Shown here: positions 1-43,510 of the stretch, piece after piece
How the letters are laid out: each line of letters begins with the position of its first letter
Numbering within the stretch: the stretch's first letter is position 1
NCBI GenBank assembly: GCA_947166625.1
Contig: CAMVEX010000023.1
Span: forward strand, 1-43,510
Source: an uncultured Clostridia bacterium
GTDB lineage: Bacteria; Bacillota; Clostridia; Oscillospirales; Acutalibacteraceae
Direction of reading: 5' to 3'
DNA: 43,510 nucleotides
The notes under the pieces: model-generated
Told to the model about the DNA's origin: nothing
Seen by the model: only the letters and a program-made list of their open reading frames with translations
Databases searched by the model: none
Position numbers and translations under genes: made by a program

Positions 1-56
1 AGCGGGTGGTTGTCTGTTTCGTGCGTCCCGCACTCAACTGGCTAAAGCCATTAATC

Positions 57-85
57 AAAAACCGCAGAGCATTGAGCCCTGCGGT
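57..85 (-). terminator. Rho-independent terminator of the ATPase gene
   Basis: A hairpin with arms ACCGCAG and CTGCGGT is followed on the minus strand by five T residues. It lies 16 bases past the stop codon of the cation ATPase and is placed to end its transcript. Bases 1-56 show no recognisable gene or RNA. Confidence 0.7.
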
Positions 86-101
86 TTTATTGAATAATGT
101 T

Positions 102-2789
102 TTATTTGGATTTGGAGAACTTCCTCTGGAAGAATTTTACACATTCGACTATCGGGATTATCGAGAACGCGAGGCCGAGAGAAATGGCGTAAGCTTTGGC
201 GTCAAGATGAGCGAAGCCGAAAAGATTCGCAAAGAACGGGACCTCTATGACGGCGGTGGTGAGAATAAGAGAAGCCGTCATGGCGATATAAAGAGGAATA
301 TTGTGGCTCTTCTTTGCCATCATTCCGATAACGGAGGATCTCTGCGAGCGCATATTGAAGGAGTGGAAAATCTCACACATGGACATCGTGAAGAACGCCA
401 TTGTCATTCCCTCATCGCAATCGACGATGTTTCTGAACACCCAGGTGCCGGTTTCAAGAAATTCACCGATATAGAAGGCGATGACGGTGAGGATAGTGAC
501 CATAATTCCCTGATACATACAGTCGATCCCGAGGCCGCCCGCAAAAATTCCGTCATTCTTGCCGCGCGGATTTCTTCTCATAATATCCACCTCGGGTTTT
601 TCGAGACCGAGGGCGAGAGCGGGGAATGAGTCCGTAACAAGATTGATAAAGAGGAGATGGGTTGCCGAAAGAATATTGAAATTCATTATGGAAGCGAAGA
701 ATATCGACAGCACCTCGGAAAGGTTGGAGCCGAGAAGGAACTGGATAGCCTTCCTGATATTATCATAAATCCTTCTGCCTTCTCCGACAGCGGAAACGAT
801 GGTGGCGAAGTTATCATCCGCGAGCACCATATCGGCAACGTTTTTGGTAACATCCGTGCCGGTGATGCCCATACCTACGCCGATATCGGCGGATTTGATA
901 GAGGGAGCGTCATTTACGCCATCACCCGTCATAGCGGTGACATAGCCCTTATTTTGCCAGGCGTTGACGATCCTGGTCTTGTGCTCGGGCTGAACACGGG
1001 CATATACGTGAACGGTCTCAACTATCTTTTCAAACTCTTCATCGGTATATTTATCGAGGTCGGCGCCCATCATTGCCTTATCGTCGCCGGTAAGGATACC
1101 GAGCTCTCTCGCAATGGCGCTGGCTGTATTGATATGGTCGCCGGTGATCATTATGGGAGTGATACCAGCCGTGCGGCATTCCTCAATAGCCGCCTTGACC
1201 TCGGGTCTGATGGGATCTATCATTCCGACAAGGCCGACAAAGATCATATCATTCTCACATTTTTCGGGTGTGGGATCACTGACTTCGGAGGGATAGGTCT
1301 TATAAGCGCAGGCAAAAACTCTGAGAGCTCTGTTGCCCATCTCGGCATTTTCTGCCATTATCTCTTTGATTATATCATCGGTAAGAGGAACGATTTTACC
1401 GTCTTTGAGGGCGGATTTGCACTTTTTGAGCACTTCATCGGGAGCGCCCTTGGTGTATTGGGTGATCTCGCCGTTTACCATATGGATGGTGCTCATCATT
1501 TTTCTGCCGGAATCAAACGGAATTTCGCCTGTCCTCGGGAACTGCTCGACAAGCTGCTTCTTGGCCAGACCTTTTTTGGAGGCGAAGTTTATGAGAGCGA
1601 CTTCATCGGGCTCGCCGGTCTGGGTGCCGTCTTCATTAACCTCGGCATTGGTGCAAAGCGCCATGGCGCGCGCCAAAAGATCTTCATCATCGGAATACTG
1701 ATCGACAACGGTCATTACATTCTGGGTGAGCGTGCCGGTCTTATCCGAACAGATTATCTGAGTACAGCCGAGCGTTTCGACCGCGGTCATTTTGCGTATT
1801 ATTGCATTCCGCTTTGACATATTTGTGACGCCTATGGCAAGCACTATAGTCATAACGGCGACAAGGCCTTCGGGGATAGCCGCAACGGCAAGAGCTATGG
1901 CGGTGATAAAGCTTTCAAGCGCAAGGTTAAGGAATGAGGGCTTGTCGGCTACCATGAAATACTTGGTGATTATATCAAACGCGAATATGAAAACGCAGAC
2001 GCCGACAACGATCTTGGTAAGGATCTTTGAGAGCTGCTCGAGCTTGATTTCAAGGGGAGTTTTGCCGTCTTCCGCAAGGGAGATTGCATTGGCGATCTTG
2101 CCCATTTCGGTATCCATACCGGTTGCGGTGACAACGGCTTTGCCTCTGCCGAAAACAAGGGTGGAGCCCATATAAGCCATATTTTTACGGTCGCCGAGGG
2201 TGATGTCATCGCCTTTTTCGAGCATAAGAGCATCGACAAGCTTATTTACCGGGACGGATTCGCCGGTAAGGGCAGCTTCCTCTATCTTCATGCTGTTGCA
2301 TTCGATGATACGGCAATCTGCGGGGATCGAATCGCCCGCTTCAAGAGAAATGACATCGCCGACAACGAGATCTTCGCTCTTTATCTGAACGAGCTTGCCG
2401 TCTCTGAATGTTTTTGTCATGGAGGCAGACATTTCCTGAAGGGCTTCTATCGCCTTCTCTGCCTTACTCTCCTGCACGACGCCGAGAACAGCGTTTACGA
2501 TAACGACAAAAAGGATGATAAATGTATCGGTGGGTATGGTAAACTTAAAGCTGCCGGTCGAAAACATATCGGTCACGGCGTTTACCGCGGCGGCAACAAG
2601 AAGGATGATTATCATGGGATCCTTCATCTGGTCAAAGAAACGCTTGATCAGCGATTCCTTTTCGGCTTCTTTGAGCTTGTTTTTACCGTTTTCGAGAATG
2701 CGCTTTTCCGCCTCGGCGGATGTCAGGCCCTCTTCGCTCGACTTCAAATCTTCAAAAACGGTGTTTGTGTCTTCAAGATAATACTTCAT
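102..2789 (-). CDS. P2-type cation-transporting ATPase, probable Mn2+ (or Ca2+) exporter
   Basis: ATP-driven cation pump of the inner membrane, about 895 residues, the usual size of SERCA/PMR1-like P2 ATPases. Visible in order: the A-domain motif LTGES near residue 175, the M4 motif AAIPEGL near 305, the phosphorylation site CSDKTGTLTQN with Asp near 349, the hinge motif MTGDGVNDAP, and the M6 segment NLVTDSFPALALG, followed by further membrane helices. The ATG at 2789 is preferred to the upstream ATG at 2834, because GGAGTG lies 6 bases before it and the upstream ATG falls inside the leader's terminator hairpin. By sequence alone this would be annotated as a calcium pump. The yybP-ykoY riboswitch directly upstream points instead to manganese export, as in riboswitch-controlled P-type ATPases of other Firmicutes. 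Substrate is an inference; family is secure. Confidence 0.93.
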   Translation of the reverse strand: MKYYLEDTNTVFEDLKSSEEGLTSAEAEKRILENGKNKLKEAEKESLIKRFFDQMKDPMIIILLVAAAVNAVTDMFSTGSFKFTIPTDTFIILFVVIVNAVLGVVQESKAEKAIEALQEMSASMTKTFRDGKLVQIKSEDLVVGDVISLEAGDSIPADCRIIECNSMKIEEAALTGESVPVNKLVDALMLEKGDDITLGDRKNMAYMGSTLVFGRGKAVVTATGMDTEMGKIANAISLAEDGKTPLEIKLEQLSKILTKIVVGVCVFIFAFDIITKYFMVADKPSFLNLALESFITAIALAVAAIPEGLVAVMTIVLAIGVTNMSKRNAIIRKMTAVETLGCTQIICSDKTGTLTQNVMTVVDQYSDDEDLLARAMALCTNAEVNEDGTQTGEPDEVALINFASKKGLAKKQLVEQFPRTGEIPFDSGRKMMSTIHMVNGEITQYTKGAPDEVLKKCKSALKDGKIVPLTDDIIKEIMAENAEMGNRALRVFACAYKTYPSEVSDPTPEKCENDMIFVGLVGMIDPIRPEVKAAIEECRTAGITPIMITGDHINTASAIARELGILTGDDKAMMGADLDKYTDEEFEKIVETVHVYARVQPEHKTRIVNAWQNKGYVTAMTGDGVNDAPSIKSADIGVGMGITGTDVTKNVADMVLADDNFATIVSAVGEGRRIYDNIRKAIQFLLGSNLSEVLSIFFASIMNFNILSATHLLFINLVTDSFPALALGLEKPEVDIMRRNPRGKNDGIFAGGLGIDCMYQGIMVTILTVIAFYIGEFLETGTWVFRNIVDCDEGMTMAFFTMSMCEIFHSFNMRSQRSSVIGMMAKKSHNIPLYIAMTASLILTTAVIEVPFFANLFGFAHLDAKAYAISLGLAFSIIPIVECVKFFQRKFSKSK

Positions 2790-2818
2790 CAGCAACACTC
2801 CATTCGTTTTACTTACAT

Positions 2819-2858
2819 AAAAGACCTCTAACATAGCCGTAACTATGTTAAAGGTCTT
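2819..2858 (-). terminator. Riboswitch expression-platform terminator hairpin
   Basis: AAGACCTTTAACATAG pairs with CTATGTTAGAGGTCTT around a six-base loop and is followed by TTTTAT. The 5' arm contains the conserved 3' block of the yybP-ykoY aptamer, so ligand-bound aptamer should prevent this hairpin. The U tract is short. Confidence 0.7.
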
Positions 2859-2955
2859 GCTCGCATTTCACACGAAACGCCCCTGACGCCAGCCGCATTA
2901 ACCCGCGGCGGTTGTTGACTTCAGGATTGTAAGCTACTCCCCTCTAACGAGGTTT
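2819..2955 (-). promoter_or_regulatory. yybP-ykoY Mn2+-sensing riboswitch
   Basis: The leader RNA on the minus strand carries the two conserved parts of this family. The 5' block GAGGGGAGUAGC is at 2944-2933 and the 3' block GCGAGCAAGACCUUU at 2864-2850, with a GC-rich helical region between them. The 3' block AAGACCUUUAACAUAG is also the 5' arm of a terminator hairpin, so aptamer folding and termination exclude each other. Members of this class bind Mn2+ and switch on Mn2+ exporters, P-type ATPases and TerC-like proteins, which fits the gene downstream. The call was made from the consensus by eye, without a covariance-model search. Confidence 0.88.
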
Positions 2956-2967
2956 TTTATTGTTGTT

Positions 2968-2996
2968 ATTTTACTATATGCAGAGGGGTTTGTCAA
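2968..2996 (-). promoter_or_regulatory. Sigma-A promoter of the riboswitch-ATPase transcript
   Basis: TTGACA (2996-2991) and TAAAAT (2973-2968) are separated by 17 bases. The -35 element overlaps the last codons of the neighbouring GH78 gene. Confidence 0.7.
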
Positions 2997-5344
2997 TTAT
3001 TTTTTATAAAGGTGTATATTTCGGTTTTACCGCTTCCGAGCAGGTCAAACGACTCGCTTCCGAGGTCTTCCGACCCTTCAAAAGCATAGCCCTGCGGCGG
3101 CGCGACCATTCCGCTCGCGCCCTCGGGAGCCGTGACTTCAAGGCTGACCTTATCTCCGGATCTCTCCCATTTTACGCTCAACCTGCCGCACGGGGCGTCA
3201 TAGAAAGCCTCGGCTGATCCGAGCGCATCGATAATGTCGGGTCTGATGACAAACGCATTCGAGGAAAGGTTTTGAGGATTTATCCTTATTCCGGCGACAC
3301 GCTGGATAAACCAGCTCGAAATATCGCCGAAGAAATGATGATTGAGCGAATCGGACCAATCGTAATCCTCATCGGTGATAAACGATTCGGGGAGCGAAGT
3401 CTCGCCGCGGCGCACAAACATACCGTATGAAGGATAATCCTCTCTCGTTATCATTTTGTACGCAAGGTTTCCGAGGCCCAGATCGGAGAGGACGTGAAAG
3501 ATCACCCTCAGGCCCATCATTCCGCAGTCAATGCGGTCGCCCGATTCGTGAACGATGCTCTCGAGCACCCTGCCCGCCGCCTGTTTTTCGCTCTCATCAA
3601 AAATGCCGTAATAAATACAGATCGCCTGAGCAGTCTGGCATCTCGGCCTGACCGTAAATGTATCGAAATCAATAAATTCTTTTCTAACCGATTCTCTGAG
3701 CGATTCTTTGAGCGAAGCGGCAAATTTTCTCTGCATCTCGAGCCCGAGAGCGCCGAAAAGCATCTCGCTCTTATACGCGATATAGCACGATATGACGCTG
3801 CTCGTGAGAATGACGGGGGCAACGGGGTCGCCCGCTCCCCTGCCCGGCTGGAGCCAATCGCCGAGGCCGTATGAAATAAGACCCTTTTCATCTCTGAGCT
3901 TTGTGAGATAATTCAGATAAAGGAAGAGAGAATCGGAGCATTCGCGGGCAGGCTCGATATCGCCGCGCAGCCTGTAAATCTGCCAGCAGAGCTCACTGAG
4001 CACATTATCCCACGCGGGACCGTTCCCCCATTCAAAACCCCATCCGCCGGTGGGGACAATCCCCGGCAGAGAGCCGTCTTTACGCTGGGCTTTGCAGATA
4101 TTTCTGAGCCATTCTCTGTAACTCTTTTCGGGGGTGAGATTGAGAAGAACATGCTCCGCCGAGACCGCGGCATCGCCGGTCCACCCGTTTTTTTCGCGGA
4201 ACGGGCAATCGGTGGGAAAATACCAGAAATTGGAAAGATCGCTGTTTCTGACGATTTCGCCGAGCTTATTCATAATTTCATCCGAGCATCTGAAGCCGCC
4301 GTTTTCCTTAAGATCGGAATGGGCTCTGAGCATTACGAGGGTATCATCTTTTATCTGATCATCATCAAGCCCGAATATGACGGCATATCTGAAGCCGAAA
4401 TAGCAAAACGACGGAATGAATTCTTCGCTGCCGCCCCTGCAAATATAATAAATCGTCTGGCCGTAGCCGTCGGGATAAAACGAGCCGGCATTATTATATG
4501 ACGGCAGCCCTTCGAGAGTTTTCAGCTCGCAAAACTGAATGAATATCTCCTGCCCCGGTCTTGAATCGATTTTAAGCTTGCAGACGCCGGAGGTATTTAT
4601 GCCGAAATCATACATCACGCCCGTTTTTTCGCGCCCGTTAAACTTGAACTGAGTATCCGCGCGCATATTTTCACGGTTATTGAATCGGGGATCGAGCTTT
4701 GTTTTCTTGATCTCAACCGCTTTTATTTCTTTTTCGACAAGGATGGGAGCGGCGTCGCAAAGCCTGCGCTCGCCCCTCGGAGTATCTGCTTTTTTGACCT
4801 CGCTCCACCCCGAATCGTCAAATCCGGGCAGATCCCAGCCGGGGATCTCCGCCCTCGCATCATAAAAGCATCCGCTTCTCAAATCGTCAAAAATTATCGG
4901 GGACGGATGAGTTTTGAACCGGGAACCGATGTCGATCGTATCTTCGCCGTTTTCATCGGATGAAGTCAGAGCCAGGGCAAAGCAGGGAACATTTCTGAAT
5001 ATCGCCTTATCAAAATCCCACACTCCGCCGCCGGGAGCATTCTGCATACCGTTGCCGAGGATAAGGCCGACGCAGATATTCCCGCCGTTTTTCGCATGGG
5101 AAGAAATATCATATTCATCAAAATAAACGATGTCGTCCGGATTGGAGATATATGGGGCAAGAAGCCCTTTTGTGACCATTTCACCGTTTATGAATAAATC
5201 ATAAAAGCCCAGACCGGACACGGTGATCTTATACTTTTTATCCGCATCGGTCTTGAATTCCGTGCGCAGATAAGGAGCGGAAATGTGTTTTTCATAAGTG
5301 TTGAATTCATCCGTTGCCTTGTAAAATATAAGTTTATCAAGCAT
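2993..5344 (-). CDS. GH78 family alpha-L-rhamnosidase-like glycoside hydrolase
   Basis: Predicted to release alpha-L-rhamnose from plant glycans or glycosides. The protein is 783 residues with no signal peptide, so it is probably cytoplasmic. It has an N-terminal beta-sandwich region (LGFYDLFINGEMV, as in rhamnosidase N domains), an (alpha/alpha)6-barrel region, and a C-terminal beta domain with RLSVKWERSGDKVSLEV. The segment TDCPFREKNGWTGDA keeps the three acidic residues of the GH78 active site (Asp, Glu and Asp in the pattern DCP..RE..GW.GDA). A later Glu in TSLPESF, followed by SLNHHFFGD, fits the catalytic base region. A GTG at 5353 lies inside the Shine-Dalgarno sequence GAGGTG, so the ATG at 5344 is the start. 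It is divergent from a GH2 gene. The family call is firm; the exact substrate is not. Confidence 0.88.
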   Translation of the reverse strand: MLDKLIFYKATDEFNTYEKHISAPYLRTEFKTDADKKYKITVSGLGFYDLFINGEMVTKGLLAPYISNPDDIVYFDEYDISSHAKNGGNICVGLILGNGMQNAPGGGVWDFDKAIFRNVPCFALALTSSDENGEDTIDIGSRFKTHPSPIIFDDLRSGCFYDARAEIPGWDLPGFDDSGWSEVKKADTPRGERRLCDAAPILVEKEIKAVEIKKTKLDPRFNNRENMRADTQFKFNGREKTGVMYDFGINTSGVCKLKIDSRPGQEIFIQFCELKTLEGLPSYNNAGSFYPDGYGQTIYYICRGGSEEFIPSFCYFGFRYAVIFGLDDDQIKDDTLVMLRAHSDLKENGGFRCSDEIMNKLGEIVRNSDLSNFWYFPTDCPFREKNGWTGDAAVSAEHVLLNLTPEKSYREWLRNICKAQRKDGSLPGIVPTGGWGFEWGNGPAWDNVLSELCWQIYRLRGDIEPARECSDSLFLYLNYLTKLRDEKGLISYGLGDWLQPGRGAGDPVAPVILTSSVISCYIAYKSEMLFGALGLEMQRKFAASLKESLRESVRKEFIDFDTFTVRPRCQTAQAICIYYGIFDESEKQAAGRVLESIVHESGDRIDCGMMGLRVIFHVLSDLGLGNLAYKMITREDYPSYGMFVRRGETSLPESFITDEDYDWSDSLNHHFFGDISSWFIQRVAGIRINPQNLSSNAFVIRPDIIDALGSAEAFYDAPCGRLSVKWERSGDKVSLEVTAPEGASGMVAPPQGYAFEGSEDLGSESFDLLGSGKTEIYTFIKNN

Positions 5345-5362
5345 TGAAATCACCTCACGGAA

Positions 5363-5391
5363 ATTCTACCAAATAATGAGCGAATAATCAA
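5363..5391 (-). promoter_or_regulatory. Promoter of the GH78 gene
   Basis: TTGATT (5391-5386), a 17-base spacer and TAGAAT (5368-5363) lie upstream of the leftward rhamnosidase gene. The element is back to back with the GH2 promoter, so one regulator between them could control both genes. Confidence 0.55.
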
Positions 5392-5399
5392 TAAAAATA

Positions 5400-5428
5400 T
5401 TGAAACGGCAATAACGCTGTGTTAATAT
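5400..5428 (+). promoter_or_regulatory. Promoter of the GH2 gene
   Basis: TTGAAA (5400-5405), a 17-base spacer and TAATAT (5423-5428). The predicted start leaves a leader of only about 17 bases, just enough to hold the AAAGGAG ribosome site. Confidence 0.5.
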
Positions 5429-5451
5429 TGGAGAAAAGGAGCTGATGATAA

Positions 5452-7164
5452 ATGTCAATACCGAGAAGCGAATACCCCAACCCTCAATTTGAAAGAAAAA
5501 ACTGGCTCAATCTTAACGGCGAATGGGATTTTGAATTCGATTTCGGAAACTCACTCGGCCAGGCGGATATACTCACGCGCGAGAGCTGGAGCAAAAAGAT
5601 AACCGTACCGTTTTGCCCCGAGAGCGATCTTTCGGGAATAAACTATAAGGATTTCATCCCGGCAGTATGGTACAGGAGAAGCTTTGAAATAAAGCCCGAA
5701 CAGCTTGACGGGCGAATTTTCATCTGCTTCGGCGCCGTGGATTATATCGCGACGGTTTATATCAACGGGAAAGAGGCGGGCACCCACAAGGGCGGCTACA
5801 CCCCCTTCAGATTTGATATAACGGAGCTTGCCGCCGCAGGCGAAAACACGGTGATCGTCAACGCGGTGGATAATATACATTCTCCGCTGCAGCCAAACGG
5901 CAAACAGTCGCGGCTTCTGTATTCACACGGATGCGATTACACGAGAACAACGGGTATCTGGCAGACGGTTTATCTTGAATTCACGCCGAAAAACTACATC
6001 CGCAATTTCAGGATCACACCCGACGCGGAGAATTCAAGCGTTACGATAAGCGCCGAGCTCTGCGGCAAGGGCGAATTCAGTGCCGAGGCGTATTATGAGG
6101 GCAAAGAAGTCGGAAAGCTTGAAAAAAAGGCGGATTCGGTAATTTCCGGCGAAATAAAGCTCTCGGAAAAGCATCTGTGGGAGCCAGGCAAAGGAATTCT
6201 CTATGACCTCTGCTTGAAATTCGGCGGGGATGATGTCAAATCATACTTCGGACTGAGAGATATTTCGATAGACGGATATAAATTCAACATAAACGGAAGG
6301 AGCGTTTTTCAGAGGCTTGTGCTCGATCAGGGATTTTATCCCGACGGGATCTATACCGCTCCCGACGACGTCGCTCTTGAAAACGACATCAGGCTCTCAA
6401 TGGCGGCGGGATTCAACGGCGCAAGGCTTCATCAGAAAGTATTTGAGCCGAGATTCCTCTATCACTGCGACCGTCTCGGCTACCTCGTATGGGGCGAATA
6501 CGCAAGCTGGGGTCTGGATTACAGCAACCCCGGCGCATCGGACGCCTTCCTCGCGGAATGGATAAATGAGATAGAGAGAGATTACAATCATCCCTCGATA
6601 ATAGGCTGGTGTCCGTTTAACGAAACCTGGAATTATGAGGGCAGAGAGCAGAGAGACGAGCTGCTCGAAACAGTTTATAATATAACGAAGGCGCTCGATA
6701 AGACAAGGCCATGCATCGACACGAGCGGCAACTATCACGTTGTGACCGATATATGGGATACTCATGACTATGAGCAGGATGTAGAAATTTTCAGAAAACG
6801 CTACGATGATTTTATGAACGGTGCAGAGCTGTATGACCCCGTAAACGAGAGATGTGACGCCGAATATTCCGGAGGGATTTTCTTCATCAGCGAATACGGC
6901 GGGATCAGATGGTCGGTCGATAACAAGCTTGAAAACGCCTGGGGATACGGCAACGGGCCCAAAACCGAGGAGGAATTCTTCGCAAGATACAAGGGGCTGA
7001 CGGATACCCTGCTCGACAATAAGAAGATGTTCGGATTCTGTTACACTCAGCTGACGGATGTTGAGCAGGAGCAAAACGGAGTTTACACCTATTCAAGGCA
7101 GGAAAAATTCGATATAAAGAAATTCTATGATATAAACTCACGCAAGGCCGCGATAGAAGACTGA
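5452..7164 (+). CDS. GH2 family glycoside hydrolase (beta-galactosidase/beta-glucuronidase type)
   Basis: Retaining exo-glycosidase of the GH2 family, 570 residues, no signal peptide. The N-terminal sugar-binding jelly-roll is recognisable (LNGEWDFEFDFG near residue 22 and VYINGKEAGTHKGGYTPF near 105), followed by an Ig-like domain and a TIM barrel. The acid/base Glu sits in GWCPFNETWNYEG near residue 390, and the nucleophile Glu is in FFISEYGGIRW near 480. The protein is shorter than LacZ and close to the compact GH2 enzymes of gut Firmicutes. The start is supported by AAAGGAG. It is divergent from a GH78 gene, suggesting a shared role in breaking down plant side chains. No transporter or regulator lies next to it, so the substrate (galactoside, glucuronide, arabinoside or other) cannot be assigned. 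Confidence 0.9.
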   Translation: MSIPRSEYPNPQFERKNWLNLNGEWDFEFDFGNSLGQADILTRESWSKKITVPFCPESDLSGINYKDFIPAVWYRRSFEIKPEQLDGRIFICFGAVDYIATVYINGKEAGTHKGGYTPFRFDITELAAAGENTVIVNAVDNIHSPLQPNGKQSRLLYSHGCDYTRTTGIWQTVYLEFTPKNYIRNFRITPDAENSSVTISAELCGKGEFSAEAYYEGKEVGKLEKKADSVISGEIKLSEKHLWEPGKGILYDLCLKFGGDDVKSYFGLRDISIDGYKFNINGRSVFQRLVLDQGFYPDGIYTAPDDVALENDIRLSMAAGFNGARLHQKVFEPRFLYHCDRLGYLVWGEYASWGLDYSNPGASDAFLAEWINEIERDYNHPSIIGWCPFNETWNYEGREQRDELLETVYNITKALDKTRPCIDTSGNYHVVTDIWDTHDYEQDVEIFRKRYDDFMNGAELYDPVNERCDAEYSGGIFFISEYGGIRWSVDNKLENAWGYGNGPKTEEEFFARYKGLTDTLLDNKKMFGFCYTQLTDVEQEQNGVYTYSRQEKFDIKKFYDINSRKAAIED

Positions 7165-7192
7165 TTCAGTTTCCCATACAAACAGACGGAAA

Positions 7193-7226
7193 AATCCGCT
7201 GAACTCACCGTTCAGCGGATTGATTT
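7193..7226. terminator. Convergent terminator between the GH2 and secreted hydrolase genes
   Basis: Perfect 12-bp stem, AATCCGCTGAAC with GTTCAGCGGATT, around a five-base loop. It is flanked by T-rich sequence on one side and A-rich sequence on the other, so it can act in both directions. Confidence 0.75.
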
Positions 7227-7240
7227 ATTTAACCGATGAT

Positions 7241-9148
7241 TCAGAAAAGCCTGAATATATCCGAAAAGCCCTTGCCCTTGAGGATCCTGAAGAGGAATTC
7301 GGAAAGCCTTTCCATTGCGCCGGCAAGCGCGTCATTAGCCTTATCTTTCACTATATCGGCGGGTGACTGCTTATCGGAAACTCCGTTTGCCTTATTGACG
7401 CATTTTTCGAGATTTGCCTTTGCGTTTTCAAACGCTTCGGTATCGACAACGGTATTGTTCAGCTGAGCCTCCATCTGAGCCACGGCGGAATCAAACTCCG
7501 CTCTGTCTGCCTCGCTCAGCTTTGAGGTATCCATCGCCTTGATCGAAGGAAGCCTGTTCATTATGCCCTTGCTGTTTCTCGCCTCGTTAAACTGAGGGTA
7601 TTTATCGGGGTAGGAGTCAACGGTCTTGAATTCACCGTCTGTCAGAAGGCAGATGGCGAGCTTCATGATGACATCGTTGCTGCCCGTGCTCTCGTGATTC
7701 TGATTATGAAAATAGAAGGTGTTGTCGGGGATGAAGCCCGCTCCGGCGTCAACTATACGGTATTTGTCGATATATTTATCGCCGAGCGCCGGGGTATAAT
7801 CATCGGGCAGAACACCGTCAACCGGCATACTGTAAGCGCCCATTGAGGTGGAATCGAGCTGGATGATACCGTCGCCGTTCAGTTTCTTCCACGAATCGGC
7901 TATGGGATAAAGATGGACATTGTAATCGCAGATGTCGAAAACTTCAACGCCGTAGGTATCCATCTGATAACGGATATTGTCAAATCTGTTGAGCTGAGCC
8001 TGATGGAAGGCGTCGGTCTGAGCCTTGATATAGGCATCCTCGGGATCGTCGAGATATTTTGCCGCCGCGGCGGGATAATTGCCCGAGGGAACAAGCGCCC
8101 ACATCGTGGTTATATATTTGAGATAGGGGTCTATGAGAGTATCTACCGCTCTGTCGAGAATATCATTGAGCACCTTGTTGGGAAGGATCCTGAGGATCAC
8201 GGTGATAAGGTTGCCGAGCCACGGAGTATCGCCGCCCTTTACGAGGGTGGGGATCATCTCTCTGTAAAGAGCCTCGTCATCGTCGATTATGCCGTGCTCA
8301 TAGATATCGCCGAGAAGCACGGTGCCGTCTATGGCGGGAACGATATAGATCATTCTGTCGATATATCTGCCGAGATCCTTATGCCTTGCGAGAAGGTTAT
8401 TGGCAAGCGAGCCGCCCTGGCTGATGGGGATGATATTCGCCTTGCCGGTGGGCGAAGCATTTGCCGCTTTGACAATAAGATCATAAAGCTCATCGGCGAT
8501 TTCGTCAATATTTCCGAATGAGCAATAAGAGAAATAGTAAAGATGCTCTTCGCCGACTATATCCGCATAATCATTGAGAGGAATCTGATCGTAAATCCAA
8601 TCTTTTTCTTCCTGAGTAAGGGTCGCGACATTGTCGGTGTATTTATCGGCTTTTACATTTTTGATAATTTTGCCCTGATTGTCACACATGACCTTGCCCG
8701 CGAGCACGGAGCCGAGAGTTTCGGCAACATTCCTGGCGAGGATATGGCCGAAATCATGCTGTGTGAAAAGGGTGAGAAGCAGAGGACCGAGGCATTTTTT
8801 GAGAGCGGTCTTTACTATATCCGAGGTGGAATCAAGGAAAAACGGCATCTCATACTCCTTGCCCTCGGAATTGAGCGCAACGGTGCCGTCGTCGTTATAA
8901 AGGCGGGTTTTTGACTGGAAAACACCCGGAATGACGACCGCATTGCTCGTTTCTTCGGGATCTACATCCGGATTTGTAAGGTAGGGATAAAGCCCGTTTT
9001 TCGCCACATCGCCTTCACTGACGGCGGAAACTTTGCCGTCACCTGCCGCGGCGGGAGCGTCATCGGCATATACGACGGCGGCGAAGGATGACAGACCGAT
9101 AATGAGAGCAAGCATTATCGCGATAACTTTTGATAAACCGTTTTTCAT
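7241..9148 (-). CDS. Secreted LCAT/lipase-like alpha/beta hydrolase with a C-terminal aromatic tail
   Basis: Exported 635-residue protein with a signal peptide (KVIAIMLALIIGLSSFAAVVYA) and probable cleavage before DDAPA. VVIPGVFQSKTRLY near residue 70 resembles the first strand and oxyanion region of LCAT-like lipases. ANIIPISQGGSLAN near 250 looks like the nucleophile elbow, with Ser in PISQGG rather than the usual GxSxG. A possible His is in FYFHNQNHES near 490. A paralogue at 31459-32886 shares the same layout. The last 90 residues are helical and acidic-basic, ending in FLFRILKGKGFSDIFRLF, an aromatic amphipathic tail like those of other exported proteins in this window. No LPXTG anchor is present. 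The substrate is unknown; hydrolase identity is a motif-level inference. Confidence 0.7.
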   Translation of the reverse strand: MKNGLSKVIAIMLALIIGLSSFAAVVYADDAPAAAGDGKVSAVSEGDVAKNGLYPYLTNPDVDPEETSNAVVIPGVFQSKTRLYNDDGTVALNSEGKEYEMPFFLDSTSDIVKTALKKCLGPLLLTLFTQHDFGHILARNVAETLGSVLAGKVMCDNQGKIIKNVKADKYTDNVATLTQEEKDWIYDQIPLNDYADIVGEEHLYYFSYCSFGNIDEIADELYDLIVKAANASPTGKANIIPISQGGSLANNLLARHKDLGRYIDRMIYIVPAIDGTVLLGDIYEHGIIDDDEALYREMIPTLVKGGDTPWLGNLITVILRILPNKVLNDILDRAVDTLIDPYLKYITTMWALVPSGNYPAAAAKYLDDPEDAYIKAQTDAFHQAQLNRFDNIRYQMDTYGVEVFDICDYNVHLYPIADSWKKLNGDGIIQLDSTSMGAYSMPVDGVLPDDYTPALGDKYIDKYRIVDAGAGFIPDNTFYFHNQNHESTGSNDVIMKLAICLLTDGEFKTVDSYPDKYPQFNEARNSKGIMNRLPSIKAMDTSKLSEADRAEFDSAVAQMEAQLNNTVVDTEAFENAKANLEKCVNKANGVSDKQSPADIVKDKANDALAGAMERLSEFLFRILKGKGFSDIFRLF

Positions 9149-9165
9149 TTGACCTCTTCCTTTCG

Positions 9166-9193
9166 ATAATATGACTTGATTTTAACACATCAA
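9166..9193 (-). promoter_or_regulatory. Promoter of the secreted hydrolase gene
   Basis: TTGATG (9193-9188), a 16-base spacer and TATTAT (9171-9166), followed by the ribosome site AGGAAGAGG and the ATG at 9148. Confidence 0.5.
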
Positions 9194-9226
9194 ATCCGAA
9201 AACTCAATGATTTCGGCAATTCTTTT

Positions 9227-9787
9227 TCAAATTCGGAGATTTATTCCCATAACGGTACCGCCGAAGGCTTTAACGATGATTTTGAAACCGTTTCTCTCAT
9301 AAAACCTTATCGCCTCTCTGTTTCCCGAGCCGACGGTCAGCATTACGGCGGGGACGCCTTTATCTTTGAGGTGGGAAAGCAGAGTACGGATCAGCTCGGT
9401 GCCGAATCCCGAGCCGGTATAGCCGGGCCTTATATCAATATGCAGATGAGCGGGGTATTTCTTTGAAAACAGGCGCAGGGCAAACTGCTCCGCGGCTATC
9501 TCCGCCTTTTCTCTGCCGGCATTTTCCCTTGCAATTTTAAGATAAGGTTTACTGTTTTTTCTGTAATTGCGGTAATTTTCGGCGCAGAGCGTGTAACCGA
9601 CCGCCTCATCATCTTCATTCACAAGCACAAAGCAGTTGCCCGGCTCACATTCGATATAGTAGTTGCAATAGCAATTCAGAATATAAGTCCCGACGCGCTT
9701 ATCGGTGGGAGCATCATCGGGTCCCGTTACAAGGCAGACATCCCTGACGCCGGATCTGTATTTATCATCATATCTGCAAATTTTCAT
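9227..9787 (-). CDS. GNAT family N-acetyltransferase
   Basis: Acetyl-CoA-dependent N-acetyltransferase, 186 residues, cytoplasmic. The acetyl-CoA binding motif A is visible as HIDIRPGYTGSGFGTELIRTLL near residue 115, with the usual R/Q-x-x-G-x-G/A pattern represented by YTGSGFG. The C-terminal motif B is GNREAIRFYERNGFKI. The N-terminal half contains a Cys/Tyr-rich segment, YILNCYCNYYIECEPG. It stands alone between the secreted hydrolase and groEL, so the acceptor substrate cannot be inferred from its neighbours. Confidence 0.85.
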   Translation of the reverse strand: MKICRYDDKYRSGVRDVCLVTGPDDAPTDKRVGTYILNCYCNYYIECEPGNCFVLVNEDDEAVGYTLCAENYRNYRKNSKPYLKIARENAGREKAEIAAEQFALRLFSKKYPAHLHIDIRPGYTGSGFGTELIRTLLSHLKDKGVPAVMLTVGSGNREAIRFYERNGFKIIVKAFGGTVMGINLRI

Positions 9788-9835
9788 ATCATCACCGGTT
9801 AAATTATGTACTGTGAAATCAAAAATGTCAATAAA

Positions 9836-9868
9836 AAAGTAAAAACGGCAGGCGCGATGCCTGCCGTT
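9836..9868 (-). terminator. Terminator of the groESL operon
   Basis: AACGGCAGGC and GCCTGCCGTT form a 10-bp stem around a five-base loop. On the minus strand it is followed by TTTTTACTTTTTT. It lies 24 bases past the groEL stop codon. Confidence 0.85.
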
Positions 9869-9891
9869 GTGAAATTAAGAATCGGATCTTA

Positions 9892-11547
<1,656 letters not shown>

Positions 11548-11838
11548 TTATTTATTCTCTACTATTGCAAGGATGTCGCTCTGACGGACGATATTGTATT
11601 CATCTTTGCCGAGCTTGACTTCCGTGCCCGAATATTTGCCTGCTATGACCTTATCGCCGACCTTGACATACATCTTGACCTCTTTGCCGTCCACAAGACC
11701 GCCGGGGCCTACCGCGACGACTTCGGCGATCTGCGGCTTCTCCTGAGCGGAAGCGGCGAGAATGATACCGCCGGCGCTTTTTTCTTCGATCTCGACAGAT
11801 TTGAGCACTACTCTGTCTGCAAGGGGTTTAAGTTTCAT
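11548..11838 (-). CDS. Co-chaperonin GroES (Hsp10)
   Basis: 96-residue co-chaperonin, the heptameric lid for GroEL. Typical features are the N-terminal KPLADRVVLKSVEIEEKSAGGIIL, containing the mobile loop that docks on GroEL, and the C-terminal EYNIVRQSDILAIVE. The start is supported by CGGAGGT seven bases upstream. It is the first gene of the heat-shock operon, under CIRCE/HrcA. Confidence 0.97.
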   Translation of the reverse strand: MKLKPLADRVVLKSVEIEEKSAGGIILAASAQEKPQIAEVVAVGPGGLVDGKEVKMYVKVGDKVIAGKYSGTEVKLGKDEYNIVRQSDILAIVENK

Positions 11839-11872
11839 ATTTATTACCTCCGAAATTATGAATTACAATCTT

Positions 11873-11899
11873 TTGGCACTCTTTATCGTCGAGTGCTAA
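11873..11899 (-). promoter_or_regulatory. CIRCE operator (HrcA binding site)
   Basis: Inverted repeat TTGGCACTC, nine bases, GAGTGCTAA on the plus strand, against the consensus TTAGCACTC-N9-GAGTGCTAA. One position differs (G for A). It lies between the promoter and groES. HrcA bound here represses the operon and is inactivated by heat through GroEL availability. Confidence 0.95.
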
Positions 11900-11904
11900 T
11901 TCGT

Positions 11905-11932
11905 ATTTTAGCACTAATATCCGAAAAATCAA
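11905..11932 (-). promoter_or_regulatory. Sigma-A promoter of groESL
   Basis: TTGATT (11932-11927), a 16-base spacer and TAAAAT (11910-11905), immediately upstream of CIRCE. A further CIRCE-like half site, TTAGCACT on the plus strand at 11908-11915, overlaps the -10 element. Confidence 0.65.
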
Positions 11933-11978
11933 GTGTTTTTTCAAAAGTTTACAATTATGTCATAATTCGCGGCGTTGA

Positions 11979-12007
11979 TTGACTTTGTATTCGCTCAATG
12001 GTAAAAT
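11979..12007 (+). promoter_or_regulatory. Promoter of the O-antigen-ligase-like gene
   Basis: TTGACT (11979-11984), a 17-base spacer and TAAAAT (12002-12007). The ten bases ATGGTAAAAT are repeated 14 bases downstream (around 12013-12022). Confidence 0.6.
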
Positions 12008-12047
12008 TCAGAATGGTAAAATCATAATTTTATGAGGCAATTCACGC

Positions 12048-13430
12048 ATGGATAAATTTAGATCTGCTGCCGAAAAACTTGAAAAATTCAATTCCTCGGG
12101 TTGCTACAGTATATTGCTGTTTGCGGCAGCCTGCGTTTTTATGATAATCGACCGCGAGGTGATCGGAGTATATGCCCTCGCCGCAATAGTTTCTTTCACG
12201 CTCATTGTCAGCGATGATTTGCTGCCCGGTCTTGAGGGTCTGCTCGTGATATGCTGCTTTGCGATACGCTGCAAAAATTCCGGACCCGAATTTTTTGCCC
12301 TCTGGCCGCTCGGGATCCCCACAGCCGTTTTCTTTATATCAAGATTCATCGTATATAGGCCCAAACTTCGCCGTCTCTCTTTCCTGCCGGGAATGGCAGC
12401 GGTTTCAGCCGCAATTCTGCTTGGCGGAGCGGGAATAATCTATTGGAAATCTTATTTTTCGCCCACCTCGCTGTTTTATATGTTTTCGCTCGGCGCTGGA
12501 ATGATGCTTCTTGTTTCATATATCGCGACATACTTAAATCCCGAAAGAGGATATGATTTTGCGCACAGATTCAGCATGATACACATCACCCCCATATTCA
12601 CCTTATGCTTTGCTCTGTTTCAGGAATACGCCTCGCGTTTTGATGAATTCTCTCAAAATTTCAGTGTGATCCCCTTCCAATGGAGAAATAACGCCGCGAC
12701 GATACTCATGATGTGTATGCCCTTTGCGTTTTATCTCGCCGCCGGCAAATATAGCAGGACTTTTATCGGTCTGCTCGATTACATCGCGATCTTATTCACC
12801 GGCTCAAGGGGCGGGCTGATATTCGGCACGGCTGAAATAATCATCTGCCTGACGCTGATGCTCATCATCGACAGAAAGCACAGAAAATACAATCTCATCA
12901 CAATAGGGGTCTGCGCTCTGGCGGTGATCCTCGCGAGCAGGATCCTTGTGGAAATAATCAGCTACACGATCCAGAGAATGCTTGACCCGGACGAGAATTC
13001 CATAAGGATACGGCTTATGGAACGCGGCATCGAGGATTTCAAAGCCAATCCGCTCTTTGGCAGAGGGATCGGATATATGGGCAACAGAGATATTCATCAC
13101 AGCGCAAAGCACACTCTGTGCTGGTATCACTGCTCCGTGATCCAGGTGATCGCATCTATGGGCATCACAGGCGTCGCCGCCTATACCTTCCTCAACATTC
13201 AGAGGATACGCTGCTTTATCAAAAACATATCATTCTTTTCGCTGATACTCTTTACGGCTTTTATCGGGCTCGAAATGATGTCGCTCGTAAACCCGGGCGT
13301 ATTCGCCCCGTTCCCCTATCTGATGTTTGCAACGATATATTTTGCCGCCATGGAATGCTGCGGAAAAAGCGGAAAATCTCTTAAAGAAATGATGAAAGGC
13401 GCCGAAAATGAAAGTATTGATAATCGGTAA
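12048..13430 (+). CDS. O-antigen ligase/polymerase-like integral membrane protein (Wzy_C family)
   Basis: Polytopic inner-membrane protein of 460 residues with roughly ten or more hydrophobic segments, for example YSILLFAAACVFMII and AAILLGGAGIIYW. Two features match the O-antigen ligase family: FTGSRGGLIFG near residue 255, where Arg is conserved, and the later loop NPLFGRGIGYMGNR, followed by His-rich HHSAKHTLCWYHC near 355. Such enzymes join or polymerise undecaprenyl-linked glycans at the outer face of the membrane. No glycosyltransferases lie in the same operon; the AT-rich pair at 16321-18553 is the nearest. The gene overlaps the next CDS by 23 bases, so the two are translationally coupled. 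Confidence 0.75.
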   Translation: MDKFRSAAEKLEKFNSSGCYSILLFAAACVFMIIDREVIGVYALAAIVSFTLIVSDDLLPGLEGLLVICCFAIRCKNSGPEFFALWPLGIPTAVFFISRFIVYRPKLRRLSFLPGMAAVSAAILLGGAGIIYWKSYFSPTSLFYMFSLGAGMMLLVSYIATYLNPERGYDFAHRFSMIHITPIFTLCFALFQEYASRFDEFSQNFSVIPFQWRNNAATILMMCMPFAFYLAAGKYSRTFIGLLDYIAILFTGSRGGLIFGTAEIIICLTLMLIIDRKHRKYNLITIGVCALAVILASRILVEIISYTIQRMLDPDENSIRIRLMERGIEDFKANPLFGRGIGYMGNRDIHHSAKHTLCWYHCSVIQVIASMGITGVAAYTFLNIQRIRCFIKNISFFSLILFTAFIGLEMMSLVNPGVFAPFPYLMFATIYFAAMECCGKSGKSLKEMMKGAENESIDNR

Positions 13431-14133
13431 CGATCTGACATCCGAAATGATCGGATATCTGCCCCGTCTCGCCAAAGAGTCCGGCAAGGAGCTGTTGCTC
13501 GCGAATCTGGCCCTCAAAAACTGCTCGATAGAGAGGCATTACAGAAACTATACGGACGAGGCTGAGGTTTATACATACGAAACTTATCTGCCGGGAATCA
13601 CGGGAAAAATGAGCCCGGACGGGATCGCGCTCCACGAGGCGGTCGAGGATGACGATTGGGATCTGATATGCTTCATTCAGAATCCGTCTCTCGGCGGAGT
13701 GAGAGAGAGCTACAAGCCTTATCTCGATGAGCTGGCGGCGTATTGCTCGCTGATGCATCCCGAGGCGAGGCTCGCTCTGGCGGAGCCCTGGGCTTATGAA
13801 AGCGGATTCGCATCAGCGGAATTTGAAAAAGCATACGGCTCTGACAGCGGCGAAATGTATCAAAAGATCGTCAGCTCCTGCGTCTCGGCTGCGGGCGAAG
13901 CGGAAATCGGCGAAATAATAAAAATCGGCTCCGCGTGGAATGCCGCTCACGGAGCCGACCCGGATATTCTTTTGACAAAGGACGGGGTAACTCCCAATGA
14001 AGCGGGCCGCTTCCTCTCCTCGCTATGTATTTATAAATCGGTATTCGGCGAAATGCCGGAAGAATATAAACCCGATGAAATAAACGAAACCACGGCGGAA
14101 TTCCTGCGCGTTTGCGCGGAAAATATCGGATGA
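13408..14133 (+). CDS. DUF4886-like SGNH-fold protein lacking the catalytic residues
   Basis: 241-residue cytoplasmic protein (no signal peptide) that resembles DUF4886. It has an opening KVLIIGNDLTSEM strand, NLALKNCSIERHYRNY near residue 35, DWDLICFIQNPSLGG near 85 and DGVTPNEAGRFLSSL near 205. In DUF4886/SGNH proteins the first motif is normally IGNSFS, with a nucleophilic Ser, and the last is DGxHLNxxGRY, with a catalytic His. Here these are Asp (GND) and Thr (DGVT), so esterase activity is unlikely and a binding or structural role is more plausible. It overlaps the 3' end of the ligase-like gene and is followed 11 bases later by the amidohydrolase gene, forming one operon. The family assignment is from remembered motifs. 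Confidence 0.65.
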   Translation: MKVLIIGNDLTSEMIGYLPRLAKESGKELLLANLALKNCSIERHYRNYTDEAEVYTYETYLPGITGKMSPDGIALHEAVEDDDWDLICFIQNPSLGGVRESYKPYLDELAAYCSLMHPEARLALAEPWAYESGFASAEFEKAYGSDSGEMYQKIVSSCVSAAGEAEIGEIIKIGSAWNAAHGADPDILLTKDGVTPNEAGRFLSSLCIYKSVFGEMPEEYKPDEINETTAEFLRVCAENIG

Positions 14134-14144
14134 GGTGAAAGGAA

Positions 14145-14948
14145 ATGATATTTGCAAATCACGCACATCTTTATCCCCGTGAAATACGGGACAATGCCGA
14201 TTCCGCCGCTCTGGAGGAATTCCTCGACGAGACGGGAATAGACAGGGCGGTCGCTTTCGCTCCCTTCGCTCACAGGCTGAAGGAGGGCAACTTTGCTCAG
14301 CATCAAAACGAATGGCTTTACAGAGAGATAAAGGATAAGCCGAGATTTACCGGTTTCGGTACGGTGGATTTTGAAAACGACCCCGCCGACGAAGTCAAGA
14401 GGATAGTTTCGCTCGGATTCAAAGGAATAAAAATGCACCCTCAGGCGCAGGAATTCAGAATAGATTCCCCCGAGGCATTCAAGGTGTATGAAGCGGCGCA
14501 GAAATACGGGCTTTTTATCTCATTCCACACCGGGGTCCACTGGCACAGACTCAGGGATAACCGGGTATTGTTGTTTGACGAGGTCGCGTGGAATTTCCCG
14601 GATCTTAAATTCTCTCTCGAGCATATCGGCGGATGGCATTTCTTTAATGAGGCGCTCGCGGTCATGGTAAACAACGGCAGAGGCGAAACGGATACCGTTT
14701 TTGCGGGCTGGACGACGATCCGCGATAAATACGGGCCGGGCAACTGGTCTTTGACCGATGAACAGCTTGAAACCGTGATTTTGCAGACGGGGGAAGACAG
14801 AAGCATATTCGGGATCGACTTCCCGTTTTGCAAAAAGGAAGATATAATATGGGATATAGAGAGGATCCGCAGGCTCAACATCGGCGAAGAATGCAAAGAG
14901 AAAATACTCGGATCGACTCTGATGAAAATACTTGATATAAAAGAATAA
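14145..14948 (+). CDS. Amidohydrolase_2 family TIM-barrel metal-dependent hydrolase
   Basis: 267-residue cytoplasmic enzyme of the ACMS-decarboxylase-like amidohydrolase_2 family. The metal and active-site residues are in place: NHAHLYP (HxH) at the N terminus, GFKGIKMHPQAQ near residue 95, FISFHTGVHWH near 128, FSLEHIGGWHFF near 160, and the C-terminal Asp in IFGIDFPF near 228. Substrates in this family vary from decarboxylated aromatic acids to lactones. The ribosome site GAGGTGAAAGGA precedes the ATG. It is the last gene of the operon with the ligase-like and DUF4886-like genes, and the functional link is not obvious. Confidence 0.8.
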   Translation: MIFANHAHLYPREIRDNADSAALEEFLDETGIDRAVAFAPFAHRLKEGNFAQHQNEWLYREIKDKPRFTGFGTVDFENDPADEVKRIVSLGFKGIKMHPQAQEFRIDSPEAFKVYEAAQKYGLFISFHTGVHWHRLRDNRVLLFDEVAWNFPDLKFSLEHIGGWHFFNEALAVMVNNGRGETDTVFAGWTTIRDKYGPGNWSLTDEQLETVILQTGEDRSIFGIDFPFCKKEDIIWDIERIRRLNIGEECKEKILGSTLMKILDIKE

Positions 14949-15031
14949 TACGCCGCCGAAATATTTTTAATAAAAACCGTGAGGAAAACATTCCGGGCTT
15001 CGTTTAAGAGATGAAAAGGAGTGAACGGACT

Positions 15032-16027
15032 ATGAAAAAGAAACTTATCGGATTTTTCTCGGTTATCACGGCAATTATCATCATTACCGCTGCGTTTACC
15101 GCCTGCGGAAACAGCAAAAGCTCAATGGATGAGGCTGTTTATTACGGCAAAGGCAACAAATCCTTCGGATATGATTACGCCGCAAACTCAGCCGCGCTCG
15201 AAGAAAGCACTCAATCATACAGCGAAGACTCGCCGGCAAAAACAAGCGGCAAAAGCCAAACAGGGCTTAATATTGAAGACGCACAGACAAGAAAAATTAT
15301 CAGAAACGCTTCTCTCGATATCGAAACAAAAAAATTCGATGAATTCATCGCTCTGCTTGACAAAACGGTAAATGAATTCAAAGGCTATACGGAAAGCTCC
15401 GAGATTTACGGCAACTCCTACTACGGCAGCGGAAACAGGAGCGCAAATCTCAGATACAGGATCCCCGCGGATTCGCTTGACGGATTTATCGGCAAAATCG
15501 GAGATATGGGCAACATAACCTCAAAGAGCGTGACCGCCACCGATATAACCGCGAATTATACCGATATTCAGGCTCGCATCGATTCGCTTGAAGCAGAGAG
15601 AAAGGCTCTGCTCGCCATCCTCGAAAAAGCCGATAAAATTTCGGATATAATTCAGGTTCAGGATAAGATCACTCAGGTGAACGCAGACCTTGACAGCTAC
15701 AAGAGATCGATAAAGAATTATGACAGCTTGATCGAATATTCCGAGGTCGAGATCGCGGTAAACGAGGTCGAGAGGGAAAGATTGGCGGTTGAAAACCCCG
15801 GATTTTTCACTCAGCTCAAAGAAAAACTCTCCGAGAATCTTTTCGGCATCGGCAGAGGATTCCGCTCGTTTGCGATATGGTTTATTTCTTCCATACCCTA
15901 TATGCTCATAATCGCGGCAGCGGCGGCAATCATCATACTGCCCGTTAAAAAGGTAGTGAAAAACAGACGGAGCCGCAAGGCGGCAAAAAATGCCTCCCCG
16001 GACGAAAACGGCGGAGAAGGCAAATAA
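15032..16027 (+). CDS. DUF4349 family lipoprotein with coiled-coil domain and C-terminal membrane helix
   Basis: 331-residue exported protein. A signal peptide ends in the lipobox TAAFTAC, so the mature protein is lipid-anchored at Cys near residue 25. A low-complexity linker is followed by the DUF4349 core (RKIIRNASLDIETKKFDEF, RYRIPADSLDGFI), then a coiled coil of about 70 residues (IQARIDSLEAERKALL) and a transmembrane segment (YMLIIAAAAAIIILPV) with a basic tail. DUF4349 proteins are of unknown function. The ATG at 15032 is preferred to 15011, because AAGGAG lies ten bases before it and nothing precedes the earlier ATG. Confidence 0.82.
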   Translation: MKKKLIGFFSVITAIIIITAAFTACGNSKSSMDEAVYYGKGNKSFGYDYAANSAALEESTQSYSEDSPAKTSGKSQTGLNIEDAQTRKIIRNASLDIETKKFDEFIALLDKTVNEFKGYTESSEIYGNSYYGSGNRSANLRYRIPADSLDGFIGKIGDMGNITSKSVTATDITANYTDIQARIDSLEAERKALLAILEKADKISDIIQVQDKITQVNADLDSYKRSIKNYDSLIEYSEVEIAVNEVERERLAVENPGFFTQLKEKLSENLFGIGRGFRSFAIWFISSIPYMLIIAAAAAIIILPVKKVVKNRRSRKAAKNASPDENGGEGK

Positions 16028-16048
16028 AAAATTTAAAAGCATTTAAAA

Positions 16049-16079
16049 GGGGCTATCGCAGACTTAAAGCGATAGCCCC
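16049..16079. terminator. Hairpin after the DUF4349 gene, terminator-like
   Basis: GGGGCTATCGC and GCGATAGCCCC form an 11-bp stem with a nine-base loop. No T run follows on the plus strand, but an A-rich stretch precedes it, so as an intrinsic terminator it is weak in the direction of the gene. It marks the left edge of the AT-rich segment. Confidence 0.45.
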
Positions 16080-16253
16080 AAATCATAAAATATCGAAAAA
16101 TATAATAATCACATGATATCCATCACGAATAAAAACAAAATATCAAAACGGATAGTGATGAAATGCGCCTTGTGCTTTGATGCGTTCACAAAATACATTT
16201 AGCATCAAAATACATCATTTCAAATTATTTTACTGCATTTCTATATTTACAGA

Positions 16254-16282
16254 TTGATTTTTCAATAATTGTATTGTATTAT
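16254..16282 (+). promoter_or_regulatory. Promoter of the glycosyltransferase genes
   Basis: TTGATT (16254-16259), a 17-base spacer and TATTAT (16277-16282). The preceding 170 bases are AT-rich and hold no other recognisable feature. Confidence 0.5.
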
Positions 16283-16320
16283 TTACTGGAATTTCAGTAT
16301 TGAAAGCGAGTTGAAATGAT

Positions 16321-17362
16321 TTGCCGGTAATAAGTGTCATTATCCCAATATATAACAGTGAACAACATATAGAAAAATGTCTTAAAAGCGTTGCAGATCA
16401 AGAGTATCAGAATTTTGAAGTATTGATGATCGATGACGGTTCAACTGATTGCACGGCAGAAATATGCAAACACTTCGCTAACATCGACAACAGATTTAAG
16501 TACTTTTACAAAGAAAACGGCGGTGTATCATCAGCAAGGAACTTTGGATTATCCCATGCTAACGGAGAGTATATTGCTTTTATTGATTCTGACGATTTTG
16601 TTAATTGCGATTATCTTCAAGCGCTTGCAAATCCGCTTAATGACCACAGTTATTCAATTGTACAAAGCGGAATCCGGCTTATACGTAATGGCACAGAATC
16701 TGTGTTGTTGCCTCCTGCAATCACTTCGATAAGTGGCATAAAATACATTGAGTTGGTTTTGAAAAGAGAAATACAAATATTCCTGTTTCAATCTCCTACC
16801 TCTAAATTATACAGCAGAAAGCTGCTTGTTGACAGTGGTGCATCTTTCAACGAAAAAATCAGTATTTCAGAAGATTGTCTATTCAATACCGAACTTCTTA
16901 ATTATGTAACAGACAATATCTGTTTTATCAACTACGCAGGGATATAACTATTTGCAGGACAATTCAACATTGACAAGAAAAAAGGCAAATTTTGAAAAAA
17001 CATTGCAATCGATTGAAGTCGGTATAAAAACATCGGCAATAAGAAATGATCTGATCAAAAAGCATATGCTTCAAAACGATCTTGAGGTAAAAAAAGGATT
17101 TTCACAGGCAATATGCATAATATATCTTTCAAATGCGCATCAAATAGAAACCGGTCACTTCACAAACGATGAAAAGGAAAAACTCTATAGCACATATTTT
17201 TCAGCAATGAATTATCCGATTTTGCCTTCTGTAAACGAATACAAAGGAACTGACAGAACAATAATAGAAGAAAGTTTTAACAAAAAGCGCAGAAGCATCA
17301 GCAGAATTTACCAATTACGTGAGAAAAAAAGCAAAGTCAAAAAAGTGCTTCATTTGAGGTAA
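16321..17362 (+). pseudogene. GT2 family glycosyltransferase, split by a one-base frameshift
   Basis: The first part (TTG start, 208 codons to 16947) is a clear GT-A enzyme: PVISVIIPIYNSE at the N terminus, MIDDGSTDCTAE near residue 35, FIDSDDF near 88 (the DxD metal site) and ISEDCLFNTELL near 190. It stops in INYAGI. The second frame (16952-17362) begins QDNSTLTRKK, the usual sequence after the Y-Y-R strand of these enzymes. Removing one base near 16940-16947 gives a continuous INYAG-YNYLQDNST reading and a protein of about 347 residues. It could be a true inactivating mutation, a sequencing error or programmed frameshifting; no obvious slippery site is present. It is AT-rich compared with its neighbours and lies four bases before a GT4 gene. 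Confidence 0.82.
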
Positions 17363-17365
17363 GCT

Positions 17366-18553
17366 ATGAAAAAGAGCAAAATACTGTTTGTAACGCAATA
17401 TATGCTTATTGGCGGCATTGAAAAATCCTTAATCAACTTATGCCAAAGTCTTGATCCGGATAAATTTGATATAAGCGTATTAATTTTGGCAGTAGGAAAA
17501 GGAATAAGCGATGAACTGCCAGATTATGTGGATAAGATATTTGTTAATCGAAATAAAACAATCAGTTTCAAAAAACAATACAGCAAATTTTGGAGCAAAC
17601 ACTATGATAGAACAGTTAGCCGAACTTTCAATAACAAATACCCTGTTTGTTTAAGATTGCTTTTGTACAAAATACTGTGTTTTGAAGCAGCTATGTATAG
17701 AAGATATATAAAATCTTTATTCGCACAAAAAGAATATGATGTTTGCGTGGGATATCTACAGGGCGAAGCATCTGATATAGCCGTCAACTGCATAAATTCA
17801 AAAAAGCATTTTTTATTCTATCACAGCGGTAAAATAAGTGAATTCATCAATGATAAAGCTTACTATGACAAAGCAGATAGGATTATTGCTGTTTCGCAAT
17901 TAGTAAGAGAAAACTTAATTTCAAAGAAACATCTACCAAAAGACAAAGTCTTGGTAATGCATAACATCTACAATCAAAAAAGTATAATCGAAAAAAGTAC
18001 TGAAAAATGCGAATTAGATGATATAAGCACTCTAAAGCTTTTAACTGTAGGTCGCATCTCGAGCGAAAAAGGTATTCTACAAGCAGTTAAAAGCGGAAAA
18101 CAGTTAAAAGATTTAGGTTTTAATTTCAAATGGTTTTTTGTCGGGCCTGATAATAACAATCATTTAGAAACTTGTTTGAAGTTTGTAAAAGATAATAAGC
18201 TTGAACAAAATATTGTTTTTACAGGAGCAAAAGCCAATCCGTTCCCATATATACGATCAGCAGATATATATATACAACCTTCAGAGTTTGAAGCGCTTCC
18301 GGGAACTGTCGCCGAAGCAATGATTCTTGGCAAGCCCATTATTTCAACAAGAACATATGGCGGTTTAGAACTTTTGGAAGATGGTACAAACGGTCTTATT
18401 TGCGGCTTTGAGCCTGAAGAAATAACGGCTGCAATTCAAAAACTGCTTACTGATAATGATTTAAGGAATAAAATCTCCCAAAACGCAAAATATTCATCTA
18501 AAAATTTTGATTGCGAAATTGAAAAATATATCGATTTGTTCACATGTAAATGA
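17366..18553 (+). CDS. GT4 family glycosyltransferase
   Basis: 395-residue cytoplasmic or membrane-associated GT-B transferase. The N-terminal domain begins KILFVTQYMLIGGIEKSLINL. The C-terminal nucleotide-sugar domain shows LLTVGRISSEKGI near residue 225, FVGPDNN, and the E-x7-E motif in QPSEFEALPGTVAEAMILG near 310, followed by GKPIISTRTYGGLELL. It most likely transfers a hexose to a surface glycan. The gene follows the frameshifted GT2 by three bases with its own GAGG ribosome site. It is AT-rich and uses A/T-ending codons, unlike the surrounding genes, which suggests horizontal transfer of the pair. Confidence 0.9.
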   Translation: MKKSKILFVTQYMLIGGIEKSLINLCQSLDPDKFDISVLILAVGKGISDELPDYVDKIFVNRNKTISFKKQYSKFWSKHYDRTVSRTFNNKYPVCLRLLLYKILCFEAAMYRRYIKSLFAQKEYDVCVGYLQGEASDIAVNCINSKKHFLFYHSGKISEFINDKAYYDKADRIIAVSQLVRENLISKKHLPKDKVLVMHNIYNQKSIIEKSTEKCELDDISTLKLLTVGRISSEKGILQAVKSGKQLKDLGFNFKWFFVGPDNNNHLETCLKFVKDNKLEQNIVFTGAKANPFPYIRSADIYIQPSEFEALPGTVAEAMILGKPIISTRTYGGLELLEDGTNGLICGFEPEEITAAIQKLLTDNDLRNKISQNAKYSSKNFDCEIEKYIDLFTCK

Positions 18554-18747
18554 TATACAACTGTTACTAACTCCGTTTCATTCCGCCAATATTTCTACTG
18601 TTTTAATTTCTCAACGCTATTGCCAATCACTGACACAGTAAAAACTTACTTTAAACATTATCTGTTCTTGAAAATTTCTAAAAAATCGTAACATAATATC
18701 AATATTTCTCTGGATTAGCTCTGCGATTAAACTCTATTTTAAGCCAA

Positions 18748-18786
18748 CAACCGGACAGCACATCTTTGCTGTCCGGTTGGATTTTG
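18748..18786. terminator. Terminator between the GT4 and LRR genes
   Basis: Perfect 13-bp stem, CAACCGGACAGCA with TGCTGTCCGGTTG, around a six-base loop. GATTTTG follows on the plus strand and TTGGCTTAAAA on the minus strand. It can serve both convergent transcripts. The 190 bases between the GT4 stop and this hairpin are AT-rich and show no gene. Confidence 0.7.
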
Positions 18787-18833
18787 TTACTAATGAATTG
18801 TATTCATATAACCACAAATGCTTTTCAGGATTC

Positions 18834-20486
18834 TTACGGGGCAAATACTTTTTCGGGCAGGGCGTTGAACAGGGCTCTGAACCAGGCGATTATTCTCTTG
18901 AAAAAGCCCGAATTGACCGTTATTGTGAAGCTGCCCTGAGCAGATGTGCCGTCGGAATTCTCAACGGTCGAGCCGTCTGAGGAAACCGCTTTAACCGTAA
19001 AGGTACGGGTCTGAGTCATCTCGCCGAGATCGTGATTGATATAGGCGGAGCCGTTTTTGATGATGTTGCCGTTTTCGTCGCAGAGAACTATTCTCGCGCC
19101 GTCGGGAAGGTTTTGTGCGGACGCTCTGACGGTGACCTTGGTCCTGTAATCAACGGTACCGCTCCCCGGTATTTTGAGAACAACTGCGGTGACGGCGGGC
19201 TCATCGGGAGTTTCGGGCTCATCCTGATTCGCAAGCTCATAGGGGATATTGTGAGCGGCGGCGTATTCTACGGCGTAGCTGCCTTCATCCGCTTTGATTT
19301 TGAGAGAAGCGCAGTTTGAAAACGCATCGTGAGCTATCTGAGTGACCGAAGCGGGAATATATACCTCGCCGAGCGACGAACACCCGGAAAATGCACTGCC
19401 TATCTGAGTAACGCTGCCGGGTATGGTGACCTTTGAGAGCGATTTACAGTTTGTGAACGCGTCATCCGATACTGCGGTAACGCCGTCTTCAAAAATGACC
19501 TCTTTCACTCCGCTCGCGTAAAACGCCGCGGTAAAATCGGTTACGCCGGCGGGGATCGTGACAGTCCCCAGAGCGCTGCAATTAAGGAAGGCGTTTTCGC
19601 CTATGTTCTTGAGAGATGACGGGAAAACGACCGATTCAAGCTTGGTGCAGTTTGAAAAAGCGGCTTTGCCGATGCTCTGAGTTCCCTCCGGGATGATGAC
19701 CGATTTAAGAGCGCCGAATGCGAAAGCGCCGCTGAGTATCTCTGTGACCCCGTCGGGTACGCTGTAAGCTCCGTTATCGGGGATATTGCCCAGAGCGTGC
19801 TGAATGAACGATTTGCCGTCTTTACTCAGGAGGCTTCCGCCCGACTGGATAAAAGAAGGATTGCCCTGCGCCACATAAAATCCCGTCAGCGAGCGGCAGC
19901 CGAAAAAGGCATCTTCGCCGATCGAGGCGAGGGTTGAAGGAAGATAAACCTCCTCAAGGGTGTTGTTTCTGATGAACGCCCTGTCTCCGACCGAAGCAAC
20001 TCCCTCGGGGATATTCACTATCACGAGCGAGCAGTTTTTGAAGCACTCCTCGGGTATTGCCGAAAGCTTATCGGGCAGAGTGATATCCGAAAGATCGGTA
20101 CAATCCGAAAACGCGCTTTCACCGAGTTTTACGGTATCTGCACCGGAAGCAAATTCAACCGATTTGACGCCGACGCAATTCTGAAAAGCCGAATTGCCGA
20201 CAGTCTTTACGCCCGAAGGAATCTTGACCTCGGGACCTATCTCGGAATAATTTTTGAAAGCGGACTGTCTTATCTCGATAACGGGCTTGCCGTCGATCTC
20301 TTCGGGAATTATGAGGCTGCCGCCGAAAGTGTTTGAAACACCCGTGACAACATATCCCGAAGAATCGGATTTGAGATTGTAGAGTATTCCGTCATATTCA
20401 ACGGCGAATGCGTTAAAAACGAATATGCCGGAGGCAATTATGAGAAGCGAAAAAACGAGTGCTCCGAACTTCTTGAAATTTTTCAT
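18834..20486 (-). CDS. Secreted BspA-like leucine-rich-repeat (LRR_5) surface protein
   Basis: 550-residue exported protein. The signal peptide is GALVFSLLIIASGIFVFNAFA. About twelve LRR_5 repeats of the form AFxNCxxLxxVxIPxxVxxIGxxAF run from residue 50 to 400 (for example SAFQNCVGVKSVEFASG and AFLNCSALGTVTIPAG). A Pro/Glu linker (EPETPDEPAV) leads to a 95-residue beta domain (TVDYRTKVTVRASAQNLPDG) and an aromatic amphipathic tail, FFKRIIAWFRALFNALP. The last two parts are homologous to those of the LRR protein at 37493-38974. Such proteins are surface adhesins or ligand binders. There is no LPXTG or SLH anchor. It is the last gene of a five-gene leftward operon, 30 bases after the lipoprotein gene, with AAAAGGGGAG before the ATG. 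Confidence 0.88.
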   Translation of the reverse strand: MKNFKKFGALVFSLLIIASGIFVFNAFAVEYDGILYNLKSDSSGYVVTGVSNTFGGSLIIPEEIDGKPVIEIRQSAFKNYSEIGPEVKIPSGVKTVGNSAFQNCVGVKSVEFASGADTVKLGESAFSDCTDLSDITLPDKLSAIPEECFKNCSLVIVNIPEGVASVGDRAFIRNNTLEEVYLPSTLASIGEDAFFGCRSLTGFYVAQGNPSFIQSGGSLLSKDGKSFIQHALGNIPDNGAYSVPDGVTEILSGAFAFGALKSVIIPEGTQSIGKAAFSNCTKLESVVFPSSLKNIGENAFLNCSALGTVTIPAGVTDFTAAFYASGVKEVIFEDGVTAVSDDAFTNCKSLSKVTIPGSVTQIGSAFSGCSSLGEVYIPASVTQIAHDAFSNCASLKIKADEGSYAVEYAAAHNIPYELANQDEPETPDEPAVTAVVLKIPGSGTVDYRTKVTVRASAQNLPDGARIVLCDENGNIIKNGSAYINHDLGEMTQTRTFTVKAVSSDGSTVENSDGTSAQGSFTITVNSGFFKRIIAWFRALFNALPEKVFAP

Positions 20487-20516
20487 TATCGACTCCCCTT
20501 TTGATATGGTCTGATA

Positions 20517-21119
20517 TTACGGCTCTCTGTCAAAGAATTCAACGCGAACGGTGCTGAAGGGCACATTGAATCTGATATTTTCAACGGTATCGCCGGTATG
20601 AGTACCCTCGGTTTTGACGGCGACGGTGGAATCCCTGACGACCTTGCCCCGGGCGTTATATGCCTTGTAGCCGATCACGAGATTTTTGCGGGCGGATCCG
20701 AGATAGATTAGTTTCACATCTAGATAGCCGTAAGCGCTGCTCGCGAAGCTTTCATCATCAAATCTGATATTGTTTATCTCGCCGTAATTTGTGCCGTCGG
20801 AGTAATAATTCTGAAGCACAAACTCGACATCGGCGATTTTATACCCGACATTCCCGTTTTCTTTTTGCGTTTGCGAAACCGAACCGGCGGGAGAAGAAGC
20901 GGACGAAGCATCGCTGTTACCTGCCTGCGAAGAGCCGGTTTCTTCAGAATCGCTCTCGCTTGCCGCGCCGCTGTTTCCGGAGAAGGGATCTATCATCGAA
21001 TGGATTTCGGTAACGGTCACCTTTTCGGTCTCGGGCGGTTTCTCTCCGCAGGAGGCGAATAACGCAACCATCATCGCGGTAGTAAGAAAAGCCGCCGTAA
21101 TTCTCATAAAATATCTCAT
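20517..21119 (-). CDS. Lipoprotein of unknown function
   Basis: 200-residue protein with a signal peptide and a lipobox-like ALFASC, giving a lipidated Cys near residue 24. Residues 45-85 are a Ser/Glu/Ala-rich low-complexity linker, typical of spacers that lift a domain through the wall. The C-terminal 115 residues (YKIADVEFVLQNYYSDG to STVRVEFFDREP) look like a beta-sandwich. I do not recognise the family. Its start overlaps the trmL stop by four bases (ATGA), so the two are translationally coupled. Confidence 0.78.
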   Translation of the reverse strand: MRYFMRITAAFLTTAMMVALFASCGEKPPETEKVTVTEIHSMIDPFSGNSGAASESDSEETGSSQAGNSDASSASSPAGSVSQTQKENGNVGYKIADVEFVLQNYYSDGTNYGEINNIRFDDESFASSAYGYLDVKLIYLGSARKNLVIGYKAYNARGKVVRDSTVAVKTEGTHTGDTVENIRFNVPFSTVRVEFFDREP

Positions 21120-21634
21120 AATTCATCAACCTGCCAATCAAATTTTGTAAGCCTGCCCTTTGTCAAAAGCTCCGGATAATTCCACTGCCGAAGCACCTCA
21201 TAGACGCCGACCGCGACGCTGTTTGAGAGATTAAGACTGCGGGCATCGGAATTATTTATCATCGGTATCCTGACACACCGCTCCGGATTTTCATAAAGAA
21301 GCTCCTCGGGAAGGCCTGCCGTTTCTTTGCCGAAAACTATATAACACCCGTCGGGATAGGAAATATCCGAATGAATCCGGGTGGCTTTGGTGGAAAAATA
21401 ATAGAATTCACCGCCGGAATTCTCAGAAAAGAATTCTTCAAGAGAATCATAATAGGTGATATCGAGCAAATGCCAGTAGTCAAGCCCCGCTCTTTTAAGC
21501 TTCGCGTCATCAATCTTGAAGCCCATCGGGCCGACAAGATGAAGACGGCACCCGGTAGCGGCGCAGGTGCGCGCAATGTTGCCGGTATTTTGCGGGATCT
21601 GAGGCTCAACAAGGACTATATTAAGCTGTGCCAT
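21116..21634 (-). CDS. trmL: tRNA (cytidine(34)-2'-O)-methyltransferase TrmL
   Basis: SPOUT-class, SAM-dependent methyltransferase that modifies the wobble ribose of tRNA-Leu; 172 residues, the family's usual length. Motifs: NIVLVEPQIPQNTGNIARTC at the N terminus, VFGKETAGLPEELL near residue 105 and IPMINNSDARSLNLSNSVAV near 130, forming the trefoil-knot cofactor site. It lies nine bases after pth and overlaps the next lipoprotein gene by four bases, so it is mid-operon. Confidence 0.95.
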   Translation of the reverse strand: MAQLNIVLVEPQIPQNTGNIARTCAATGCRLHLVGPMGFKIDDAKLKRAGLDYWHLLDITYYDSLEEFFSENSGGEFYYFSTKATRIHSDISYPDGCYIVFGKETAGLPEELLYENPERCVRIPMINNSDARSLNLSNSVAVGVYEVLRQWNYPELLTKGRLTKFDWQVDEL

Positions 21635-21643
21635 AAATGCCTC

Positions 21644-22249
21644 TCAGGAATTATATTTACTCATAGCGGCGTCGATTTCGCCGTTTACCATCATTTCAAC
21701 CGCTCCGACGGCATTCTCTGCCGCCTGCCTCATCAGCTTGGCTTCATCGGAGCCGAATGATGAAAGCACCCAATCCGCAAGATCATAATCGGGATGGGGC
21801 TTTTTGCCTACGCCGAGTTTGATACGCGGGAAATTGTCGGAATTGAGGTGGTAAATTATGCTCTTGATGCCGTTGTGACCGCCGTCCGTTCCCTTTCTCC
21901 TGATACGGAGTTTGCCGCAGTCAAGAGAAATATCATCAAAGACCACGATGATATTTTCGGCGGGGATCTTATAAAAAGACGCCGCCTCGCGGATGCTCTG
22001 ACCGCTCTCATTCATAAAGGTCTGAGGCTTGAGAATAAGGCACTTATGCCCGTTTATCTCTACGAGAGCCGTAACGGCTTTGAATTTGATTTTATTCACC
22101 TTGAAACCGTATTTCGCGGCAAGCATATCAATAAAAACAAAACCGCTGTTGTGCCTGGTGGATTCATATTTTGCCCCGGGATTACCGAGCCCCGCGATGA
22201 TGAATTCTGGAGCGCCCGAAGCCGGTTTGCTTCTGCGGAAAAACATCAT
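21644..22249 (-). CDS. pth: Peptidyl-tRNA hydrolase
   Basis: Cytoplasmic enzyme that hydrolyses peptidyl-tRNA released from stalled ribosomes, 201 residues. Catalytic features: AGLGNPGAKYESTRHNSGF (active-site His after the Arg, and the Asn of GNPG), the TFMNESGQSI substrate loop, VFDDISLDCG (Asp) and KGTDGGHNGIKSI. The N terminus carries about ten extra residues (MMFFRRSKPASG) before the usual start. Its ATG overlaps the stop of the upstream membrane-anchored protein. Confidence 0.96.
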   Translation of the reverse strand: MMFFRRSKPASGAPEFIIAGLGNPGAKYESTRHNSGFVFIDMLAAKYGFKVNKIKFKAVTALVEINGHKCLILKPQTFMNESGQSIREAASFYKIPAENIIVVFDDISLDCGKLRIRRKGTDGGHNGIKSIIYHLNSDNFPRIKLGVGKKPHPDYDLADWVLSSFGSDEAKLMRQAAENAVGAVEMMVNGEIDAAMSKYNS

Positions 22250-22845
22250 TCAGCCACCCGGACAGCAGTCACTTCGCCGACCATATCCTCCTGCGACGGG
22301 TCACCGGCAGCGCTTGCGCAGAGAAGATTTATCTCGCAGGAATGAACGAGCTTTTCAACATCGGGGTAAGAGATATCTTCATCGTGCATAAGAACATTGA
22401 GCGAGATCGCTCCCTGACCGCCCTCCTGAATCTGAATCATGGTCGATTCAAGCGATTTGCTGATATAGAGATCATCATCGGGAATATTCTTGATTTCTAT
22501 TCCGGTGATGACGACGGGCGATTCGGAATTATTTTTGATCTCGACAAGCTGATTGAGTGAAAGCCACTGCTCGGGAGTATCAATGAAATTCTGAGCCGTG
22601 TCTTTATCCATACCGTAGTTTTGAACGAATATGTCTTTATATCTCAGTTTATCTCTGTTTACCATCTGAAAGATCTGATTGTATTCATTGAAATCGCTGA
22701 ACTTCGCCTCAACGGAAACGGTTTCAAATTCGGGCTTGCGTTTTTCCGATCTCTTTCCGGTCAATTTGAAAAGACCGAATATCGCGCCGCAGACGATACC
22801 TGCCGCGAGCATTATCAAAAGAAGCGTCTTGATTGATTTTTTCAT
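22246..22845 (-). CDS. Membrane-anchored protein of unknown function
   Basis: 199 residues with one N-terminal transmembrane helix (TLLLIMLAAGIVCGAIFGLF) and a basic stop-transfer segment KLTGKRSEKRKP. The remainder is predicted to face outward, with a beta-rich C-terminal half (LVEIKNNSESPVVITGIEIKN) resembling an immunoglobulin-like fold. I do not recognise the family. It is the first gene of the leftward pth-trmL operon and overlaps pth by four bases. Confidence 0.75.
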   Translation of the reverse strand: MKKSIKTLLLIMLAAGIVCGAIFGLFKLTGKRSEKRKPEFETVSVEAKFSDFNEYNQIFQMVNRDKLRYKDIFVQNYGMDKDTAQNFIDTPEQWLSLNQLVEIKNNSESPVVITGIEIKNIPDDDLYISKSLESTMIQIQEGGQGAISLNVLMHDEDISYPDVEKLVHSCEINLLCASAAGDPSQEDMVGEVTAVRVAE

Positions 22846-22881
22846 GGAATGCGCTCTCCTTAGCCAAAATTATCCGACTGT

Positions 22882-22910
22882 ATTATCTCACAAAATCGCA
22901 AAAAAAACAA
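22882..22910 (-). promoter_or_regulatory. Possible promoter of the pth-trmL-LRR operon
   Basis: TTGTTT (22910-22905), a 17-base spacer and GATAAT (22887-22882) upstream of the first gene of the leftward operon. The -35 match is weak. Confidence 0.4.
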
Positions 22911-22963
22911 TAGATAATGAAATTATTAACTTTAATTTAATAATTGTCCCCGCCGATTTTCAT

Positions 22964-22992
22964 TGACAAAACAGAGCTGTTATTATAAAATA
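22964..22992 (+). promoter_or_regulatory. Promoter of the ABC exporter operon
   Basis: TTGACA (22964-22969), a 17-base spacer and TAAAAT (22987-22992), 32 bases before the ATG of the first ABC gene. Confidence 0.7.
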
Positions 22993-23023
22993 CCAAAAGG
23001 AATAATCTCAAAGAGGATCATAT

Positions 23024-24739
23024 ATGACAAAACTGCTCGGATACTTCAAAGGAATGAGAATAAAAGGTCTCCTCGCTCCGCTTCTCAAAATGTCGGAGGC
23101 GGGGCTTGAGCTGCTGGTGCCGCTGATAATCGCTCAGATAATAGATCTCGGGATCTCTCAGAATAACAGGCAGATCATTTACACGAGAGGATTGCAGCTT
23201 GTGATCACGGGGCTTATCGGGCTGAGCGTTTCGGTGACCGCGCAGTATTTTTCGGCATACACCGCGGTTTCGTTTGTGAAGCGGATACAGCATATATGCT
23301 ATGAAAAGATACAGCGGATGTCTTTCACACAGCATAACGAGATAGGCACGTCCACTCTGATAACAAGGCTCACCGGCGATATGGACAGCATAAGAAACGG
23401 AGTGAATCTGACTTTAAGGCTTCTGCTCCGCTCGCCGGTAGTGGTCATAGGTGCCTGCATAATGGCATTCAGGGTAGATAAACAGGCCGCCGCCGTATTC
23501 ATAGGCGCGGTGCCCCTGCTGGCGCTTGTGATTTTTGCCGTAATGATAATAACGATACCGAAAAACAGGCATATCCGCTCGGCGGTTGACGGCGCTCTTA
23601 CAACAGTAAGAGAGAGCGTAACGGGCGCAAGAGTTTTGCGGGCGTTCGGGATAGAGAAAAATCAGGCGGATGAATTCACGGCAAAAAACGAAATACTCAC
23701 CCGCCTGCAGGAAAGGACGGGAAGGATCTCCGCCCTGCTCAATCCGCTGACCTGCCTTATAGTCAACACGGCATCCGCCTGCCTTATCTGGATAGGGGCA
23801 AAGCGTGTGGACGCGGGCATAATCTCGTGCGGAGCGGTAGTCGCCCTTTACAGCTATATGTCTCAGATACTCGTCGAGCTGATAAAGCTCGCGAATCTGA
23901 TAATCACTCTCACAAAATCCTTCGCCTGCGCAGACAGGGTGGCTTCTCTGCTCGAAACGCCGGATGAAGAGATCCCGGAATCCGCTCCCGATAAAGAGAG
24001 CGGCGCTTACATTGAATTTGACAATGTTTCATTCACATATAAGGGAGCCGGAGCGCCCGCTTTGAAGGATATTTCTTTCAGCGTAAACAGAGGCGAGCGG
24101 ATCGGCATCATCGGAGCAACGGGTTCGGGAAAATCAACGCTTATGAATCTTCTTGCAGGATTTTACCGGCCGACTCGGGGTCATATTTACATCGAAGGCA
24201 AGGATATAAATTCATACGGCAGAGAAGAGCTCGCAAAAAAGATCGGCTTCGTTGAGCAAAAAAGCGTTATCTTCGGAGGGACGGTAAGGAGCAATCTGAC
24301 TCTCGGAAACGAAAACGCCGGAGACGAAGAGATAACCGCCGCCCTCAAAGCGGCGCAGGCCGATGATTTCGTTGCGCAAAAAGAAAACGGGATCGACACG
24401 GTAACGGAGCAAAACGGCAGGAATTTTTCCGGAGGCCAGAGGCAGAGGCTGTCTGTTGCAAGGGCGCTGCTTAAAAATCCCGATATTCTTATACTTGACG
24501 ACGCATCCAGCGCACTCGACTACCTGACGGATTCAAAGATGAGGAAGGCTCTCTCGGGTCTTGACTGCCGGGCGATATTCACCGTTTCACAGCGCACCGG
24601 GTCGATACTCGACTGCGATAAAATAATACTGCTTGAGGACGGAGAGGCCGCCGCAGGCACTCACGATGAGCTGCTCAAAAATAACGAAGAATACCGCGAA
24701 ATCCACCTTTCACAGTTTGAGGAGGATGACGCAGTATGA
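23024..24739 (+). CDS. ABC exporter half-transporter, subunit with degenerate ATPase site
   Basis: 571-residue protein with an N-terminal six-helix exporter domain fused to an ATP-binding domain. Walker A is GATGSGKST near residue 367, the signature is FSGGQRQRLS near 472 and Walker B is ILILDDASSALD. The catalytic Glu after Walker B is Asp, and the switch His is replaced by Gln (TVSQRTGS). This is the pattern of the degenerate-site partner in heterodimeric exporters such as BmrC or TM287. It overlaps the next ABC gene by four bases, so the two are made in equal amounts. The substrate (drug, peptide or lipid) is unknown. Confidence 0.93.
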   Translation: MTKLLGYFKGMRIKGLLAPLLKMSEAGLELLVPLIIAQIIDLGISQNNRQIIYTRGLQLVITGLIGLSVSVTAQYFSAYTAVSFVKRIQHICYEKIQRMSFTQHNEIGTSTLITRLTGDMDSIRNGVNLTLRLLLRSPVVVIGACIMAFRVDKQAAAVFIGAVPLLALVIFAVMIITIPKNRHIRSAVDGALTTVRESVTGARVLRAFGIEKNQADEFTAKNEILTRLQERTGRISALLNPLTCLIVNTASACLIWIGAKRVDAGIISCGAVVALYSYMSQILVELIKLANLIITLTKSFACADRVASLLETPDEEIPESAPDKESGAYIEFDNVSFTYKGAGAPALKDISFSVNRGERIGIIGATGSGKSTLMNLLAGFYRPTRGHIYIEGKDINSYGREELAKKIGFVEQKSVIFGGTVRSNLTLGNENAGDEEITAALKAAQADDFVAQKENGIDTVTEQNGRNFSGGQRQRLSVARALLKNPDILILDDASSALDYLTDSKMRKALSGLDCRAIFTVSQRTGSILDCDKIILLEDGEAAAGTHDELLKNNEEYREIHLSQFEEDDAV

Positions 24740-26478
24740 AAAATATGAAAAAAGGCACTCTCTCAAAAATTCTGAAATACACCTCAAAATACAATGCGCT
24801 TATCCTCATTTCGCTCATTCTTTCGACGGTCTGCGTGGCCTGCAACCTTTATATCCCCGTGCTCGCAGGCAGAGCGATAGATTCGATCGGCGTCGAGGGC
24901 AAAACCGACACACACACTTTGATATTCAACCTCTGCGCCATCCTCATTTCGGCGGGAATATCCGCTCTGTTTCAATGGATAGTAAACAATCTGAATAACT
25001 CCGTGACATACAGAGCGGTAAGAGATATAAGAAACGACGCGATAAACAAGCTCTGCTCTGTGCCCGTTTCTTATCTCGACACCCACACTGCGGGCGATAC
25101 GGTAAGCAGGGTGATCGCGGACGCGGATAATTTCGCAGAAGGTCTGCTTATGGGCTTCACGCAGTTTTTTACCGGGATACTCACCATTATCGGCACTCTC
25201 GGCTTTATGATAAGGATCAGCCCGAAAATAACGCCCGTCGTCGCCCTTCTCACTCCGCTCTCGCTTTTTGTCGCCTCATTCGTTGCCAAAAGAACTCACA
25301 AGATGTTCCTTGCGCAGTCGCGGGCAAGAGGCAAGCAGACGGCTCATATCGACGAGACGGTGGCAAATCACAATGTGATAGCCGCTTATGCCGCTCAGGA
25401 CAGAGCAATAGAGCTCTTTGACGAAATAAGCGAGGAGCTCGCGCAGGCGTCGCTAAAAGCGATATTTTTCTCATCGCTCACCAACCCCACAACGAGATTT
25501 GTCAACAGCGTTATATACGCAGGAGTCGCTCTCATAGGCGGTCTTGCGGCGCTTTCGGGAGGCTCCGTCACGGTAGGCGCCCTCACCGCGTTCCTCAACT
25601 ATTCGGGTCAATACGCAAAACCGTTCAACGAAATCTCGGGAGTTATCACCGAGCTTCAGAATTCACTTGCCTGCGCCGAAAGGATATTTGAGCTGATAGA
25701 ATCCGAAAGCGAAACGCCCGATCCTCCGGAAGCGGTCAACAGGAAGGATATAGGCGACCGCATCACCCTTGAAAATGTTGAATTCTCATACACTCCGGGC
25801 ATGGAACTTATAAAAGATCTCGATCTCGAGGTAAGTCACGGGCAGCAGATAGCGATAGTCGGCCCGACGGGCAGCGGCAAATCGACGATAATCAATCTGC
25901 TTATGCGCTTCTATGATGTAAACGACGGCAGGATCGCGATAGACAATGTGGATATAAGAGACATCACCCGCTCATCCCTGCGCTCCGGATACGGTATGGT
26001 GCTTCAGGAAACCTGGATAAAAACCGCCTCGGTCGCCGAGAATATCGCCCTCGGCAAGCCCGGAGCGACAAGAGCCGAGATAATCGAAGCCGCGAAATCC
26101 GCTCACGCCCATTCATTCATAAAGAGGCTGCCTCAGGGCTATGACACGGTCATTTCAGACGATATGTCCGGGCTCTCGCAGGGACAGAAGCAGCTGCTGT
26201 GTATCTCAAGGGTAATGCTCTCGCTGCCGCCCGCTCTTATCCTCGACGAAGCTACATCCTCCATCGACACCCGCACGGAGCTCAAAATAAGGAGCGCTTT
26301 CGCGCGCATGACAAAGGGCAGGACAAGCTTCATAGTGGCTCACAGGCTGTCAACAATAAAGCACTCCGATGTGATACTTGTGCTCAAAGACGGCAAGATA
26401 ATCGAGCAGGGCTCACACAAAGAACTGATGAGCAGACACGGATTTTACGAGACCCTCTATAACAGCAGAATTTCATAG
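24736..26478 (+). CDS. ABC exporter half-transporter, subunit with intact ATPase site
   Basis: 580-residue partner of the preceding gene. The transmembrane domain is followed by an ATP-binding domain with Walker A GPTGSGKST near residue 375, the non-standard signature LSQGQKQLL near 480, Walker B ALILDEATSSID with catalytic Glu, and the switch His in IVAHRLSTI. With the partner's canonical signature it forms the one competent ATP site, typical of BmrD/TM288-like subunits. The terminator 14 bases downstream closes the operon. Confidence 0.94.
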   Translation: MKNMKKGTLSKILKYTSKYNALILISLILSTVCVACNLYIPVLAGRAIDSIGVEGKTDTHTLIFNLCAILISAGISALFQWIVNNLNNSVTYRAVRDIRNDAINKLCSVPVSYLDTHTAGDTVSRVIADADNFAEGLLMGFTQFFTGILTIIGTLGFMIRISPKITPVVALLTPLSLFVASFVAKRTHKMFLAQSRARGKQTAHIDETVANHNVIAAYAAQDRAIELFDEISEELAQASLKAIFFSSLTNPTTRFVNSVIYAGVALIGGLAALSGGSVTVGALTAFLNYSGQYAKPFNEISGVITELQNSLACAERIFELIESESETPDPPEAVNRKDIGDRITLENVEFSYTPGMELIKDLDLEVSHGQQIAIVGPTGSGKSTIINLLMRFYDVNDGRIAIDNVDIRDITRSSLRSGYGMVLQETWIKTASVAENIALGKPGATRAEIIEAAKSAHAHSFIKRLPQGYDTVISDDMSGLSQGQKQLLCISRVMLSLPPALILDEATSSIDTRTELKIRSAFARMTKGRTSFIVAHRLSTIKHSDVILVLKDGKIIEQGSHKELMSRHGFYETLYNSRIS

Positions 26479-26491
26479 TTTTCAACCGATG

Positions 26492-26519
26492 ACCGCAGGC
26501 TTCGGCTTGCGGTTATTTT
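26492..26519 (+). terminator. Terminator of the ABC exporter operon
   Basis: ACCGCAGGC, a TTCG loop and GCTTGCGGT form a nine-pair stem, followed by TATTTTA. Confidence 0.75.
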
Positions 26520-26531
26520 ATGCCCGCGCAC

Positions 26532-26560
26532 TTGACTTTTAACAGGGAAAAATATATAAT
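26532..26560 (+). promoter_or_regulatory. Promoter of the aconitase operon
   Basis: TTGACT (26532-26537), a 17-base spacer and a perfect TATAAT (26555-26560). Confidence 0.75.
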
Positions 26561-26590
26561 ACCAACGATTATGTTAAAATGGAGGCAAAT

Positions 26591-28525
26591 ATGGGTTACA
26601 CAATAGGTCAAAAACTTATCAAAAGCCATCTGACCGAGGGTGAAATGATCCCCGGGAAAGAAATAGGGATCAAAATAGACCAGACGCTCACTCAGGACGC
26701 CACCGGCACAATGGCTTATCTTGAATTTGAGGCGATGGGGATCGAGAGAGTCAAAACCGAGTTATCGGTGGCTTACATCGACCACAACACCCTTCAGACG
26801 GGATTTGAAAACGCGGACGATCACAGATTCATCCAGTCCGTCGCAAAAAAGAGAGGGCTTCTCTTCTCAAAACCGGGCAACGGGATCTGCCATCAGCTTC
26901 ATCTTGAAAGATTCGGAAAACCCGGAAAGACCTTGATAGGCTCGGATTCACACACCCCCACGGGCGGCGGGATCGGTATGCTCGCAATAGGCGCGGGCGG
27001 CCTTGACGTAGCGGTCGCCATGGGCGGAGGGACATATTATACGACAATGCCCAAAATGACGCTTGTGCGCCTGAGCGGCAAGCTTTCGCCCTGGGTAAGC
27101 GCCAAGGATATAATCCTTGAGGTGCTCCGCATAATGAGCGTAAAGGGCGGCGTGGGCAAAATCATCGAATACGGCGGCGAGGGAGTAAAAACTCTTTCCG
27201 TTCCCGAGAGAGCGACCATCACAAACATGGGCGCGGAGCTCGGAGCCACGACTTCCGTATTCCCCTCCGATGAGATCACAAGAGCTTTCCTCAAGGCTCA
27301 GGGCAGAGAGGATGACTGGACGGAGCTTTCAAGTGACCCCGACGCCGAATATGACGAGATAATCGACATAGACCTTTCGGCTCTCGAGCCTGCGGCGGCA
27401 ATGCCCCACATGCCCGACAGAGTTAAAAGCGTTAAGGATATAGGCAAAATCAGGATCGACCAGGTATGCATAGGCTCCTGCACTAACTCATCCCTTATGG
27501 ATATGCTCAAGGTAGCGGCGATACTCAAGGGCAAAAAGGTCGCCCCGAATGTTTCGCTGACAATTTCTCCGGGCTCGATGCAGGTACTCAATATGCTCTC
27601 TCTCAACGGAGCGCTTTCAGATATACTCTCAGCCGGCGCAAGGCTTCTTGAATGCGCCTGCGGGCCGTGCATAGGAATGGGTCAGTCGCCCAATTCCGCC
27701 GGTGTTTCGCTCAGGACCTTCAACAGAAACTTTGAGGGGCGCTCGGGCACCGCTGACGCGGGGATTTACCTTGTCAGCCCCGAAACCGCCGCGGCTTCGG
27801 CTATCACCGGATTCCTCACGGATCCGAGAGAGCTCGGCGAAATGCCCGAGATAACAATGCCGGATTCCTTCATCATCAACGATAATATGATCGAGAAGCC
27901 CATCAACGAAAAAGACGCGGACTGCGTTGAAATCGTTTACGGCCCCAACATCAAGCCCTTCCCCTCAAGCACAAGCCTGCCCGAGGATATCGAGGCGCCC
28001 GCGATCCTCAAGGTCGGAGACAATATCACAACCGATCACATCATGCCTGCCGGCGCGAAGATACTTCCCTACCGCTCAAATATTCCCTATCTCTCAAACT
28101 TCTGCTTCAGGCAGTGTGACGAGCATTTTGCCGAGAGATGCAAGCAGGCGGGCAAAGGCTTCATCATAGGCGGAGCGAACTACGGCCAGGGCTCGTCGAG
28201 AGAGCACGCCGCTCTTGTTCCTCTCTATCTCGGGATAAAGGCGGTCATCACGAAATCGTTTGCGAGAATCCACATGGCAAACCTTGTGAACGCGGGAATA
28301 ATGCCATTTACCTTCGCAGATCCCGGCGATTATGACAGAATTGATACCGATGATATTCTGGCTCTCGAGGGCATCCGCTCAAAGATCGAAAACGGTGATG
28401 AAGTTACGCTTAAAAACATTACCAAGGGCGAGGAATACAAGCTCTGCTACGATTATTCTCAGAGGCAGAAGGCGATGATCCTCGCAGGCGGTCTTCTCAA
28501 CTACACCAAAGAACAACACAATTAA
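26591..28525 (+). CDS. Aconitate hydratase
   Basis: Isomerises citrate to isocitrate through cis-aconitate with a [4Fe-4S] cluster; 644 residues, the compact form found in Clostridia. Cluster cysteines are in IGSCTNSSLMD near residue 297 and CACGPCIGMGQ near 360. Other family motifs are DQTLTQDATGTMA, IGSDSHTPTGGGIGMLAIG and the C-terminal swivel domain with NITTDHIMPAG and GQGSSREHAALVP. The earlier in-frame ATG at 26579 is part of the Shine-Dalgarno ATGGAGG, so the ATG at 26591 is used. It is co-transcribed with isocitrate dehydrogenase (12-base gap). Together they make the oxidative branch to 2-oxoglutarate and glutamate; citrate synthase is not in the window. Confidence 0.93.
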   Translation: MGYTIGQKLIKSHLTEGEMIPGKEIGIKIDQTLTQDATGTMAYLEFEAMGIERVKTELSVAYIDHNTLQTGFENADDHRFIQSVAKKRGLLFSKPGNGICHQLHLERFGKPGKTLIGSDSHTPTGGGIGMLAIGAGGLDVAVAMGGGTYYTTMPKMTLVRLSGKLSPWVSAKDIILEVLRIMSVKGGVGKIIEYGGEGVKTLSVPERATITNMGAELGATTSVFPSDEITRAFLKAQGREDDWTELSSDPDAEYDEIIDIDLSALEPAAAMPHMPDRVKSVKDIGKIRIDQVCIGSCTNSSLMDMLKVAAILKGKKVAPNVSLTISPGSMQVLNMLSLNGALSDILSAGARLLECACGPCIGMGQSPNSAGVSLRTFNRNFEGRSGTADAGIYLVSPETAAASAITGFLTDPRELGEMPEITMPDSFIINDNMIEKPINEKDADCVEIVYGPNIKPFPSSTSLPEDIEAPAILKVGDNITTDHIMPAGAKILPYRSNIPYLSNFCFRQCDEHFAERCKQAGKGFIIGGANYGQGSSREHAALVPLYLGIKAVITKSFARIHMANLVNAGIMPFTFADPGDYDRIDTDDILALEGIRSKIENGDEVTLKNITKGEEYKLCYDYSQRQKAMILAGGLLNYTKEQHN

Positions 28526-28537
28526 GGGGGAATCAAT

Positions 28538-29704
28538 ATGACTCAGGAACAGCTTAACAGCGCCGTGGAGAGATTCAAGGCGCTTGTAACGGAACAGAAC
28601 AAAAGAAGCGAAAAAATCAAGCAGCAGGGCGATTTCATAGACTTTGACAAGCTTGATAAGCTCACGATAGGCGTTTGCGGCGGCGACGGCATAGGCCCCA
28701 TCATCACCGCGGAGAGCGCAAGGGTGCTTGCATTCCTGCTCAAGGATGAAGTAGAGAGCGGCAAGATAGAATTCAAGACCATTGACGGGCTCACCATCGA
28801 AAACAGAGTTAAGGTAAACAAGGCTATCCCCGACGACGTAATGGAGCAGCTCAAGCAGTGCCCCGTTATCCTCAAAGGGCCCACTACCACTCCGCAGGCG
28901 GGCGACCCCTGGCCCAATATCGAGAGCGCCAATGTCGCAATGAGAAAGGCTCTCGACCTCTTTGCAAACGTAAGACCCGTCAAGATCCCCGAGGAGGGAA
29001 TCGACTGGACCTTCTTCCGTGAAAACACGGAGGGCGCCTATGCGGTAGGCTCAAAGGGCATCAACATCACGGACGACCTCGCCATGGATTTTGTTGTAAC
29101 TACAACTGAAGGAACGGAGAGGATAGCACGCCTTGCCTACGAATACGCGCGCAAAAACGGCAAAGACAGAGTATCTATCATCCAGAAGGCGAATATCATC
29201 AAGACGACCGACGGCAAATTCCTCAATCTCGCCAAAAATATAGGAAAAGAATATCCTGAGATCACCACCGATGAATGGTATATCGACATCACTACTGCAA
29301 AGCTCATCGACCCCAAGCGCCGCAAGGATTTCAAGGTGTTTGTGCTCCCCAATCTCTACGGCGATATAATCACCGATGAGGCAGCGGAATTCATGGGCGG
29401 CGTAGGCACCGCGGGCAGCGCCAACATCGGCAAAAAATACGCCATGTTTGAGGCTATCCACGGCTCGGCTCCCAGGATGATAAAAGAGGGCAGAGGCAAA
29501 TACGCAGACCCCGCTTCGATGCTCAGAGCGTCTGTAATGCTCCTCTCTCACATCGGCAAGCAGGCTCAGGCGGATAAACTCGAGAGAGCGCTCGATATCT
29601 GCATGTATGAAGAAAAGAAAATGCATATCACCGGCAGAGAGGACGGTTGCACCTGCGAAGACTTCGGAAACTATGTAATGGAGACTCTCTCCCGACTCGA
29701 TTAA
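28538..29704 (+). CDS. Isocitrate dehydrogenase (isocitrate/isopropylmalate dehydrogenase family)
   Basis: Oxidative decarboxylation of isocitrate to 2-oxoglutarate; 388 residues, cytoplasmic. The N-terminal IGVCGGDGIGPIITAE, substrate residues in VRPVKIPEEGIDWTFFRENTEGAYAVG near residue 150, the metal site NLYGDIITDEAAEFMGG near 275 and the cofactor loop FEAIHGSAPRM near 310 all match the family. An N-terminal extension of about 45 residues precedes the first strand. The NAD or NADP preference cannot be read confidently. The operon partner aconitase supports isocitrate rather than isopropylmalate as substrate. Confidence 0.88.
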   Translation: MTQEQLNSAVERFKALVTEQNKRSEKIKQQGDFIDFDKLDKLTIGVCGGDGIGPIITAESARVLAFLLKDEVESGKIEFKTIDGLTIENRVKVNKAIPDDVMEQLKQCPVILKGPTTTPQAGDPWPNIESANVAMRKALDLFANVRPVKIPEEGIDWTFFRENTEGAYAVGSKGINITDDLAMDFVVTTTEGTERIARLAYEYARKNGKDRVSIIQKANIIKTTDGKFLNLAKNIGKEYPEITTDEWYIDITTAKLIDPKRRKDFKVFVLPNLYGDIITDEAAEFMGGVGTAGSANIGKKYAMFEAIHGSAPRMIKEGRGKYADPASMLRASVMLLSHIGKQAQADKLERALDICMYEEKKMHITGREDGCTCEDFGNYVMETLSRLD

Positions 29705-29722
29705 GGATTTAAGGTGAACAAA

Positions 29723-31411
29723 ATGAAAAAACTCACGGCAGTTTTACTGTCTCTTATCTTTACGCTTTCGCTTGCCCTGCCGGCGTTTGCGGAATCTCTC
29801 CCCGGCTCATACAGCTCGGCAGAGAAAGGATATATCACTTCGGTCAAAAAGCAGGGCGATTTCGGCACCTGCGGAGCTTTCGCGGCAGTCGCCTGCCTTG
29901 AAAGCGACTATATAATGCAGGGCTACGGCACAAAGGACGATACCGATTTTTCCGAAGCGTTTCTTTACTGGTTCAGCGTAAAGTCGGCGTGGAAGGATAA
30001 AAACTCCGGCTATTACGGCGACGGGCAGAATCTCGAAGGCGATACCTTCAATGTGGGTCTTAACGATTGGGATATAGAATCCTCTCTCAAGACCGATACC
30101 GGCATCGCTTATGAATATGACTTCCCTTACAGCCCCTACTCGGCGAAGTTTATGGGAAATTACAGCGAATTACAGAGGATCGCTTCGGGCTGCAATGTCA
30201 GGATCAAGGATATAGTTGAGCTTGATCCCGAAAACAGAAACGCCGTAAAGAAGCAGATATTTGAACACGGCGCCGTTTCCGTCGCTTTCAATTCGAGCAA
30301 ATACTACAAGGGCGACAACGGCACTGTAGCTCAAAACAGTTTTTCGCTCATACCTAACCACGCGGTCGCCATAGTCGGCTGGGATGATAACTTCAAGGCC
30401 GAGGGCAGATTCAGCAAGCTTGTGATGAAAAAAGCGGGCGCCTGGCTCTGCAAAAACAGCTGGGGACCGGAATGGGGCGATAAAGGATATTTCTGGCTCC
30501 CCTACTCCGACCCGACTATCGACACGATCACCGGATTTTCGGTCAGCGTAAACGAAAACTGCGACAGCAAATATTCCTATAACGGTTATACCTCATACTT
30601 CCGCGGATTGGAAAATCCCACTCTGGGCGCAAACAAATTCACCGCCGCCGTTGACGGCAGTGTAACCAAAGTGGCATTTTATGTTTACAAGGGCACCGAT
30701 ATAGATATTAAAATCTGCGCCGATAACGGAGACAACATTCCCGATTCGGGCGAAGTGCTCGCCACATTCTCAGGCCATTATGACAGCGGCGGATACTATA
30801 CCGAGCCGCTCAGCGAGCCCTTTGACGTCGCGAGGGGCGACAGTTTCTTTATCGTCGCGAATTACTCGACCAAATGTCCGCTTGAAAACGCCTACTCAGA
30901 GATCACCCACGATGAGCCCGGCCGCTCTTACTATTTTGTTGACGGCAAGTGGTACGACACCGGTGATGACGATGTTGCGGGCGACTGCGCGCTTGAAGCG
31001 GTGATCACGGCGGATCACGAATACGGCGAGAGCATACACAAGGACCCCACCTGCACCACTGTCGGCTATGATATGCAGGTATGCGCCCACTGCGGAAAGA
31101 GCGTGAGATCAAACATCCCCGCAAAAGGCCACACCTACGGCGAATGGGAGTATTATATCAGAATCGGCACCGCGGATGTTTATATCAGGACCTGCTCCGA
31201 ATGTAAAAACATTGACTTCAAATGCATTGACAAGGACGGTAACGAGATAAGCCTTGAGCAGGCGGAGGAAGACAGAGCGAATGCCGGATTCTTCAGCTCG
31301 TTCTACACCAATTTTGTTTCGGCAATCAATTCCTTCATGCAGTTTATCCGTGACTTCTTTATGTCCGGTTACATAAGGTTTATCGAGCGTCTGATCCCCG
31401 ATATCTACTGA
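29723..31411 (+). CDS. Secreted C1 (papain-like) cysteine peptidase with lectin-like domain
   Basis: 562-residue exported protease. The signal peptide is KLTAVLLSLIFTLSLALPAFA. Catalytic residues: the oxyanion Gln in VKKQGDFGTCGAFA with the active Cys near residue 49, His in PNHAVAIVGWDD near 213 and Asn in CKNSWGPEWGDKGYFW near 245. In papain the Cys is followed by Trp; here it is Gly. A lectin-like beta domain follows (residues 290-430), then a Cys-rich CTTVGYD / CAHCGK / GHTYGEW segment and a C-terminal aromatic helix ending IRDFFMSGYIRFIERLIPDIY. A GTG at 29714 is part of the ribosome site AAGGTG, so the ATG at 29723 is chosen. Only 18 bases follow the isocitrate dehydrogenase stop, so it may be co-transcribed. 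Confidence 0.88.
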   Translation: MKKLTAVLLSLIFTLSLALPAFAESLPGSYSSAEKGYITSVKKQGDFGTCGAFAAVACLESDYIMQGYGTKDDTDFSEAFLYWFSVKSAWKDKNSGYYGDGQNLEGDTFNVGLNDWDIESSLKTDTGIAYEYDFPYSPYSAKFMGNYSELQRIASGCNVRIKDIVELDPENRNAVKKQIFEHGAVSVAFNSSKYYKGDNGTVAQNSFSLIPNHAVAIVGWDDNFKAEGRFSKLVMKKAGAWLCKNSWGPEWGDKGYFWLPYSDPTIDTITGFSVSVNENCDSKYSYNGYTSYFRGLENPTLGANKFTAAVDGSVTKVAFYVYKGTDIDIKICADNGDNIPDSGEVLATFSGHYDSGGYYTEPLSEPFDVARGDSFFIVANYSTKCPLENAYSEITHDEPGRSYYFVDGKWYDTGDDDVAGDCALEAVITADHEYGESIHKDPTCTTVGYDMQVCAHCGKSVRSNIPAKGHTYGEWEYYIRIGTADVYIRTCSECKNIDFKCIDKDGNEISLEQAEEDRANAGFFSSFYTNFVSAINSFMQFIRDFFMSGYIRFIERLIPDIY

Positions 31412-31424
31412 TAAGAAAATTTAT

Positions 31425-31460
31425 GAGGCTTGCGGAATTGACCGCAAGCCTCTGATTTTT
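31425..31460 (+). terminator. Convergent terminator after the C1 peptidase
   Basis: GAGGCTTGCGG and CCGCAAGCCTC form an 11-bp stem with a six-base loop, followed by TGATTTTT. It reaches the stop codon of the leftward hydrolase gene. Confidence 0.85.
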
Positions 31461-32886
31461 ACTGCCCTTTGTCGATCTCGAGCAAACCTGTATTTTCGTT
31501 AAAGAATAAATATTGAGGATATTGAGAATATGTTCCCGTATCAGCCTGAGAGCCGCTGTAAAGCAGAGTGTTGATAAATTCATCCACGGAGCTGTCGGAT
31601 TTGCTGTGGGTATAATGCCTTATAAACCAGGTCTGATCGGGGAACATACATTTTCCGGCGTCGATATTTTCGCCGGGTGAAATATACTTTTTATCCGCCG
31701 AATTCAGATAAGCCGAATCGAGCTTTTTGCCGTGAGGCGCGCAGACGGCGCCGAATGATGAATAACGGGTATCTATGACCATATCGCTCTCATTGACCCA
31801 CGAATCCGTCATAAACATCGCGTTATAGCCGCAGCGGGCAATGACATAGAGTTTTGCGCTCTCATCAATTTCTCTGAGAGTCTGCTCTTTATACGGGCGT
31901 ATTTCGGTATCAAACCGCTCTACCTTCTCTTTTAGCCCGCTTCTGTCGGTCGGATCATCGGCGTAAACGGTATTGAATACATAATCGTATGCCTCATCGG
32001 CCTTTTCATCCGGCACCATGGACCATATACTCAGCCATCCGCCGAAAAGAGGAAGTATCGCTGTGCCGAGCCTTTCCATACCGATTTTATCAGACATACG
32101 GTTGACAAGGCGGCAGGCAAGCGAGGTTATCCTCGTATAGTAGAGGAAATCAAAGAGAAAATCGAGAAGTTTCTCATTATCGGAAAATTCGACAGCCGCT
32201 TTGAGATAGCTTGTGAGCGCCTTATCGCGGAATACGAGATTGCCCGTAAACAGATCGCCGGTGTAAGCTTCGCCGAATACGCCTGTGGTATTAAACGCCC
32301 AGCTCTTGATTTTAGAGGTGCCGAAAAGGCGGGCGTAGGTCATAAGCACCACTCCGCCGTAACTGTGCGCCTCGGCGACTATTTGATCGGCTCCGGAGCA
32401 TTCAAGCACATAGTCGATAAAATTGGCAAGCCCTTCGGCAGTTTCGATGGGGCTTATGCGCCAGTCATAGACATAGCTGAGCCTTGAAGATTTCGTGATG
32501 CTTTCCGCGGGAGGATAAGACCATCTCACTCCCGATTTATCGGGGACCTCTCCGTCGGGGTCGAGCATAATGGGCTTAAAAAGCTCATCAACAACGGGGA
32601 AAACCTTATCGGCAAAGCGCTGATAATTATGGGTTATCAGCAGGGCTCCGAGGGCGGGAAGCGCCTTTTTGACCGCTTCTTTGATCGCATCGCCCGACGG
32701 GGGCCAGGCAGGCTCTGAATCGGGGTCTGACGGATCGACATATACGGTCGAGCCCATAAAGCCGTGGATGAAAATATAGGGGCAGTCCTGTGCGACATCC
32801 GGCGACTGCGCGAAGGCGGGCGAGAGGGGCATCAGGCATAATACGGCGCTGAGAATTACCGCCGCGGCTCTGCGAATGCTTTTCAT
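31459..32886 (-). CDS. Secreted LCAT-like alpha/beta hydrolase
   Basis: 475-residue exported protein. The signal peptide is AAAVILSAVLCLMPLSPAFA. The lipase-like start YIFIHGFMGSTVYVD contains HGFMG (oxyanion region). LSYVYDWRISPIETAEGLANF is characteristic of lecithin:cholesterol acyltransferase relatives. The nucleophile elbow is VAEAHSYGGVVLM with Ser near residue 172. A late His could be in FIRHYTHSKSD near 440. It is a paralogue of 7241-9148, sharing the N-terminal region and the position of the Ser, but it lacks that protein's long C-terminal tail. It probably acts on lipids or esters outside the cell; the substrate is unknown. CGGAGGA precedes the ATG. Confidence 0.75.
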   Translation of the reverse strand: MKSIRRAAAVILSAVLCLMPLSPAFAQSPDVAQDCPYIFIHGFMGSTVYVDPSDPDSEPAWPPSGDAIKEAVKKALPALGALLITHNYQRFADKVFPVVDELFKPIMLDPDGEVPDKSGVRWSYPPAESITKSSRLSYVYDWRISPIETAEGLANFIDYVLECSGADQIVAEAHSYGGVVLMTYARLFGTSKIKSWAFNTTGVFGEAYTGDLFTGNLVFRDKALTSYLKAAVEFSDNEKLLDFLFDFLYYTRITSLACRLVNRMSDKIGMERLGTAILPLFGGWLSIWSMVPDEKADEAYDYVFNTVYADDPTDRSGLKEKVERFDTEIRPYKEQTLREIDESAKLYVIARCGYNAMFMTDSWVNESDMVIDTRYSSFGAVCAPHGKKLDSAYLNSADKKYISPGENIDAGKCMFPDQTWFIRHYTHSKSDSSVDEFINTLLYSGSQADTGTYSQYPQYLFFNENTGLLEIDKGQ

Positions 32887-32926
32887 GATAGTTCCTCCGG
32901 AAAAGGTTTTTATTATTTACGGATCA

Positions 32927-32955
32927 ATAATAACAAATCCGCCGCCCAAAATCAA
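32927..32955 (-). promoter_or_regulatory. Promoter of the LCAT-like hydrolase gene
   Basis: TTGATT (32955-32950), a 17-base spacer and TATTAT (32932-32927), 41 bases before the ATG. Confidence 0.6.
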
Positions 32956-33040
32956 CCTCCAATGCGAAACGGCTTTCCCGTAATTGTCAAAATTGCCTTA
33001 AAATTCAGGCTTTTTTAATCAAATTTAACACAAATGATGA

Positions 33041-33069
33041 TTGACAATTACAGACGGCAATAATATAAT
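33041..33069 (+). promoter_or_regulatory. Strong sigma-A promoter of the acylation cassette
   Basis: Perfect TTGACA (33041-33046), a 17-base spacer and perfect TATAAT (33064-33069), the best consensus promoter in the window. Confidence 0.85.
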
Positions 33070-33101
33070 AATTCCAATGTATTAACGGGTGGTAGTACTT
33101 T

Positions 33102-34124
33102 ATGAAAAAATCTGTAAGCGTGTTGCTGATAATGTTGCTCACATTCAGCTTTATTCTTGCTTCGTGCTCGGACGAAAAAGAGACTTATATACAAAATACA
33201 TCCGACGGCGCTCTCAGCAGAGCGCTGACTTCACTGACGGATATTACCGATGAAAGCACCATGGCAGAGAGCTACACAAGCGAAAGCTCAGCCGCCGAAT
33301 CATCATCCTCATCTGCCTTTGAAACAAGCACTCAGGTGGCAAGCGCAACTGTGACTCAGGCGCGGACCGAGCCGACGACGGCGGGCACCACAATATCCGT
33401 CACTACAAGCACCAGAATGCGGCTCAAAGACAGGCTCACCAAAAACAGGCAGACCACGGCGTCTCAGACATCATCGGCGGCTCCGAAGCCGATCCTTCAC
33501 GGCAGCGCATTTTTTGACGACGCGGTGTTTGTGGGCGACAGCGTGACGCTCGGGCTCTCAAACTATGTGAGCAACGAGCGCGCCGCAGGCAGAGAATGCC
33601 TCGGCAAGGCGCAGTTCCTCTGCTCGGGCAGCATGAGCTACTCAAATTCACGCGGAGCGGTAGGCGCAAAAAATACCATTCACCCCAAGTATAACGGTAA
33701 AGAAGTTCTCATAGAGGACGGGATCAAACTCTGCGGGGCCAAGAAGGTATTTATCATGCTCGGCATGAACGATTTTTCCGCATATAATCTCGATTTTATC
33801 AAAAACAATATCAGAGACACTCTCGATAAGATAATAGCAAAAAACCCCGTGGTGACCATCTATATCGAATCGGTGACCCCCATCGCTCAGGGCAAAGAGC
33901 ACGGCAAATTCACAAACGCGGGAGTTGACGCATTCAACGATGTGCTCAAAGGATTCTGCAAAGAATACGGGCTTCAATATGTTGACGTCAATTCTCATCT
34001 CAAAGATTCCGCAGGCTGTTTCAAAGCCGAATATTGCGGAGATAACGGCACAAACGGAATGGGGATCCACATGAATCCCGCCGGAAGCAAGGCGTGGATC
34101 GATTTCCTCATAAACAATTTCTGA
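33102..34124 (+). CDS. SGNH/GDSL esterase lipoprotein
   Basis: 340-residue lipid-anchored hydrolase. The lipobox FILASC follows a hydrophobic signal. Residues 45-130 are a Ser/Thr/Ala-rich linker that would span the wall. The SGNH core follows: block I FVGDSVTLGLSNYV (nucleophilic Ser), block III MLGMNDF with Asn, and block V GIHMNPAGSKAW with His. It likely adds or removes O-acyl groups on a wall or capsule polymer outside the cell. The next two genes are an MBOAT acyltransferase and a DHHW protein, so the three probably form one surface O-acylation system. It is driven by a consensus promoter. Confidence 0.87.
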   Translation: MKKSVSVLLIMLLTFSFILASCSDEKETYIQNTSDGALSRALTSLTDITDESTMAESYTSESSAAESSSSSAFETSTQVASATVTQARTEPTTAGTTISVTTSTRMRLKDRLTKNRQTTASQTSSAAPKPILHGSAFFDDAVFVGDSVTLGLSNYVSNERAAGRECLGKAQFLCSGSMSYSNSRGAVGAKNTIHPKYNGKEVLIEDGIKLCGAKKVFIMLGMNDFSAYNLDFIKNNIRDTLDKIIAKNPVVTIYIESVTPIAQGKEHGKFTNAGVDAFNDVLKGFCKEYGLQYVDVNSHLKDSAGCFKAEYCGDNGTNGMGIHMNPAGSKAWIDFLINNF

Positions 34125-34157
34125 ATACAGGGTAATACCCGATAACCGGAGGACAGC

Positions 34158-35558
34158 ATGGTATTTTCAAGCTTGATTTTTATGTTTGCATTTTTACCTG
34201 CCGTCCTTCTTATTTATTACATTCTTCCGAAAAAATTCAGGAATATATTCCTGCTCATCGCAGACCTTTTCTTTTACGGCTGGGGTGAGCCGATACTTGT
34301 TTTACTGATGATCTTTTCCATAGTGATAAACTATGCGGCAGGGCTTCTGATAGGCAAAACAGACGATAAAAAAAGGAAAAAAGCGATACTTATCATATCC
34401 GTAATAATCGACCTGGGTATGCTCGCATTCTTCAAATACACGGGATTCATTACGGAAAACTTAAAAATCATACTCCCCTTCCTCAACATCAAGGTGCTTG
34501 AGATACCGCTGCCAATCGGCATTTCATTCTACACCTTCCAGATAATGTCTTACACGATAGACGTTTACAGGGGCGACACCGAAGTACAGAATAATCTGAT
34601 TTCCTTCGGCACCTATGTCTCTCTCTTCCCTCAGCTCATAGCGGGGCCGATAGTCCGCTACAGAGATGTTGACACTCAGCTGAGCGAAAGGCGCGAAAAC
34701 CTTGACCAGTTTGCGCGCGGAGTGAGGCTGTTTATGCTCGGCCTTGCCAAAAAGGTGCTTTTTGCAAACCCGATGGGCCTGCTGTGGGATACGATGAGAG
34801 AAACGCAGGGCAGAGGTGCGATAGCCTCCTGGATCGGGATCATAGCCTACTCGCTTCAGATCTATTATGATTTCAGCGGGTATTCGGATATGGCGAGGGG
34901 TCTGGGCAATATGTTCGGATTTGAATTCCTCAAAAACTTCGATTATCCGTATATTTCAAAGAATATCACGGAATTCTGGAGAAGATGGCATATCTCGCTC
35001 GGCACCTGGTTCAGAGAATATGTGTATATTCCGCTCGGCGGCAACCGCAAGGGCAAGGCGAGGCAGATAATAAATCTGCTCATCGTCTGGATGCTCACCG
35101 GCTTCTGGCACGGAGCAAGCTGGAACTTCCTGCTCTGGGGTCTTTATTTCGGAATAATCCTTATTCTCGAAAAACTGTTTCTTCTTAAAATTCTCGATAA
35201 ACTGCCGAAATTCATCTCGCATATTTATGCGCTGGTGCTCATTATTTTCGGCTGGGCTCTATTCTACTATTCCGACGATGTCGGCGGATTCAAGGCTCTC
35301 GCGGAATTCATCCCCTCTCTGTTTACGGGAGGATTCATTTCGGATGACGCTTTGCATATCTCGGTTTCATATCTGCCGATGCTTGCGGCGGGGCTTATAG
35401 CTTCCACGCCTGTCATCCGCAAGATATACGATAAGCTCAAATGTAAAATCAATCATTTTGAAATACTTGAAGCCGCGGCAATTATCATACTGCTGATAAT
35501 CTGCACCGCAAGCCTTGTCAACAACGCCTACAATCCGTTTATCTATTTCAAATTTTAA
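34158..35558 (+). CDS. MBOAT family O-acyltransferase (AlgI/DltB/PatA-like)
   Basis: 466-residue polytopic membrane protein that passes acyl groups, commonly acetyl, from cytoplasmic donors to an extracellular acceptor. Family features: FYGWGEPILVLL near residue 40, LPIGISFYTFQ near 118, SLFPQLIAGPIVRY near 155, and the conserved ITEFWRRWHISLGTWFREYVYIPLGGN near 275. The catalytic His region is LTGFWHGASWNFLLWG near 315. It lies between the SGNH lipoprotein and the DHHW protein, the order expected for an alginate- or PatAB-like acetylation system. Confidence 0.94.
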   Translation: MVFSSLIFMFAFLPAVLLIYYILPKKFRNIFLLIADLFFYGWGEPILVLLMIFSIVINYAAGLLIGKTDDKKRKKAILIISVIIDLGMLAFFKYTGFITENLKIILPFLNIKVLEIPLPIGISFYTFQIMSYTIDVYRGDTEVQNNLISFGTYVSLFPQLIAGPIVRYRDVDTQLSERRENLDQFARGVRLFMLGLAKKVLFANPMGLLWDTMRETQGRGAIASWIGIIAYSLQIYYDFSGYSDMARGLGNMFGFEFLKNFDYPYISKNITEFWRRWHISLGTWFREYVYIPLGGNRKGKARQIINLLIVWMLTGFWHGASWNFLLWGLYFGIILILEKLFLLKILDKLPKFISHIYALVLIIFGWALFYYSDDVGGFKALAEFIPSLFTGGFISDDALHISVSYLPMLAAGLIASTPVIRKIYDKLKCKINHFEILEAAAIIILLIICTASLVNNAYNPFIYFKF

Positions 35559-35561
35559 TCT

Positions 35562-36707
35562 ATGAAAAACAAATTCGGTACAAAATTGATAATATGCGTT
35601 TTCACGGCATTCATCTTTGTTATGGGTCTGCTGTATATTTTCATGCCCAAAAACGAATTTTCCGAAACGGAAAAACGCTATCTTGCGACCGCGCCGAAGC
35701 TCAGCTTTTCATCTGTCAAAGACGGGAGCTTCTCAAAGGGATTTGAGAATTTTCTCGCGGATCAGACCCCTATGCGCACATTCTTTGTGAGCGTAAACGC
35801 TTATTTTGAACTTATCAAGGGCAACAACGGCTCAAACGGCGTATATCTCGGCAAAGACGGCACGCTGATCGAAAAGCCTTTTGACAGAGATAACAGGCTC
35901 GATATAAATATCGGCAGGATCGCGGCTTTTGCAAAAGAAACGGGGCTTCGCTCCTCCGTAGTCGCAGTGCCCTCAAAGGGGTATGTCTGCTCCGATAAGC
36001 TGCCGAAAAACGCCATGGATTACCTTGACGGGCAATACAGCGAAAAAATAAAAAGCGCTCTGCCCGGCAATATAAAATATATTGACCTGACGACCGAATT
36101 CAAAAATTCACCCGACAGAGACAGATATTTTTACAGGACCGACCATCACTGGACGAGCGAGGGCGCCTTCGCGGCGTATCGGGCGATTTCACGCGATCTC
36201 TTTTTGCCCGTAAGCTCCGTAATGCATACCGTTCCTTCAAAAGATAATTATAAAATCGAAACCGTCAAAGGCTTTTACGGCACATCTTACGCCAAGGCCT
36301 GCTACACGCTGACAAAGCCGGATGATGTTGAATTATGGCTCGATAAAGAGACTCTCGGAAAAGCGAAAGTGACGATAATCGACGGCAAAGACGAAATAAG
36401 TTCCGGCAGTATGTTTTTCAGAAACCATCTGTCGGAGGGCGATAAATATCTCACATTCCTTGACGGAAACCATCCGCTTGTCAAAATCGAAACCGGGAAC
36501 GAAGGGGCAAATCTGCTTTTGATAAAGGATTCCTTCGCCCACTGCATAGCGCCGTTTCTCGCCCGCGATTACGCAAATATAATTATGATTGATCTGAGAT
36601 ATTATAAATCCAATGTAAGGCAGCTTATTGAGGAAGAAGATATAAATGAAATGATGTTCCTCTACAGTATCGAAAACCTTGCGACAAGCAGAGATATTCT
36701 GTTTTGA
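35562..36707 (+). CDS. DHHW family protein (AlgJ/AlgX-like surface acetylation partner)
   Basis: 381 residues with one N-terminal membrane anchor (LIICVFTAFIFVMGLLYIF) and an exported domain. The signature YFYRTDHHWTSEGAFAAY near residue 190 gives the family its name and holds the Asp-His of the SGNH-like active site. LLLIKDSFAHCIAPFLA near 325 supplies the Ser-containing DSF motif seen in AlgX/AlgJ. These proteins take acyl groups from the MBOAT partner and transfer them to polysaccharide. It starts three bases after the MBOAT stop, so the two are certainly co-translated. Confidence 0.9.
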   Translation: MKNKFGTKLIICVFTAFIFVMGLLYIFMPKNEFSETEKRYLATAPKLSFSSVKDGSFSKGFENFLADQTPMRTFFVSVNAYFELIKGNNGSNGVYLGKDGTLIEKPFDRDNRLDINIGRIAAFAKETGLRSSVVAVPSKGYVCSDKLPKNAMDYLDGQYSEKIKSALPGNIKYIDLTTEFKNSPDRDRYFYRTDHHWTSEGAFAAYRAISRDLFLPVSSVMHTVPSKDNYKIETVKGFYGTSYAKACYTLTKPDDVELWLDKETLGKAKVTIIDGKDEISSGSMFFRNHLSEGDKYLTFLDGNHPLVKIETGNEGANLLLIKDSFAHCIAPFLARDYANIIMIDLRYYKSNVRQLIEEEDINEMMFLYSIENLATSRDILF

Positions 36708-36709
36708 TT

Positions 36710-37378
36710 ATGAAGCTGACAAAAGATATAAAGCTGATAGAATACACCCGGGCGCAGGAGGCGGCTAACTGCTTCACTCACGCGCTCGGTTCCGCTTTTG
36801 CCCTATGCGCTCTTTATATGTGCCTGATAAAAGTCCGGAGCGAGGGCGCACGGTTTATTTTTTCCGCCTGCGTTTACTGCTCGGCATTCATCCTCGTCTA
36901 TACCGCATCCGCGCTGTATCACGGCCTGCCGAGGGGCGAAGCAAAAAAGTTTTTCCGCTTATTCGATCATATTGCGATTCCCTTGCTTTTGGCGGGCACG
37001 GCAACTCCCTGCGCCCTGATAACCCTTTATCGGATAAGCCCCGCGCACGGCATCGCGGTATTTTGCACCGGCTGGTTTTGCGCGGCTTTCGGAATAATCA
37101 CAAAGCTCTTTTTCTTCAATAACGAAAAACTGAAAATTATTTGCATGGCGGTATATTTCATCGGCGGAGCGGCAATGCTTTTCAGCGCCGTTCCACGCCT
37201 CGGAAGCATTGACAAAACCGGATTTGCACTGCTTTGCGCCGGATGCGCGGCATACACGGCGGGCGCCGTATTTTGCAAGCTCGGTATCAAACGTCCTTGG
37301 CTCCACACGGTATTTCATATTTTTGTGCTGGCGGGGAGCATTTTGCATTTTTATGTGATTTACAGCTACATATTTTAA
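36710..37378 (+). CDS. Hemolysin III (HlyIII/PAQR) family membrane protein
   Basis: 222-residue protein with about seven transmembrane helices. The family motifs are EAANCFTHALGSAFAL near residue 15, ASALYHGLPRGEAKKFFRLFDHIAIPLLLAG near 65, where Ser/His and Asp-His are putative metal ligands, and the final HTVFHIFVLAGSILHF near 205. The role of bacterial members is unclear (membrane receptor or hydrolase-like). The start is ATG at 36710; a TTG at 36704 overlaps the DHHW stop, so coupling is likely. Its 3' end lies inside a 120-bp repeat that recurs at 39236. Confidence 0.9.
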   Translation: MKLTKDIKLIEYTRAQEAANCFTHALGSAFALCALYMCLIKVRSEGARFIFSACVYCSAFILVYTASALYHGLPRGEAKKFFRLFDHIAIPLLLAGTATPCALITLYRISPAHGIAVFCTGWFCAAFGIITKLFFFNNEKLKIICMAVYFIGGAAMLFSAVPRLGSIDKTGFALLCAGCAAYTAGAVFCKLGIKRPWLHTVFHIFVLAGSILHFYVIYSYIF

Positions 37379-37477
37379 GGTGAGCGCGATTTGCACTCAC
37401 CTTCTTTTTATAACTTCGTATATTTTTATGAAAGCTGCCGCGGCAAGAATCAGAATAAACAGAGCGTAAGCCGCCGC
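37358..37477. repeat. 120-bp direct repeat, left copy
   Basis: Nearly identical (two mismatches) to 39236-39355. It contains the last seven codons of the HlyIII gene, the convergent terminator and about 70 bases corresponding to the 3' end of the small membrane protein gene at 39275. The two copies bracket the LRR gene. Confidence 0.95.
37377..37410 (+). terminator. Terminator after the HlyIII gene (left copy)
   Basis: AAGGTGAG and CTCACCTT around an 11-base loop, followed by CTTTTTATAA. It overlaps the stop codon of the HlyIII gene. Confidence 0.8.
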
Positions 37478-37492
37478 ATTAGTTTTGCTGTA

Positions 37493-38974
37493 TTACGGTT
37501 TAATATCTACATTTGGTAACAAGCCGAACAATCCGCGGAAGAAGGCGATAATAATATCAAAGAAACTGTTTTTTACCTTGACCTCACAGTTAGCAGTCAG
37601 ATCGTTTCCGTCGCCGTCCTTTTGAACATTTCCGTTGCCGTCAACCACCTTTATGGTATATGTTTGGCTTGCAGTCATTGTGCCGACATTATGGCTGATT
37701 TTAGCATTATCACCGGAAGAAATTTTTGTGTTGCCATCATAAAGAGCAAGCACATAGCCGTCCGGAATTCCTGTAGCTGTTGCCGTGATTGTAACATTTG
37801 ACTTGTAATCAACAGTTGCTGATGATCTGACATTGAGTTTTGCCGAAGATGTCGGATTGACGGGCTCGGCAGGGGCTTCCTCGCCGAGGAAATGGATAGT
37901 TGCATTGAGAAGATCATCATTACCTTCTAAAATTATGGTACCGTTAATTTCTGTTGTGTTCCATTCTTCTTCAGACCCGTCATAATAAACATCTGTCAGA
38001 CCGGTGCATCCGTTAAATGCATTGTTCTCTATAACATATACCTTATTTGAAATCTTTACACTTTTAAGATCGGTACATTCGTAGAAAGCATAAGCGCCAA
38101 TTCCCGAGGCATTTGGGATACTTATACTTGTTAAACCGGTGCAACCACGAAATGCGCTAGAGCCAATTACATATTTGATGCTTTCCGGGATATTGATGTT
38201 TGTTAATCCTGCACAATTATAAAATGCACCGCTTTCAATTCCTATAACACTACCATCATCAGGAATAATACTATTTTTACAACCTAAAATCAGACGTTTT
38301 TCTTCTGTTTCGATTAAACAGTTTCCCGAAGAATGATATACAGTGTTTTTATCATTTACGACTATTATCTCAAGCCCGGCACTACATCCCTTAAAAGCAT
38401 CAATACCAATATTAGTAACGCTATTTCCAATTTTCAGTTCTGAAAGACCGACACAACCATTAAATGCATAGTTTTCAATACTTATGACGCCATTGCCAAT
38501 TTCAGCACTTGCTAACGCAGAACAATTGTAAAATGCCCATTGTCCGATGCTTGTAACACTGTCCGGGATCGTTATACTCGTCAGCGCAGTGCAGTCAGAG
38601 AATGCACTATCACCGATACTTGTAACACAATTCGGAATTGTAATATCACATAACGAAGTACAGCGAAAAAAAGCTATGCGTCCAATGCTTGTGACGCCAT
38701 TATTAATTATCACAGTTTTTATTGAATCATTATAAGAAGACCACGGTGAAGAGTTGCTAAAAGAATCCATCTCCCCTGTTCCGCTGATAGTCAGCGTTCG
38801 GGTACTTGCGTCATAACTCCATGTCAGATTTTCGCCACAGGTACCGCTTGTGGCATCTTCAGCATTTACGACAGTGGTCAAAATCTGCGTAAAGCCACTG
38901 CCACCTATACCCACAGAGCCTAAGAGTAGAATGATGCAGAGAATAACGGAAATTGCGTGTTTAAATTTTGACAT
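37493..38974 (-). CDS. Secreted BspA-like LRR_5 surface protein within a duplicated insertion site
   Basis: 493 residues. The signal peptide is HAISVILCIILLLGSVGIGG. An N-terminal segment TCGENLTWSYDASTRTLTISG leads into about nine LRR_5 repeats (AFYNCSALASAEIGNG, AFNGCTGLTDVYYDG). These are followed by a linker, a beta domain (TVDYKSNVTITATATGIPDG) and a tail, FFDIIIAFFRGLFGLLPNVD. The last 110 residues are clearly homologous to those of the LRR protein at 18834. ATG at 38974 is preferred to 39031 because GGAGGG lies six bases upstream and the earlier codons lie in the structured leader. The gene looks more AT-rich than its neighbours and sits between two 120-bp direct repeats, which suggests recent insertion. 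Confidence 0.88.
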   Translation of the reverse strand: MSKFKHAISVILCIILLLGSVGIGGSGFTQILTTVVNAEDATSGTCGENLTWSYDASTRTLTISGTGEMDSFSNSSPWSSYNDSIKTVIINNGVTSIGRIAFFRCTSLCDITIPNCVTSIGDSAFSDCTALTSITIPDSVTSIGQWAFYNCSALASAEIGNGVISIENYAFNGCVGLSELKIGNSVTNIGIDAFKGCSAGLEIIVVNDKNTVYHSSGNCLIETEEKRLILGCKNSIIPDDGSVIGIESGAFYNCAGLTNINIPESIKYVIGSSAFRGCTGLTSISIPNASGIGAYAFYECTDLKSVKISNKVYVIENNAFNGCTGLTDVYYDGSEEEWNTTEINGTIILEGNDDLLNATIHFLGEEAPAEPVNPTSSAKLNVRSSATVDYKSNVTITATATGIPDGYVLALYDGNTKISSGDNAKISHNVGTMTASQTYTIKVVDGNGNVQKDGDGNDLTANCEVKVKNSFFDIIIAFFRGLFGLLPNVDIKP

Positions 38975-39152
38975 AAAATTCCCTCCAAAATTAAAAAGTG
39001 CGCAGCCGAAGCTACGCACCGAAAAACGCATAGCTCCAATTGCTGCGACACAACATTCGACAACTTATACAAGAATGTGAATGAGAGCTTGCATTTTTAC
39101 CGAAATAAAAATACAAACTTGCATAAATTGCCGTTTATTCTGTTGTGTCGCA
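38975..39152 (-). promoter_or_regulatory. Structured leader RNA of the LRR gene (candidate riboswitch or attenuator)
   Basis: The predicted transcript begins near 39151, at the first base of a 12-bp perfect inverted repeat. UGCGACACAACA (39152-39141) can pair with UGUUGUGUCGCA (39055-39044) over an 85-base interior. The interior contains an 11-pair AU-rich hairpin (UUGUAUUUUUA with UAAAAAUGCAA around UUUCGG). Downstream, AGCUAUGCG (39035-39027) can pair with UGCGUAGCU (39018-39010), excluding the terminator at 39019-38998. I recognise no known riboswitch class. The function is an inference from structure. Confidence 0.55.
38993..39019 (-). terminator. Intrinsic terminator in the LRR leader
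   Basis: GTGCGTAGC, a TTCG tetraloop and GCTGCGCAC form nine pairs, followed by TTTTT. It lies upstream of the ribosome site GGAGGG, so it would end transcription before the gene is reached. Confidence 0.75.
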
Positions 39153-39157
39153 AAAAC

Positions 39158-39187
39158 AGTATAACATAAAAGAAGTATATAAATCAA
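39158..39187 (-). promoter_or_regulatory. Promoter of the LRR gene leader
   Basis: TTGATT (39187-39182), an 18-base spacer and TATACT (39163-39158). Transcription should begin close to the base of the inverted repeat. The promoter lies outside that repeat and inside the 1.88-kb duplicated unit. Confidence 0.6.
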
Positions 39188-39235
39188 TCTGTTTTATAAA
39201 CTTTCCTAAAGATTTTTATTGGTTATTTTCGCTTA

Positions 39236-39355
39236 ATTTACAGCTACATATTTTAAGGTGAGCGCGATTTGCACTCACCTTCTTTTTATAACTTCGTATA
39301 TTTTTATGAAAGCTGCCGCAGCAAGAATCAGGATAAACAGAGCGTAAGCCGCCGC
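39236..39355. repeat. 120-bp direct repeat, right copy
   Basis: Matches 37358-37477 with two mismatches. It begins with the HlyIII tail codons, out of context here, then the terminator, and then the true 3' end of the small membrane protein gene at 39275-39520. Confidence 0.95.
39255..39288 (-). terminator. Terminator after the LytTR-membrane protein pair (right copy)
   Basis: Same hairpin as at 37377 (AAGGTGAG with CTCACCTT). Here it lies past the stop of the leftward small membrane protein gene. The T run on this strand is poor, so it is best placed for the opposite strand. Confidence 0.5.
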
Positions 39356-39520
39356 CGACTCTCTGAATAAAGCCAAAAAGAACAAATCGCTAAGCAGTAT
39401 AAGCAGGCCGAGGAAAATGACGCCCGTACCTGCCGACGCCGAATCTTTATCCGCGCTTTTGATTTTGACCGCAAATCCGATGATGATAAGTAAAGCGGAC
39501 ACCGCCGCAACAAGCACCAC
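39275..39520 (-). CDS. Small three-helix membrane protein paired with LytTR
   Basis: 81 residues. It has three hydrophobic segments (AAVSALLIIIGFAV, TGVIFLGLLILLSDLFFLALF and AAYALFILILAAAAFI) and a basic end, KIYEVIKRR. The start is GTG at 39520, because GGGGGAG lies five bases before it; the upstream TTG has no ribosome site. Only one base separates it from the LytTR stop, so the two are translationally coupled. A stand-alone LytTR regulator next to a small membrane protein is the layout of LytTR regulatory systems, in which the membrane protein inhibits the regulator. That role is inferred from arrangement only. Confidence 0.75.
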   Translation of the reverse strand: MVLVAAVSALLIIIGFAVKIKSADKDSASAGTGVIFLGLLILLSDLFFLALFRESAAAYALFILILAAAAFIKIYEVIKRR

Positions 39521-39521
39521 T

Positions 39522-39857
39522 CTAACTCCCCCTTTCGGAAAAATCGTCAAATATCATAAGCGCTCTGCTTCTCTTTCTGACGCTGACAGGCAGTTCGCTT
39601 GAATCCTTGAGGATCACTCCGTCCTTATCAAAGCATGATATATAATTCATATTGACCGCAAAGCTTTTATGGGTTATGACAAAATCCTCCTGCGGAAGAA
39701 GCTTTATAAATTCGCTCAGCTTGCCGACGATTTCGGTTTCGGAGCCGTCCGAAGTATGGATCACAAGGTGCCTGTTGTAGCTTTCTACATAAATTATATC
39801 CTCCGGCGCAACAATTACCCTTCTGCTTCTCCATTTAAGAGTAATAAATCCGTCCAT
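39522..39857 (-). CDS. Stand-alone LytTR DNA-binding transcription regulator
   Basis: 111 residues, almost entirely one LytTR domain with no receiver domain. Recognised by APEDIIYVESYNRHLVIHTSDG near residue 20, KLSEFIKLLPQEDFVITHKSFAVNMNYI near 50 and LPVSVRKRSRALMIFDDF at the end. The ATG at 39857 follows GAGGAGG by nine bases and is preferred to the ATG at 39896, which lies in the terminator's T tract. LytTR proteins bind paired direct repeats upstream of surface, bacteriocin or competence genes. The targets here are unknown; the LRR gene is nearby. The gene lies downstream of a leader with its own promoter, small ORF and terminator. Confidence 0.9.
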   Translation of the reverse strand: MDGFITLKWRSRRVIVAPEDIIYVESYNRHLVIHTSDGSETEIVGKLSEFIKLLPQEDFVITHKSFAVNMNYISCFDKDGVILKDSSELPVSVRKRSRALMIFDDFSERGS

Positions 39858-39881
39858 TTTAACATTCCTCCTCAAAATTTG

Positions 39882-39915
39882 TAAAAAAATAAACATCCCC
39901 GTAAAACGGAGATGT
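39882..39915 (-). terminator. Terminator between the 41-codon ORF and LytTR
   Basis: ACATCTCCGT, UUU and ACGGGGATGT form a ten-pair stem (one G-U pair), followed by TTTATTTTTTT on the minus strand. The stem begins at the last base of the upstream ORF's TGA. Transcription of LytTR must read through it, unless an unseen promoter lies downstream. Confidence 0.88.
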
Positions 39916-40040
39916 CAATAATCACCTGCACTTTGTCGCCTTTCGGGGGCAATACGGCGGGCATAAAGAATTCTCCGATTACAAATCGCAAAATAATTTG
40001 ATCTGTTGATTCGTCTGTAAAGATCGGAATACTTTGTCAT
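39915..40040 (-). CDS. 41-residue basic small ORF, possible leader peptide
   Basis: ATG at 40040 with the ribosome site AAGGGGTGAG five bases upstream, ending at TGA 39917-39915. The product starts MTKYSDLYRRINRSNYFAIC and ends RRIAPERRQSAGDY; it has about ten Arg and no hydrophobic stretch. It follows a consensus promoter, and a terminator starts exactly at its stop codon, as in translation-controlled attenuation. A 30-codon ORF in another frame (39964-39872, starting MPAVLPPKGDK) overlaps its end and could be the translated one instead. No homologue is recognised. Confidence 0.5.
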   Translation of the reverse strand: MTKYSDLYRRINRSNYFAICNRRILYARRIAPERRQSAGDY

Positions 40041-40044
40041 TATG

Positions 40045-40073
40045 CTCACCCCTTCGGAATTAAATTCGGTGAG
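40045..40073 (-). promoter_or_regulatory. Hairpin covering the ribosome site of the 41-codon ORF
   Basis: CTCACC at the predicted 5' end of the transcript pairs with GGTGAG, which includes part of the ORF's Shine-Dalgarno sequence. The enclosed sequence has a further GAATT/AATTC pairing. If it folds, translation of the small ORF is repressed. Confidence 0.5.
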
Positions 40074-40076
40074 TTG

Positions 40077-40105
40077 AATATATCAGCATTGCACAAATTT
40101 GTCAA
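40077..40105 (-). promoter_or_regulatory. Consensus promoter upstream of the LytTR leader
   Basis: Perfect TTGACA (40105-40100), a 17-base spacer and TATATT (40082-40077). Confidence 0.8.
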
Positions 40106-40109
40106 TGCT
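40085..40109. promoter_or_regulatory. Operator-like dyad over the -35 element
   Basis: AGCATTG and CAATGCT arms enclose the palindrome ACAAATTTGT (offset by one base), 25 bases in all. It covers the -35 hexamer and most of the spacer of the leader promoter, so a bound protein would block RNA polymerase. The protein is unknown. Confidence 0.6.
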
Positions 40110-40244
40110 TTTTTGTGGAAACTGCAAAAGTGTTGAATTAAAGTGCATAATTGTTATTTATGAATTATAAACGCCTTATCAGCACGCAAAAAATCCGATT
40201 TTGTCCACAGTAAAACTTTTTTCACAACCCCGACGAATGCAAAA

Positions 40245-40253
40245 TGATATAAT
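40245..40253 (+). promoter_or_regulatory. Extended -10 promoter of the lipoprotein gene
   Basis: TG, one base, then a perfect TATAAT (40248-40253). No good -35 hexamer is present, which fits an extended -10 promoter. The start would fall near 40260. Confidence 0.5.
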
Positions 40254-40268
40254 TGATTTAGGCATCCC

Positions 40269-40305
40269 GTTCCCCGAAATTAAAAATCACTTGAATTCGG
40301 GGAAC
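40269..40305 (+). repeat. Inverted repeat in the lipoprotein gene leader
   Basis: GTTCCCCGAA and TTCGGGGAAC, ten perfect pairs around a 17-base loop, without a T run. It lies just after the predicted transcription start, so it could be a leader hairpin or an operator. Confidence 0.55.
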
Positions 40306-40364
40306 AGACGGAGTATATTCATATCAAGGCAAAGGATGAATTCACGGCGGGAAGGAGATTTATC

Positions 40365-41396
40365 ATGAGTTTTATCAAAAAAATCGGCGTATATATGATC
40401 ATTACGGCGATGCTCGCTCCCCTTCTGCTCAGCGGTTGCGCCCGCGAAAAATCATTCGCAGAGACAAGCGGAAACGAAGAGGTCAAAAAAATCTTTTCCG
40501 GATACCGGTTTCCGGGCGATATAGTTGACAGGCTCGGCATAGAATACGATCACAAGCCCGATACAAAAGGGCTTGAAAAAGTCACCGGGGAAACCGAAGA
40601 GGATGATTCCTATTCCGTCAACTATCTTAACAAGAAAGGCAAAACGGTCTATACCTTTTATGAGAATTCGACCGAGCCCCGCTTTAATTTTTACACAAAA
40701 GACAAAGACGGAAACGATATTACCGCAACATATTATCTGGACAGCGGAGACGGCATTACGGGCGTAAAAGCAACCGGAAACGATTACGATATAAGCATTT
40801 ATTATGACGAAAACGGCAAGAGAGAATGTTATTCAAATCAGTATGACCCGGATGATAAAATGATATTTGTCTCCTGCAACGAAAAGGATTCCGAATGGCA
40901 GATCGAATCGGCGGGCTGGTTTGACGACGAGGGCTATGTAAGCTACAGCGGCTGGTATGATATAGATAATAAATGGCAGGATTGGTTTGAGCACCGGTAT
41001 GAGAAAGAGGAAAAAATAAAAACGACCGATGTATCGGAGCTTTATGATGTGATCCCCTTCGTTTTCCGCGCCGGCAAACACACCTTGAGTTATACAGAGG
41101 AGAACGGCAAACGCGAATGGTATATGACCTTCGGGATCATAGTCCAATTCGATAATATGGAGTCGGCGGAAGATTTCGCCGCGAAATACAAAACCGCAGA
41201 GCCCCATTACAGTGATATTGACGGCGAAACGCCCGAAATCATAATAGAAGATGTGACCCTGAAATTCTCGGAGAAATTTGAAGACTTTGCCGAATTTGCA
41301 AAGCGGGAGTTCAACGACGATTACTCCCATGTAATAAATCTTGATGAGAATTACGAGATTACGGCTTTCGGCACGGGCGACGTGCAGTTTTATTAA
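40365..41396 (+). CDS. Lipoprotein of unknown function
   Basis: 343 residues. The signal peptide ends in the lipobox LLLSGC, giving a lipid anchor at Cys near residue 25. The body is acidic and rich in Tyr, Asp and Glu, with repeated short beta motifs (YFDNxG-like: YYDENGKRECYSNQYDPDD, GWFDDEGYVSYSGWYD) that suggest a solenoid of YD/MORN-like hairpins. It then has an alpha/beta C-terminal part (GIIVQFDNMESAEDFAAKY). No family is recognised. It stands alone behind an extended -10 promoter and an inverted repeat, divergent from the LytTR leader. Confidence 0.78.
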   Translation: MSFIKKIGVYMIITAMLAPLLLSGCAREKSFAETSGNEEVKKIFSGYRFPGDIVDRLGIEYDHKPDTKGLEKVTGETEEDDSYSVNYLNKKGKTVYTFYENSTEPRFNFYTKDKDGNDITATYYLDSGDGITGVKATGNDYDISIYYDENGKRECYSNQYDPDDKMIFVSCNEKDSEWQIESAGWFDDEGYVSYSGWYDIDNKWQDWFEHRYEKEEKIKTTDVSELYDVIPFVFRAGKHTLSYTEENGKREWYMTFGIIVQFDNMESAEDFAAKYKTAEPHYSDIDGETPEIIIEDVTLKFSEKFEDFAEFAKREFNDDYSHVINLDENYEITAFGTGDVQFY

Positions 41397-41504
41397 ACGA
41401 TGAGCCGATTATAAAATATCCTGTTTATGTTGACATTATAAATCATGACTGTAACATCAAGAAGATTTTTCAGTCAAAAAACGGTTTTAACGGAAAGAAA
41501 AGTG

Positions 41505-41533
41505 TTGCAACTCACGGCGGGATATGGTTAAAT
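41505..41533 (+). promoter_or_regulatory. Possible promoter of the small exported protein gene
   Basis: TTGCAA (41505-41510), a 17-base spacer and TTAAAT (41528-41533). Both hexamers are imperfect. Confidence 0.4.
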
Positions 41534-41584
41534 AATAGCGTACAACAGCAAAAATGCTGAAAACCGATCAAGGAGACTTAAATT

Positions 41585-41902
41585 ATGTCAACCGTTAAAA
41601 AAATCATAGCGATCATCCTTTGCCTCACCGTATTCACAGGCATATTCTCAACCGTATCATACGCTCTGCCAGGAGCCGCCGAAAGCGCCGTTCAGGCAGA
41701 AACCAAAGAAGAACCCGCGGAAGAAACTCCCGATGTTCCCGTTACATTTTTCGGCTGGTTTGAGCTCAGCCCCACGATGGCAAGGATATTTGACGCATTC
41801 CCCGTGCTTCTTATTGTTGCCGCTCCGTTCCTTGCGATCGCAGAAATCCCCTATGTTATCAAAGATATATTCAGCTCTATCGGATCAAGATTTGCCGATT
41901 AA
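41585..41902 (+). CDS. Small exported or membrane protein of unknown function
   Basis: 105 residues. The signal peptide is KIIAIILCLTVFTGIFSTVSYA, with a possible cut after YALPG. A short acidic linker (ETKEEPAEETPD) follows, then a hydrophobic C-terminal half: VTFFGWFELSP, FPVLLIVAAPFLAIAEIPYVI and IFSSIGSRFAD. The mature part has one likely membrane helix. The layout (signal, acidic linker, aromatic/hydrophobic end) recalls the tails of the large exported proteins in this window, without close sequence match. AAGGAGA precedes the ATG. No family is recognised. Confidence 0.7.
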   Translation: MSTVKKIIAIILCLTVFTGIFSTVSYALPGAAESAVQAETKEEPAEETPDVPVTFFGWFELSPTMARIFDAFPVLLIVAAPFLAIAEIPYVIKDIFSSIGSRFAD

Positions 41903-41924
41903 GCAAAACCGAATCAAATCAAAT

Positions 41925-41953
41925 GCTGTCTGTCCAATGGGCAGGCAGTTTTT
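41925..41953 (+). terminator. Terminator after the small exported protein gene
   Basis: CTGTCTGTCC and GGGCAGGCAG (two G-U pairs) around AAT, followed by TTTTT. Confidence 0.8.
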
Positions 41954-42098
41954 ATATATCGGGTATATTTAATGTATAATTTCCGATCGGATCTATGGTA
42001 TAATTATGTAAATTTGAAAAAAATTCCGTTAGATTTGCAATTTTAGCCGACTGCCTTATGAAGGGACATACCGAATATAGCAGAAAGGGGGCGAGGTT

Positions 42099-42398
42099 AT
42101 CAAAAACACAAAGGACTGCAATACTATTCTCAAAGAATGTTATGCACAGTACAGAATAAAACTGTTTTATTACTGCCTCGCCCGGCTTGACGGCGCAAGG
42201 GAAGACGCAGATGACTGCGTTCAGGATTCCTTCCTGGTGCTGCAGCAAAAACTGAATTCAAGAGAAGTAATAGAAAACCCGAGGGCGTTCCTCTACCGCA
42301 CGGCGGATAATTTCGTCAAGCGGCGCAAGCCGAATATAACTGCATCGCAATTAAACTCGCCGCAGGCGAATATAACTGAAAAAATCCTTGTCTTTTGA
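42099..42398 (+). pseudogene. Decayed ECF (sigma-70 family) sigma factor, region 2 fragment
   Basis: An open frame of 99 codons without a standard start codon. After a good ribosome site (AAAGGGGG), the place of the expected ATG is ATC at 42099. The product reads KNTKDCNTILKECYAQYR, then the typical ECF region 2 segment DGAREDADDCVQDSFLVLQQ and ENPRAFLYRTADNFVKRRK, and then stops after a few unrelated residues, with region 4 missing. Both the start codon and the -35 binding domain are absent, so it is probably non-functional. The last bases are the arm of the terminator at 42380. Start loss by a single G-to-C change is an inference. Confidence 0.75.
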
Positions 42399-42409
42399 CA
42401 AGGATTTTT
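42380..42409. terminator. Terminator at the end of the rRNA/tRNA operon and the sigma fragment
   Basis: AAAAATCCTTGTC and GACAAGGATTTTT form 13 perfect pairs around TTTT. On the minus strand it directly follows the displaced tRNA 3' half, so it was probably the original terminator of the 23S-tRNA-Val transcript. It works in both directions. Confidence 0.9.
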
Positions 42410-42411
42410 CG

Positions 42412-42458
42412 TGGTGGTCGTTACAGGACTTGAACCTGTGACCTCCCGCACGTCAAGC
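42412..42458 (-). repeat. tRNA-Val 3'-half fragment (distal att site)
   Basis: 47 bases identical to nucleotides 30-76 of the tRNA-Val at 43198-43273, including the anticodon loop, T arm and encoded CCA. The match ends abruptly at 42458. It cannot form a tRNA by itself. Confidence 0.93.
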
Positions 42459-42507
42459 TGTTATCAAGTATCTAACAACCTATATTTTTCAACGTTTTCT
42501 AGTATTA

Positions 42508-42534
42508 TGTCTGCATTTAATGTCTGCATTTTAA
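42508..42534 (+). repeat. Tandem TGTCTGCAT pair, left
   Basis: TGTCTGCATTTAA at 42508 and TGTCTGCATTTTAA at 42521, a 13-base period. The same pair with the same 13-base spacing and orientation recurs at 43084-43110. These are candidate integrase arm-binding sites. Confidence 0.75.
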
Positions 42535-42588
42535 GCAAATTTTTTGTTAATTATCAATAATAGTCACCTATTTAGATGATTGATTCCT

Positions 42589-43053
42589 TTAATGAAATCT
42601 TGAAAAATCTTTAGCAAGGTACTTATCATATTTTTCTTTACGATATTCTTGCTTTTTGCCTGTCTTAGGATTCTTTCTATTTCCATTAAACCAAATACTG
42701 CGTTTACCTATGTTTTTGCCAGTCTTATTAGTAACGCATTCAGACAGAAACTCTTCTGAAGACATAATCCACATCGATTTGAGTCGTTCTGAATAAAACA
42801 CAAAATAGAAATTGGGAGTTAGTTCGTGTTCAATACAAGAAAACAAAGCCGCATCACCATCATTAACTACAGCTGACCTTGCCTTAATCTGAATCTCTAT
42901 AAAAGTACCATCAGCCTTCTTTATCACACAATCTACTCCGTGGTCATCAACAAGCGGGGTATAACAATCGAGATTTTCCATAAGCATCTTGCCAATAAGA
43001 TAGTATTCCATTCTTTTGCCAAAGCCAGCTGTATGTCTAAAAGATATGCTCAT
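42589..43053 (-). CDS. DUF4365-like PD-(D/E)XK fold protein, element cargo
   Basis: 154 residues, no signal peptide. The N-terminal helix RHTAGFGKRMEYYLIGKMLM contains the Glu commonly found at the start of this fold. DDHGVDCVIKKADGTFIEIQIKAR near residue 40 fits the catalytic strand pair, with Asp in GVD and the Q-x-K (QIK) variant of the (D/E)xK motif seen in DUF4365 and Mrr-like proteins. The C-terminal half is basic (NRKNPKTGKKQEYRKEK). It could be a nuclease or a DNA-binding relic, perhaps for defence against other elements. The upstream GAGAGGA is 12 bases from the ATG, a weak spacing. It is the only gene of the tRNA-bracketed element and is AT-rich. Confidence 0.75.
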   Translation of the reverse strand: MSISFRHTAGFGKRMEYYLIGKMLMENLDCYTPLVDDHGVDCVIKKADGTFIEIQIKARSAVVNDGDAALFSCIEHELTPNFYFVFYSERLKSMWIMSSEEFLSECVTNKTGKNIGKRSIWFNGNRKNPKTGKKQEYRKEKYDKYLAKDFSRFH

Positions 43054-43083
43054 AATATAAATCTATCCTCTCTCATCAAAATT

Positions 43084-43110
43084 TGTCTGCATAATTTGTC
43101 TGCATTTTAA
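43084..43110 (+). repeat. Tandem TGTCTGCAT pair, right
   Basis: TGTCTGCAT at 43084 and at 43097, with the second continuing TTTAA. It has the same period and orientation as the pair at 42508. It also lies 31 bases upstream of the cargo gene's start, so it could be an operator instead. Confidence 0.75.
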
Positions 43111-43169
43111 TCATTTTTGATGCGTTTTATGCTATTTTTCACTACCAAGAAAATGCCGATAAAAGTAAA

Positions 43170-43194
43170 GAAATCCCTTATTTCAAGGGATTTC
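43170..43194 (-). terminator. Element-borne terminator after tRNA-Val
   Basis: GAAATCCCTT and AAGGGATTTC form ten pairs around a five-base loop. On the minus strand CTTTACTTTT follows. It lies three bases past the tRNA CCA end, inside the element, so insertion replaced the original terminator with this one. Confidence 0.75.
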
Positions 43195-43197
43195 CAA

Positions 43198-43273
43198 TGG
43201 TGGTCGTTACAGGACTTGAACCTGTGACCTCCCGCACGTCAAGCGGATGCGCTACCAGCTGCGCTAAACGACC
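43198..43273 (-). tRNA. tRNA-Val (anticodon GAC)
   Basis: 76 bases on the minus strand fold into a full cloverleaf. The acceptor is GGTCGTT/AACGACC, the D arm GCGC/GCGC, the anticodon stem TCCGC/GCGGG with loop TTGACGT (anticodon GAC), the T arm ACAGG/CCTGT with loop TTCAAGT, and the 3' CCA is encoded. It lies 99 bases downstream of the 23S gene in the same direction. Its 3' 47 bases are repeated at 42412-42458. Confidence 0.95.
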
Positions 43274-43287
43274 TTATTAAATCAAAA

Positions 43288-43303
43288 GCGAGCCAAAGCT
43301 CGC
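43288..43303 (-). other. Short hairpin between 23S rRNA and tRNA-Val
   Basis: GCGAGC and GCTCGC around four bases, followed by TTTTGATTT on the minus strand. It may be a weak terminator or a processing signal. The spacer shows no 5S rRNA. Confidence 0.35.
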
Positions 43304-43372
43304 CCACGCACCCACAAAACTGAACAAAGGAAAATGGTAAGGAAACAGTAAAGGAAAGGGAGAGAAGAAGAA

Positions 43373-43510
43373 TTGGTCAAGCCCTCGACCTATTAGTATT
43401 GCCAAGCTGAACATATCACTATGCTTACACATGCAACCTATCAACCTCATAGTCCATGAGGGGTCTTACTGGCTTACGCCATGGGATATCTTATCTTGAA
43501 GGCGGCTTCA
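43373..43510 (-). rRNA. 23S ribosomal RNA, 3' end (partial)
   Basis: The minus strand carries the conserved 3' terminus of 23S rRNA, including CTAATAGGTCGAGGGCTTGA next to the mature end near 43373. The gene runs off the right edge of the window. It is transcribed leftward into tRNA-Val. Confidence 0.95.

Follow-up and report, generated by a model that had tools for sequence, protein, structure and literature searches.

The excerpted text of PMC5704250 defines CIMEs as elements whose integration and transfer genes have been lost and whose att sites have been kept. In Dehalococcoides, 15 ssrA islands without an integration module have been suggested to be CIMEs (excerpted text of PMC3146451). 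The locus described here resembles these elements in that, judged by its sequence, it appears to be flanked by attL and attR (47-bp cores, arm-like repeat pairs on both sides and an intact tRNA gene at one end), and in that it carries no integration or transfer genes and its movement would need the integrase of another element. It differs from them in that it is shorter than 1 kb, holds a single gene, has arms that match those of a clade of phage integrases, and has no recognised element as a neighbour; its mobilization is putative. With the phage satellites PICI and PICMI it shares site-specific integration, small size and possibly a defence cargo, but it has neither an integrase of its own nor a replication or packaging gene. 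Excision of the known phage satellites requires integrases that they encode themselves, according to the excerpted text of PMC10803314, and the term "satellite", which had been applied to the segment in the original prediction, is therefore too specific. The literature searched contains no description that we noticed of a sub-kilobase element with a single gene, which is no proof of absence.

We consider it very probable that the segment is an att-bounded element without an integrase of its own, whatever its history. Both att sites look complete, since a clade of phage integrases shows the same motif clusters and a like gap around attP, and with the integrase missing the segment looks like a CIME-like, integrase-dependent mini-element. 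It is probably a new small variant of the integrase-dependent att-bounded elements.

Architecture of the segment at tRNA-Val

The window, by which we mean the whole 43,510-bp stretch of DNA that was analysed, is contig C23 of a 2.49-Mb source assembly in 49 contigs. ARAGORN reports a sole tRNA gene in the window, the intact tRNA-Val(gac) at 43198-43273 on the minus strand, which would be the integration target. This gene lies at the contig end, 3' of the 23S rRNA gene whose 3' end occupies 43373-43510, likewise on the minus strand and up to the end of the contig. The 3' half of the tRNA gene, from the anticodon stem-loop onward, forms the attL core copy (43198-43244, minus strand), and an exact 47-mer search places a second copy, an orphan tRNA-Val 3' half that forms the attR core, at 42412-42458 on the same strand. 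The two copies are direct repeats, 100% identical over 47 bp and 786 bp apart, just as predicted, with the intact tRNA at one end only. The anticodon stem-loop is a usual att boundary and crossover position for tyrosine integrases that target tRNA genes.

The 739-bp interior of the element (42459-43197) has a GC content of 0.322, compared to 0.469 for the window. It contains one open reading frame of at least 60 amino acids, which encodes a nuclease-like protein of 154 amino acids, and no recombinase, in agreement with the claim of a single coding sequence and no integrase. The predicted element-borne terminator can be read from the sequence as a terminator-like hairpin followed by a T-run at 43160-43194 (minus strand), directly 3' of the tRNA. 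A second terminator-like hairpin (42380-42409, minus strand) borders attR on its chromosomal flank and would adjoin the tRNA directly in the empty site; thus, the tRNA would have such a hairpin behind it both before and after insertion. The attR core together with 22 nt of element sequence makes up a tRNA-like stretch (42415-42480, minus strand) that scores a marginal 29.4 bits in Rfam against a cut-off of 29. All seven of its seven acceptor pairs can form, a number reached by a fraction of 0.0005 of 20,000 shuffles, although this feature was noticed after the fact. A vestigial tRNA 5' part in attP could account for both the marginal tRNA score and the full acceptor pairing.

Outside the element, positions 42024-42328 of the plus strand encode the N-terminal part of a gene, broken off at 42328, which we take to resemble an ECF-type sigma factor. 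A longer, 93%-identical copy of this gene is present in a congener (G026, locus L075). The 90 bp between position 42328 and the tRNA copy are similar to several places in the same genome and in G007.

Repeats with a period of 13 bp had been claimed near both ends of the element, and the counts bear this out. The pattern TGTCTGCAT has four matches in the window, all of them within the element, at 42508, 42521, 43084 and 43097, compared to a mean of 0.18 in dinucleotide shuffles; none of 100 shuffles reached four. The matches form two arm-type pairs on the minus strand. The pair on the attL side (43084-43105) reads ATGCAGACA-AATT-ATGCAGACA and the pair on the attR side (42508-42529) reads ATGCAGACA-TTAA-ATGCAGACA and lies 59 bp beyond the point at which the nuclease gene ends. 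In the element's own genome, the paired pattern with fewer than three mismatches is found in the element only, and allowing three mismatches adds four further matches. This genome contains four matches to the tyrosine-integrase family, and no exact copy of TGCAGACAA lies within 800 bp of any of them.

Phage integrases with a similar attP layout

We scanned IMG/VR for pairs of ATGCAGACA and analysed all 92 stretches obtained. In four of them (L118, L161, L187 and L194), copies of TGCAGACA, mostly with an A immediately before them, form one cluster at the 3' terminus of a tyrosine-integrase gene and a second approximately 190-210 bp onward. The gap between the inner copies is 198, 211, 187 and 187 bp in these four contigs, and it would be 197 bp across the core of the window element if that element were circular. 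The motif copies have the same orientation in the window element and in the phage contigs, and the position of the nuclease gene relative to the arms and core is that of the integrase gene in the phages.

This two-cluster layout occurs in 4 of the 92 stretches with the real motif and in none of the stretches retrieved with two control 9-mers (0 of 24 and 0 of 106, or 0 of 130). The spacing criterion of 120-260 bp was fixed after the real cases had been seen and is tested by the controls alone, and the phage integrases themselves were found via the motif search. Mere nearness to an integrase is unspecific, because the motif lies within 400 bp of an integrase without forming two clusters in 2 of the 106 second-control stretches as well as in a fifth real stretch (L202).

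A profile built from 55 integrases included those of the viral loci and so recovered them easily; the two-cluster count is independent of this profile. A search with an alignment of three integrases (A1) yielded 35 viral loci, 24 of which are too short 3' of the integrase gene and 11 of which extend at least 300 bp beyond it. At least four copies in two clusters 3' of the integrase gene are present in five of the 11 testable loci (L213, L214, L215, L222 and L224), and the remaining six have no copy there. L213, L215, L222 and L224 have sequence in common with L194, L187, L161 and L118, which leaves L214 as the sole additional contig, with an inner-copy gap of 198 bp. One or two copies are present at the end of the integrase gene in L216, L217, L221, L223 and L246, where the sequence stops. 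Searching for relatives with one integrase alone returned one locus. By eye, the wider group of integrases has other repeat words, for example TGTAGGCAAA, TGTAGACAA and GGTGGCAAA. One further candidate, a phage integrase located at a tRNA-Val core (L207), was rejected as an arm match on the appearance of its repeats, which look different by eye.

Alignment A1 has matches at an E-value of 1e-30 or better in 89 of 394 genomes of the order. None of the 30 best integrase loci in the order has TGCAGACA within 500 bp 3' of the integrase gene, and 25 of the 30 have at least 300 bp of sequence there. The proposed search for the same arms together with an integrase thus came back empty for the four integrases of the element's own genome and for these 30.

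The period within an arm pair is 13 bp in the window element compared to 10, 11 or 17 bp in the phages, so the helper would be a relative and none of these phages exactly. The exact arm pattern with its 4-nt spacing is found in no viral contig. Phage integrases that combine this arm motif with this attP geometry exist, which makes the action of an integrase in trans credible. Supplied from elsewhere by a phage or other element, such an integrase would join the circular attP with tRNA-Val, and the cut tRNA would be restored because the element carries both a copy of the 3' half and a terminator. If the element arrived in this way as a small unit, the same integrase could, with the help of an excision factor, still remove it from the chromosome.

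The nuclease gene and its relatives

The single gene of the element (42589-43053, minus strand) encodes a protein of 154 amino acids that had been predicted to be DUF4365/PD-(D/E)XK-like. The second half of that description holds. Residues E16, D41, Q55 and K57 are invariant across 34 aligned sequences, and the best fold match is to the homing endonuclease I-Ssp6803I (2ost), with further matches to restriction enzymes and to SPARDA DREN. The core fold and the catalytic residues place the protein in the PD-(D/E)XK superfamily. The first half is less secure in that the match to DUF4365 (Pfam PF14280) scores 15.1 bits, below the gathering cut-off of 24.3; 26 of 34 relatives match this model at an E-value of 0.1 or better (best, 0.0013). 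The protein differs from I-Ssp6803I in its sequence, to which it is 18% identical, in the lack of a group I intron in the window (Rfam), and in the location of its relatives, which are not at tRNA genes. It differs from the SPARDA DREN/DUF4365 nuclease, as presented in the excerpted text of PMC12205087, in that it stands alone in the window, includes neither an APAZ nor an Argonaute part within its 154 amino acids and falls below the Pfam DUF4365 cut-off. An NCBIfam fibrillarin-like model matches 18 of 34 members (best E-value, 0.00045) and, like the other NCBIfam matches, was judged to be chance, as was the single match from a profile search of PDB sequences (E-value, 0.097). PADLOC, run on four proteins, returned weak matches only (best E-value, 0.0011).

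Members of the gene family are 54-84% identical over their best segments and range from Clostridia to Treponema, Grimontia and Binatia. They share few neighbours; the neighbour survey took in 26 of 39 related loci, of which 17 were picked for their large near neighbours and 10 to offset that choice, with L021 common to both sets. The gene is absent from the phage collection searched, was found once in plasmids (Acidisoma sp., 61%) and was found at one locus in viral contigs, L055, whose stretch length and match are the same as those of genome locus L034. The nuclease is a horizontally spread solo gene that occurs in many contexts, at times adjoining restriction-modification genes. A putative defence role for this cargo is plausible, and the nuclease would probably cleave incoming DNA or specific DNA.

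Individual loci show varied surroundings. In L028, the nuclease relative is flanked by the HsdR and HsdM genes of a type I restriction system, and L030 is arranged alike. In L018, a 718-amino acid large serine recombinase (L018:10478-12631), whose frame runs into a SpoVT C-terminal domain, directly follows the nuclease relative. In a Winogradskyella bin (L046:9480-10820), the relative is bracketed by long direct repeats 1,110 bp apart, possibly part of a cassette-like array.

Recurrence and origin of the segment

The element was not encountered a second time, either in its own genome or among the relatives sampled. Our scans for paired arms covered 300 genomes of the family (4-nt spacing only), 394 of the order and 391 of the class, the element's own genome being included in each set, for approximately 1,030 distinct genomes. 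Outside the own genome, paired arms turned up in a single genome of 299 from the family (4-nt spacing only), in four of 393 from the order and in none of 390 from the class. The family match (L094) falls within a 639-amino acid open reading frame and was taken as chance; three of the order matches (L209, L210 and L211) lie inside open reading frames of at least 80 amino acids and the fourth (L208) lies outside open reading frames. No integrase was found at any of these five loci, nor any other integrase-type copy in the approximately 1,030 related genomes. The nuclease has a strong match in 1 of 98 other relatives (G088, from another family, 66%) and weak matches in two more, and no tRNA gene lies within the approximately 3 kb of sequence available at these three loci. 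Among the 45 genomes searched in the genus, the own genome included, the nuclease is confined to the own genome except for a match in G044 at 29% identity.

The 47-mer, allowing up to three mismatches, is found in 17 of the 45 genus genomes, including the own genome. In 14 congeners the tRNA 5' half precedes the core and other sequence follows it, as judged by eye; three copies lie less than 100 bp from a contig end. The genomes of these 14 congeners contain no match to the nuclease. In two others, G012 and G026, an orphan core follows an element end of approximately 120 bp that is common to both and different from that of the window element, indicating that tRNA-Val has been used by other elements in the genus. 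Since no recurrence was found among the approximately 1,030 related genomes, the small unit is a single case so far and a new class is not established. The proposal that this is a minimal element moved by an integrase is supported in part, by the att sites with their arms, the missing integrase and the foreign composition; recurrence as a class is not supported.

Several other sequences are found at tRNA-Val in these genomes. The approximately 120-bp end that precedes the orphan tRNA-Val 3' half in L095 (G026) and L107 (G012) contains TTCGTAAA; these are remnants of another element type. Behind tRNA-Val in L057, L059, L062, L070 and L099 are units of approximately 195-250 bp, each closing with GGTTCAAGTCCTGTAACGACCACCA, the tail of tRNA-Val. 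Such units, found in 4 of 45 genus genomes using a 34-mer pattern with up to three mismatches, are repeated in G030 and G020 and, approximately 1.6 kb downstream, in G018, and they enclose part of the tRNA core in inverted orientation. A Gut-1 RNA match of 87.3 bits (L059:1117-1193) lies near tRNA-Val in G030. A common hairpin is present downstream of tRNA-Val in L056, L058, L060, L067 and L068, in some cases with CTTCGTAAA repeats, and is a candidate family of element ends.

As to how the segment came to be where it is, we lean, at somewhat less than even confidence, toward arrival of the 786 bp as a small unit, a non-autonomous integrative element. Deletion in place is nearly as likely. In that case a larger element, either a phage or an integrative element that encoded an integrase, would have inserted at tRNA-Val and shrunk there to its two ends and the nuclease, leaving a decayed CIME that was never mobile as a 786-bp unit, a history that we hold to be a serious, if tentative, contender. 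Decay of this kind is the usual origin given for CIMEs in the excerpted text of PMC5704250, and the nuclease gene sits where the phages have their integrase gene. Decay at tRNA-Val is also made plausible by G012 and G026, in which the orphan core and element end adjoin ordinary genes. A 23-residue match between the arm region and the end of the L214 integrase (E-value, 0.024) lies where the final vestige of an integrase gene would be expected. However, this trace is at noise level and the arms alone may explain it: among 520 weak rows of a tblastn search of 55 integrases against the interior, it ranks second to a match inside the nuclease gene that is plainly chance (E-value, 0.017), and no integrase remnant above chance was detected. 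As regards the descent of CIMEs from a decayed ICE or IME, no integrase remnant exceeds chance in the interior, and the arms resemble those of a clade of phage integrases. Furthermore, the nuclease gene is intact, the composition is foreign, and no remnant of any other gene was recognised. The original prediction named a large element with a partial integrase in related genomes as a finding that would overturn it; no relative with a larger form was found among those sampled, and our estimate for decay in place stays as given.

Two further explanations have far lower probability. Tandem duplication of tRNA-Val, in which the 5' half of one copy decayed and the nuclease gene came to lie between the copies by accident, was also named beforehand as a possible refutation, and it could draw on the marginal tRNA score of the attR copy with its 22 nt and on the 7-bp acceptor stem that this stretch can form. 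It is nevertheless a poor fit and very unlikely, in that the copies are identical over the full 47 bp with a sharp stop at the anticodon stem-loop, both sides have pairs of integrase-like repeats at an attP-like spacing, the interior is foreign in composition, and the 14 congeners that have the tRNA 5' half before the core have no nuclease match. More improbable still is that the nuclease acts as a homing endonuclease, cutting near the anticodon region of the tRNA gene with repair then copying its own gene in. The relatives of the nuclease are not located at tRNA genes, which makes homing unlikely; a tRNA gene lies within 4 kb at just one of 39 related loci (L033), many of these loci being shorter than 4 kb. 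No group I intron family is present in the window at the Rfam gathering threshold, and a 47-bp duplication with arm-like sites is the trace of an integrase and not of homing.

Arrival as a small unit has a more general form, which we regard as a long shot. Segments of this kind would be sub-kilobase "integrase cassettes", single-gene units with a full attP (core and arms) and one accessory nuclease that borrow the integrases of passing phages, as integron cassettes borrow the integron integrase. The matching arm motifs identify specific integrases as candidate helpers, which makes mobilization directly testable. If the element is mobile as 786 bp, the lower size limit of an integrase-mobilized element would be approximately two att sites and one gene, and this would be one way for a lone accessory nuclease to travel without partners. 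The gene family itself is a good candidate for a stand-alone, mobile nuclease that may serve in defence or in a restriction-like role.
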